Of a stretch of 46,277 nucleotides of DNA, positions 1-46,277 are shown piece after piece. Each line of letters opens with the position of its first letter. The first letter of the stretch is position 1. The stretch is from Planctomycetaceae bacterium (GTDB taxonomy: Bacteria > Planctomycetota > Planctomycetia > Pirellulales > Pirellulaceae): assembly GCA_002862205.1 (NCBI GenBank), contig PKCN01000200.1, forward strand, positions 1-46,277, given 5' to 3'. A program made the position numbers and the translations under genes. Below the pieces are notes generated by a model. The model was not told where the DNA came from. It did no database searches and worked only from the letters and a program-made list of their open reading frames with translations.

Positions 1-72
1 TCCCATCGTCATTGATTGCCGTCACCCGCACTCATTGCTACACCCATCGGTGGCACCGCCAGTGATTGGGGG

Positions 73-2424
73 TCATGGCAACGCCAGCAATCGTTTGGAC
101 TCTTTGAGCAGGAAGTCTGCGTCATTGAATGGTTCATAACTGATGTCCTGCCAGCGTACCTTTCCGCGCTGGTCAATCAGAAAGGTCCCGTGAAGTGGTT
201 GGTCTTCAAAGTCATCCCAACAGCGGAATTGTTTGAAGACATGCTTATCTCCGTCACTCAATAGCGGGATGTTGACTTCTTTACCAAAATTCTTCAGACC
301 TTCCTGCAACTCATCTACGGTTTCGGTGCTGATGGCGATCACGTCGATACCCGCTTTCTTGTATTCTTCGTAAAGTGGCGTGAATGCGTGAATCTGTTCG
401 ATGCAGTGCAGACAACCAAAGCCGAGGTAAAAAATGACGACTCGTGGTTTGCCGTCGAACTCTTCGCCAGCGACCAGCGTTCCATCTGGCGCTTTGGCAC
501 CCCATGTAGGTGACTGATAGGGCTGCCAGCTGAAGGGGCCAAGTTCATTCAGTGGCGGGCGTTCTCCCAGGTCATCTTTAGGTGCAGCGGGTAAACGCCA
601 GTCCGTTTTTGCTCCTGCAGCTTTTGCCACCGGAGCAAGTTTGGCGAGCATGGGTGTATCGAGGTCAGCAGTGCTTCCGGTTTTTTGCAGCGTGGCAAAG
701 TGTTTTTTTGCCTCATCTTTTCTCCCCTTTTTCCACAGCAAGTCGATTAGCACGGCAAGTGGGCGAACTTGGCTTGATCCATCTTTGACCGCTTTTTCCG
801 CCAACTTGATACCCTCATCAAGTTGCCCGATTTCTCCTTGCCACTGGGCCTGGATCAAGGGATTCAAACGCCCTTTTGGCAGTTGTTCTTTGAACGTCTT
901 GAGGTCTTTCTTCTTAACGGCTTGAGCGGATTTGACCCGGGCGAGGACTTGATCAATTTGTGAAATGTGTCGTTTGACTTCATCCAGCGTGGGTTCGGGT
1001 TTTTCTGCGTCATCCGGTTTTTCATCGGGCTTGTCCTTGCCGTCTGCTGCCTTGTCTTCTTCGCCTGTTTTCTTGTCTTCTTCGTCTGCTTTTTTGTCTT
1101 CAAGATCCAGAATGGTTGTTTGTAGCACCAGACTACGTCGCTGCAGTGATCTCAGGGTTCGTGATCCCTGCTTGGTATCACCGGTCAGGAATTGGGCTAC
1201 CGCAAGCCAGCCAAGCCACTCTTCTTGTTGCGAGTCATCGTCAGTGGGAGGTAAATAGTTGCCGCCAGCTTCTTTGATCAGTTCCTCCCACAATGCATAC
1301 TCTGTCAGTGTTTGGATCAATCGCTGGCGGCCATACTTGTAGCTGCCGCGTCTGTTCCATGTGTTGTAACGGGGGTGCTGTGGCAGCGAGACCAGATTAC
1401 GAGACAGATTCAGAGCATCCTGCACACGACCCACATAAATCAGGTTGCGTACCAGCCACTCGTTGTTATGGGAAAAATTGTGAATCTGGTCGGGCATCAG
1501 TCTGGTTCTGATCATATGAGAGTGATCGACTCTGGCAGATGCTTCTTGTTGCCAAGCTGCGTCGTTGTATCGTTTAAGCTTCGAGTAGATGTGTCCCGGC
1601 ATGTGCCACATGTGGGCAATGCCCGGGCTGGCAGGCCCACACATTGCCGCTGACTTGACAGCATTATCTGGCCGCGCTGAGTCCCATAAGTGAATTCGAT
1701 AGTGATGTGCTGGATGGGCTGGATTGGCGGTGAAGACTTCACCAAGCAGAGCATTGACCGCATAGCGACTGGTGATTTTGACACCACTTCTTTCTGCCAA
1801 CCAAAGCTGTAACGCTAACAGGGCACGAGCTTCCACGTCGTCAGGGAACTCATGCAATATTCGCTCCATGTCGCTGAGGTAACGCTCGGTCCGTTTCTTT
1901 TTCTCATCACGTTCAGCTTCGCGATCGGGCTTCTTGTCGTCTTTCTTGGGTTTGGCGATCAGGCGATCCAGAGCCTCGATGTAAAGGGTTTCTCTCCGGG
2001 TGGTATTGTCTTTACGCAACTCCATGGCCTTGTCCATGAAGGCTCGAGCACGTTGGATGTTATTCGCGTTGGCCATGGTCATGCCCCAGTAGGCAATGGC
2101 AAGTTCAGGATCTTCTTTGGATGCCTGTCGAAATGAACGTTCGGATTCCAGATACCAAAAGCCATGCAGTTGGGCGATTCCCTGCTCAATGAACTTTTGG
2201 GCCGCAGGTGTTTTGGCTGATGTTTCAAACTTGATGGGCGACATGCCTTCAATCAGAACAGCAGCTTGCCGTGGTCCTTCATTGAAGGCTTCCCCGTGAT
2301 AACTGTGACCCGCGGCGGGGCCATCAGCAGTGGACTCAGTCTCGGCTTTAGCCGGCTCAGCGGTGAAGCCTGTGGTGACAGGAGCGAGGGTAGTAGCTAG
2401 CAGCAGAAGCGTTCTTAAAGACAT
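73..2424 (-). CDS. Secreted TPR protein with C-terminal redoxin (AhpC/TSA-like) domain
   Basis: This 783-residue protein begins with a hydrophobic signal peptide (MSLRTLLLLATTLAPV), so it is probably periplasmic. The middle is helical and reads as degenerate TPR repeats; the first is recognisable near residues 90-130 (LESERSFRQA..AIAYWGMT). A very acidic, lysine-rich stretch of about 45 residues (EDKKADEEDKKTGEEDK) separates two TPR blocks. The last 150 residues form a thioredoxin-fold redoxin domain with a CLHC motif (cysteines near 671 and 674) followed by a typical IDVIAIST strand. The likely role is thiol-disulfide or peroxide chemistry scaffolded on TPRs; the substrate is unknown. It stands alone, with a small gene in the same direction upstream. 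The start is chosen because it gives a clean signal peptide. Confidence 0.85.
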   Translation of the reverse strand: MSLRTLLLLATTLAPVTTGFTAEPAKAETESTADGPAAGHSYHGEAFNEGPRQAAVLIEGMSPIKFETSAKTPAAQKFIEQGIAQLHGFWYLESERSFRQASKEDPELAIAYWGMTMANANNIQRARAFMDKAMELRKDNTTRRETLYIEALDRLIAKPKKDDKKPDREAERDEKKKRTERYLSDMERILHEFPDDVEARALLALQLWLAERSGVKITSRYAVNALLGEVFTANPAHPAHHYRIHLWDSARPDNAVKSAAMCGPASPGIAHMWHMPGHIYSKLKRYNDAAWQQEASARVDHSHMIRTRLMPDQIHNFSHNNEWLVRNLIYVGRVQDALNLSRNLVSLPQHPRYNTWNRRGSYKYGRQRLIQTLTEYALWEELIKEAGGNYLPPTDDDSQQEEWLGWLAVAQFLTGDTKQGSRTLRSLQRRSLVLQTTILDLEDKKADEEDKKTGEEDKAADGKDKPDEKPDDAEKPEPTLDEVKRHISQIDQVLARVKSAQAVKKKDLKTFKEQLPKGRLNPLIQAQWQGEIGQLDEGIKLAEKAVKDGSSQVRPLAVLIDLLWKKGRKDEAKKHFATLQKTGSTADLDTPMLAKLAPVAKAAGAKTDWRLPAAPKDDLGERPPLNELGPFSWQPYQSPTWGAKAPDGTLVAGEEFDGKPRVVIFYLGFGCLHCIEQIHAFTPLYEEYKKAGIDVIAISTETVDELQEGLKNFGKEVNIPLLSDGDKHVFKQFRCWDDFEDQPLHGTFLIDQRGKVRWQDISYEPFNDADFLLKESKRLLALP

Positions 2425-2673
2425 GAGTCGAACAACGTCAGGTGGAAATTGAGAGGCGTGACCGGCCCCATTGTAACTTGCCAGCCAATTTCCGCTTGGT
2501 GTTTACCGTCCTCTGTGGGGGCGGCAGCGGATTCGGGACCGGCAATTATCCAAATCTTGGCTGAATTGACGCCATTTGTGGCAGAAAAAGAGCAGGTGAG
2601 CACTCCTTTACTCACCTGCCTATTGCAAATTCGGGACAACCCGTAGCGTTTGACTCGATCATTGCGTTTGCAG

Positions 2674-2946
2674 TCAGAACCGATGTTGCACGATGCTGAC
2701 CGCGCCCTGGAGAGGAATTCCGAACTCCTTTGCGTAAGCTTCGGCGGTCGCTCTCTGCGGAAAAAGAGTCGCATATTCTGCTGCACACCATTGTCCGGTT
2801 CCGATTTGAAGAAATCTCGGGATCAGAGTGAAACGCTGGTCGGGTGCCGGTAGTTTCCACTCGATCAGCCAACCAGCAGCAGGGCGACCCAAATGAGCGG
2901 TTTCGGCGCGTTGTGCATCCCAGCTTTCTTCGTCGAATTCGTACAT
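2674..2946 (-). CDS. Small hypothetical protein (90 aa)
   Basis: I do not recognise a family. The protein starts MYEFDEESWD, has no signal peptide or membrane segment, and its central part (WLIEWKLPAPDQRFTLIPRF) looks like a compact beta-rich fold. The start at 2946 is preferred over a longer frame reaching 3021 because a good ribosome binding site, GAGGT, lies 5 nt upstream of this ATG. It is transcribed towards the TPR-redoxin gene about 250 bp downstream; nothing in the sequence links the two functionally. Confidence 0.6.
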   Translation of the reverse strand: MYEFDEESWDAQRAETAHLGRPAAGWLIEWKLPAPDQRFTLIPRFLQIGTGQWCAAEYATLFPQRATAEAYAKEFGIPLQGAVSIVQHRF

Positions 2947-3106
2947 CGTGTACCTCACGTTTAAAATATTGGTCTTTTGGAATGTTGATGACATTCCAAG
3001 GATGACGCGGGGTAATGACACGTTTGGTCACAAACGCGGTTTCATGGCGTGAAGTACAATTTGCTACAATTCAGTAACCCATCCTTCCTCTCAAACTATT
3101 GCTGTT

Positions 3107-3136
3107 CCCGATCTTCCTCCCCCCGATCTTCCTCCC
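3107..3136. repeat. 15-bp tandem repeat (2 copies), C/T-rich
   Basis: The motif CCCGATCTTCCTCC occurs twice with a period of 15 bp. It lies just upstream of the probable start of the DUF6807 gene. Confidence 0.7.
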
Positions 3137-3186
3137 CCCCGTTGGACGAGCACGTCTTTTTCGGCGGGTCATTGTCATGGTGGCTG

Positions 3187-4110
3187 ATGTTTCCCAAGTC
3201 CCCTCGCTGCCAGGTCGTTCCACTGCCGCAAAAACAGGTTGCGTTTGTGGTTGACGGTCAAGAAAGATTGCGATGGCATGCTGCCGCTGATGCTCCCAGG
3301 CCATTTTTCTTTCCGTTAATCGGGCCATCCGGATTACCACTGACGCGGATGGGACATCCTGGGGCACCCAACCACGATCATCATCGTTCCATCTGGTTTG
3401 CTCACTATAAAGTTCTTGGAATCGATTTTTGGTCTGATACTTCTGATGCTGTCATCCGTCAGGAACATTGGCTCGCCTATCAGAATGGACAAGAAGAAGC
3501 GAGTATGGCGGTGGAACTCGGTTGGTATGACGGCCACAATCCTGCTCCATTGCTCAAGCAGAAATTGGTGACTGCCATTGCCCCTGCAGAAGATGATGGG
3601 GTTTTGATCGAAATCCAGACGACCTTGAATTCCGTGGCAGAGTCACTTGAATTGGAACAGACCAACTTTGGTTTGCTCGCAGTGCGCGTGGCCGGAGCCA
3701 TTTCGGCTGTTTTTGGTGACGGTGTTCTGACAGGTAGTGATGGAACACAAACAGAAAAACAACTGTTCGGGAAAGCTTCCGCATGGATCGATTACAGTGG
3801 GTCAGTTGATCAGGGAATCACAGAAGGGCTGACCTACTTTGATCATGCACAAAACGCAAGCTACCCGAGCAAATGGCATGTCCGCGATGATGGTTGGATC
3901 GGCGCATCTGTTTGCCGCGATGGACCGGTAATGTTGTATCGTGATCAGCCGACAACTTGGCGATATCTGATTCATGCACATGCAGGTCCTGCCAATGTCG
4001 AGGCATCTCACCGTTTGGCACAAGCATTTGATCGTCGCCCGCCCTTTGCACTGAAACCTGCCAAGAAACCCCACCACGAATATCTGATAGAGAGAGAGTC
4101 CCATGAGTGA
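3187..4110 (+). CDS. DUF6807 (PmoA-like) family protein
   Basis: The protein (about 307 aa from this start) matches the planctomycete family annotated as DUF6807 or 'PmoA-like': a conserved FPLIGPSGLPLTRMGHPG segment is followed by a histidine-rich PNHDHHRSIWFAH motif, a WSDT segment and several aromatic beta strands. The biochemical role is not established; members commonly sit beside Gfo/Idh/MocA oxidoreductases, as here. No signal peptide is evident from this start. The frame is open back to 3049, but the extra residues are low complexity and overlap a small tandem repeat, so the internal ATG at 3187 is favoured without a clear ribosome binding site. It overlaps the next gene by 8 bp, which suggests translational coupling. 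Confidence 0.75.
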   Translation: MFPKSPRCQVVPLPQKQVAFVVDGQERLRWHAAADAPRPFFFPLIGPSGLPLTRMGHPGAPNHDHHRSIWFAHYKVLGIDFWSDTSDAVIRQEHWLAYQNGQEEASMAVELGWYDGHNPAPLLKQKLVTAIAPAEDDGVLIEIQTTLNSVAESLELEQTNFGLLAVRVAGAISAVFGDGVLTGSDGTQTEKQLFGKASAWIDYSGSVDQGITEGLTYFDHAQNASYPSKWHVRDDGWIGASVCRDGPVMLYRDQPTTWRYLIHAHAGPANVEASHRLAQAFDRRPPFALKPAKKPHHEYLIERESHE

Positions 4111-5467
4111 GTTGATCCCCAAGGCAGAATCACAATTGTCTTCAGTGGCCCAAAAACGCCGCGAGCAGCAGATGAATGACCGTCGGTTATTTCTGAAGTC
4201 CGGGGCTGCGTTGGCTGCAGCGGGAGCGATGACGTCCTTTGCTAGCGCAGAGGAAGCGGAGGATCAAGCGAAGAACTCACCAGGCGAACGAGTCGTCATG
4301 GGTATCATGGGTGTCAACGGTCGTGGCAGTGCCATCGCAAGAGGGATGATGGCAGCAGGAAATACCGAGGTTGCGTATGTTTGCGATGTTGACACTCAAG
4401 CTGCCAGTCGCGTCAGTCAGTTGGTTGGCGAAGTCCAGAAAAAAGATCCCAAGGTTGTCGGTGATTTCCGCCGTATCCTTGATGATACCGGTGTCGATGT
4501 ACTGGTTGTCGCGGCGCCCAATCATTGGCATGCACCAGCGACAATCCTAGGATGTTCCGCCGGCAAACATGTTTACGTTGAAAAGCCGTGTAGCCATACA
4601 CCCGAGGAAGGTGAAATGGCTGTCGCTGCAGCACGGAAAAATAAACGCATCGTCCAAATGGGGACGCAGCGTCGTTCATGGCCTGGGATAGTCGAGGCAA
4701 TTCAACGCATCCATGAAGGTGCCATCGGCGAGGTGCTTTACTCCCGCACCTGGTACAACAATCGTCGCCCGTCGATTGGGGTTGGTAAACCGACGGAAGT
4801 TCCTGATTGGCTCGATTGGCGTTTGTGGCAGGGGCCGGCTCCCGATCGACCCTATAAGGACAACGTTGTTCATTACAATTGGCATTGGCATTGGGATTGG
4901 GGTAACGGAGAGCTTGGCAACAATGGAGTGCACGGTATTGATGTTGCACGCTGGGGTCTGGAAGTGACTTATCCCGTTCGTGTGACGGCCGGTGGAGGCA
5001 AGTATCGTCACGATGATGATCAGGAAACACCCGACACGCTGATGGTGACGATGGATTTTCCCGAAGGAAAATCAATCACTTGGGAAGGGCTGAGCTGGTC
5101 TCCTCTGGGACCACATGATTCCGGATTCGGAATCAGTTTTCATGGTTCCGAAGGATCACTGGTACAACAGGGGACAGGTTATGTCATGTACGACATGAAG
5201 GGGAAAGAAATCGCCACAGGCAATGGTGCTGGTGGGGACAAAGATCACTTCGATGACTTTCTGGATGGGGTCCGTACGGGACGATTGACCAACGCGGATA
5301 TCGAAATCGCCCACCAAAGTACGTTGCTGTGCCATCTTGGCAATATTGCTTACCGCACAGGAAGTGTCGTCAACACTGATCCAGCGAATGGTCATATCAC
5401 AGGAAATCCGACAGCCCAAGCATTGTGGGGACGCGAGTATGCCCCGGGTTGGCAACCCAAGGTGTGA
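4103..5467 (+). CDS. Tat-exported Gfo/Idh/MocA family oxidoreductase
   Basis: This 454-residue protein is a member of the NAD(P)-dependent sugar dehydrogenase superfamily. A twin-arginine signal lies at residues 26-50 (DRRLFLKSG followed by an alanine-rich core and ASA cleavage site), so the folded enzyme is probably exported. The Rossmann nucleotide-binding motif is GVNGRGSAIARG (near 70-81) and the EKP motif with the usual catalytic lysine is at 160-162. A WHWHWDWGNGELGNNGVHG segment is typical of planctomycete secreted members. The substrate is unknown, but coupling with the upstream DUF6807 gene suggests a joint step in handling sugars or glycans. ATG 4172 (MNDRRLF) is an alternative start that keeps the Tat signal. 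Confidence 0.9.
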   Translation: MSELIPKAESQLSSVAQKRREQQMNDRRLFLKSGAALAAAGAMTSFASAEEAEDQAKNSPGERVVMGIMGVNGRGSAIARGMMAAGNTEVAYVCDVDTQAASRVSQLVGEVQKKDPKVVGDFRRILDDTGVDVLVVAAPNHWHAPATILGCSAGKHVYVEKPCSHTPEEGEMAVAAARKNKRIVQMGTQRRSWPGIVEAIQRIHEGAIGEVLYSRTWYNNRRPSIGVGKPTEVPDWLDWRLWQGPAPDRPYKDNVVHYNWHWHWDWGNGELGNNGVHGIDVARWGLEVTYPVRVTAGGGKYRHDDDQETPDTLMVTMDFPEGKSITWEGLSWSPLGPHDSGFGISFHGSEGSLVQQGTGYVMYDMKGKEIATGNGAGGDKDHFDDFLDGVRTGRLTNADIEIAHQSTLLCHLGNIAYRTGSVVNTDPANGHITGNPTAQALWGREYAPGWQPKV

Positions 5468-5530
5468 GTCCAGAAGGACAAAGGCCTGTTGTTCCTTTCG
5501 ATATTTTAAGCTGAGATTTTGATAGGAAAC

Positions 5531-5596
5531 TCTGACGCCGAGGCTGTGTCATTCTGACGCCGAGGCTGTGTCATTCTGACGCCGAGGCTGTGTCAT
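5531..5596. repeat. 22-bp tandem repeat, 3 perfect copies
   Basis: The unit TCTGACGCCGAGGCTGTGTC plus AT is repeated three times without mismatch at 5531, 5553 and 5575. It is intergenic, between the oxidoreductase stop and the permease gene. There are no unique spacers between units, so it is not a CRISPR array. Confidence 0.95.
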
Positions 5597-5695
5597 GTTG
5601 GGCCTTACCTGATCGAATGCTTATGACTTCTGCGTCTGATCGTTCGTGGGAAGCATTGACGTTGTGAAATTTGGTGACAGAATGCCGTGAAGATC

Positions 5696-5785
5696 ATGTC
5701 CCATTCCAGTGAGTAACCGGTCATTCCTGATAACGAAAGACATCTCGGACTTGTATCGGCAACGGGTGTAGGCGTTGGCGCCATC
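5696..5785 (+). other. Nonsense-interrupted N-terminus of the APC permease
   Basis: From ATG 5696 the reading frame gives MSHSSE, then TAA (5714-5716), then PVIPDNERHLGL and a glycine-rich stretch (SATGVGVGAIVGGG) continuous with the permease that follows. This downstream part is the expected first transmembrane helix of an APC transporter. No ATG, GTG or TTG occurs in frame between the TAA and GTG 5786; ATT 5723 is the only near-canonical candidate. Confidence 0.75.
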
Positions 5786-7936
5786 GTGGGTGGTGGGATT
5801 CTTGCACTCGCTGGCGTGGCTTTTGCCACGACTGGGCCGGCCGCCATGCTGGCGTTTGCCTTGAATGGCCTGATTGCCATGCTGACGGCATTAAGCCTCG
5901 GGGAAATGGCATCCAAGTTTCCTGAGTCTGGTGGAACTTATGCGTTCAGTCGCAAGGTCCTGTCCATTGAGGCCGCCTTTGCCGTGGGCTGGATCGTTTG
6001 GTTTGCATCCATTGTCGCTGCCATGCTGTATGCAATTGGCTTTGGCTACTTTTCGGTGTTGCTGGTCCGTGAGTGTGTTGACCTGTTGGGGTATGCAGCA
6101 CCCCCGTGGGCTATGGATCAGCGGTTGGTACCCTGGATTGCGATTTTGGCGGTGTTCACATTGGCACTTGGATTGGTGTTGAAGTCAGGTGGGGGTGGAA
6201 GTTGGGCCAATGCGGGGAAAGTAGTCGTTTTTGGCATTCTCATTCTTGGCGGGTTTTGGTCAGTCGCTGGGCAACCACTGTCACAGACGCGGGCTTCATT
6301 GCAACCATTCTTTTCATCAGGTGCTGGCGGACTTTTTGAAGCAATGGGGTTCAGTTTCATTGCTTTGCAGGGGTTTGATCTGATTGCCGCTGTTGGAGGC
6401 GAAATTCGGAATCCCGCCCGGAATATTCCCCGCGCAATGGTGCTATCCCTGATCATTGCTTTGCTGATTTACTTGCCATTGTTGTTTGTGATTACGACTG
6501 TGGGTGTTTCAGCAGGTGAAGGGATTGCGGCGGCGGCGGCTGAGAATCCTGAGGGAATCGTCGCTTTGGCGGCCAGGAATTATCTGGGGCCGGCAGGGTA
6601 TGGATTTGTACTTGTTGCCGCAGTGCTCTCCATGTTCACAGCCTTGCACGCCAACCTGTTTGCGGCATCACGAATTGCCTTGGCGATGTCACGTGATCAT
6701 ACGTTGCCGTCGATCATGAGCCGCCTGTCACCGCGCCGGCAGACACCCGTCCATGCCATTGCGGTCACTGCCGGTCTGATTTCCATGCTTGTGATTGCGC
6801 TTCCGGATGTGGCTGCCGCGGGTGCGGCAGCCAGTTTGATTTTCTTGATCACGTTCGCCGTGGCGCATTGCCTTGCTGTCTTGGTGAGACGACGCAGTCC
6901 AACCAAGCCGCCATTTCAGACACCTTGGTATCCTGCTGTTCCACTGATTGGTGGTTTGGCTTGTGTTGCGCTGGCAGTCTTTCAAGGAGTGGTCGTGCCG
7001 TCTGCTGGTACGATCGCGGTGGTCTGGCTGAGCCTGGGTGGCCTGTTGTTTCTGACGCTTTTCGCGCGGCGGGCACGTTTGAGAGATGTTTCCAGCATGG
7101 CTGCGAATCCGGAATTGCTGAGACTGAGGGGGAATTCACCGTTAGTTCTGGTACCCATTGCCAATCCACGCAACGCCGAAGCAATGATCTCACTCGCCAA
7201 CACACTCGTCCCGGCTGCTGTGGGTCGAGTGCTGCTGCAGACAGTTGTGGTGGCTCCAGATTCCTGGGATCCTGATTCTGATCCGGCACCAGCTGATCAA
7301 TCTCAGGCAGTACTGCGAGAGTTGATTCGTGCCTCATCCAGACTCAGTGTCCCTGTGGAGACACTGACAACGGTCTCACCAGACCCGATGCCAGAGATCG
7401 CCCGCGTTGCCAAGTTGCATCGATGTGAATCAGTGCTTCTGGGACTCAGTAAAATCAATCGCAATGAGAATGATTCACCGTTGGAAGTTCTGTTGGGTCA
7501 GCTAGACAGTGACGTCGTTGTATTGCGAGCAACGGGAAATTGGAGTTTATCGCAGACCCAAAGAATTCTCGTGCCTGTTGCAGGACGGGGAGGACACGAT
7601 TACCTGCTTGCGCGAATCTTGGCCAGTTTTTCGAGGCAGCAAAAGAGCGTGGTGACTTTCATGAGAGTCCTTCCCACGGTTGCTGATGCTACTGAATTCC
7701 GAAAAGCTCAACGCGAGTTGGATCGAATGGCACACGACCATGTTTTTGGCAGCTCCGAACAGATCGTTGTGAAAAGTGATGATCCAGTTGATATCATTTC
7801 CACAGCGGCGGAGGGACAGTTGGTGATTCTTGGTGTGCAACGTATCGGACCTCGTCGAAAACTTTTTGGACAGTTTACTCGCAAAATTGCGAGACAGACT
7901 GAGAGTCCGCTGATTGTGATCAGTCGTCGTGGCTGA
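5786..7936 (+). CDS. APC-family amino acid permease with C-terminal universal-stress (UspA-like) domains
   Basis: This integral membrane transporter of the amino acid-polyamine-organocation family has about 12 hydrophobic segments in residues 1-430. Recognisable APC features include EMASKFPESGGTYAF and the GFSFIALQGFDLIAAVGGEI segment. The cytoplasmic C-terminus carries two UspA-like units, beginning near LVLVPIANPRNAEA and RILVPVAGRGGHDY, an arrangement common in planctomycetes. GTG 5786 is the first standard start, but it removes the first half of TM1, which contains the conserved glycine loop that contacts substrate. The gene is therefore either initiated at a non-standard codon after the TAA at 5714 or is a nonsense mutant. 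The substrate is not predictable. Confidence 0.8.
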   Translation: MGGGILALAGVAFATTGPAAMLAFALNGLIAMLTALSLGEMASKFPESGGTYAFSRKVLSIEAAFAVGWIVWFASIVAAMLYAIGFGYFSVLLVRECVDLLGYAAPPWAMDQRLVPWIAILAVFTLALGLVLKSGGGGSWANAGKVVVFGILILGGFWSVAGQPLSQTRASLQPFFSSGAGGLFEAMGFSFIALQGFDLIAAVGGEIRNPARNIPRAMVLSLIIALLIYLPLLFVITTVGVSAGEGIAAAAAENPEGIVALAARNYLGPAGYGFVLVAAVLSMFTALHANLFAASRIALAMSRDHTLPSIMSRLSPRRQTPVHAIAVTAGLISMLVIALPDVAAAGAAASLIFLITFAVAHCLAVLVRRRSPTKPPFQTPWYPAVPLIGGLACVALAVFQGVVVPSAGTIAVVWLSLGGLLFLTLFARRARLRDVSSMAANPELLRLRGNSPLVLVPIANPRNAEAMISLANTLVPAAVGRVLLQTVVVAPDSWDPDSDPAPADQSQAVLRELIRASSRLSVPVETLTTVSPDPMPEIARVAKLHRCESVLLGLSKINRNENDSPLEVLLGQLDSDVVVLRATGNWSLSQTQRILVPVAGRGGHDYLLARILASFSRQQKSVVTFMRVLPTVADATEFRKAQRELDRMAHDHVFGSSEQIVVKSDDPVDIISTAAEGQLVILGVQRIGPRRKLFGQFTRKIARQTESPLIVISRRG

Positions 7937-8148
7937 GGCTCGATTGCAATTTTGATGCCGCCGCGGTTGTGAATCCCGTCGCGACACAATCATCTACCCA
8001 GCATGGTGTCTTGGGTCTGGCAAGCTCACACGGGCCGCTACAAAACGTGTGTACGATGCAGGAGGACTTTGTAAAACTGATATCGATGGAGTTTGAAGGT
8101 GGGTTGGTTCTGGTCCACTCGATCAAGAGTCACATCCTGATTGGCGTT

Positions 8149-9354
8149 CTAGCTGGGCTCAGCGGTTGGATCCACGTCGGTGGAAAGTTGCTTGAGTTTG
8201 GGACGTCGTTTTCGTCGAGTTTTTTCCGGTACCATGCCTCGCATGGCCTCGAGTTTTCCGAAGCACAGTAACCGGTCGTTTGGTTCCAACGTTCGTTTCA
8301 AGCGAGGATTTGGGATGACGGTCGAGCCTCGATAAAGAGTCAGCACATTGATGTCCTGTTCGGGGAGGCCGGACTCATCAATACTTTTGCCGGTGAATTC
8401 TGAGCCTTCCGGAATGTGGATCTCGGTGACGCCATACCCCCGGCTGACGGAAAGGCGTTGTCGCACATCCACCTCTGGAAAATCAATTTGTGCTCCGATG
8501 TAATCAACAATGGCGCCCGCGATATCGAGTTGGGTGCAAGATTCGATTCCCTCGAGGCCTGGTGACGAATTGACTTCCATGACTTGTGGGCCTTCATTGC
8601 TTTCGAGCATGTCGACGCCGGCAACTCGCAGTCCCATGATTTGCGTACATCGCACAGCGGTTTCGCAGTAGGTTTCATCGAGCACCACCAATTCGGTTTT
8701 GCCACCGCGATGAACGTTGCTGCGAAATTCCTGTCCCTGAGCCACTCGCCTGATCGCTGCGACGACCCGGTCTCCGACCACAAAGGCTCGGATGTCCCTC
8801 CCTTTACTCTCTGAGACAAACTTTTGAATTAAAACGTTTTGTCGGGTGCTTTGCAAAGTTTCAATGATGGCCTCAGCAATCTTGACACTTTCAGCCAGAA
8901 TGACACCAACACCCTGAGTCCCTTCAAGTAATTTGATGATGATGGGGACTCCACCTACGCGTTCGATGGCGGGCAGGACATCCCGTTTCTCACGAACGAA
9001 AGTTGTCTCGGGAATACCGATTTGATGCTTGCTGAGGATCTGAAGGCATCGCAATTTATCGCGGGAGTTGGCAATCCCCGCCGAGGAGGCGGCCGAAAAA
9101 ACGTCCATTTGTTCAAACTGACGTACGACTGCTGTGCCAAAGTAGGTGATCGAGGCACCAATCCGGGGCACGATCGCATCATAGTCGCTCAAAGGTTTGG
9201 ATCGGTAGTAAAGGTCAGGTTCGCCTTTCTCCAAATCGATTGCAAACCTGAGCGTATCAAGGACCTTTACCTTATGACCCCGTTTACTGGCAGCTTCTTT
9301 TAGACGGCGAGTGCTATAACAGTTTGCTGCACGCGACAGAATGGCAAGCTTCAT
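8149..9354 (-). CDS. rimK: RimK-like ATP-grasp ligase with C-terminal RCK_C/TrkA_C-like domain
   Basis: Residues 1-295 match RimK-type ATP-grasp glutamate ligases: MKLAILSRAANCYSTRRL at the N-terminus, KLLEGTQGVGV for nucleotide binding, VSESKGRDIRAFVVGDRVVAAI, and the metal-binding VMEVNSSPGLEGIE near the end of the core. E. coli RimK adds glutamates to ribosomal protein S6 and is about 300 residues long. This protein has roughly 100 more. The extra part (EIHIPEGSEFTGKSIDESGL..VIPNPRLKRTLEPNDRLLCFG) reads as an RCK_C/TrkA_C domain, a small ligand-binding module usually found in potassium channels and transporters. The retropepsin-like gene lies 33 bp upstream, so the two probably form an operon. 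The target protein is unknown. Confidence 0.88.
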   Translation of the reverse strand: MKLAILSRAANCYSTRRLKEAASKRGHKVKVLDTLRFAIDLEKGEPDLYYRSKPLSDYDAIVPRIGASITYFGTAVVRQFEQMDVFSAASSAGIANSRDKLRCLQILSKHQIGIPETTFVREKRDVLPAIERVGGVPIIIKLLEGTQGVGVILAESVKIAEAIIETLQSTRQNVLIQKFVSESKGRDIRAFVVGDRVVAAIRRVAQGQEFRSNVHRGGKTELVVLDETYCETAVRCTQIMGLRVAGVDMLESNEGPQVMEVNSSPGLEGIESCTQLDIAGAIVDYIGAQIDFPEVDVRQRLSVSRGYGVTEIHIPEGSEFTGKSIDESGLPEQDINVLTLYRGSTVIPNPRLKRTLEPNDRLLCFGKLEAMRGMVPEKTRRKRRPKLKQLSTDVDPTAEPS

Positions 9355-9387
9355 CTCGTATTCTCGTTAGAACAACAATTTTCTGGT

Positions 9388-9888
9388 TTAGGAGTGCTTT
9401 GAATTGTTTTTTCGTCTCGGACGACCACCAAAATAGGATCTTCCAGGCTCAACCAGCATGCGCCCGCGAATCGCTTCACGTCCCACCAACATGCGAAATC
9501 CCATTTGTGATCGGTCTGCCAAAGTCAAATCAATGCTCCATGTCTGATCTAACCAGGAGACCCTTGTCTGAATCACGATTCGGTCAGTTGCTTGACCGCT
9601 CGAACTTCGCACACTGCGGATATCGTGAACTTCAGCGATGCACGAGACTTCCAATTGCTCTTGACGCTGGATCGGGTGAACTTTGAATCGAACCAGAGAA
9701 CACCCTTCTCGCTCGAATTGTTCGATGTCGTAGGCGTGAAGACTCGAGGACCTGGCTCCCGTGTCAATTTTTGCCTTGATGCGTGAAATGCCGAGGTCCG
9801 GGAGCAAAAGCCATTCCCGCCATCCAATGATGATCAAGGGCGAATCGCTATTTGCGTTTTGCTCGGCTTTGGACAAGAGTTTGCTCAT
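9388..9888 (-). CDS. RimK-associated retropepsin-like protein (RimB / 'ATP-dependent zinc protease' family)
   Basis: This 166-residue protein belongs to PF05618, small retropepsin-like aspartic peptidases that accompany RimK ligases. The active-site signature is KIDTGARSSSLHA (residues 40-52) with Asp-Thr-Gly at 42-44. The C-terminal MLVGREAIRGRMLVEPGRSY is the usual end of the family. In some bacteria the partner acts with RimK in controlling S6 glutamylation. The frame is open to 10032, but ATG 9888 (MSKLLSK) gives the family length. It is transcribed just ahead of the RimK-like gene. The upstream extension would overlap the promoter region of the divergent DciA-like gene. Confidence 0.82.
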   Translation of the reverse strand: MSKLLSKAEQNANSDSPLIIIGWREWLLLPDLGISRIKAKIDTGARSSSLHAYDIEQFEREGCSLVRFKVHPIQRQEQLEVSCIAEVHDIRSVRSSSGQATDRIVIQTRVSWLDQTWSIDLTLADRSQMGFRMLVGREAIRGRMLVEPGRSYFGGRPRRKNNSKHS

Positions 9889-10076
9889 ACGAATCTGAAA
9901 TGCAGACAATCTCACCACACTTCCCCTCAGTTGAACTCTCTGATCACTGGTTGTCCATACGGGAATTTGGAGGCATGAATGATTGGAGCAGCAAATCGTG
10001 GGCGACATTTCAATGGGATTGGTGCACATCAACCGGGTGGTTTAGAATTCAAGCCCCCAACACCGGAGTCATTGTG

Positions 10077-10445
10077 GTGAAGCGTCGACCGTCCCATGCC
10101 CAGGCAGCAAAAGACAACCTTGCCCAGGCAGCGAAACAACAGAATGCTGAAAAACCGCGGGTCCGTCGTATTGGATCAATTGTCGGGCAACTGATATCCC
10201 GACGGGGATACGCACAGGTGTCAGCCAACGAGGCGATGCACCAATTGATTCTGGCGGAGGTCGGTGCGGATCTCGGCACAGGTTTGCAGGTAGGAAATCT
10301 GAGGCAAGGTGTGCTTCATCTCTACGCTTCAGATTCCGCTACCCTGCAGGAATTGAATTTCAGAAAACGTGGTATTTTGAAACGGCTACAACGGGAACTT
10401 CCCGAGAACAAAATCAAGGACTTGAGGTTTCGTATTCAGACATGA
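10077..10445 (+). CDS. DciA-like DUF721 protein
   Basis: The 122-residue protein fits the DUF721/DciA family, whose characterised members help load the replicative helicase DnaB. The N-terminus is basic and alanine/glutamine rich (KRRPSHAQAAKDNLAQAAKQ). The DUF721 core starts near IGSIVGQLISRRGYAQ and runs through LHLYASDSATLQELNFRKRGILKRL. GTG 10077 is chosen over an open frame extending back to 9852 because GGAG lies 8 nt upstream and because the family begins here; GTG 10074 is equally in frame. The stop overlaps the start of tag by 4 bp (ATGA), so replication and repair functions look translationally coupled. Confidence 0.75.
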   Translation: MKRRPSHAQAAKDNLAQAAKQQNAEKPRVRRIGSIVGQLISRRGYAQVSANEAMHQLILAEVGADLGTGLQVGNLRQGVLHLYASDSATLQELNFRKRGILKRLQRELPENKIKDLRFRIQT

Positions 10446-11071
10446 GTCAGAGCAAGGAATTGCCGGACTACCTCTTGGGTTCCGATGGACTGCGGCGATG
10501 TTGGTGGTGTGGAGATGATGATCAGTACATTGAGTACCACGATAGCGAGTGGGGCAAGCCGGTTGCCGATGATCAACGGCTATACGAAAAAATATGCCTT
10601 GAGGGTTTTCAGGCAGGACTGAGTTGGATCACAATCTTGCGAAAGCGTGCTGCGTTCCGATCAGCATTTTGTGAGTTCGATATGGAACGTGTTGCCGGGT
10701 TCTCATCGGTGAGAGTTGATCAACTCATGCTTGATGCGCAGATCGTCAGGCATCGTGGCAAGATTGAATCGACGATCAATAATGCTCAACGCGCGATCGA
10801 GTTATTGGATGAATTTGGCTCTTTGGCGCATTTTTTGTGGCGATTCGAACCGGCCAAGTCCAAAGTTCTACACCAACGCAGTCAGATGGTCGCTTATCGG
10901 CCTGAATCAACGGCACTCAGTAAAGAACTGAAGAAACGTGGTTGGTCATTTGTGGGACCGACAACATGCTATTCGTTGATGCAAGCCATGGGAATGGTCA
11001 ATGATCACCTCCGTGATTGCCACCAATGGAAGGTGATCGACGAATTGCGTTCCGGATTTGTAAGACCTTGA
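10442..11071 (+). CDS. tag: DNA-3-methyladenine glycosylase I
   Basis: The enzyme excises 3-methyladenine from alkylated DNA in base-excision repair. The 209-residue protein has the family signature RCWWCGDDDQYIEYHDSEWG at its start, with the Cys and His zinc ligands, the LCLEGFQ-like EKICLEGFQAGLSW block, and the second zinc pair in NDHLRDCHQW at the end. E. coli Tag is 187 residues, so the length is normal. The start ATG overlaps the TGA of the DciA-like gene, consistent with a two-gene operon. A slightly longer N-terminus (MSQSKELPDYLLGSDG) precedes the conserved region. Confidence 0.95.
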   Translation: MSQSKELPDYLLGSDGLRRCWWCGDDDQYIEYHDSEWGKPVADDQRLYEKICLEGFQAGLSWITILRKRAAFRSAFCEFDMERVAGFSSVRVDQLMLDAQIVRHRGKIESTINNAQRAIELLDEFGSLAHFLWRFEPAKSKVLHQRSQMVAYRPESTALSKELKKRGWSFVGPTTCYSLMQAMGMVNDHLRDCHQWKVIDELRSGFVRP

Positions 11072-11125
11072 TTGAACCCGTGGGTGTCATCTGTTGCTGT
11101 CAACGTTTCGGTATGTTTGGATTTA

Positions 11126-12763
11126 CTATTTTCGCCGGAAGGAATCAGTAAACGGGGGCGATTCGAAAATCACATTTTCGGAAACACGTGGATCACCCGT
11201 TTGCGTCAATTCATTCATCAAACGATTGTGCAATTCATTTCGTGTCTCCATTGATGAATCCCGAAGTGCGAGATTCTCAATACAGTGCGGATCCTTTTTT
11301 ATGTCATACAGTTCAAACTTTGGAATCTGGCCGACTGCATATTCAAAGAACTTGGGTGATTCGTCACGGTGCGTGATGACCCATGCCTTGGTGGGGCTTG
11401 CATCCAGATCACCAAATGCCGCAAAGGTGTTTTCTCGCAGCGTTTCGTAAGCAGGCATGGCCGATTTTGCTGCACCGAATCCCGGACCAGTACCCATGGG
11501 CCAACGATTTGGTTTGAAATTAATGATGTACAGGTATTGATCCGTTCTGATGGCTCGCTGGGGGTAAGGTTTGTTGCCTGTGCGAGCGTGTGCGACGTGC
11601 CGCTCACGTCCAGTAAAGACTGCATCACGCTGCGGTTCGATTAAACCGGATGCGTCGCTTTTTAAAATGGGGGAAAGTGAATTTGCGGTCATGTTTGCAG
11701 GGATGGGGACCCCTGCAACCTCGAGAAACGTGGGCGCCAAGTCAGGTAAACTCACAAAGTCATCAACCACTCTTCCACGCGTCGCAATGCCCTGTGGCCA
11801 TCGAATCGCCAAGGGTACTTGTGTCCCCAAATCGTAAAGACTGCACTTTCCCCGAGTGATGCCGGGAATGCCATGGTCACCGCTGACTACAAGAATCGTG
11901 TTTTCATAAGCACCAATCCGCTTGAGTTCTTCAATCAGCACCCCCAGACCTGCATCAAATGCTTGGGCTTCGCCCAGGTAGTCTGCAAAGTCTTCACGGA
12001 CGACTGGAACATCTGGCAGGAACGGAGGTAACTTTCCCTTCAGTGAGTCAGGGTCAATCCCCCATAGTTCTTTACCGCTACCTGCGATCCATTTGCGATG
12101 GCAGTTGGTGGGCCCAAACCAATAGCAGAACGGCTGATCACCATCGGCTTGACCATCATTGTCAGCATCGAGAAATGAGCGGACATTTTTACGGACTTCT
12201 TCAAGTAACATCCGTTTTCCAGCATCGCGATCCGGGTTCCTCATGGCGGTCTGCGAAAATTGATTGAATTTGGATCCATGACGGTTGTGGGCACGCGGTT
12301 TTCCACCATGGGGAGCATTTGCAGGGGTTCCTGGACTCCATACTTTGTAGGTGTGTCCAATGCGGTATCCAGATTCTTCCAGCAATAGAGGGTACGCAGG
12401 AATCGACATGTCCCAAACGGCACCTTGCAGGATAGATGCGCGATTGCATCGCCAAAAGTGTTGACCCGAGAGTAAGGAGCTTCGACATGGCGTGCAGGAT
12501 GGAGCGCTGACAAACGCCCGCGTGAACAGGATTCCGTCTCCCGCAACTGCGTCAAAGTTCGGTGTTGAGACATGATCATTGATACCACCGGGTGCCAATT
12601 TACCGTAGGCACTGGCGTACTTGCCCCAGTCATCAGCAAACGCCATGACAATATTGGGTTTGTCAGCGGCCCACCCAACAGCAGGACCGGTTCCGGTGGC
12701 GAAAATCAGCAAAAGCGCGGGTAGAATTCTAGACGGGATGCTGAGTTGCTGGATTCGGATCAT
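11126..12763 (-). CDS. Secreted type I sulfatase
   Basis: This formylglycine-dependent sulfatase is about 545 residues long. The sulfatase signature is CTPCR at residues 90-94 from this start; the cysteine is the one converted to formylglycine. The metal-binding aspartates lie in NIVMAFADDWG near 38-46, and a second block is VVSGDHGIPG. A signal peptide (SRILPALLLIFATGTGPAVG) precedes a WAADKPN cleavage region. ATG 12763 gives a clean signal peptide; ATG 12775 is also possible, and the frame stays open to 12979 through a tandem repeat that is unlikely to be coding. The substrate is probably a sulfated polysaccharide, by analogy with the family. No ribosome binding site is evident. Confidence 0.88.
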   Translation of the reverse strand: MIRIQQLSIPSRILPALLLIFATGTGPAVGWAADKPNIVMAFADDWGKYASAYGKLAPGGINDHVSTPNFDAVAGDGILFTRAFVSAPSCTPCRSSLLSGQHFWRCNRASILQGAVWDMSIPAYPLLLEESGYRIGHTYKVWSPGTPANAPHGGKPRAHNRHGSKFNQFSQTAMRNPDRDAGKRMLLEEVRKNVRSFLDADNDGQADGDQPFCYWFGPTNCHRKWIAGSGKELWGIDPDSLKGKLPPFLPDVPVVREDFADYLGEAQAFDAGLGVLIEELKRIGAYENTILVVSGDHGIPGITRGKCSLYDLGTQVPLAIRWPQGIATRGRVVDDFVSLPDLAPTFLEVAGVPIPANMTANSLSPILKSDASGLIEPQRDAVFTGRERHVAHARTGNKPYPQRAIRTDQYLYIINFKPNRWPMGTGPGFGAAKSAMPAYETLRENTFAAFGDLDASPTKAWVITHRDESPKFFEYAVGQIPKFELYDIKKDPHCIENLALRDSSMETRNELHNRLMNELTQTGDPRVSENVIFESPPFTDSFRRK

Positions 12764-12836
12764 CGATTCATGCATGTGATAGTGGCGGTGGTCGTAGGAT
12801 GCGATTTTAGTCGAATTCAACTTTCGAGTGTGCAAT

Positions 12837-12884
12837 TGGTTGGATCGCATCAGTCTCGACTGGTTGGATCGCATCAGTCTCGAC
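12837..12884. repeat. 24-bp tandem duplication, perfect
   Basis: The unit begins TGGTTGGATCGCATCAGTCT and ends CGAC. It is present twice with no mismatch, in the region between the divergently oriented sulfatase and YceH genes. Confidence 0.95.
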
Positions 12885-13058
12885 GATACTTGAGGACAAA
12901 CAGTATTCTTGGCCGATTGAGATGGCCCGTCGCAATCGAATCTGCTTGCATGACGGAATTTTGCAGGGGGCGTTGCCATGCCGATGGATGTGTGATGACA
13001 ATGACCCCGTTACCAGTTGCCCGAACTTCCGTTTGCCATGGCGTTGTGGAGAGATTTT

Positions 13059-13766
13059 ATGAGCGATGAATCTTCTGAAGAGCCCAAAGCGAGCCCTGTT
13101 CCTCTTTCCGCTTCGGCCCGGCGAGTACTGGGGGTTCTGGTTGAGAAGGCCAAGACAACGCCCGACAACTATCCTCTCACGCTGTCTGGAATCGTTACTG
13201 GTAGCAATCAGAAGTCCAATCGCGATCCCAAAATGGATCTTGATGAAGAGGACGCTCTGCTGGCGCTGGATGAACTTCGCAGAGTTGGTGCAGCACGGGA
13301 GGTTCAAGGTTCAGGGCGGGCAATCAAATATCGACATGCGGCCTATGATTGGCTGGATGTTGACGGAGCCGGTTCCGCTGTGATGACAGAATTACTGTTG
13401 AGAGGTCCGCAGACCTTGGGCGAATTACGAACGCGAGCTTCACGAATGCATCCATTTCCCGAGTTGAGCACCATGAAAACTGTGGTGAGTGGGCTGGCAG
13501 AAAAAGGGTTGGTGGAATCGCTCACACCACCCGGCCGAGGTCAAATATTCTCGCACACTTTATATCCGCCACAGGAACGCCAGTACCTCAATGCGAAACT
13601 GGAAAAACAGAGTGTAGTCAAAAGTTCACCCTCAAAAACCGAGGTTCCAGATTCAAATCGAACCGCAGTGGATCAATTGTTGGATCGATTGGAATCGGTG
13701 AACAATCGCATTGATACGTTGGAAAAAAGGTTGGCCGAACTTGAGAATCCCAATTCGTCGGATTGA
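13059..13766 (+). CDS. YceH family protein (DUF480)
   Basis: The 235-residue protein has two winged-helix-like domains typical of DUF480. The diagnostic segment is RRVLGVLVEKAKTTPDNYPL followed by LTLSGIVTGSNQKSNRDP near residues 20-60, and a second domain starts at LLLRGPQTLGELRTRASRM. The C-terminus ends in a short coiled coil (RLESVNNRIDTLEKRLAEL). The function is not established; a DNA-binding role is plausible. ATG 13059 is chosen because GGAGAG lies 5 nt upstream; a longer frame from 13017 lacks this. It converges on the kinase/UDPGP fusion gene, leaving 21 bp between stops. Confidence 0.9.
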   Translation: MSDESSEEPKASPVPLSASARRVLGVLVEKAKTTPDNYPLTLSGIVTGSNQKSNRDPKMDLDEEDALLALDELRRVGAAREVQGSGRAIKYRHAAYDWLDVDGAGSAVMTELLLRGPQTLGELRTRASRMHPFPELSTMKTVVSGLAEKGLVESLTPPGRGQIFSHTLYPPQERQYLNAKLEKQSVVKSSPSKTEVPDSNRTAVDQLLDRLESVNNRIDTLEKRLAELENPNSSD

Positions 13767-13787
13767 GGCGACGTTGGCAAAGGACAT

Positions 13788-16700
13788 TCACTTCCACTGG
13801 CACAGAGATTCTACATAGTCCGCGCTGCCATCACGCTTCCATGGATCAAGCTGTGCCTGTGTCTTGAGCTGCTGACCACGTTGTAACGTGGTTGCAAAGA
13901 AAGAGCATTCCAGTTCTGGCAAAGTGCTCATGTCACCCCACAGTTTTTCGAACTGGACGATGGGAAAAACGTCTTCCTGCGCGTGTCCCCAGCGTTTCTT
14001 TACCTCCTTGAGTGTGATGTAGGTGGGAAGCCGTGAGGCCATTTGTCTTACTGCCGTGCTAACTTGTCCTGTTTTAGCGAGATCAATTCTCTTGAGGCCA
14101 AATGTTGCCAGTAACTTGTCGATATCGATCCACGTTGTCATTGAATTAAAGAATGTCAGGTTGAACTCCGCCTCGTCGTCAGGCATGGCCAATCCTTCCA
14201 CCAGCCGCGGTTGCCCATTGACCGAGGCCAAGCCTCCGCCACGGTCATCAATGCGGCGTCCAATCACTTCAAAACTCAAAGTACTTTGCTGTTCGATGTG
14301 CATGCCCAGTAAACCCGGATCGACATTGGCACCCAGAGTATCAATGTTGTGAAGCATGAGGTACTTGAGTTCAGGTTGATCGACGAGCATCTGGTGCAAT
14401 ACGCCGTTGAGCAACATGTTGGGAACTTCATACCAGTGGCCCACGGGGTGAATGCATTGATGCGGCAGGTTGTCTACGTAATCATTCCCCTCTCCCATTT
14501 GTTGGGCCCAGGCCATCATGGCTGCCCGTCCGCTCTCTCGCATTTTTTGCTGCTGCTCATCCAGAATTTGTTGGGCGGTTTCTTCCCAAAGAAATCGCAG
14601 ATCCCGGATCATGGGGACCATCCGCATGCCGATACTGCGGCCTGCAGAAACGTAGACATTGTTCTTCAGACCATGATTTTGGTGAGTTGACAAATGGGTC
14701 CGGATTGCGTCATCGGTGAGGTAACTCGTGGTGAACACATGAGGAATTGAGCCCGCACAATCAAGGCTGGTTTTGCGATTTTTTGCCAGATGTACTTCAA
14801 TGAAATTGCGGTGACAGCCGGAGAACTGGTTGAAGGGATGAAGTGCTTTGCAGACGCCTGCCCCTTCGGTCCAACGACTTCCAACCCCTGCAGCCAGCGT
14901 GATGACCCCCACCCTGCCCTCATGAATTGCTTGGCGTCCTGCATCGATGTGCTCGACGGAAATCCCTGACCGTGCTTCAATTACATCCTCTGGCTGTACG
15001 TCCTTGATTGTCAAATTGCTGGAAAGGCGGTTTTGAGAGAGGCCAATTTTGCCACTCCGTAAGTCACTTTGAATTGCATCATGTTGCTGTCGGTCAAACC
15101 CACAGTCGGTAAGCATTTGATGCAGATTCACGGTTTGGCCGGATGAACCCTCTGAGTGTGGAAGAATGCTGTTGAGGAGATTTGCATGTTTGGTGCTGTC
15201 GCTATCCCGGCATCGTTGTCCAAGGTGTTCCAATTCAAGACGCTGGTCAGCAGCGAGTTCGTGGATTGAGCGCCGCAAAAGGCTGGGCAGCATAAGTGAG
15301 TAATATTGTTCTGGCATCCCGGCCGCTGGGTGGGCGACGAATTTTGCCTTGGAACCATCGTCGTTGATTTTGAAATCGTAGACGACTGGATCCATGGCGA
15401 AGGGCAGTGATGTTTGCAATGCCTGCTTGGTTTTGATCAGCGTTCCGCTTAGCCAGTCTTGGGCTGCCTGCTTGATTTCAGGATCAAAGATGAAACCCAT
15501 GCCGCCACCCGACATGCCCCCCAGCATCCAGAAGCCCCAGAATTGATCACCATACTTTTCCCGGCACTGCATGATCAGTGAATCTGTATAACGATTTGTC
15601 GCCCAAGGAATGATTGTCTGCAACGGACCCTCAAAATTACGGGTGGTAGCATCACCGATCCGCTGCAAGTCACCTTCACTCAGCGCTTCGATGATTTCAT
15701 TCAGGATTTGGATTGCTTCGAAACGTCCCGTCCACTCTTTTTCGCTGCGAAGCAGATAGTGCTCTGTGACCATTTCCAGAATGGGACCGACGTTTTGTGC
15801 CATTCCTCCATGTACCAGAACCAGTGAGTCTTGTATCTTTTGTCTCGTTTGGTGAGAGACTTGACTTTCAGACATCACATGGTGAGTTGGCAGTAGTCGC
15901 CCTCGACTGATCCCATATTCTGGATCTTCCTGCTTCGATTTTGCACCTTCGATCAGCTTGATGCCGGGCCAGACCCCGCCCGAATCCTGCCAGCCTCCAC
16001 CACTGCCGCCAATCCACTCTCCCAGAATTGCACGGGCTGCTACAAGTCGTCGGTCACTCTCGTGCAGAGTTCCAGTCAGATTGGTTGTCTGATTGGTTGC
16101 TCGCATCATCAAGGAAATCAATGAGCCGAGAAGGTTGGTTGATACCGCCAATCGAGAACCCTTGGGAATGTCATTGACTTTGCTGACCACTTCGATTCCC
16201 TTGCCGCTGCCCACAAGTCGGGCCAGTAAGCCACTCAACGAATGTCCGCACCCTTCGAGCCCGGGAGGCACAATGCCGGAGGCAATCACGGCGGCTTTCA
16301 GTAATCCCAGATAATCCCGAGCAAAGTCGAACATGCCAGCGATTGAATCGACATCCACAGTGCAACCCAAATCAACGCTGGTCAACCGTATGATCGGGCA
16401 ATCGATCACTCTGAGATAGGTTTCAATGGGTGGATTGCTCGTTGTGTCACGCCCCCGTACTCCAAGGTCGACAGAAACGTTGAGCACTCGGGCACCTTCA
16501 GGAAAATCCATTCCCAAAAAAAATATGTCACTCCACGCACTGTGAGAAAAGTCCATGCGGACCGCAGTCACCTCGCGCAGGATCGGCATGGCACCGCTGT
16601 CGGGATCCGGTTTGACCATCTCCGGTCGCATTCTTAATGGCTGTTCCGCCGGGTGGCCTAAACGGAACATCCATTGGTTGCCTTTGACAGTTCGGACACT

Positions 16701-17102
16701 TCGGCGGACCTGATCAGCAAGGGTTTGGAATGCAAGTTGATGATATGCCTGTGCCAAGGCACTTGCGATTCCGTCGCTGGGTCCCTCGTCTTTTTGCACT
16801 GACAGAAAAGAGTCAATCGCTTCAGCAAATCGTCGTGAAAGCAAGTGCTCATAACCGGTGTAGGGAATCCGGCCAGATTGTTCAGCAGTCAGTTGTTTGG
16901 GTAGATGATAGCGATAGATCGCTGACAAAAAAAAGAGAGCACGAACACGGCGGTACAGATTGTTTTCATCACGACGGAAGCGATCCAGTTTGTCGCAATG
17001 GTCCAGCAGCGTTTCCAGACTGGCACCGGAGCATTCCGAATCAAGTGAGCGATTTCGAACGTTATCTTCGTTCGAAAGAATGATGTCGAGCAGTGAACTC
17101 AT
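13788..17102 (-). CDS. Bifunctional fucokinase-like GHMP kinase / UDPGP-type nucleotidyltransferase
   Basis: This 1104-residue protein has two recognisable catalytic parts. Residues 180-560 resemble L-fucokinase-type GHMP kinases: VRMDFSHSAWSD with VLNVSVDLG (181-214), the glycine/serine ATP loop PKGSRLAVSTNLLGSL (313-328), and GGGWQDSGGVWPGIK (368-382), a hallmark of fucokinases. Residues 729-1090 resemble UDPGP pyrophosphorylases, with ITLAAGVGSRW (734-744), CKALHPF and MLHNIDTLGANVDPG. The predicted pathway is sugar to sugar-1-phosphate to NDP-sugar in one polypeptide, in the cytoplasm. In Bacteroides Fkp and plant FKGP the order is reversed, pyrophosphorylase first. The sugar is unknown. 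The start overlaps the GalU-like gene by 4 bp (ATGA). The first 170 residues match nothing I recognise. Confidence 0.8.
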   Translation of the reverse strand: MSSLLDIILSNEDNVRNRSLDSECSGASLETLLDHCDKLDRFRRDENNLYRRVRALFFLSAIYRYHLPKQLTAEQSGRIPYTGYEHLLSRRFAEAIDSFLSVQKDEGPSDGIASALAQAYHQLAFQTLADQVRRSVRTVKGNQWMFRLGHPAEQPLRMRPEMVKPDPDSGAMPILREVTAVRMDFSHSAWSDIFFLGMDFPEGARVLNVSVDLGVRGRDTTSNPPIETYLRVIDCPIIRLTSVDLGCTVDVDSIAGMFDFARDYLGLLKAAVIASGIVPPGLEGCGHSLSGLLARLVGSGKGIEVVSKVNDIPKGSRLAVSTNLLGSLISLMMRATNQTTNLTGTLHESDRRLVAARAILGEWIGGSGGGWQDSGGVWPGIKLIEGAKSKQEDPEYGISRGRLLPTHHVMSESQVSHQTRQKIQDSLVLVHGGMAQNVGPILEMVTEHYLLRSEKEWTGRFEAIQILNEIIEALSEGDLQRIGDATTRNFEGPLQTIIPWATNRYTDSLIMQCREKYGDQFWGFWMLGGMSGGGMGFIFDPEIKQAAQDWLSGTLIKTKQALQTSLPFAMDPVVYDFKINDDGSKAKFVAHPAAGMPEQYYSLMLPSLLRRSIHELAADQRLELEHLGQRCRDSDSTKHANLLNSILPHSEGSSGQTVNLHQMLTDCGFDRQQHDAIQSDLRSGKIGLSQNRLSSNLTIKDVQPEDVIEARSGISVEHIDAGRQAIHEGRVGVITLAAGVGSRWTEGAGVCKALHPFNQFSGCHRNFIEVHLAKNRKTSLDCAGSIPHVFTTSYLTDDAIRTHLSTHQNHGLKNNVYVSAGRSIGMRMVPMIRDLRFLWEETAQQILDEQQQKMRESGRAAMMAWAQQMGEGNDYVDNLPHQCIHPVGHWYEVPNMLLNGVLHQMLVDQPELKYLMLHNIDTLGANVDPGLLGMHIEQQSTLSFEVIGRRIDDRGGGLASVNGQPRLVEGLAMPDDEAEFNLTFFNSMTTWIDIDKLLATFGLKRIDLAKTGQVSTAVRQMASRLPTYITLKEVKKRWGHAQEDVFPIVQFEKLWGDMSTLPELECSFFATTLQRGQQLKTQAQLDPWKRDGSADYVESLCQWK

Positions 17103-17977
17103 GGAGTCGAACCGGCATCCATCCCATTGGCAGCTGCTCGATTTGCCAACAAATCAATCAGCTCCACCAGAATGTCATCGCGATCCTGACCACTGAGTCC
17201 AATTGCCAGTTGGGCTTTGAAGAGACCGTATCGAATCCCGAGGTTATGTCGTGTGCCCTGCAAGCGGTACGCCAGGTATTTTCCATGCGTTGGAAGCATC
17301 GCGATGGCGTCGGACAGGGTGGGGTGTGGCAGTGCCGTTGTTTTTGACGTCATCAGACGACCGATCAAATTCATGATCTCATTGGTAAAGACATGCATAC
17401 CAAAAAAACCGAGATAATGTCCGGCTCTCAGGCCGGGGGTTACAAGTTCCTGTTCCGCGTAGGTGGGTGTTGGTTTTTCGACGACCCGATCAACTTGATA
17501 GAGACCGTCGATTCGCGGTACGGGAGAACCGCTGACGATGCCAAAGTACGGCAGGTTGTTCTCTCGAGTTGATTGAACAGCGGATACAGAACACTGGTGT
17601 TCATGGGCCATCTGTACAAGTTGTTTTGCACATGGAATGTCCGTGTTGCTCAAGTACAAGTGGTCCCCGACCAGATGCAGGAATGGCTGGCCGTCTACGA
17701 ACGATCTTGCACGGTAGACGGCATCTGCATATCCGAGCGGTTCGGGTTGCTCTACGAAGTGCAGATTGCCTAGCTGTGTTCCCGCTGCCGCCTGATAGGC
17801 ATCTGTATCGCCTGGTTGGATGATCACGCAAATTTCATCAATTCCGGCAGCAACCGTTTCTTCGACAATCAACTGCAACGCTGTTTTCTCCTGTCCGTCC
17901 CTATCTACCAATTGTTGCAGAGGGAGGCGGTTTTGATTTGGCGCGGCAGCGGTGATGACCGCCTTTTGAATCTGCAT
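17099..17977 (-). CDS. GalU-like sugar nucleotidyltransferase with degenerate nucleotide-binding loop
   Basis: The 292-residue protein follows the GalU fold (glucose-1-phosphate uridylyltransferase): VVEEALAAGI-like IVEETVAAGIDEICVII, PLGYADAVYRARSFV (a standard substrate-loop motif), LVGDHLY, VDRVVEKPTP and YLGFFGMHVF. The expected N-terminal signature GxGTRxxPxTK is replaced by ITAAAPNQNRLPLQQL, without the conserved glycines and with no obvious catalytic lysine in place. It may therefore be inactive, regulatory, or adapted to a different reaction. It is the first gene of a two-gene operon with the kinase/UDPGP fusion, overlapping by 4 bp. The start ATG 17977 gives the usual length and position of the KAVI strand. 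Confidence 0.78.
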   Translation of the reverse strand: MQIQKAVITAAAPNQNRLPLQQLVDRDGQEKTALQLIVEETVAAGIDEICVIIQPGDTDAYQAAAGTQLGNLHFVEQPEPLGYADAVYRARSFVDGQPFLHLVGDHLYLSNTDIPCAKQLVQMAHEHQCSVSAVQSTRENNLPYFGIVSGSPVPRIDGLYQVDRVVEKPTPTYAEQELVTPGLRAGHYLGFFGMHVFTNEIMNLIGRLMTSKTTALPHPTLSDAIAMLPTHGKYLAYRLQGTRHNLGIRYGLFKAQLAIGLSGQDRDDILVELIDLLANRAAANGMDAGSTP

Positions 17978-18214
17978 TGAGTTTTAGCAACTTTGCCGAA
18001 CGGTGTGTCAAAGAGAGACCTTCGCTACCCTTCAGACTAATCAGGCTGCCTGATCTCGACAATAGAAGATGGTGCCACGTTTGCCACGAGGATTCGGAAC
18101 CCGGTGTTCATCTGTCGTTAAAAAGCAGATCCAAAAGGCTCATTACCGAGTCCCAGTGTTCACAAATCACTTGGTAGAAGATGAGTCAATCACTTCCGGC
18201 CTCCGAGTTGGATG

Positions 18215-19456
18215 TCAATGCCACTGACGACCCAAAACAAGGAAAGTTGGATTCAATGCGTCAAATCGGACCCGATCCAGTTGATATTGGCCTCGGGCAA
18301 TGTTGATCATGCGAACATCACTTCGTAGTCCTGCTTGATCAATTTTGGTTTGCACTGCCACCAGATTATCAGGGCTGGAGACATTGACAACGATGCTTCC
18401 CCCTGGCATCAGACGTGATAGCGCAGCTTCGACAAGATCAGGAACCATGCGGCCACTTCCACCGATGAAAATTGCATCAGGATCCGGCAATTCGTCAAAT
18501 GCTTCGGGAGCCTGACCATGAATGGGTACCAGTCCTGGCACATCAAACATCCTCGCATTGTCAATCATCAGAGCAAAGTCTTCGGCATCCATCTCGATCG
18601 CGAAAACTTTTCCTTTCGAAGCGATCGCGGCAGCCTCAATCGCAAGGGAACCACTTCCCGCACCAACGTCCCAAACAATACTCTCCTGAGCCAAAGACAG
18701 TTCAGATAAAGCAATGCAGCGCACTTCCGATGGCGTCAGCAGGCCTCGTTTGGGACGTGACTGCAGGAACAGATCGTCAGGGTTTCCAAACAGACGCTTC
18801 CGCTGGCTACCGCTTGGTGAATCAGCCGCTCCTTGTCGTCGGACCAGCACCATGACATTCATTTCGGAAAACGATTGTTCGCGAATTGAATGCAAGTCCC
18901 CCTGAGTCACAACCTCGTCCGGAGTGCCCAGATTCTCGCACACATAAACGGTGAAATAATTGATCCGCCGATCCAGCAGGGCTTCAGCAACGACTGAGGG
19001 TGAAACCAGATCTGTGGTGAAAAGACCAACACGCTCCGCGGTGCGTATGTTGTCCACGACCCTGTCGAGTGATTGGGTGGCCAGGTTGGTCAAATAAGCG
19101 TCATCCCAACTCTCCTTCACACGGGCAAACGCGAGTTGCATGCTGCTGACGTGTGGTACCACTTCGAAACGATCTTTTCCGAAGGAATCAGTGAGGTAGC
19201 GTGCTATCCCATAAAACAGAGGATCACCGCCCGCGAGCATCACGGTGGATCGTTTCGGTAGTTTGACAATGGTGTCTTTCAATGATTCCAGGCCAGCGCC
19301 AATTTCGATTCGTTCGGCGTCTGTTTCGGGAATCTTTCGTAATAACGGTGCAGTTCCAAGCAAAACCTCAGCCTGCTCGATCAACTCTTTGGCGTGTCCT
19401 GTAAGACCTTGGAATCCGTCATCTCCAATTCCGACGATGTGTATGCGTGATGTCAA
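18215..19456 (-). CDS. cobL: Precorrin-6Y C5,15-methyltransferase, CbiE-CbiT fusion (CobL type)
   Basis: The protein catalyses the two methylations and decarboxylation of the corrin ring at the precorrin-6Y stage, using S-adenosylmethionine. Residues 1-205 are the CbiE part (HIVGIGDDGFQGLT, LAGGDPLFYGIARYL). Residues 225-413 are the CbiT part, with LLTPSEVRCIALSEL and the SAM-binding VWDVGAGSGSLAIEAA, followed by IFIGGSGR. The fused 413-residue form corresponds to CobL of the aerobic pathway, though CbiET fusions also occur in anaerobic-type pathways. No other cobalamin gene is in the window. I see no cobalamin riboswitch in the 134 bp upstream. Confidence 0.92.
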   Translation of the reverse strand: MTSRIHIVGIGDDGFQGLTGHAKELIEQAEVLLGTAPLLRKIPETDAERIEIGAGLESLKDTIVKLPKRSTVMLAGGDPLFYGIARYLTDSFGKDRFEVVPHVSSMQLAFARVKESWDDAYLTNLATQSLDRVVDNIRTAERVGLFTTDLVSPSVVAEALLDRRINYFTVYVCENLGTPDEVVTQGDLHSIREQSFSEMNVMVLVRRQGAADSPSGSQRKRLFGNPDDLFLQSRPKRGLLTPSEVRCIALSELSLAQESIVWDVGAGSGSLAIEAAAIASKGKVFAIEMDAEDFALMIDNARMFDVPGLVPIHGQAPEAFDELPDPDAIFIGGSGRMVPDLVEAALSRLMPGGSIVVNVSSPDNLVAVQTKIDQAGLRSDVRMINIARGQYQLDRVRFDALNPTFLVLGRQWH

Positions 19457-19590
19457 CGGAGAGAGTCCTTTTCAGTTGGTTGCCAAAACAGGCTTTGGCT
19501 TCGCATTGCGACGCGTGCGTGAATCCCGTCAGTTTTGTGTTCCAGGACCTGGCTGACAAGTGTGCCAAGTGGAAATGAAATGCAGCTGGT

Positions 19591-20241
19591 TTACAATTTT
19601 CTCAATTCCCGGAGGATTTCTTCCACCGTACTTCTTCCAGCTTGCGAAGTGCTGACTTTTTTCCATGCAATCCGACCATTTTTGTCAACCACAAAGGTAG
19701 CGGGATACGCAGTTTGATTGCGGGCTTGCCAACGTAGTCCCCAGTTCTTCACCATTTGCATGTTGTCATCGTGAACCACTTTGATGGGATGGGGTAACCT
19801 TCTGGAACCAAGAAAACGTTTGGCCTGTTTTGCCAATTGATCCGTGTTGCCGGGATAAACCAGAACGACGCGGTCTGTTTCCGCTGCCAGAGCCTTGGCC
19901 CGATTGACCACGGCATTGAACTGGTTCTTGCAGATTGGACACTGGTAACCCGGATAACCTCTCAGCACGATCACAACGACGGGACCATCACGGTATGCGT
20001 CACGAAGGTTGAGGAATTTTTTTTCGCCAACCAGTGGTAACTCAAAATCCGGAGCCCGCTGTCCAATGTCGGGCTGTGTCTGCGATGCCTCCTGCCCTTG
20101 CAATGAGTTTGCTGTCGGCATCACGGAGATCCATAACGGACAACAGCAGAAGGTGATCAGTAACGTTGTCCAGTATGGCATTGGTCTGCGTATGTTTTGT
20201 GAGTCAGGCTTTGGGTTGGGCATTACTAGAATCCATTTCAT
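19591..20241 (-). CDS. Secreted peroxiredoxin-like (AhpC/TSA) protein
   Basis: The 216-residue protein has a hydrophobic N-terminus (YWTTLLITFCCCPLWISV) that suggests export. The domain starts at QRAPDFELPLVGEKKFLNLRD and contains RGYPGYQCPICKNQF, a CxxC-type redox motif at the position of the peroxidatic cysteine, then VVLVYPGNTDQLAKQA and AYPATFVVDKNGRIAWKKV. The likely role is periplasmic thiol-dependent peroxide reduction or disulfide exchange. ATG 20181 is an alternative start that would shorten the N-region of the signal peptide. It is 63 bp downstream of the rhomboid gene's stop codon in the same direction. Confidence 0.8.
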   Translation of the reverse strand: MKWILVMPNPKPDSQNIRRPMPYWTTLLITFCCCPLWISVMPTANSLQGQEASQTQPDIGQRAPDFELPLVGEKKFLNLRDAYRDGPVVVIVLRGYPGYQCPICKNQFNAVVNRAKALAAETDRVVLVYPGNTDQLAKQAKRFLGSRRLPHPIKVVHDDNMQMVKNWGLRWQARNQTAYPATFVVDKNGRIAWKKVSTSQAGRSTVEEILRELRKL

Positions 20242-20304
20242 GTACTGCAGGTTGGTTGGAGAGAGTCTCCGCCGGGTTGCTGAAAAAAATCAAGGAAGGG
20301 AGTT

Positions 20305-21264
20305 TCATTGATTGCGTTTTTCCCGTTGCCGGCGACTGTATCTTTCCAGCAGTTTTCGCTCCGACGATGTCAGGCTTCCTTCACCGTGTTCATGAATCTT
20401 GGCGAGTAATCGATCCGCATCGTCCGCTTCTTTCTGGAGTTTCTTGTCGGGATCATGCAGTTTCAGTTTCATGCGTCGTGATCGTTGTCGCATTTTCCCC
20501 CGAATTTCAGGGGCTGATGACAAACTCAGCCAGCCAAAATTCCAGTGGCCGTAATGATATGCCAACGCAAAACCTGCCCCTGCCAAGTGCACGGTGAATG
20601 CGGTTGTTGTTTCACCACCTGCAAGCGAGTAGATGGAACCCAGTAAATCCATGCCAACGCAGAGCGCTGCCAAAACCCATGCTTTCATCTTAACGATACC
20701 CCACAGGAATAACTCCTGTTGTGGGAAATAGCATGCGAACATGACTATCAACGCGATGACGCCACCACTGGCTCCAATGGTGGGAGCTGCCATGGCGATT
20801 TGGCCACCCGCTTCGGCTGCAGCTGGTGGAGAGTTCATCACCAAGCCCGTGATCGCGCCGATGAATCCGCCAGCGATGATCGACATCAGATAGAATCGCA
20901 GAAACTCAGATCCACCCATGCGGTTTTCGACCATTCGCCCGAAGACAAAAAGCATGATCATGTTGAATACAATGTGCCATATCGAACCCAGGTCATGGAA
21001 GAATCCGTAGGTGAGGAATTGCCACCACATCCAAGGCTCCAACAGTGTTTTCGGCACGAATCCGAAGAACCGCAGGATGTCAAAGGATTGACCATTGCCT
21101 GAACCGTTGCCGGCAAACAGCATGCTGACCAGAAATACAACAACATTGATGACAATCAAAGTCACGGTCATGCTGCGCGGTTTTTGGACGCGATCCCACG
21201 GCGTTTGAGACGTTTGATAGGGATTGTGGTCGTCACGTCCGTAGTCTCGGTCATAAAGACCCAT
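20305..21264 (-). CDS. Rhomboid family intramembrane serine protease
   Basis: The 319-residue membrane protein has six or more hydrophobic helices. Rhomboid motifs are visible: WHIVFNMIML with His 97 and Asn 101, the catalytic serine in GASGGV (Ser 166), and the catalytic histidine in VHLAGAGFA (His 226). It cleaves transmembrane segments of unknown partners. The C-terminus is long, basic and cytoplasmic (KMRQRSRRMKLKLHDPDKK, then ERKLLERYSRRQREKRNQ) and probably helical. ATG 21264 (MGLYDRDYGR) is preferred to the upstream in-frame codon at 21303 because planctomycete rhomboids commonly begin with a similar short tyrosine/arginine-rich segment; this is an inference. Confidence 0.88.
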   Translation of the reverse strand: MGLYDRDYGRDDHNPYQTSQTPWDRVQKPRSMTVTLIVINVVVFLVSMLFAGNGSGNGQSFDILRFFGFVPKTLLEPWMWWQFLTYGFFHDLGSIWHIVFNMIMLFVFGRMVENRMGGSEFLRFYLMSIIAGGFIGAITGLVMNSPPAAAEAGGQIAMAAPTIGASGGVIALIVMFACYFPQQELFLWGIVKMKAWVLAALCVGMDLLGSIYSLAGGETTTAFTVHLAGAGFALAYHYGHWNFGWLSLSSAPEIRGKMRQRSRRMKLKLHDPDKKLQKEADDADRLLAKIHEHGEGSLTSSERKLLERYSRRQREKRNQ

Positions 21265-21367
21265 GAGCTGAATAGTCCTTGGAGCAAAGAGTTTTGGTTC
21301 CAACAGTATCGGTAACCAAGTGGTGGATGTGTTTTAGAGAGACACGGGCAGTGGTTGGATCAAGCCT

Positions 21368-22897
21368 TCATGCAGTTGTCGGCTGCTTGTTGTCGCCACT
21401 TAACTGTTGTTCGATGAATTCCACAGCGCGTCGCAGTTGTGGGTCCAGTTCAAGCCCGGTTTTTTTTCGTGGTTGAGTGTCGCCGCTATCGGCTTTCTCG
21501 TTGGACGCTTCTGAAGACGACGGTGCCCCTGTATCCGCAGTTTCAGGATTGTTCTCTGGGGCGGGCTTGTCTGGGTTCTGCGGGGGCTTGTCTGGGTTCT
21601 GCGGGGACTGATTCGTCGAGTTCGGCTTTTCTTTATCAGCCGGGCTTTGTGAGCGGGAGGGCTGGTTCACTTCGGAGCTGTCATTCTGCCTTGTCTCTTT
21701 TCCGGTTTGTACCAGCGAAGGATAGGATGCTTCACGCCAACGCTTCGCCAGATCAAGAATGGTATTCTCATCCAATTCCACCATCAGTCCATCATCTGGC
21801 GTCACTCCCCATTCATCTTCCTCTGTTGCGTCTTTTCCGCGGTGGATATTCTTTCCATTGGGCCGGTAATATCTTGCTACCGTCAGCCTCAATGCGCTTC
21901 GCCCATACTGCAGTGGAAGAATATTTTGAACTGTCCCTTTTCCGTAACTGCGTGTTCCTACGACTTTAGCGCGTTGGTGGTCTTGCAGGCAGGCAGCGAC
22001 AATTTCACTGGCGCTGGCCGAATCGTTATCGATCAGGATGGCCAGAGGTTTATTGGTATCGACGAACGTGCCATCGGTCGCATCGAAACGGTCTTCGACT
22101 TTACCGCCTCGGACACGAGTGGAAACAATTCGGCCACTGTTGATGAACATGTCACTGACTTCGGCGGCCGCGTGAAGCAGGCCGCCACCATTGCCCCGAA
22201 GGTCAAGCACAAGTCCACTGAAGTCATTGTTGAGATCTTTTAGCACCTTCTCCAGTTCGCGGACGGTCTTCTCACCGAATCGTGTAAGACGTACGTAGGC
22301 GATTGAGGGTTTGTCACGCAATCGGTAGACCCACCGATTTTCTTTGTCCCTGTAGTCGCCAATCACTGACTCGATTTCAATGCGTCCGCGTTGAACACTT
22401 ATGAACACATCCTCGTCGCCACGTTGAATGGTCAAGTCAACACCTGTACCGACAGGTCCCTTTAGTTTCTTGCTGACTTCCCGTAATTCTTCCGTCGAGA
22501 CATCTTTTCCATTGACTTGAACAATCAGGTCACCCGGCAAGATGCCAGCGGCCAAGGCCGGTGAACTGACAAGTGGGGTGATCACACGGACCGGTTTGTT
22601 GGGTTCTGGTTGTTCGACGAAAATGCCGATACCTGCAAATTCCTGATTGAGCGTGTCCTGAAAAGATTCATATTCCTGCTGAGGAATGTACTCACTGTGT
22701 TGGTCGAGGGTGGAAGTCATGCCATCCATGGCTGAGATCAACAATTGGTCTTTTTCAACGGGATCGACATAGTAAGCATCGATCAGGTCGAGAGCGTTGC
22801 CTACGATCATGGCTGTTTTGGCGCGTTGATGTGCGAAGTAGCACAGAACACTGACAAAAGCCGTGACGATAATGATGTTGAGGTTACGTGGTGGCAT
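21368..22897 (-). CDS. C-terminal processing protease (S41, Ctp) with PDZ domain
   Basis: The 509-residue protease has an N-terminal membrane anchor or signal (NIIIVTAFVSVLCYFAH), a PDZ domain around residues 85-165 (IGIFVEQPE, PGDLIVQVNGKDV), and an S41 peptidase domain. The catalytic pair is Ser 295 in DSASASEIVA and Lys 320 in SYGKGTVQ, spaced 25 residues as in CtpB. It acts in the periplasm on C-termini of envelope proteins. The C-terminal 90 residues are disordered, rich in Pro, Ser and Asn, and include a perfect in-frame 21-bp duplication. The ATG at 22897 is chosen because the longer frame adds a basic stretch that does not look like the family. Confidence 0.9.
   Translation of the reverse strand: MPPRNLNIIIVTAFVSVLCYFAHQRAKTAMIVGNALDLIDAYYVDPVEKDQLLISAMDGMTSTLDQHSEYIPQQEYESFQDTLNQEFAGIGIFVEQPEPNKPVRVITPLVSSPALAAGILPGDLIVQVNGKDVSTEELREVSKKLKGPVGTGVDLTIQRGDEDVFISVQRGRIEIESVIGDYRDKENRWVYRLRDKPSIAYVRLTRFGEKTVRELEKVLKDLNNDFSGLVLDLRGNGGGLLHAAAEVSDMFINSGRIVSTRVRGGKVEDRFDATDGTFVDTNKPLAILIDNDSASASEIVAACLQDHQRAKVVGTRSYGKGTVQNILPLQYGRSALRLTVARYYRPNGKNIHRGKDATEEDEWGVTPDDGLMVELDENTILDLAKRWREASYPSLVQTGKETRQNDSSEVNQPSRSQSPADKEKPNSTNQSPQNPDKPPQNPDKPAPENNPETADTGAPSSSEASNEKADSGDTQPRKKTGLELDPQLRRAVEFIEQQLSGDNKQPTTA
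21563..21604. repeat. 21-bp in-frame tandem duplication in the Ctp gene
   Basis: The unit is present twice without mismatch and encodes the heptapeptide PQNPDKP twice in the disordered tail. Because 21 is a multiple of 3, it preserves the frame. Confidence 0.9.
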
Positions 22898-23014
22898 GTT
22901 TTTGTTGCAAGTTCGAAGCGGGGCCACAGTCCGTGTGCTTCTGGCCCTCAGTCTCCATTGTACCGGTTTGGGACGCTGATCCGAACGCCTCTCCAAATCG
23001 GATGAAAAATGGGC

Positions 23015-24307
23015 TCAGACCCCGCTCAGGAAAGGAACCGGGATCAGAATTGCATGTTGTTGGACCCAAGTCAGTAACCCATCCCAACTGGTGTATTGAG
23101 AGACATAGACAAACAGCAGGCAGATACTAACGACCAGCGGCATCACGAGTCGAATCAGATTTCGGGAGATTTTTGCGCAGATGCCAGTGGGATCAGGTTT
23201 TTTTCGTGCTCTTCGAAGCGCCAGGCCAGTTGCCATGCGAGCGGGTAGGATGAGTGCGACAAAGACGAGGCATAACGCCCACATGACTTCGTTGGGTGGT
23301 GCCGCGATTTTCAACAGATACAACGGGATCGGTGTCACAATCAAACATGTCACCATCGCGGCAAACCATGCCCACGGTGCTCGCCGAAAGTCTTTTCGAA
23401 TCGTTCGAACCTCGAAAAGTGCCATGAAACGATTTTCGGCAGCAAAATGGGCCTGTAACATCGGCAGGTAAAGCAGCCCCAGTCCTAGCAGAAGCAGCGA
23501 GCCAAAGCCAACCAGACCGGCCAACCCTGTTTCACCATTACGAAAGGCAGCAATGATGATAAATGACGGGGACAGCCATATGAGTGTTCCCAGTGCACCA
23601 CGAAGTCCAAGCCAGAAATATCTGGGAGCCTGCAGACTGTGGGTGAAGTCCCAGAGACGATCCGGAGTTGTCCGCCAAGTTTGCCAACGCCAACCCTGCT
23701 TCAGAAAACGTATGGGTTGTGGCCAAAGGTAGTTGGTAAGTCGTCCTCCACGATTCCATGCCCAAAGCAGGTAAGCCGTCATTAGCATCGAGGTTGCGAG
23801 TGCCAAAATCCGCATCTGGCTCGCTTGCTCAGATCCAGGATTGATCAGGTTGGCAACGGATTCCAGGTGTGCGAGCGCTCGGGTTGGCAACGCAGCGAGA
23901 AAGATGGCAACAGCCGCCAAGCCGATCTGTCCGGCCTGCTGAAGATGTGGAAGTGAATCTCTCAGTTTCGAACCATTCACCAGGCGGCCAGAGACACTGA
24001 GCAAGTAACCAAACGAAATCAATTGAAGAACCGGGATTGCAGTCAGCACAGCAAGAATGACGATCAGGGAAACCAGACAGAATGTTCCCCGGATCAGCCA
24101 CATGATCAATCGCATGATCGACCGAAACAGACCAGGTTTGGGGAGTGGATCATCAGCCAAGCTGGGCGGTTGACTTGGCGACGCATCGAGAATGTTGGTG
24201 TCAACTGCTGGCGCCACCGCGGGATCGGGGACCGGAGTTGCAGTGAGTGGTGCCAACCCCTGATTCGAGGCTGACGAATCAGGGTCGATTGCGTTTCCGG
24301 CAGTCAT
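23015..24307 (-). CDS. Hypothetical polytopic membrane protein
   Basis: I do not recognise a named family with certainty. From ATG 24307 the protein has 430 residues: a proline/alanine-rich N-terminal stretch, then at least seven hydrophobic segments, including TFCLVSLIVILAVLTAIPVL, PSFIIIAAFRN, LLLLGLGLLYLPMLQAHFAA and LIRLVMPLVVSICLLFVYV. The aqueous loops are basic and tryptophan-rich (KQGWRWQTWRTTPDRLW). The frame is open upstream to GTG 24526 with hydrophilic, unconserved-looking sequence, so the start is uncertain. It lies upstream of the Ctp gene in the same direction, separated by 117 bp, and could share its transcript. Confidence 0.7.
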   Translation of the reverse strand: MTAGNAIDPDSSASNQGLAPLTATPVPDPAVAPAVDTNILDASPSQPPSLADDPLPKPGLFRSIMRLIMWLIRGTFCLVSLIVILAVLTAIPVLQLISFGYLLSVSGRLVNGSKLRDSLPHLQQAGQIGLAAVAIFLAALPTRALAHLESVANLINPGSEQASQMRILALATSMLMTAYLLWAWNRGGRLTNYLWPQPIRFLKQGWRWQTWRTTPDRLWDFTHSLQAPRYFWLGLRGALGTLIWLSPSFIIIAAFRNGETGLAGLVGFGSLLLLGLGLLYLPMLQAHFAAENRFMALFEVRTIRKDFRRAPWAWFAAMVTCLIVTPIPLYLLKIAAPPNEVMWALCLVFVALILPARMATGLALRRARKKPDPTGICAKISRNLIRLVMPLVVSICLLFVYVSQYTSWDGLLTWVQQHAILIPVPFLSGV

Positions 24308-24708
24308 TTCAACCGGCTTCGCATGCTTGGCGAGGTCGGCAGAGTTGGAAGAGATTTCGCTAGTTACTGGATTGGGACGGGTCACGCGAAAAAAGTATCC
24401 AAGTGAAACTAATACTGATTGGCTGTGATGATGAACTGACAAGGCTGGGTACGGTGGTAGCAGCAATGTGCCGCTGCCAAGGCAACGGTCGATTTCAGAA
24501 TGATAGCTTTCGTGATACCGAGTCACTAAGGCAACCCGACGGTTCTGGGTGGCAAGCTGGTGCCTCTACAGTGTAGATGAGGATTAGGGGAGATTTGCTG
24601 GATCTTTGGCCCCCATCCGCCGATTACTCAAAAGAAGGTTGTTCGAGGGGGGATACTCGACTGGACTTCCGCAGGGTGTTTCAGGCCTGTGGTCGACGGG
24701 AAGCATTC

Positions 24709-24966
24709 ATGCCCAGTTTTCAACGTATCCCCTGTTTGTTGAGTTCACTCGCTATTTCGATGGCTCTGGTTGGTTGTGTGGGCCCCCGGCTGCCAAGTGA
24801 TCGCTACCTTCAGAACGAAGTATCTACTGAGTTTCATGCGCCTGAAACCTTCTCACCCGGGCCCAGTCAATGTGAACTGGAGGAAGACGAGCCGCCCAAG
24901 GAAATACCTTGGCCGATGTTCCACCCGATCCCCACGCGACCCGTGTTTGGTGGCAGCGGCCCCTAA
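24709..24966 (+). CDS. Small lipoprotein
   Basis: The 85-residue protein has a signal peptide with a clear lipobox (SLAISMALVGC), giving a mature lipoprotein starting at Cys 22. The mature part is short and rich in Pro and acidic residues (ELEEDEPPKEIPWPMFHPI) with no recognised domain. ATG 24709 is chosen because it gives the signal peptide directly and GGGAAG lies about 8 nt upstream; the open frame extends to 24577. It precedes the HtrA-like gene in the same direction, 238 bp away. Confidence 0.7.
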   Translation: MPSFQRIPCLLSSLAISMALVGCVGPRLPSDRYLQNEVSTEFHAPETFSPGPSQCELEEDEPPKEIPWPMFHPIPTRPVFGGSGP

Positions 24967-25117
24967 GGGCATCTGGACGGGCTAACTACCGTATTTTACT
25001 TGACAAAAAAGTCACGAAATGATGACCTTTTTGCGTTGGGTGTTAAGCTTGGCAAACCTTGCGGAGTGGAGTTCCCAAGTGTGAAGGGATGTCGCTGATT
25101 GTTCCGATGCAAACAGC

Positions 25118-25167
25118 CATACCGGTGTTGCCGGTATGTGATCGACGGAGGAACGTAGTTTCCGTCG
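25118..25167 (+). promoter_or_regulatory. Two adjacent stem-loops in the leader of the HtrA-like gene
   Basis: The first hairpin is CATACCGG-TGTTG-CCGGTATG (25118-25138), a perfect 8-bp stem. The second pairs CGACGGA (25143-25149) with TCCGTCG (25161-25167). They end 37 bp before the ATG at 25205. Neither is followed by a T-run, so a terminator is not obvious. The role is unknown. Confidence 0.4.
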
Positions 25168-25204
25168 TACTTTAAGCATCCGAACAAGTCGGGTACGGGA
25201 ATAT

Positions 25205-26614
25205 ATGCCAGCGACCACTCAATTTTCCCGCGCCGTGACCCACCTGGTTTTACTCTCCGTATTTACGGGTGTGTGCATCTGGACGGTCCCGACCGCTGCT
25301 CAGTCACCGAAAAGACGTATTTCGGAGGCGAGAGAAACGCCTACCGTGAAGGCGATCCGGCGTGCCTCACCCGCGGTGGTGAATATCCATGGGCAGAAAA
25401 CAGTGCGTTCCACAGCAGCGGGAATGGCTGGAGCACAGGGGCCTGATTCATTCCGGCAAGTCAACGGCATGGGTACGGGTGTCGTGATTGATCCAAATGG
25501 TTACGTGATCACGAATTATCATGTTGTCGAGGACGTCGATAACATCCAAGTGACGCTGCACAACGGTAAAACGACAACAGCCGAAGTCATTGCATCACGC
25601 GTTCGCAATGATCTGGCGCTGATCAAGGTCAAGAGCGATGAACCTCTTCCGACCATTCCGCGTGGAACCAGCAGTGATCTGATGGCTGGTGAGAGCGTGA
25701 TTGCCATTGGAAATGCTTTCGGGTACGTGCACACCAGTACGCAAGGAATCATCAGTGCCCTGCATCGTGATGTGCCCGTCAATGAAACCCAGGAATATGT
25801 TGATCTGATTCAGATCAGTGCCGGGATCAATCCAGGCAATTCTGGTGGCCCGCTCTTGAACATTGAGGGCGAGATGATTGGTGTGAATGTCGCGGTACGG
25901 GTAGGGGCACAGCAGATTGCCTTTGCGATTCCAATCGATCAAGTGGTCGAAATCGTGACTGAGATGATTGATCAACAGAATAATTCGAGGTTGGCTACAG
26001 GCCTGCGAACCAGCGGCGGACCCCGCGAGGGTGATGGCGTGACCGTTTCCGATGTCTCCGCCAGCAGTCCCGCCGCACGGGAAGGACTGAAACCGGGTGA
26101 CCGCGTGGTCCGCGTTGGTTCTCAGGAAATAGATAACAAGCTTGATTTCTCACTTGCCATGATGGGGATGAGACCCGGAGATGCATTGGAGTTGGGAATC
26201 GAGCGGGGCAGCGAGCATTTGGATTTGGCGTTAAGAACAGAAACGCGATTGCCGGATTCCTACTCGGTCAAAGAGCTGGCGTGGAGCATCATTGGGGTTC
26301 AGGCGAAGCCTGTTCCTGATTCCACCATGCGTCGACTGAATTCCCGCATGAGAACTCGGTATCGTGGTGGTCTTTATGTGACCGCCGTGAAGTCAGGTTC
26401 AGCCGCCGAACGGCAGGGAATCATCGCTGGTGACGTCCTGCTGGGAATTCATGGTTGGCAGACATCGAGCATGAAGGACCTGGCAGGAATTTTAAAGCAT
26501 CCGGATATCAAGGAAGGGCCAAAAGCCAAGTTCTACCTGGTTCGCCGTGAGCAGACCTTATTCGGTCATATGGAACTCGCGGCGCATCCAAGTCTTGCCA
26601 CAAAACTCCGCTAG
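25205..26614 (+). CDS. HtrA/DegP-like serine protease with two PDZ domains
   Basis: The 469-residue secreted protease has a signal peptide at residues 1-32, a trypsin-like domain with catalytic triad His 106 (NYHVVED), Asp 136 (RNDLALIKV) and Ser 213 (NPGNSGGPLLN), then two PDZ domains, one around 280-350 (DVSASSPAAREGLKPGDRVV) and one around 375-460 (VKSGSAAERQGIIAGDVLL). It acts in envelope protein quality control. The domain order is that of the Do family. The start gives an uninterrupted signal peptide. Two hairpins lie upstream. It converges on leuD across a region of tandem repeats. Confidence 0.93.
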   Translation: MPATTQFSRAVTHLVLLSVFTGVCIWTVPTAAQSPKRRISEARETPTVKAIRRASPAVVNIHGQKTVRSTAAGMAGAQGPDSFRQVNGMGTGVVIDPNGYVITNYHVVEDVDNIQVTLHNGKTTTAEVIASRVRNDLALIKVKSDEPLPTIPRGTSSDLMAGESVIAIGNAFGYVHTSTQGIISALHRDVPVNETQEYVDLIQISAGINPGNSGGPLLNIEGEMIGVNVAVRVGAQQIAFAIPIDQVVEIVTEMIDQQNNSRLATGLRTSGGPREGDGVTVSDVSASSPAAREGLKPGDRVVRVGSQEIDNKLDFSLAMMGMRPGDALELGIERGSEHLDLALRTETRLPDSYSVKELAWSIIGVQAKPVPDSTMRRLNSRMRTRYRGGLYVTAVKSGSAAERQGIIAGDVLLGIHGWQTSSMKDLAGILKHPDIKEGPKAKFYLVRREQTLFGHMELAAHPSLATKLR

Positions 26615-26782
26615 ATGATTTGAGTGGCAGACACTGAAGCGGTGATTGATCGCAGACGTCCCGGGGCATTCTTGTGTGCTGCATTTGCAGTCGCAGCCTG
26701 CCGACCCAGCCGGGACGCTTGTGTTCACCACTTCCGCGGCCGTGAATGCAACATCATTGTAATCCCCGGCTTGTTTCCCAGC

Positions 26783-26891
26783 CTTAGAGAGGCGTCTGAG
26801 GGTTGGAGAGGCGTCCCAGCATTGGAGAGGCGTCCCAGCGTTGGAGAGGCATCCCAGCGTTGTGGTTACGTCCCAGCGTTGCGGTGACGTC
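26783..26891. repeat. 19-bp imperfect tandem repeat, about 5.7 copies
   Basis: The consensus GTTGGAGAGGCGTCCCAGC recurs with a 19-bp period from 26783; the last units drift (GTTGTGGTTACGTCCCAGC). The array runs directly into the leuD stop codon at 26890-26892. It occupies the convergent space after the HtrA-like gene. Confidence 0.9.
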
Positions 26892-27483
26892 ACCACGTGC
26901 GTGCTTCCTCGTAAGCGGAGATTTTTTCTTCCAGCTGCAGTGTCTCTGCAATGTCATCCAGACCATGCAGTAGGTTGTGCTTGCGGCTTGGGTCAATTTC
27001 GAACTTCAAACTCAGCCCCTGGGCGTCTTGGACCGTCTGATCCGCGAGGTTGACAGATAGCTGGTAGGGCGAGGGCTTCGCTGCCCGCGAGAAGATTTCA
27101 TCAATTTCTCCTTCTTCGAGAACGATGGGCAGAACCCCGTTCTTAAAACAGTTATTGAAAAAGATGTCGGCGAACGAGGGTGCGATGACGGCGCGGAAGC
27201 CATAGTCGTCCAGAGCCCAGACGGCATGCTCACGGCTGCTTCCGCTGCCGAAGTTTTTGCGTGCAATCAAGATGGAGGCACCTTCCAGATGCGGCTGGTT
27301 CAATTCAAATTCGGGATTGGGAGTTGTCCCATCATCGTGAAAACGCCAATCGTAAAAAAGGAACTGGCCAAACCCTGTTCGTTCGATTCGCTTCAGGAAC
27401 TGTTTGGGAATGATCTGGTCTGTATCAACATTGGCGCGGTCCAGCGTGGCTACAACACCGCTATGAATGGTAAAGCTTTGCAT
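26890..27483 (-). CDS. leuD: 3-isopropylmalate dehydratase small subunit
   Basis: LeuD, with LeuC, isomerises 2- to 3-isopropylmalate in leucine synthesis. The 197-residue protein carries the swivel-domain hallmarks [31 protein letters not shown] and [22 protein letters not shown]. The length matches the family. It is transcribed downstream of leuC, separated by about 97 bp in which I see no gene. The stop codon falls in the last unit of the 19-bp repeat array. Confidence 0.96.
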
Positions 27484-27580
27484 GAGTTCGTTTGCAGATG
27501 GATGGAATAGGTTTGTTGGGCATGATTGATTGGAGCTTTGCTGACCGCCGAAGCAGCAGGCTCACGGCTGGCCGGGGTGA

Positions 27581-29011
27581 TCATTCCGCCGTTTTGTAAT
27601 CCCATTGCCGGACATCGACGAAGTGACCTTTCACGGCAGCGGCCGCTGCCATTGCCGGGCTGACGAGGTGGGTGCGGCCACCCTTGCCTTGTCGACCTTC
27701 GAAGTTGCGGTTGCTGGTGCTTGCACAACGTTCACCCGGAGCCAGTTTGTCAGGATTCATTGCCAGGCACATGCTGCAGCCAGCCTCTCGCCAGTCGAAT
27801 CCTGCCTCCTTGAATACACGGTCAAGTCCTTCTTGCTCAGCCTGTTTTTTTACTTGTCCACTTCCGGGTACGACCATCGCATTGACGTCACCCGAAACAT
27901 GGTGGCCTTTCAGGACGGTGGCCGCTGCTCGCAAGTCCTCGATTCTCGCATTCGTACAGGAACCGATGAAAACTCGCTGAATGGGAATGTCATGAATCGA
28001 AGTGTTGGCCTGAAGCCCCATGTATTCCAATGCATCGGAGGTGGATTTCTGTTCGGTCGGATCCTCAAAGTCTGATGGTGAGGGAACCTGGTCGGAGATA
28101 CTTCGTACCTGTCCAGGATTGGTGCCCCATGTGACTTGGGGCTCAATGTCTGCTCCGAGATAGGTGTTGGAAAGGTCATAGATGGCACCTGGGTCACTGC
28201 CCAGCACTCTCCAACGCTCAACTGCTGCGTCAAAGTCTGGCGGGACTTCAGGAAGTCCACGCAGGTAATCAAACGTGATCTGGTCAGGTGCGATCATGCC
28301 CGCACGAGCACCTGCTTCGATCGACATGTTACAAACGGTCATCCGCTCTTCCATCGATAACGCTCGGATGCAGTCACCGGTGTACTCCAATACGTAGCCA
28401 GTCCCACCAGCAGTGCCAAGTTTGCCAATCAGATAAAGCACCATGTCTTTGGCAGTGACACCAGGTGCCAATTCACCATCAACGCGAAGCTCAAACGTTT
28501 TTGGTTTGAATTGCCTCAACGTTTGTGTTGCCAGCACATGCTCAACTTCACTGGTCCCAATTCCAAAAGCCAACGCACCAAACGCACCATGCGTTGCGGT
28601 ATGACTGTCACCACAGACAATCGTCATGCCGGGTTGTGTGTAGCCGTTCTCAGGTCCAATGACATGCACAATTCCCTGACGTACATCGTCGATGTCGAAT
28701 AACGTGACACCAAACTCTTTGCAGTTTTCACGGAGAGTTTCAATCTGTTTCCGACTGATCGGATCAGCGATTGGTAGACTGCGATCGGAGGTGGGGACGT
28801 TGTGGTCAGGTGTGGCAATCGTACGCTCCGGTCGCCGAATGGGGCGGCCGTTCATGCGAAGCCCTTCGAACGCTTGAGGGCTGGTCACTTCATGAACAAG
28901 GTGTAGGTCGATGTAAAGAATCGATGGGCCCTGCTCGGGAGCATGTACGACGTGTTGGTTCCAGATTTTTTCAAGCATGGTCCGCGGAGCGGACGAATTG
29001 GCATCGGACAT
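27581..29011 (-). CDS. leuC: 3-isopropylmalate dehydratase large subunit
   Basis: This is the [4Fe-4S]-containing subunit of isopropylmalate isomerase. The 476-residue protein begins with a short extension before [11 protein letters not shown], followed by [20 protein letters not shown], the ATPDHNVPT motif and [21 protein letters not shown]-type sequence. The cluster ligands lie in [13 protein letters not shown] and [14 protein letters not shown] 29011 (MSDANSS) is chosen; ATG at MLEK is an alternative. No ribosome binding site is obvious. The operon order leuC-leuD is standard. Confidence 0.95.
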
Positions 29012-29230
29012 TTGGTGCAAAATGGGGAAGGAGGGATTCAGGTCACACAATTTACTGTCAACTCTGGGCGTCAAAATGTCAACGGCTTAGGCAATCGGAA
29101 CAGCCTTGGAGTGACCGATTATGCTCAGAACTGTCACAACAAACCGCTTTGTTCGTGAAATCCAGACGGATCATTGATGGAACAGTGGACCCGATGTACC
29201 CACTGAGATGTCAAAATGCGACTCAGCCCA

Positions 29231-29272
29231 AGTTCCCATAAAGCTGGCAAGACTTCCCACAAAGCTGGCAAG
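29231..29272. repeat. 21-bp tandem repeat, 2 copies (two mismatches)
   Basis: The units are AGTTCCCATAAAGCTGGCAA-G and ACTTCCCACAAAGCTGGCAA-G. They lie between leuC and the epimerase gene, just beyond the epimerase stop codon. Confidence 0.85.
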
Positions 29273-29295
29273 ACAGCATCGGTTGTGGTTGAGAA

Positions 29296-30306
29296 TCAGA
29301 CTGAATAATAGTCACGGTACCATTCGACAAACTTCTGGATCCCGACTTTGATGGAAGTTGAGGGCCGGAAACCGACAGCACTCTCCAAGGCTTGGATGTC
29401 TGCGAAGGTCGCCGGTACATCTCCGGCTTGCATGGGCATCAAGTTTTTTCTGGCTTGCATGCCAATGGCTTGTTCAATCGTTTCGATGAACGTCGATAAT
29501 TCGACGGGATTGTTGTTGCCAATGTTGTAAACCCGATAGGGTGCTGTGCTGGTCGAAGGATTGGGGTTAGCGCTATCCCAGTCAGGATCAGGCGATGCAA
29601 TTTTTTCGGACGTTCGATCGACGCCTTCGACGATATCATCGATGTAGGTGAAATCCCGTTGCATTCGGCCTTCATTGAAGACATCAATGGGCCGCCCTTG
29701 GACGATGGCCTGTGTGAATAAAAACAATGCCATGTCCGGCCGTCCCCATGGACCATAAACCGTAAAGAAACGGAGACCAGTGGTTGGTAGCCCGTACAAG
29801 TGACTGTACGTATGAGCCATCAGCTCATTGCTTTTCTTGGTCGCTGCATAAAGACTCAGCGGATGGTCGACGCGGTCGGTTGTCGCGAAAGGCATTTTCG
29901 TACCGCCACCATAAACACTGCTGCTGCTCGCGTAGGTCAGATGGGGTGTCTTCGCATGCCGACATGCTTCAAGGATGTTCAGGAAGCCAACAATGTTACT
30001 TTCCGTGTAAGCACGCGGATTGTCGATTGAGTAACGAACTCCTGCTTGAGCAGCGAGGTTGATCACTCGATCAAATTCATGCTCGCGAAATACCTGATCG
30101 ACGCTGGATTGATCGGCAAGGTCAGCCTCAATGAATTTGAAATTTTCAAATTCACTCAGAAGCTTCAATCGATCACGTTTGAGTTCGACACTGTAGTACT
30201 CGTTGAGATTGTCGAAGCCAACTACTTCTTCACCACGGTTGAGCAGACGCAGTGACAGATGAAATCCAATGAATCCTGCGGCACCGGTAACCAGATGTTG
30301 GCTCAT
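29296..30306 (-). CDS. NAD-dependent UDP-sugar 4-epimerase (UDP-glucuronate epimerase-like)
   Basis: This short-chain dehydrogenase-type epimerase has the Rossmann motif [11 protein letters not shown] (residues 7-17) and the catalytic YAATK (Tyr 153, Lys 157), with the serine strand SSSSVYG near 127-133. [20 protein letters not shown] and [20 protein letters not shown] are characteristic of UDP-glucuronate 4-epimerases and related WbpP-like enzymes. It supplies precursors for surface polysaccharide. The exact substrate cannot be fixed from sequence alone. A 66-residue gene lies immediately upstream in the same direction, and glmS is nearby, so amino-sugar and uronic-acid supply may be linked. 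Confidence 0.9.
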
Positions 30307-30327
30307 GAATTTTGACTTGTTCCGACT

Positions 30328-30528
30328 TTAGACTGGTTCTTCAACGACATGAATGGGTGATTCAGAACTGCTGGGAACAATTCGCGTTACATTGACTTTG
30401 GTACGACGAAGCTCTTCAATCTCTGCTGCCATCTGTGCAATCAGTTCGGCAATCTCCGTGCCAGCTGTTTCCCCAATATTTACGATCAGTGCTTTCCGGG
30501 AATTGTAGCTCAAGCCTGGGGTTTTCAT
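30328..30528 (-). CDS. Small hypothetical protein (66 aa), coiled
   Basis: I do not recognise the family. The protein starts MKTPGLSYNSRKALIVNIGE and has a short amphipathic helix (AELIAQMAAEIEELRRTKV), then a Ser/Val-rich tail. Its stop lies 21 bp before the epimerase start and its start 82 bp after the glmS stop, all in one direction, which supports a real operon member. No export signal is seen. Confidence 0.6.
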   Translation of the reverse strand: MKTPGLSYNSRKALIVNIGETAGTEIAELIAQMAAEIEELRRTKVNVTRIVPSSSESPIHVVEEPV

Positions 30529-30610
30529 GGCACTGTCTTTCTTGTTTTGGCTGATAAGTTTCTTCGCTTGTGTTCACACTATTCAGCAGACGATATTGAT
30601 CAAGTTCTTC

Positions 30611-32467
30611 TTATTCGACGGTCACGCTTTTTGCCAAATTTCTTGGCTTGTCCACATCGCAGCCTCGAAGCAATGCGACGTGGTAGGACAAGAGTTGCAG
30701 TGGCACAATGGTTACGATCGGTTGCAGAAATTCAGGTACCTGAGGAACCCGGATCACATCGTCTGCAATTTTGTCGACTTGGGGATCGTCGTGACTGGCG
30801 ATCGCAATGATGGCGCCGCCACGAGCTTTGACCTCCTCCATGTTTGCCATGACTTTGTCGTACGTCGTCCCCTGTGGAACGATGAATACGCTAGGGGTGG
30901 CTTCGTCTACCAGAGCAATTGGACCGTGTTTCATTTCAGCTGCGGGATAGCCTTCCGCATGGATATAGCTGATTTCCTTCAATTTCAACGCGCCTTCCAA
31001 AGCAGTCGGGAAATTGAATTGTCGTCCCAAGTAGAGGAAATTATCTGACTCGTGATATTTTGCCGCGACTTCACGGACTTTAGTGTCACACCCCAGAGCG
31101 GTTTGAACTGCATTGGGAAGGGCCCGCAGGGCATCAATCACTTGCTGGCCTTTTTCAAGGCTGAGATGCCGCATGCGACCAAAGTAAAGTGCTAGCATTG
31201 CCAGGACGCAGCATTGGGAGGTGTAAGCCTTGGTGCTTGCAACACCGATTTCGGGCCCCGCATGCAGGTACACGCCTCCGTCAGCGGCCTGTGCAATCGA
31301 ACTGGCGACCACATTACAGATTGCCAGCGTGCGATGCCCTTTTCGCTTCGTTTCCCGAAGCGCAGCAAGCGTATCGGCCGTTTCACCACTTTGGGTCAGC
31401 CCGAATACAAGCGTGTTTTTTTCGATAGGTGGATTGCGATATCGTAATTCGCTCGCATATTCCACGCTGACAGGGATTCGTGCCAATTCCTCGATCAGGT
31501 ATTCGCCGACCAAGGCAGAGTGCCAACTGGTGCCGCACCCCGTCAAAATGATCCGCTCGACGCTACCAAGTTGTTGGGGGGTGAGATTCAGCCCCCCGAA
31601 AACGGCAGTCGCATCTTCGTCATCCAACCGACCCCTCATGGCATTACGGATTGACTCAGGTTGCTCGTAAATCTCTTTCAGCATGAAGTGGTCGAAGCCT
31701 TCCCGGCTGGCTTCACCACTCTCAATTTCCAAAGGTTGGATATCGACCCGTACTTTTCCTTGATCACGATGCAGAACCGAAAACCCTTCGGGCGTGAGAA
31801 CGGCAATCTGATGATCCGCAAGATAGACAATCCGGTCAGTGCGGCCCACCAAGGGCGTAGCATCACTTGAGACAAAGTATTCTCCCCGTCCAACGCCAAT
31901 CACCAGCGGGCTCCCAAAGCGAGCTGTGATCATCAGACTTGGCTTGTCACGAAAGGTAATCGCCAAGCCATAAGTACCTCGCAAGCGGGCCAGTGTCATT
32001 TGAACGGCGTTCAAATAACGAACATTGGGTTTGCCAGGAACTTCAGGCGCGTTCTTGAGATTCTCAGCCAACAGGTGTGCGATGACTTCACTGTCCGTTT
32101 CGGATCGGAAGCAATATCCTTTTGCAGTCAGCTCGTCTTTCAACATTTGAAAGTTTTCAATCACTCCGTTGTGGACGAGAGCGATCTCACCTTCACCACC
32201 AAAATGGGGATGAGCGTTTGGCTCGGTTGCCGGACCGTGTGTCGCCCACCGTGTGTGCCCAATCCCCAATGATCCGGATAGCGGCGCTTCTTTCAGCCGG
32301 CTCTCCAGTGCATCGATCCGTCCCACAGATCGAGTTACCCCCACGGTTTCGCCGGTGTGGATGGCCAAGCCCGAACTGTCGTAGCCGCGATATTCCAGAC
32401 GGCGTAGCCCCTCGACCAAAAAAGAGCAAGCTTGATTATTTCCAACGTAGCCAACAATTCCACACAT
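30611..32467 (-). CDS. glmS: Glutamine-fructose-6-phosphate aminotransferase (isomerizing)
   Basis: GlmS makes glucosamine-6-phosphate from fructose-6-phosphate and glutamine, the first step to UDP-GlcNAc. The start at 32467 places the nucleophile Cys 2 (MCGIVGYVGNN) as required by this N-terminal nucleophile enzyme; the frame stays open to 32794 but that extension cannot be functional. The glutaminase domain (GIGHTRWATHGPATEPNAHPH) is followed by two SIS domains (TGCGTSWHSALVGEY, LTQSGETADTLAAL) and the C-terminal KPRNLAKSVTVE. The 618-residue length is normal. GGAG lies 11 nt upstream of the ATG. Confidence 0.97.
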   Translation of the reverse strand: MCGIVGYVGNNQACSFLVEGLRRLEYRGYDSSGLAIHTGETVGVTRSVGRIDALESRLKEAPLSGSLGIGHTRWATHGPATEPNAHPHFGGEGEIALVHNGVIENFQMLKDELTAKGYCFRSETDSEVIAHLLAENLKNAPEVPGKPNVRYLNAVQMTLARLRGTYGLAITFRDKPSLMITARFGSPLVIGVGRGEYFVSSDATPLVGRTDRIVYLADHQIAVLTPEGFSVLHRDQGKVRVDIQPLEIESGEASREGFDHFMLKEIYEQPESIRNAMRGRLDDEDATAVFGGLNLTPQQLGSVERIILTGCGTSWHSALVGEYLIEELARIPVSVEYASELRYRNPPIEKNTLVFGLTQSGETADTLAALRETKRKGHRTLAICNVVASSIAQAADGGVYLHAGPEIGVASTKAYTSQCCVLAMLALYFGRMRHLSLEKGQQVIDALRALPNAVQTALGCDTKVREVAAKYHESDNFLYLGRQFNFPTALEGALKLKEISYIHAEGYPAAEMKHGPIALVDEATPSVFIVPQGTTYDKVMANMEEVKARGGAIIAIASHDDPQVDKIADDVIRVPQVPEFLQPIVTIVPLQLLSYHVALLRGCDVDKPRNLAKSVTVE

Positions 32468-32660
32468 CGATTGGCGATCTCCAGCTTTATCCTGATCGTT
32501 CACCGCTCGACAGATTAGCCAAGCGTTATCTTTGCGAGAACAAGTTCCAGCTCTCTGCGTGTTCGATCGTGAACGAAAAAGTACATCGGTCAAGTAAGAA
32601 AGCGATGCTTCAGAACGATATCGTGGATTTTGCCCCTGCCGGCTCGCTTGTCGAGCAGGA

Positions 32661-33278
32661 TCAAGCCACTCGGCGAGAGGAGTGTGTGCTGGACACTTGC
32701 AGAGAGATCCATGTCTCACTGCGTGAGACGAGTACCACAGTTTCCTGATGGGCAATCCGAGCAAGAAGTCCAGCGATCGCCGGGTTTTCGTCAACCACGC
32801 TGGCGTCAGTCACGAGAATCAGGTCGATCGCACCGATCGTATGTGCGATCTTGACTAGAGCTCGATCAACCGAACCTGGAAAGAGTTTTGGATGGATGCC
32901 GTGGTTTCTCAAGGTTTGGTGGAATTCCTTTAAGTTGACACCACCCGCCATTTCAAATTCATCGATCCCAAAGTACCGAATCGAGTCGGACTGGTGAGAG
33001 AGTGCCTCCATCGTTGCGATGGCTCGGGATCCATCCCCGACTCCAATTTCCAACACAGAGCAGGCACTGATCGTCTTCAATCGCTTGCGGAGACCACTGT
33101 GGGGACCACCGCGAAATATGCCAAATGACGATTTAGTCGATGGTTTGACCGCCTGCGCACGGCCCTGATTGGCGGCCTTCGTGGCTGGCTCCTCCGACGC
33201 CTGCGATTCCCCCGACAGGGGTGCTGCTGGGTTTGTGGATTGACCCCGAAGAGAATTCCAGAGTTTCAACAACGGCAT
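32661..33278 (-). CDS. Class I methyltransferase-like protein, function unknown
   Basis: The 205-residue protein has a SAM-binding-like motif VLEIGVGDGSRAIATM (residues 75-90), a following acidic strand IRYFGIDEFEM and an IDLILVTDASVV strand, all consistent with a Rossmann-fold methyltransferase. The first 65 residues are Ala/Gln/Ser-rich and probably disordered. It is shorter than most enzymes of the class, and no catalytic motif after the SAM site is recognisable, so activity is uncertain. It is transcribed in the same direction as glmS, 193 bp upstream. Confidence 0.65.
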   Translation of the reverse strand: MPLLKLWNSLRGQSTNPAAPLSGESQASEEPATKAANQGRAQAVKPSTKSSFGIFRGGPHSGLRKRLKTISACSVLEIGVGDGSRAIATMEALSHQSDSIRYFGIDEFEMAGGVNLKEFHQTLRNHGIHPKLFPGSVDRALVKIAHTIGAIDLILVTDASVVDENPAIAGLLARIAHQETVVLVSRSETWISLQVSSTHSSRRVA

Positions 33279-33816
33279 CAGAAAACACCTCGACCGGACA
33301 CGTGTGACAACCCAACTACCTCAGTGCAGGTATCGGGTATTCGAGGCTCCAAAATCGATTGCTTTCCCGCTCGTTCAGGTTAGGCGATTCGCGGGGGAGT
33401 CTTCGTTCTGTGCGTCCTGTGCCAGCAAATGAACCGGGTTCAACGCGGAAACGACGCGATTGCCCTCAGGAATCAGGAAAGAGCTTCTCCTGACAGAAAA
33501 TATTCATGTCTCTCTGGCTCGCCTGAGCCCCTCAGGCTCGCATAAGCCCTCAGGCCCGCATAAGCCCTCAGCCGCCCTCAGGGGCGCTGTCTGAGTGTGT
33601 AATTGTGAAACGCAGCTTTCTGCCATCACACGCCCGTTGGACGGTGGGTCGCTGCAAGTACCAATCACATTTCCGATGCTTGACACGCGAGCGTCAAGGA
33701 TCAAGTTGGGACCGGTAACCCAGTTCGATCATGACCGCAACAAAACCGTTGGCTTGAGGTGGTTTCACCGGGGAGATACCACCTCAGTGGAGTTGTCCTG
33801 CTGAGTTGCCTGCTGG
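33279..33816. other. Intergenic region with GC-rich repeats, no gene seen
   Basis: No convincing coding frame is present. An 18-bp repeat and a GCCTGAG-CCC-CTCAGGC hairpin (33521-33537) lie in the middle. The rest shows nothing I can identify. Confidence 0.5.
33528..33571. repeat. 18-bp imperfect tandem repeat, about 2.5 copies
   Basis: Units resemble GCCCTCAGGCCCGCATAA, starting at 33528, 33546 and 33564, with the last truncated. A short palindrome overlaps the first unit. Confidence 0.75.
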
Positions 33817-35250
33817 CTACTTGTCATCCTTGAGCCATGGGTTGCGGGCGTTCATGGTGATTTCATCGTCAAGCTGCTTCATTCGTTGCTGCAGGCGATC
33901 AACGATTTCGGGTTGCTGTGCAGCAAGATTGTTCTGTTCGGCAATATCCTTGCTCAGATCAAACAACATGATCTGGGGTTTCGCCTTTGAGGCCGTAGCG
34001 TTCTTTTGATTTCGACGTTGCCGTGGTCTTTTGACCAGCAGTTTCCAGTCGCCTTGCCTGAGTCCTTCCAGATTACCTTGAGACGTGTAGTGAATGAATT
34101 CGCTTCTTGGCGACTGGTCTATTTTTCCCAACCACAGTTTGGACACATCGATTCCATCAATCTTATTTTGTTTTGGCAGCGGTTTACCAGTAAGCGCGGC
34201 AATTGTAGGAAGCACATCGATGGTTCCCGTCAACTCGTCACAAACGGATCCAGCTGGTATGCCGGGACCGCGGATCAGGCAGGGGACTCGTTGGCCGCCT
34301 TCAAAGGTTGTTCCTTTGCCATCACGAAGTGGTCCTGCTGATCCCCCATGATGTTTGAATTGCAACCATGGTCCATTATCTGTGGTGTAAATCACATAGG
34401 TGTTCTCGGTGAGTTTCAGTTCATCCAGCGTATCGAGCAGTCGACCCACTTCAGTGTCAATGTGTTCGATGACATTGATGTATGCATTCAACGGATTTGG
34501 ATCGCGGACATCATCTGGAACATAGAGTGGGATGTGGGGCATGGAGTGCGGAAGATAGACGAAGAACGACTCATCGCGGTGTGTCTTGATGAAGTCGATT
34601 GCATTTTGGGTATACCTGCGTGTCACTGTTCGCTGGTCCACCGGCACTTCAATGATCTCTTCATCCTTAATCAGGGGTGTTTTCCATTTGGTCAATGTCG
34701 ACTCAGGATCTTTCCAAAGAATGTCCATCCCGGCAGCACCGCTCTGGGGTTTACCTTTATTGTCTGGATGGTTCATGTCATTGGAGTAAGGAATGCCCAG
34801 ATAGGTATCAAAACCATTTGATGTCGGCAGAACCTCGGGATGATGTCCGAGGTGCCATTTTCCGAAGCAAGCTGTGGCATAGCCTTGTGATTTCAGGTGA
34901 TCCGCGATTGTATGTTCACTCGGGTTCAAGCCTTTTTTCGACGTGGGAAACAGAACATGCTGGTGCATTCCCACTCGCTTGGGATAACACCCTGTCAGCA
35001 ATGCAGCGCGAGACGGGGTGCAGACGGGAGACGCGACCATGAAGCTTGTGAATTTTCGACCCTCTTGCGCCAATCGATCAACGTTTGGCGTCTGAATCGT
35101 CTCGGACCCGAAACAACTCAGGTCTCCGTATCCCTGATCATCGGCAAAAATGATGATAAAGTTCGGATCGGATGCTTTTGCTTTACCAACGCAGGAAAAG
35201 AGTACGGCACAAATTGTCAGTGAAAAAATTAATTGTGTCGAGCTTTTCAT
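33817..35250 (-). CDS. Secreted type I sulfatase
   Basis: This 477-residue formylglycine-dependent sulfatase has a signal peptide (residues 1-26, cleavage after AKA), the metal-binding FIIIFADDQGYGDLSCFG, and the canonical signature CTPSR at 77-81. Further family blocks are CFGKWHLG, YTTDNGPW and a KGTTFEGGQRVPCLIRGPG segment. The overall pattern resembles arylsulfatase A-type enzymes and suggests a sulfated glycan substrate. ATG 35250 is chosen over an open frame to 35313 because it starts the signal peptide; AAAGG lies about 9 nt upstream. A second sulfatase lies upstream in the same direction. Confidence 0.93.
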   Translation of the reverse strand: MKSSTQLIFSLTICAVLFSCVGKAKASDPNFIIIFADDQGYGDLSCFGSETIQTPNVDRLAQEGRKFTSFMVASPVCTPSRAALLTGCYPKRVGMHQHVLFPTSKKGLNPSEHTIADHLKSQGYATACFGKWHLGHHPEVLPTSNGFDTYLGIPYSNDMNHPDNKGKPQSGAAGMDILWKDPESTLTKWKTPLIKDEEIIEVPVDQRTVTRRYTQNAIDFIKTHRDESFFVYLPHSMPHIPLYVPDDVRDPNPLNAYINVIEHIDTEVGRLLDTLDELKLTENTYVIYTTDNGPWLQFKHHGGSAGPLRDGKGTTFEGGQRVPCLIRGPGIPAGSVCDELTGTIDVLPTIAALTGKPLPKQNKIDGIDVSKLWLGKIDQSPRSEFIHYTSQGNLEGLRQGDWKLLVKRPRQRRNQKNATASKAKPQIMLFDLSKDIAEQNNLAAQQPEIVDRLQQRMKQLDDEITMNARNPWLKDDK

Positions 35251-35480
35251 TTGGGCTGACCTTTCGATGAATGATGCAGGAGTGAACCGACAGTTTAACA
35301 TGGCGATTTCCAATTTTATGCTGACAACGCATGTTTCCCCCGGATTCCCTGAAAACCATCGACCACAGACAGCAGGATCGCAGCGTGCGAAGATGGAAAA
35401 AATTTGTTGATATCTGAATCGGGCGCACTGGTTTGGTTGTGGCGTGAAAAGTCAACGCAGTGCAATGTTGAGTGTGTGGA

Positions 35481-37010
35481 TCACTTTCGCAAGGGGCCAG
35501 ATTTGGGGCTCTTGCCATGATTGGTTTGATACCTTCCCCCAAAATATTTGTCTCGAATCCATTTCGGTTGCCAGACGTCCAAAACACGCTTGCTGTTGTC
35601 GAAACGCGGTATTTTTGACGCAGGATTTTGTGAACTCAGTGGGTAGGGATCGCCCAGGCGATTTCTCCATTCATCCATCAGCACATGCATTTCAACCAAC
35701 TCGTCCTGATACGCAGGATCGTCTGCAAGGTTGGTCAATTCATGAGGATCGTTTGCCAGATCAAAAAGAAGTGAATGATTGATCTGGGGGTAGATATGCA
35801 GTTTCAAATTACCATTGCGAACCGCGCGTTGGTTGTCTTGAAATGGTAGAAACAGTGAGTCGCGTACTGTTTTGTGCCGACCTTCGATGATGGAATTGAG
35901 TGCTTGTGAGTCAACTGAAGTGGGGATTTCTACGTTTGTAAATTTACAGACCGTGGAATAGAGGTCATGTACATACGTCAGTGCATTGCTTGACTTGCCA
36001 CGGGGTACGCCGGGGCCTCGCAAGATGAGAGGACAACGCATGCTTTGCTCATAGATATTCTGTTTTCCCAGTAAACCATGGCTTCCCATGGCAAGCCCAT
36101 GATCGGCTGTGTAAATGACAATCGTGTCTTGCGCGAGTCCGTTGTCTTCCAATGCCTGAAGAACGCGCCCCACTTGCTCGTCAAGATGTGTCACCAATCC
36201 GTAGTATTCACAAAGCTGATCGCTGATCATCTCCCTGGTTCGTGGCCATGGTGCCAGGCCTTCGTCTCTACCAGATGTTGCTTGAGGCGCATTCTGGAAG
36301 GGGTGCACGGGAAGGAAGTTCTTTGGCAGTGGTGGTCGTTTCTGGTAATAAATCTCCCGATATTCTTCGGGGGGATTGCGTGGGTCGTGGGGTGCCATGA
36401 ATGCAACGTACAGAAAAAACGGCTGATCGCTTTTGACGTCTTCGATGAATTCCACCGCATCGTCAGCGAAGACCGTACTTGAGAATCCATCAGCAGCCCG
36501 TTTGGGGCTAAGCTTTCCATCCACTAAATCCTGAACTTGAAAGTCCGCATGATTGGCCATTCCACCCATGTAAACGGAACGCCCATTTGAAAAAGATTGA
36601 TTGAGTGTACCGCGTCCATTGTGCCATTTACCGATGATGAAGGACTCGTATCCGGCCTTGGATTTTAGTAGCGTTGGCAGGGTGATTGCATCACCCCAAT
36701 TCGATGCCGGCCGTTGGGAAGGCAGGTTCATCCAGTGTTGTCCTGTCATCAACATGGCACGGCTTGCGACACAAACTGCCCCGCTGAAGGATCCAGCACA
36801 GTAGTTGCGACGAAAACTGAAGCCCTCGCGGGCTAGCTGATCAAGATTAGGCGTTTGAATGTGTGGATTACCATGGCCACTGATCGTGTCAGCACGCTGA
36901 TCATCTGCAAATAATAAGACAATGTTGGGACGTGTGTTCTCCTCTGCCCAACAGAGATGGGCACCGTGGATCACTAAGGTTGAAAATAATGCAAGAATGA
37001 TTTTTGGCAT
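35481..37010 (-). CDS. Secreted type I sulfatase with CVASR signature
   Basis: The 509-residue sulfatase has a signal peptide (MPKIILALFSTLVIHGAHLCWA), metal-binding NIVLLFADDQRADTISGHGN, and the formylglycine signature CVASR at 80-84. This uses alanine instead of the usual proline but still fits the permitted C-x-[PA]-x-R pattern. GKWHNGRGTLNQSF and YTADHGLAMGSHGLLGKQN are choline-sulfatase/iduronate-sulfatase-like blocks. The substrate is unknown. Next to a CTPSR-type sulfatase, it suggests a small sulfated-polysaccharide locus, but no glycoside hydrolase is present within the window. Confidence 0.92.
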   Translation of the reverse strand: MPKIILALFSTLVIHGAHLCWAEENTRPNIVLLFADDQRADTISGHGNPHIQTPNLDQLAREGFSFRRNYCAGSFSGAVCVASRAMLMTGQHWMNLPSQRPASNWGDAITLPTLLKSKAGYESFIIGKWHNGRGTLNQSFSNGRSVYMGGMANHADFQVQDLVDGKLSPKRAADGFSSTVFADDAVEFIEDVKSDQPFFLYVAFMAPHDPRNPPEEYREIYYQKRPPLPKNFLPVHPFQNAPQATSGRDEGLAPWPRTREMISDQLCEYYGLVTHLDEQVGRVLQALEDNGLAQDTIVIYTADHGLAMGSHGLLGKQNIYEQSMRCPLILRGPGVPRGKSSNALTYVHDLYSTVCKFTNVEIPTSVDSQALNSIIEGRHKTVRDSLFLPFQDNQRAVRNGNLKLHIYPQINHSLLFDLANDPHELTNLADDPAYQDELVEMHVLMDEWRNRLGDPYPLSSQNPASKIPRFDNSKRVLDVWQPKWIRDKYFGGRYQTNHGKSPKSGPLRK

Positions 37011-37468
37011 CAGTCAGTCCAACTGCGGGTGCGGTGGGTTGCGGTTCTGTGTTGCAGTCGCAATCTGATCAAGGAGCGGCATTCGTGTTGGCCACCCAGA
37101 ACGTGTGGGCCTTGAATTGATGTTTGAAGGCTGTGATTACCGATTACCACTGTGATTATCACTGGGAATAATTGTGATTACCACTGGGAATAATAATGTA
37201 CGGTAAATCCAGTTCACAGCATCGTAATTGGAAGTTTCGGAACACGTCGTCTCGAGTGGAAAAATGAGTGACTCTGAGACTGGTTGGCTGAATTTGAAGA
37301 CGCTGGCTGAGGTGGGTTCCAATGCCTGCGTTTAGCAATGACTCATGGCTCGAAAATCTGTGTCCGAAAGAAAACGGAACCAGTAGCAACGTCGCAAGTC
37401 ACGTGGCCGATCAGGCTTCCAGATTCAACCAGCAGAACTTGAACCCATTGCTGGTCATGAGTGGAAAT
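37011..37468. other. Intergenic region with AT-rich 22-bp repeat, no gene seen
   Basis: No convincing coding frame is visible. A 22-bp tandem repeat is at 37151-37194. The remaining sequence shows nothing I can name. Confidence 0.5.
37151..37194. repeat. 22-bp tandem repeat, 2 copies (one mismatch)
   Basis: The units begin TGTGATTATCACTGGGAATA and TGTGATTACCACTGGGAATA, each ending AT. A partial third copy (TGTGATTACCGATTACCAC) precedes them. Confidence 0.9.
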
Positions 37469-37981
37469 TCAGCGTCCAGAGCCACTGTCTTCTTTCCATA
37501 TCGGCACCATTGATGTCCAAATGCCCTCTCCTTTGATTCGAGAGTAAATCGCTGCTGCGACATGAATTGAAATCAGGAAGTAGCTCAGAGAAGCACAAAA
37601 TTCATGTAAGGCGAGCGAGAAATTCTGCATGGGACCCTCTTTGATTCCTTGCGTGAATAACGCTGCGATCATCAAACCAGAGAGTGGAAGGAGAACCAAA
37701 CACAAATACATGGAGGTGTGAACCGCTTTTGCAAGGCGTTTGTGAATCAGAGATACAGGTTCGCGTGCCCCCAGAAATGTCTCGAATCGCCTCATGTAGA
37801 AATAACGCATCAATACGATCAAAAGAAACAAACTCGCGAATACCACCTCAAAAGTGAGTAAGCCCGAATCTTCTAATTGTGACACATCGTTAAGTTGCTT
37901 CAGCAAACCGTAGGCATAAAGGATGATGAATCCCCAATGGAATGCCTTCGCGAATTTTGTGTGAGAATTTTCCATGATCAT
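37469..37981 (-). CDS. Cytochrome b561-like membrane protein
   Basis: The 170-residue protein has four hydrophobic helices with conserved histidines placed as in diheme b561-type cytochromes: AFHWGFIILYAYG (His 15), HKRLAKAVHTSMYLCL, LHEFCASLSYFLISIHVAAA. It is therefore a likely heme-binding electron carrier of the inner membrane, in the bacterial cytochrome b561 family. The partner is unknown. ATG 37975 (MENSHTKF) is an alternative start two codons later. It stands alone between two sulfatase and RND regions. Confidence 0.82.
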   Translation of the reverse strand: MIMENSHTKFAKAFHWGFIILYAYGLLKQLNDVSQLEDSGLLTFEVVFASLFLLIVLMRYFYMRRFETFLGAREPVSLIHKRLAKAVHTSMYLCLVLLPLSGLMIAALFTQGIKEGPMQNFSLALHEFCASLSYFLISIHVAAAIYSRIKGEGIWTSMVPIWKEDSGSGR

Positions 37982-38558
37982 TCCAGCTCAGGCTAAAGAA
38001 TTTCCTCACTTTGCTCCATCCCCCCAACAGCTGGCAAAGCTGAGCTTTCTTGCCCCAGACGATTTGTCTTCAAAGGTGCTGCTGTTCCAACCATTTTCAT
38101 TGGTGACGCGTCGCGATGGTTACTGGCTTTGCGACCGGGTTGCTTGGATTCACGAAGATGAAAAAAATATTTCAGGCTCAGGTGACTTGTGCTTGGAGAG
38201 GGTAATATTGAGCGTCGATCTATTCGGAAGAGTTTGTTCTTGATCTGCAACGTCGTGGCCTCCGGACGGGCTCATCTTTGAGTGTGAGTTGCTCGGCGCG
38301 TGGTTTTTTGATTCTTCCTGAGCCGCATGACGATGACACGAATCCGCTTTCGATGAGCGCACTGTTGCTGCTGACGGTTTTCATTGCCGTAGGCTTGGCA
38401 GCACAAACAGACGAATGCGTGGTACCTCAGCAAATTGGTACGAGCCGGTTTTGAGGGCCATAGCACACTGGCATTTTTCCAGCCAACTCGCTCTCTGCAT
38501 GACTGAAATCGCTGCATGTTCCTTTGCATGTCAACCAAGCAAAGATTGCTTTGGAGCG
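37982..38558. other. Gene-poor region, no supported gene
   Basis: Open frames on both strands here lack recognisable families, signal peptides or ribosome binding sites. A frame encoding MSALLLLTVFIAVGLAAQTD (from 38353) resembles a signal peptide but stops soon after. A possible hairpin at 38535-38554 may end the RND operon. Confidence 0.45.
38535..38554 (-). terminator. Possible hairpin after the RND operon
   Basis: CCAAGCAA and TTGCTTTGG form a bulged stem just past the stop of the RND gene. There is no clear T-run, so this is weak. Confidence 0.25.
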
Positions 38559-41500
38559 CTAAGACTGTCTATCTGTCGTGGTCTGTGGTGACTTGAACGG
38601 CTTTGTGTACCATGCCGAAAACGATCGAAGGGCTCGTGTAATATCATCGCCTGCCAAAACTGCACATGGCACGAGAAAAAGCGTGACGCCTGTGGCAAAC
38701 AGCACGCCGAATGCGAGCGAAACAGCCATCGGAATCAGGAACTTTGCTTGGATCGATGGATCGAAGATCAGCGGTGTCAAACCCACAAATGTCGTTACCG
38801 ACGTCAAGAAGATCGGACGAAACCGATTGGTTCCCGATTCGGCGACGGCCTCAAAAAGAGAACTTCCCGCTGCGCACCGGCGATTGATAAAGTCCACCAT
38901 CACCAGGGTATCGTTGACCGCGATCCCGGCCAGTGCCAGCATCCCGAATACTGACAGATAAGAGGGTGTCAGATCGAGCAGAATATGGCCGAAGATGGCA
39001 CCGATGATTGCAAATGGTACCGCCAGCAGAACGTAGAGTGGCTGGATCAGCGATCGTAACGCCACGGCCAACAACCCGTAGAGGGTCAGTCCAAGAAGGA
39101 TTGCGCCGACGATCGTCTGCTGTCGCGTCGTTTCGGCATCAGCGACGTAACCGTCATAGCGAAAGGTGAGTCCTGCTGAATTACATAGTTCCTCGAGGGT
39201 GGGGTCGAGATCTCTTGCAATCGCAACCATGTCAACGCTTTCATTTCTGACGTTCGCACCGATCCGCGCTACCTCCGCTTTGTCTTTTCGTTCGATGTTG
39301 CTGGGAGCTTTGACAACGTTAATGCTCGCGACAGTCTTGAGTGGTACTTCGTCGCCAGAGGGTGTGCGAATTTTCAGTCTGTCAAGCGTGTGAAGTGACC
39401 GCCGCCCCGATTCCGGCAATCTCACCATGACACGTACATCATCGGTTCCCCGTTGAAATCGCTGTGCTTCTTCACCGTAAAAAGCCTGCCGAACCTGGCT
39501 GGCCAACATCGATTGTGTTAGTCCGAGTTCTGCGGCACGGGCTTTCAGGCGAATTCGCAGTTCGTCTTGCCCCTCGTCTACGTCCGTCCATTGATCTTTC
39601 AGTCCAGGATAGGTTTCCAGCAACGACTTGACCTTTCTGGCAACCGCTCGCTTGGCGGGAGAATCGGGTCCTCGAAGTTCCAGATTGAATTCGTCATCGT
39701 CTGGCCCCCACTCACGAACCATCGCCGCTTCGGTACGTGTTCGAAACTCACGAGCCTCGGGGATTTCGCCAACGAGCTCACTCCAACGTGTTGCCAGGTC
39801 CGTGTTGGACGGCCCGGGTTCACTGCGCTGTTCTGGTGGTAAGACTTCGAAGGATGCATACGCCCGTGACCGGTCGTAGTCGCGACCGGGACGAGAGGCA
39901 CCCGCCAGCGTCACAATGTTGCCAACCATTGATTCACCGGTGACCGGATCAACGGCTTCTTTTTGGAGGACATGGAGGGCGTCGGTGATGCGTTGAACGT
40001 ACCGCTGAGTGACTTCCATTGGCGTGTTGCTGGGCAGACTGAGCATCGCGCTGATGCGAGTGGTGTCGACAGTTGGGTAGGGCACAAATTTCATTCGCCC
40101 GCTTACACAGTAACCCGCCATTACCAACGCGAGCGCGATGAAGCTTGCGATCACTGCCCAGCGACCTGTGATGGCGAATCGCAGGGCGGGTGCGTAAACT
40201 CGTTCAATGAAGCGTTGAAGTAACCTGGCAACGCCTCCCTGGAACCGCGAAAACCAACCGGTCGGCGGCTTGTATCGCAAGTGTTTCAAGTGTGCCGGCA
40301 AGATCAACTTGGACTCGATCAGCGAAAACAACAGGACCATGGTGACGATCGGTGGCACCTGCCGCGCATAGTCTCCCCAGTTACCATCGAAAAACATCAT
40401 TGGGACAAATGCGACGACTGTCGTCAATGCTCCGAATGTGACTGGCGTGGCAATCTCTTTAGTGCCTTGGATGGCAGCTTGCAGCGGGTCGATTCCGTCG
40501 CTGATTTTGCAGTAGATATTCTCCGCAGTCACGATGGCATCATCGACAACAATCCCGGTCACGATGATGAATCCAAACAGGCTCATCACGTTGGCCGTCA
40601 AGCCAAACCACGGCATGAAGATCGCAGCGCCGGCAAAGCTGACTGGAATTCCGATTACGATCCAAAAAGCAACTGCAGGCCGGACGAACAACCCCAAGAT
40701 CAATAGCACAAAGAGACCACCCATGGCCAAAGCCCAAGTCAATGCACTCAGCCGTTGACGGATCGCAATCGATTGATCGTCCCAGATCTCCAAGCGAATC
40801 CCTTCGGGAAAGATCGCCGGTGTTTCCGCAATATAATCGCGGACCGATTGTGCAATCTCAAGCGCGTTCTCATCGCTCACTCGCATGACTTCCAGCAAGA
40901 GTGCCGGACGCCCGTTGTAGTACAGTCGAGGTTGTTCCTCGCTGAATCCGTCGGTGACCTTCGCGACGTCACCGACTCGAACCTCCGCGCCTCCGACAGA
41001 ACGGAGCGGAATCTGTTCAAACTCCCGACTGGTAAATGCTTGACCGTCAGTGCGCACGATAAACGTGCCACTTTTGCTGTCGATTGATCCGGCGGGAAGG
41101 TCGAGCGAAAAGTTTCGAATTGCGTCGGCAAGTTCTTGAAAGCTGAGGTCATACGCCAACAGTTTTTCGACGTCCGTCTCGATGCTGATCTCAGAGTCGA
41201 GATCTCCTTGCAGCACGACTCGGCTGATGCCGGGTATCTCTAATAGGTCACGTTGGACCTTGTTCGCGACATCGCGAAGCTCATGCAGCGAAAGATCGCC
41301 GGTTACAGCGATTTCCAGGATTTCGTAGTAGTGAGCGGACTCGGGAATGTAGATTCGTGGGGGTTCCGTTTCGGCGGGAAAGGTCGTGATCCGATCGACA
41401 CGCCCTTTGATATCGTCAAGCAGGTCGCGTCGGTCTTTTCCACGAGCGGCCCGAACCCAAATCCAGGCACCCCCGGGAGATCCTTCGGCATTGATGGATT

Positions 41501-41729
41501 CGATGCCGTCAACGCCTTCCAATGCTTCTTCGATAGGGATCAGAATCGCACGCTCTATGTCTTTACCCGTCGCACCTCGATAGGCCATGCGAATACTGAT
41601 GCCGTCCCAACTCAGGGCCGGAGTGACCTCCAACGGAACTTGCGTCATGGCAACAAACCCGCCCGCGACCAGAATCAGGATCATCAAGAAATTTGCTGCG
41701 ATCCCGTTGCGTGTGAACCAACCGATCAT
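38559..41729 (-). CDS. RND-family efflux transporter, inner membrane permease
   Basis: The 1056-residue protein is a hydrophobe/amphiphile efflux pump subunit of the AcrB/MexB superfamily. It begins MIGWFTRNGIAANFLMILIL, with TM1, then a large periplasmic loop (GATGKDIERAILIPIEEAL), the TM2-6 block with GIVVDDAIVTAENIY, a second periplasmic loop and a second TM block with AGIAVNDTLVMVDFIN. The duplicated topology and the length are normal. Efflux is driven by the proton gradient. The substrate is unknown. It overlaps the adaptor gene by 4 bp (ATGA); no outer-membrane TolC-type gene is in the window. Confidence 0.93.
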   Translation of the reverse strand: MIGWFTRNGIAANFLMILILVAGGFVAMTQVPLEVTPALSWDGISIRMAYRGATGKDIERAILIPIEEALEGVDGIESINAEGSPGGAWIWVRAARGKDRRDLLDDIKGRVDRITTFPAETEPPRIYIPESAHYYEILEIAVTGDLSLHELRDVANKVQRDLLEIPGISRVVLQGDLDSEISIETDVEKLLAYDLSFQELADAIRNFSLDLPAGSIDSKSGTFIVRTDGQAFTSREFEQIPLRSVGGAEVRVGDVAKVTDGFSEEQPRLYYNGRPALLLEVMRVSDENALEIAQSVRDYIAETPAIFPEGIRLEIWDDQSIAIRQRLSALTWALAMGGLFVLLILGLFVRPAVAFWIVIGIPVSFAGAAIFMPWFGLTANVMSLFGFIIVTGIVVDDAIVTAENIYCKISDGIDPLQAAIQGTKEIATPVTFGALTTVVAFVPMMFFDGNWGDYARQVPPIVTMVLLFSLIESKLILPAHLKHLRYKPPTGWFSRFQGGVARLLQRFIERVYAPALRFAITGRWAVIASFIALALVMAGYCVSGRMKFVPYPTVDTTRISAMLSLPSNTPMEVTQRYVQRITDALHVLQKEAVDPVTGESMVGNIVTLAGASRPGRDYDRSRAYASFEVLPPEQRSEPGPSNTDLATRWSELVGEIPEAREFRTRTEAAMVREWGPDDDEFNLELRGPDSPAKRAVARKVKSLLETYPGLKDQWTDVDEGQDELRIRLKARAAELGLTQSMLASQVRQAFYGEEAQRFQRGTDDVRVMVRLPESGRRSLHTLDRLKIRTPSGDEVPLKTVASINVVKAPSNIERKDKAEVARIGANVRNESVDMVAIARDLDPTLEELCNSAGLTFRYDGYVADAETTRQQTIVGAILLGLTLYGLLAVALRSLIQPLYVLLAVPFAIIGAIFGHILLDLTPSYLSVFGMLALAGIAVNDTLVMVDFINRRCAAGSSLFEAVAESGTNRFRPIFLTSVTTFVGLTPLIFDPSIQAKFLIPMAVSLAFGVLFATGVTLFLVPCAVLAGDDITRALRSFSAWYTKPFKSPQTTTDRQS

Positions 41730-42946
41730 GGAGTCGGGCTCCCTGTCGCCGGTTGACCAGCCAAGGACTCCGTCTCGATTTCCGAGATGATCTCAACAAC
41801 GGCTCCTTCAGGAGCATAGACCAACATCGTTGTTGCCACGTAATCCCCGATTCTTATATTTGTATCCCCTACGATCACGTAATTTTCATCCGACCAAAGC
41901 GGATCGATTTTTTGACTGCGCAACTTTTTCGTTTCGGCATCGATTAAATGAACTTGATTCAGGGAACGGACCGCGCGTCTGGGGATGGTGATCACGTTTT
42001 CCAACTTTTCACCCCGAACCGTGGCACTGACAGGCTGGCCGATACGCAGCACCGGGCCATCGCGATGAAGAGCAAATGGGTCAGGAATTCGAGCGATTGC
42101 AAATAGCTCAAGCGAATTCGGATCAAGAGCTCCCTCGGTGCGAACGATTTGACCGCTCCACTCTGCCTCGTTGTCGGGATTGATCGAATCGCGGAGCGTG
42201 ACCTTCAATGGTCGATCACTCTCGCGCTCGGGAAGACTCAAGAAACGCAATTCTCGTGTCGCAACAGGTAGCCGCACTTCGGCATAATCGACCGCAAAGA
42301 CATCTCCCAGGGTTGTTCCGACCGTAATCAATTCACCCAGCCCAATGGCCTTGGTGACCACACGACCGGCGAAGGGTGCGACGACGTCGGTACGCTCCAG
42401 ATCTCGCTCAGCTTGATTCAAATTCGCCTTTGCGACCTCGACATCGTTCTCTGCCTGAAGAAGCACCGAACGAGTTGCTTCCAGCTCCGCGAGGGATGCA
42501 CCATCCTGGGCGGCAAGTTGCTCCATCCGTTCCTTGGCCGTTGTTGCCAATTCGAATGCGGCCCCACTACGACGAACTTCCTGCTCTGCAATTCGAAGCG
42601 CGGTTTTGTAATCCCGGTCGTCAATCTTCAGCAAAATATCGCCGGCCGAAAAGAAACGGCCAACCTCAAACTCAGGATTGATCGTGACGATACGCCCGGT
42701 GACCTCGGCTGACAGCGTCACCTGATTATGGGGGCTCACCAATCCATTGGTCTCAATATGTACCTGATAGCTGCCGACTTCCAAACGCTGGACACGGCTC
42801 CGGACCTGGGTTGGCTCAGGCGGCTCGACGACCTCCTCTTCCATGGGAATTGAAAACTGACGAAATCCATACCATCCACCGGCCAGAATGCAGGCAGGCA
42901 AAATGAGACGTACCAGTAACGCGGCAAACCTTTGTGTCATGTTCAT
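41726..42946 (-). CDS. RND periplasmic adaptor (membrane fusion protein, HlyD-like)
   Basis: The adaptor links the RND permease to an outer-membrane channel. It has an N-terminal anchor (RFAALLVRLILPACILAGGWYGF), a lipoyl-like half (VHIETNGLVSPHNQVTLSAEVTGRI), a coiled-coil hairpin around residues 130-190 (RMEQLAAQDGASLAELEATRSV) and the second lipoyl half VVAPFAGRVVTKAIGLGELI, followed by the beta-barrel domain. Length (about 406 aa) is normal. ATG 42946 is chosen; the frame also opens at GTG 42968 and at ATG 42940. It is the first gene of the operon with the RND permease. No regulator is adjacent. Confidence 0.9.
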   Translation of the reverse strand: MNMTQRFAALLVRLILPACILAGGWYGFRQFSIPMEEEVVEPPEPTQVRSRVQRLEVGSYQVHIETNGLVSPHNQVTLSAEVTGRIVTINPEFEVGRFFSAGDILLKIDDRDYKTALRIAEQEVRRSGAAFELATTAKERMEQLAAQDGASLAELEATRSVLLQAENDVEVAKANLNQAERDLERTDVVAPFAGRVVTKAIGLGELITVGTTLGDVFAVDYAEVRLPVATRELRFLSLPERESDRPLKVTLRDSINPDNEAEWSGQIVRTEGALDPNSLELFAIARIPDPFALHRDGPVLRIGQPVSATVRGEKLENVITIPRRAVRSLNQVHLIDAETKKLRSQKIDPLWSDENYVIVGDTNIRIGDYVATTMLVYAPEGAVVEIISEIETESLAGQPATGSPTP

Positions 42947-43059
42947 GGAGGCAAGAAGGCGGGGCACGTTTCGGTCAACGGCACCCGGTTTTAGGTGGAG
43001 AGCAAAAGAGAGTGGGATGCAGCGGTGGAGGCGACGATGCCTACCAAAGTAATGAGAGA

Positions 43060-43782
43060 CTACGGAAACTCATACGGGTCTCGCTCATCCTTGGCCGTTG
43101 GTTCCACGCGGTCTCGCAAAAGTGCATCGTTGTCGAGATAGCTTGTTCGCTCTCGAAAACGGCTCTTTGCTGCGGAAAACACCCGTATTGACGAACGTTC
43201 CGCGAGAAATTCACCCTGCTGGATAGCATAGCTGCTCGCCAACCGGATGTCACTTGTCAGTTGACCTCAGATGGCCTGAAAATCTGAGTCAAAAGGACAT
43301 CTCAGTGAGTGCTGCCAACAAGAATAAGGCCTAGGAAGCTCGATTCCCGGAGCGAAAAGGCATGGTTCAAAGATTGCCACAGATCGGTAGCGAGCAATCT
43401 CGGAAACCCCATCACTTGCGCTCCCAGCAAAGCCGCGGAGGCTGGATAATCCGAGGCAAATTTGAGCGTGGTTGGAGTCGCTGAAGAAGCATCGACCGAA
43501 CAGATTTTGGTCGGGACTTAAGTCACTTCGCTCTTGTCACCAACGCACCATTGCGTGCAGTTGCGGAGGTGACGCAGTAAACATTGCTTCGTGGTCGTTG
43601 CCCACGCGGGACTCAATTTCAACAAAAAAGAGTACCTCAGATGATGACAACCCTGGAACTTCACCGACCAAAGTATTCGCTGGAGCGTTTTGAAGCGTGT
43701 GTAAACCGCCGTTGAGAGTCAACTTGAGGTGCGTGGTCGGGAGACGACCAGACAAAGTACGCCCAAAGCAACCCTCTTCGAA
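43060..43782 (-). pseudogene. Stop-poor frame with two in-frame TGA codons, unknown
   Basis: On the minus strand a single frame runs from 43782 to a TAG at 43060-43062, about 240 codons, interrupted only by TGA at 43537-43539 and TGA at 43267-43269. Equal-base chance would give about 11 stops in this length. Residues read VGNDHEAMFTASPPQLHAMV, then stop, then SSLRGFAGSASDGVSEIARY, then stop, then ASSYAIQQGEFLAERSSIRV. I do not recognise a family. It could be a decayed gene or a dispersed repeat with coding-like composition. No ATG start precedes the first part; TTG 43755 is the first start-like codon. Confidence 0.35.
43705..43760 (-). repeat. Two-hairpin element, copy A
   Basis: Read on the minus strand, the 56 nt contain TGGTC-GTCTCCC-GACCA, then CGCACC and a 4-nt spacer, then GTTGA-CTC-TCAAC. 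The second copy at 45132-45187 keeps all four stem arms and has different loop and spacer bases, with no insertions or deletions between copies. Confidence 0.7.
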
Positions 43783-43840
43783 CTAGCTCTATTTCGGAAC
43801 TTTGACGCAACATCTTTGTTGACTGAGAGTTAAGGCGAGG

Positions 43841-44130
43841 ATGTTGCTTCCGGTGTCACGGAGACCGAATAGGATTCGAACTGAGACACGGGGCGTCAAA
43901 GTCGAAAGCCAAGTCACTGCGGCCCGCATGACGCACATCATGTGGCTGACCAACTTGGCCCCAGAGATTCAAGAGGCCATTCTGTTCCTGCCTCGCGTCG
44001 AGTCCGGACCGGACCGGACACGGTCAAGGAGATCGATGTGCGGCGGATCACTCGGTTGATGGATTGGGGTGTGCAGCGGAGGATCTGGAAACAGATTTCG
44101 GCCAAGCTTTATTGCAGCAGGTCACGGTAA
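43841..44130 (+). pseudogene. Frameshifted C-terminal fragment of an HTH/recombinase-type protein
   Basis: The first frame reads VTAARMTHIMWLTNLAPEIQ followed by EAILFLPRVESGPD, then loses sense. A second frame continues TVKEIDVRRITRLMDWGVQR and RIWKQI to a TAA at about 44130. The change of frame falls in three tandem CCGGA units (44004-44018); removing one unit joins the two parts exactly. 'ARMTQIMNL..LAPDIQE..LFL' is a pattern I associate with helix-turn-helix segments in or near site-specific recombinases, so this looks like a relic of a mobile element. The N-terminal part is missing or unrecognisable. Confidence 0.6.
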
Positions 44131-44235
44131 CTGGCACAGATGAGAGGCTACAGTAAGTGAGTTCGTCTGGTCGACCTGAAGCATTCAGCCAATGAGCGTG
44201 GATCGTTGGTTCGATCTACAACATTCCTTCTTTGC

Positions 44236-44730
44236 TCAATCGCCTTCGCTTTTCTCTTGAGCAAGTTTTTCCCATTTCAGAACATTGTTTTTTCGGCTAG
44301 ATGGATCCTTCAGAGCTCTCAAAAACTGTCTTGGATATTGATGACCAATGGTGTTACCGTCCTCATCGTATATGAACGCGAGGTCGTGGCCAGTCATTAC
44401 TTCCTTTGCAGAATCGTACAGAGCCTGGCATATCAAAATTGGTTCGTAAGCGAGTGCCATAAACGGGTAAAATCCCGTCCCCGGATTAGTGTTGAATTTT
44501 TGATGCACATGGTAGTTCTCGACTTCGAAGTGATGGACCTCCTGAGTCGATGGATCAACCAGGTCAATCTGCCCGATGTTTTCGGAGGGCCCGAATTGCT
44601 TTTCCACTGCAACACGTGAATCCAGATTATCCAGAGTGGTACCGCTTTCACGAATCAGAACACTGCACCCAGAACAGCACGTAAGCGTGAGGACCACCGA
44701 GAAAAGCAGAGTTGATGGAGTGGAAATCAT
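44236..44730 (-). CDS. Putative lipoprotein of unknown function
   Basis: From ATG 44730 the protein has 164 residues with a lipoprotein-like signal (STLLFSVVLTLTCCSGC). The mature part starts SVLIRESGTTLDNLD and shows mixed alpha/beta sequence (VHHFEVENYHVHQKFNTNPG, LAFIYDEDGNTIG) with no family I recognise. The open frame extends to 44931 but that part looks non-coding. It lies between the two copies of the hairpin element in the decayed patch, so it may belong to the accessory region. Confidence 0.6.
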   Translation of the reverse strand: MISTPSTLLFSVVLTLTCCSGCSVLIRESGTTLDNLDSRVAVEKQFGPSENIGQIDLVDPSTQEVHHFEVENYHVHQKFNTNPGTGFYPFMALAYEPILICQALYDSAKEVMTGHDLAFIYDEDGNTIGHQYPRQFLRALKDPSSRKNNVLKWEKLAQEKSEGD

Positions 44731-45184
44731 CCTAAGCAGCTCACGGGTTAAGATGTTCGGTTTGGCAAGTGGCACGCTAGCACACCGAATACTGAGATGA
44801 GCCCCTTTGATCATCAATTCAATTCTGCGGTGTGGGTTGCACTCACATTCGATGTATCCACAGTCTTCAGAGCGTGTAAACAAATTTTCGCTTCTGGGGC
44901 AATATCTGATCTCGAATCTTACCCGCACCACCGAAAAGCGACATCGCTAACTTATGCGGTCCAAAATATGAGAGAGTCAGAGAGCAGAGCCAACGGAGTT
45001 CGCAAACGGACGTGGTTGGATAGATGAGCGGGAGCTATCGCAGGTACAGCAGAGAGTCTTACTCAAGCAGTCATCGACGGAAGTCATTACCCGAAATCAC
45101 GTTATAACGCGAATTTCAAGTGAGCTTTGCGACCGCTGTTGAGAGTCAACAGGTGGTGCGTGGTCAAGCAATGACCAGACAAAG
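44731..45184. other. Region between putative lipoprotein and tRNA, no gene seen
   Basis: No supported gene. It includes the second hairpin-element copy (45132-45187) and otherwise nothing I can name. Confidence 0.45.
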
Positions 45185-45187
45185 TAC
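45132..45187 (-). repeat. Two-hairpin element, copy B, adjoining tRNA-Arg
   Basis: Read on the minus strand it contains TGGTC-ATTGCTT-GACCA and TGTTGA-CTC-TCAACA. The element begins at the last nucleotides of the tRNA and extends downstream of it. Compared with copy A, nine of about 56 positions differ, nearly all in the first loop and the spacer. Confidence 0.7.
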
Positions 45188-45258
45188 CCCCGGCGGGATT
45201 CGAACCTGCGACCTGCGCGTTAGGAATGCGCTGCTCTATCCAGCTGAGCTACGAGGGC
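45185..45258 (-). tRNA. tRNA-Arg (anticodon CCT)
   Basis: The 74-nt cloverleaf reads GCCCTCG acceptor, GCTC-AGCTGGATA-GAGC D arm, anticodon loop TTCCTAA with CCT at 34-36, variable AGGTC, T arm with TTCGAAT loop, then CGGGGGT and A73. CCA is not encoded. Two positions are A-C mismatches (31-39 and 51-63) and the terminal pair is G-T, so folding is slightly weaker than usual. Confidence 0.9.
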
Positions 45259-45708
45259 GTTGCGCGATTAGCCTATCATGCCTCCCCGCTCTATGACAAC
45301 GAGACAGGAATACCAGATTGTGACGACAGCCCGATGTTTTGCGCAAGAATCAGCTGGGGCCCATGGTTTGGCATTGTTGGCGGCAGGCGTTTTGGGCCCT
45401 TGGTGAAGCTGAAACAGTTTTGAGCGGTCGTTGATCGGCACAGTCGCCGAATCTTACCTCTGTTCCGTCGACAGACTAGAGTGGGGCTGGGGCTCAGCTC
45501 CAGGCAAAGTTGTCCGCGCAAACTTGAGGGCTGGTGAGTCTGTGGTCTTGATCTCCAGGCTCAGCCAAATCTCCAGGCTCAGCCAAATCTCCAGGCTCAG
45601 CCAAGGGTTGGTGGAGCGAACCTCCATCCTGACATGATTTTGAATCACGCCTTAAGATGCTCAAAACCGGTGAATTAACGCGATCAATATTTAATAGCTG
45701 GCAACCAC
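45259..45708. other. Intergenic region with 18-bp triplication
   Basis: No supported gene. It holds the upstream sequence of the tRNA and three perfect 18-bp repeats (45551-45604). I see no THI-box (TPP riboswitch) signature before the thiamine gene. Confidence 0.5.
45551..45604. repeat. 18-bp tandem repeat, 3 perfect copies
   Basis: The unit ATCTCCAGGCTCAGCCAA is repeated at 45551, 45569 and 45587 without mismatch, about 105 bp before the ThiE-type gene. There are no spacers between units, so it is not a CRISPR array. Confidence 0.95.
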
Positions 45709-46277
45709 ATGTCACAGGCCATGAATGGAATGAATGAAGATACCCGTAATTCCGTCTACCGCATTCTGGACGCGTCGGCGAATCGCGCTGGTGAGGGGCT
45801 TCGTACGATGGAGGAGATCGCCCGATTTGTTTTAGATGATTCCGCATTGACAGCCGAATTCAAGAGCCAGCGGCATGGTCTCGCAGGTGCCTTGAAATCG
45901 ATCTCGCGTGTTTCTCTGTTGAGAGCTCGTAATACCGGCGAGGATGTGGGCACCGGAATTACCGGAACAGGAGAATACCTGCGGGCCAATCTGGCGGATG
46001 TCGTCGCAGCAGCCGCTGCCCGAACACAGCAGTCATTCCGGGTTTTGGAAGAATATACAAAAACGATTGATCCTTCGATCTCTGCAGAGGTGGAACAGGT
46101 CCGTTACCGCTGCTACACAGCCAGTGCAGCCCTGGAGCTTCGTGTTGTGACTCGCAGCGAAAATTGCCGTTTGCATTCGTCCAGTCTGTATGTCTTGATG
46201 AGCTGTGGTAGCAGCCATGACAATTTTCAAGCGAAAGTTGAAGAGCTACTCGCTGGGGAGGCGGACGTTATCCAGTT
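45709..46277 (+). CDS. thiE: ThiD2-ThiE fusion, thiamine-phosphate synthase (partial)
   Basis: The gene runs off the window end. The N-terminal domain matches ThiD2 (PF17792), found fused to ThiE in planctomycetes and other bacteria: VYRILDASANRAGEGLRTME, then EIARFVLDDSALTAEFKSQR, LRARNTGEDVGTGITG, and SFRVLEEYTK. At residues near 160 the ThiE barrel begins (SSLYVLMSCGSSHDNFQAKV). ThiE joins the pyrimidine and thiazole moieties to give thiamine phosphate; the extra domain is proposed to handle HMP phosphorylation. The first in-frame ATG, 45709, is used, with ATGs at 45721 and 45730 also possible. Confidence 0.85.
   Translation, partial: MSQAMNGMNEDTRNSVYRILDASANRAGEGLRTMEEIARFVLDDSALTAEFKSQRHGLAGALKSISRVSLLRARNTGEDVGTGITGTGEYLRANLADVVAAAAARTQQSFRVLEEYTKTIDPSISAEVEQVRYRCYTASAALELRVVTRSENCRLHSSSLYVLMSCGSSHDNFQAKVEELLAGEADVIQ

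Follow-up and report, generated by a model that had tools for sequence, protein, structure and literature searches.

Why should the same 56-nt sequence occur twice near one end of a planctomycete contig, once directly behind a tRNA-Arg gene and once with no tRNA beside it? We consider it very probable that this element is the core of an attachment (att) site lying between small cassettes, which are stacked behind the tRNA-Arg(CCT) and tRNA-Arg(TCT) genes of Rubripirellula and a few other Pirellulaceae and would be moved by a tyrosine recombinase acting in trans.

The element and its flanking modules

A sequence-only reading of the window (the whole stretch of 46,277 nt that was analysed) had described two ungapped copies with identical stem arms and differing loops, one of them starting at a tRNA end and the other without an intact tRNA, and this description was confirmed. 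Copy A (43705-43760) and copy B (45132-45187), both on the minus strand, are of equal length without gaps and agree at 47 of 56 positions, whereas none of 30 dinucleotide shuffles of positions 43000-46277 contained an ungapped 56-mer self-match better than 33. In each potential hairpin, the two copies have the same inner arms, and the loop reads GTCTCCC in A and ATTGCTT in B (minus strand). Copy B lies directly 3' of a tRNA-Arg(CCT) gene in the tRNA sense (45184-45258, minus strand; ARAGORN and Rfam RF00005), with a 4-nt overlap with the tRNA 3' end, and there is no tRNA at copy A. In the Rfam search the tRNA alone passed the cut-off, the remaining E-value matches lying below their gathering scores.

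A longer conserved module has its edge at copy A, because similarity on its side extends over 379 bp (79%) to a third, tRNA-less copy on contig C15 of the same genome. Copy B has 354 bp (83%), covering the tRNA, the element and about 220 bp behind the element, in common with a tRNA-flush copy on C15. This genome contains four copies, half of them in the window and half on C15 (a single-query search had given three); two of the four are flush with tRNA-Arg, the one on C15 behind tRNA-Arg(TCT).

An alignment of the window with its relatives revealed three modules, which we read in the tRNA sense as RE, element and LE. RE, of about 110 nt, lies upstream of most tRNA-less copies and has a mimic of the tRNA 3' end (GTTCGAAGAGGGTTGCTTTGGGCG) at its own 3' end; LE, of about 300 nt, lies downstream of most element copies. 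In the window, the tRNA-Arg(CCT) gene, the anchor of the array, is followed on the minus strand by copy B, the putative tRNA-side attachment site, and by LE, the conserved left cassette end (44867-45116; nhmmer E 2.3e-58, from a model built with this sequence). The cargo is a single small ORF of 231 aa, counted from its first GTG (44236-44931, minus strand), which has no Pfam match and probably has its true start downstream of LE. On the plus strand lies a coding-sequence remnant (about 43908-44082; ..ARMTHIMWLTNLAPEIQEAILFLPRVESGPD..) that other cassettes also have on the inner side of their RE, and RE itself, the conserved right cassette end ending in the mimic, occupies 43762-43892 on the minus strand (nhmmer E 3.8e-41, from a model likewise built with this sequence). 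Copy A, the putative distal attachment site, has no LE after it and so marks the end of the array, and the window contains one cassette of 1,427 bp (1.43 kb). Besides the acceptor mimic, both cassette ends hold tRNA T-arm-like stretches (GGTTCGAATC, on opposite strands), in LE near offset +200 and in RE at its far end.

Cassette arrays anchored at tRNA-Arg genes

The element recurs, as the sequence-only reading had required of a genuine one: model searches of this genome and its relatives gave 41 strong copies in the loci examined, a count from which four weak matches (E > 1e-10) are excluded and for which the models were built from many of the copies counted. Fourteen of them are flush behind tRNA-Arg, seven at CCT and seven at TCT, which places strong copies downstream of another tRNA as well; 23 lie behind RE and four behind neither, one of these four (L046 5654) having a 44-nt tRNA 3' fragment before it (L046 5644-5687). 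LE follows 33 of the 41 copies, and RE-element-LE junctions number 19. The eight copies without a full LE comprise three at a contig end, one that runs into masked bases (L054), one with a partial LE and three with none, namely copy A of the window, one C15 copy and the CCT copy of genome G008. The same RE/element/LE pattern is visible by eye in the alignment.

All nine loci with at least two strong copies show a single orientation, with a spacing of 1.4-9.5 kb, and their layout is tRNA-ELEMENT-LE-cargo-RE-ELEMENT, repeated. Ten complete units bounded by elements, 1.4-9.5 kb in length, were recovered, one of which (in L041) has no recognisable distal RE. RE or LE modules also occur on their own, with no element that could be recognised beside them (L043 9422-9546; L004 4735-4859 and 11435-11574; L057 17972-18086); they are probably decayed cassettes deeper in arrays.

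Is the element an ordinary part of the tRNA-Arg trailer? In a set of 14 tRNA-Arg loci from 10 element-free genomes of the genus, which does not take in every second tRNA-Arg, 12 trailers from nine genomes were readable, and the element was missing from all 12 (best profile E 0.32). The carriers G006 and G017 also have CCT trailers without the element. That of G017 resembles a diverged relic by eye, in that a strongly diverged element-like sequence (..GCAAGCCCCACAAGTTCGCTCTC..) stands behind the tRNA (L095), perhaps a second specificity or a relic. At tRNA-Arg(CCT) of G008, the element is present without LE and with the spacer GTTTCCC, which we count in support as an empty-site form. This spacer resembles that of copy A (GTCTCCC) and not that of copy B (ATTGCTT), as would be expected if the half from the old chromosome lay in A and that from the cassette in B.

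Organisation of the putative att site

Within the element, two arms, GGTC and GACC, enclose a 7-bp spacer, giving GGTC-ATTGCTT-GACC in copy B (45162-45176) and GGTC-GTCTCCC-GACC in copy A (43735-43749), both on the minus strand; over 30 copies the arms are conserved at 0.975 and 0.983 and the spacer at 0.805, so that these nearly invariant arms form a core-like inverted repeat. A second conserved stretch, GTTGACTCTCAAC, is conserved above its flanks in its middle. The hexamer ACTCTC occurs in a single orientation at offsets -71 and -59 (RE), 52 (element) and 141, 213 and 221 (LE), in 10, 16, 36, 18, 10 and 14 of 40 contexts, respectively. In the window, it is found on the minus strand in RE (43825-43830, offset -59), in copy A (43714-43719), in copy B (45141-45146), where it forms the centre of 'hairpin 1', and in LE (45052-45057, offset 141; 44972-44977, offset 221). 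Its reverse was seen in four of the 40 contexts and at none of the six offsets. ACTCTC was the commonest hexamer in all seven junctions tested, its top count being reached by 0 to 15 of 300 shuffles, although these junctions were hand-picked and are homologous and so do not represent independent tests.

The sites of lambda-type tyrosine integrases combine core inverted repeats with arm-type direct repeats. The GGTC-N7-GACC inverted core and the ACTCTC direct repeats match this attP/attB layout at the level of sequence, and we read the element as an att-site core and the ACTCTC repeats as resembling the arm sites of such an integrase.

Where might the crossover lie? The tRNA acceptor stems are kept, with GGGGG in most CCT copies and GGGCG in TCT copies and in RE, which places the crossover 3' of them. 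In the pairs L084/L050 and L039/L042, near-identical left flanks begin to diverge just before GGTC; in the pair L040/L056, divergence starts some bases earlier, and copies from G016 and G080 with alike right sides differ, as judged by eye, left of the second base of the spacer. A column-wise association of element variants with the left and right flanks gave no breakpoint signal. Because this statistical test yielded no breakpoint and the placement rests on few pairs, these comparisons hint faintly at a crossover inside or just left of the core. Were the spacer the overlap, two partners in a single tyrosine-recombinase reaction would not usually differ in it as A and B do.

Cargo and sharing of cassette DNA

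What do the cassettes carry? The arrays include genes for a ParE toxin, an FGE-sulfatase, DUF1552/DUF1592-type proteins, a kinase, a sigma factor, a redoxin, leucine-rich repeats, a nucleotidyltransferase and a reverse transcriptase, and the 231-aa ORF of the window has a homologue in the array of G017 (56% over 225 aa). The reverse transcriptase and the adjacent FGE-like variable protein probably constitute a diversity-generating retroelement (DGR). This probable DGR stands behind LE and is common to two genera (L038 14215-15996; L158 10196-12100).

Cassette DNA is shared between loci and between genera. The LE-led DGR segment of G005 matches that of the complete genome G080, of another genus, at 91.2% over 2,740 bp; in G005 it follows an RE-element-LE junction within the CCT array, and in G080 it follows tRNA-Arg(TCT)-element-LE. 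The TCT flanks of the two genomes align over 64 bp only. Its right end is closed by neither RE nor the element in either genome. Likewise, the CCT locus of G005 and the C398 array of G008 have one LE-to-RE unit in common (87.1% over 3,107 bp). The CCT flanks of these genomes match at 84.3% over 5,362 bp; judging from its tRNA fragment, the C398 array would belong to the TCT locus. Finally, G010 and G006 have 1,622 bp in common at 99.3%, and the CCT stretches compared show no flank similarity beyond the tRNA, although most of the genomes, these two included, are metagenome-assembled, binning errors can mimic transfer, and the contamination of G010 is 8%.

Candidate recombinases

Which enzyme might act on these sites? 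The PF00589 proteins of the 10 element-bearing genomes offered no cognate recombinase that co-occurs with the element, and the contigs of the 10 complete units have no match to PF00589 or PF00239. The only PF00589 proteins found in all 10 genomes are XerC/XerD-like (by score and length; L059 and L067 were read), and G006 has two Xer-like proteins and no other. IntI-type integrases, at most 97% identical between genomes, were recognised in four of the 10, drafts being among these genomes, namely G000, G010, G016 and G017 (L058 498-1907 in G000; L062 5994-7415; L063 1698-3125; L064 3694-5064); G080, G119 and element-free genomes likewise have matches whose size is IntI-like. Clustering, which covered 33 of the PF00589 matches, those in fetched loci, gave further families common to two to five element-bearing genomes each and none common to all (G000/G013/G016/G025; G000/G007/G016/G017/G025; G005/G008/G013; G005/G008). 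A serine integrase was rejected as a candidate, PF00239 matches being absent from six of the 10 element-bearing genomes (draft genomes, G000 included). As to a dependence on XerCD and dif, a gammaproteobacterial dif pattern gave nothing above control in three genomes, and this pattern may not be that of the host.

Two integrases deserve separate mention. The family found in G005 and G008 (L065 28-1734; L066 5591-6535) was sought with L065 in 22 genomes of the genus and gave matches in 15, many of them weak or in the C-terminal end only, including the element-free G001, G004, G009, G020 and G021. Because its C-terminal end reads to us like a translated tRNA of another type, we take the L065 integrase to belong to another island; the short C-terminal matches in several genomes are perhaps att scars of that island. 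In addition, a 392-aa tyrosine integrase adjoins tRNA-Arg(TCT) in G013, a related, interrupted one stands at the same tRNA in G008, and a piece is present in G005 (L050 6662-7840; L122 about 3820-4900; start of L164). In G008, the array appears displaced behind the 44-nt tRNA 3' fragment of L046, which suggests a crossover in the anticodon region, at a site other than that of the element; in G013, no element lies behind tRNA-Arg(TCT). We read this integrase, too, as part of a different island, with the reservation that it may be the autonomous member of the system, since the G013 stretch ends in RE-element.

A model of cassette gain and its alternatives

How might such arrays have arisen? We picture the cassette as LE (about 300 bp), cargo and RE (about 110 bp) with the element at either end, and complete units in which no recombinase gene was detected. 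The enzyme, a tyrosine recombinase acting in trans, would recognise the core by its inverted GGTC and GACC arms and would also bind the ACTCTC arm motifs of all three modules, RE, element and LE. It would then recombine the att site of a cassette circle with the element that adjoins the tRNA 3' end, the crossover falling within the core or slightly to its left. A cut 3' of the acceptor stem would leave the tRNA intact, and the newest cassette would land next to the tRNA; run backwards between two elements, the reaction would cut a cassette out. Copy B of the window would thus be attL-like and copy A attR-like. We favour this model because of the flush position at tRNA-Arg, the single orientation, the element-free trailers, the empty-site form of G008, the cassette DNA found out of place and the ACTCTC repeats; against it we count the cognate recombinase that was not found among the proteins searched, the differing spacers of A and B and the unclosed right end of the DGR segment. 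The sequence-only reading had offered a processing or termination element, an attachment site or a mobile structured repeat, and it is the second option that the anatomy, the recurrence and the position at tRNA-Arg strongly support.

That reading had also held that conserved stems with free loops indicate a selected structure, and a structured RNA or tRNA-trailer element, acting as a processing signal or terminator and selected for its two hairpins, would accommodate two copies with equal stems, one of them in a tRNA-Arg trailer, as well as a terminator-like match just upstream of copy A. The 30 homologous copies speak against it, since they show no covariation: when compensatory stem changes were looked for, double-change cells in the proposed pairs numbered 2 of 330 (shuffle mean 2.2), and none of the four pairs predicted by RNAalifold carried a compensatory change. 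In hairpin 1, the CTC loop is invariant in all 30 copies although the inner 5-bp stem is fully paired in 21 and broken in nine; one 'loop' therefore outdoes its own stem in conservation, and the structural reading fails. Hairpin 2 has its 4-bp stem fully paired in 26 of the 30 copies, and this reflects invariance of the sequence. Processing or termination of the tRNA is made unlikely by the 12 readable trailers of element-free relatives, in which other sequence stands behind tRNA-Arg, and by the 23 of 41 strong copies that sit behind RE without a tRNA. Terminator-like matches are near chance (three, against a shuffle mean of 1.7), with none inside either hairpin, and a terminator or promoter role was rejected because the counts are close to chance. 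We give a selected RNA structure next to no credence.

Could homologous recombination alone account for the arrays, with the RE-element-LE scaffold left over from decayed islands, RecA swapping the cargo and no site-specific recombinase now at work? About 450 bp of repeats would provide the substrate, an integrase gene was undetected in the contigs of the complete units, several ends are decayed (orphan RE or LE), and the left/right association lacks a breakpoint signal. We nevertheless regard this as unlikely, since it would leave aside the flush position at two tRNA-Arg isoacceptors, the single orientation, the empty-site form of G008 and a short core in which near-invariant inverted arms are combined with arm-like direct repeats, and since similarity between copies from different contexts begins at the tRNA 3' end. 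Integrons, too, have anchored arrays of non-autonomous cassettes in one orientation, with toxin-antitoxin (TA) modules, and their attC sites are marked by R''/R' boxes (RYYYAAC..GTTRRRY). An unusual integron, in which the IntI-type integrase of some genomes moves attC-like cassette sites, would fit the tandem, equally oriented cassettes with variable cargo and TA modules and the IntI-type genes of G000, G010, G016 and G017. It is very improbable in view of an anchor that is a tRNA, an element without conserved folding, a 30-copy consensus in which the RYYYAAC..GTTRRRY arrangement was absent by eye, and the carriers G005, G006, G007, G008, G013 and G025, in which no IntI-type match was recognised.

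Relation to known systems

The favoured att-site model has its closest known parallels in CIME-type accretion and in additive islands at tRNA genes. CIMEs (cis-mobilizable elements) and tandem accretion of ICEs and IMEs involve att-bounded units without an integrase gene, stacked at a tRNA 3' end (PMC5704250). The present arrays resemble that description: the units are att-bounded and in tandem, 14 of the 41 copies form direct repeats flush at a tRNA 3' end, the copies of all nine multi-copy loci share one orientation, and PF00589 and PF00239 detected no integrase or recombinase in the contigs that contain the 10 complete units. They differ from it in their unit size (1.4-9.5 kb), conserved long ends, use of two isoacceptor tRNAs and presence in several genera, and here both mobilisation and an integrase-bearing partner in the array are putative. 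The Dehalococcoides ssrA islands also lie in multiple tandem copies downstream of one RNA gene and are marked by direct repeats, 16 islands having a serine recombinase module and 15 lacking an integration module (PMC3146451); their repeat consists of 20 bp of ssrA, whereas here it lies 3' of the tRNA, RE and LE ends are present, and a recombinase gene was undetected in complete units. In Methylophilaceae, likewise aquatic bacteria, additive flexible islands and tycheposons accumulate variable cargo at a tRNA with recurring repeats, the repeat being the last 20 nt of tRNA-Lys and a tyrosine recombinase being part of the tycheposon (PMC10872708). Our repeat, in contrast, comprises about 60 bp of non-tRNA sequence accompanied by long conserved ends, and the contigs with the 10 complete units yielded no tyrosine recombinase. 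Among the open-access papers that literature searches listed, none described the element in its title or the opening of its abstract.

Most likely, these arrays represent CIME-like accretion taken to an integron-like array, and we infer the mechanism that goes beyond their anatomy and the sharing of cassette DNA. A bolder and rather speculative possibility is a second, non-IntI cassette system, in which tRNA-Arg would serve as the docking site (the attI equivalent) for non-autonomous cassettes with a recombination sequence of about 450 bp and one recombinase encoded elsewhere, possibly the XerCD-type enzyme of the host, would insert and shuffle them. If this is true, planctomycetes trade adaptive modules, even a DGR, as plug-in cassettes. 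The repeat pair becomes a map of gene gain in this group, one in which the site and the cassette ends are defined and which clearly predicts circles, empty sites and a recombinase. Such arrays allow recent gene exchange between species and genera to be read directly, and they suggest that a DGR travels as cargo.

Distribution and surroundings

The carriers are Rubripirellula and a few other Pirellulaceae. A sequence-only model of 30 copies detected the element in 12 of the 22 genomes of the genus, in 11 of them strongly. When 199 genomes of the family were searched by blastn with the junction, 11 of them, from five genera, gave some match, that of G020 being confined to RE and that of G216 to 60 bp; the 199 are a sample of a larger family group, and at most three candidates were scored per genome. 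The element was absent from viral contigs (three patterns, 0 matches) and from plasmids and phages (0). A pattern scan of named genomes returned 24 stretches, 21 of them in Rhodopirellula/Rubripirellula metagenome-assembled genomes and one in a Planctomycetota genome of that kind, behind tRNA-Arg(TCT); those in Lentisphaeria, which has a weak profile match only, and in Bifidobacterium are taken for chance. In G014 (L124 1647-2943), tRNA-Arg(TCT), a diverged element, RE and a second diverged element about 1.2 kb apart were observed, an arrangement that is perhaps an older branch of the element family.

Two further features of the window adjoin the array. At 38559-42967, next to the array end, lies an RND-type efflux pair (ACR_tran, HlyD), and at 45550-45606, upstream of a thiE-like gene, a unit near TCTCCAGGCTCAGCCAAA is present in three direct copies.
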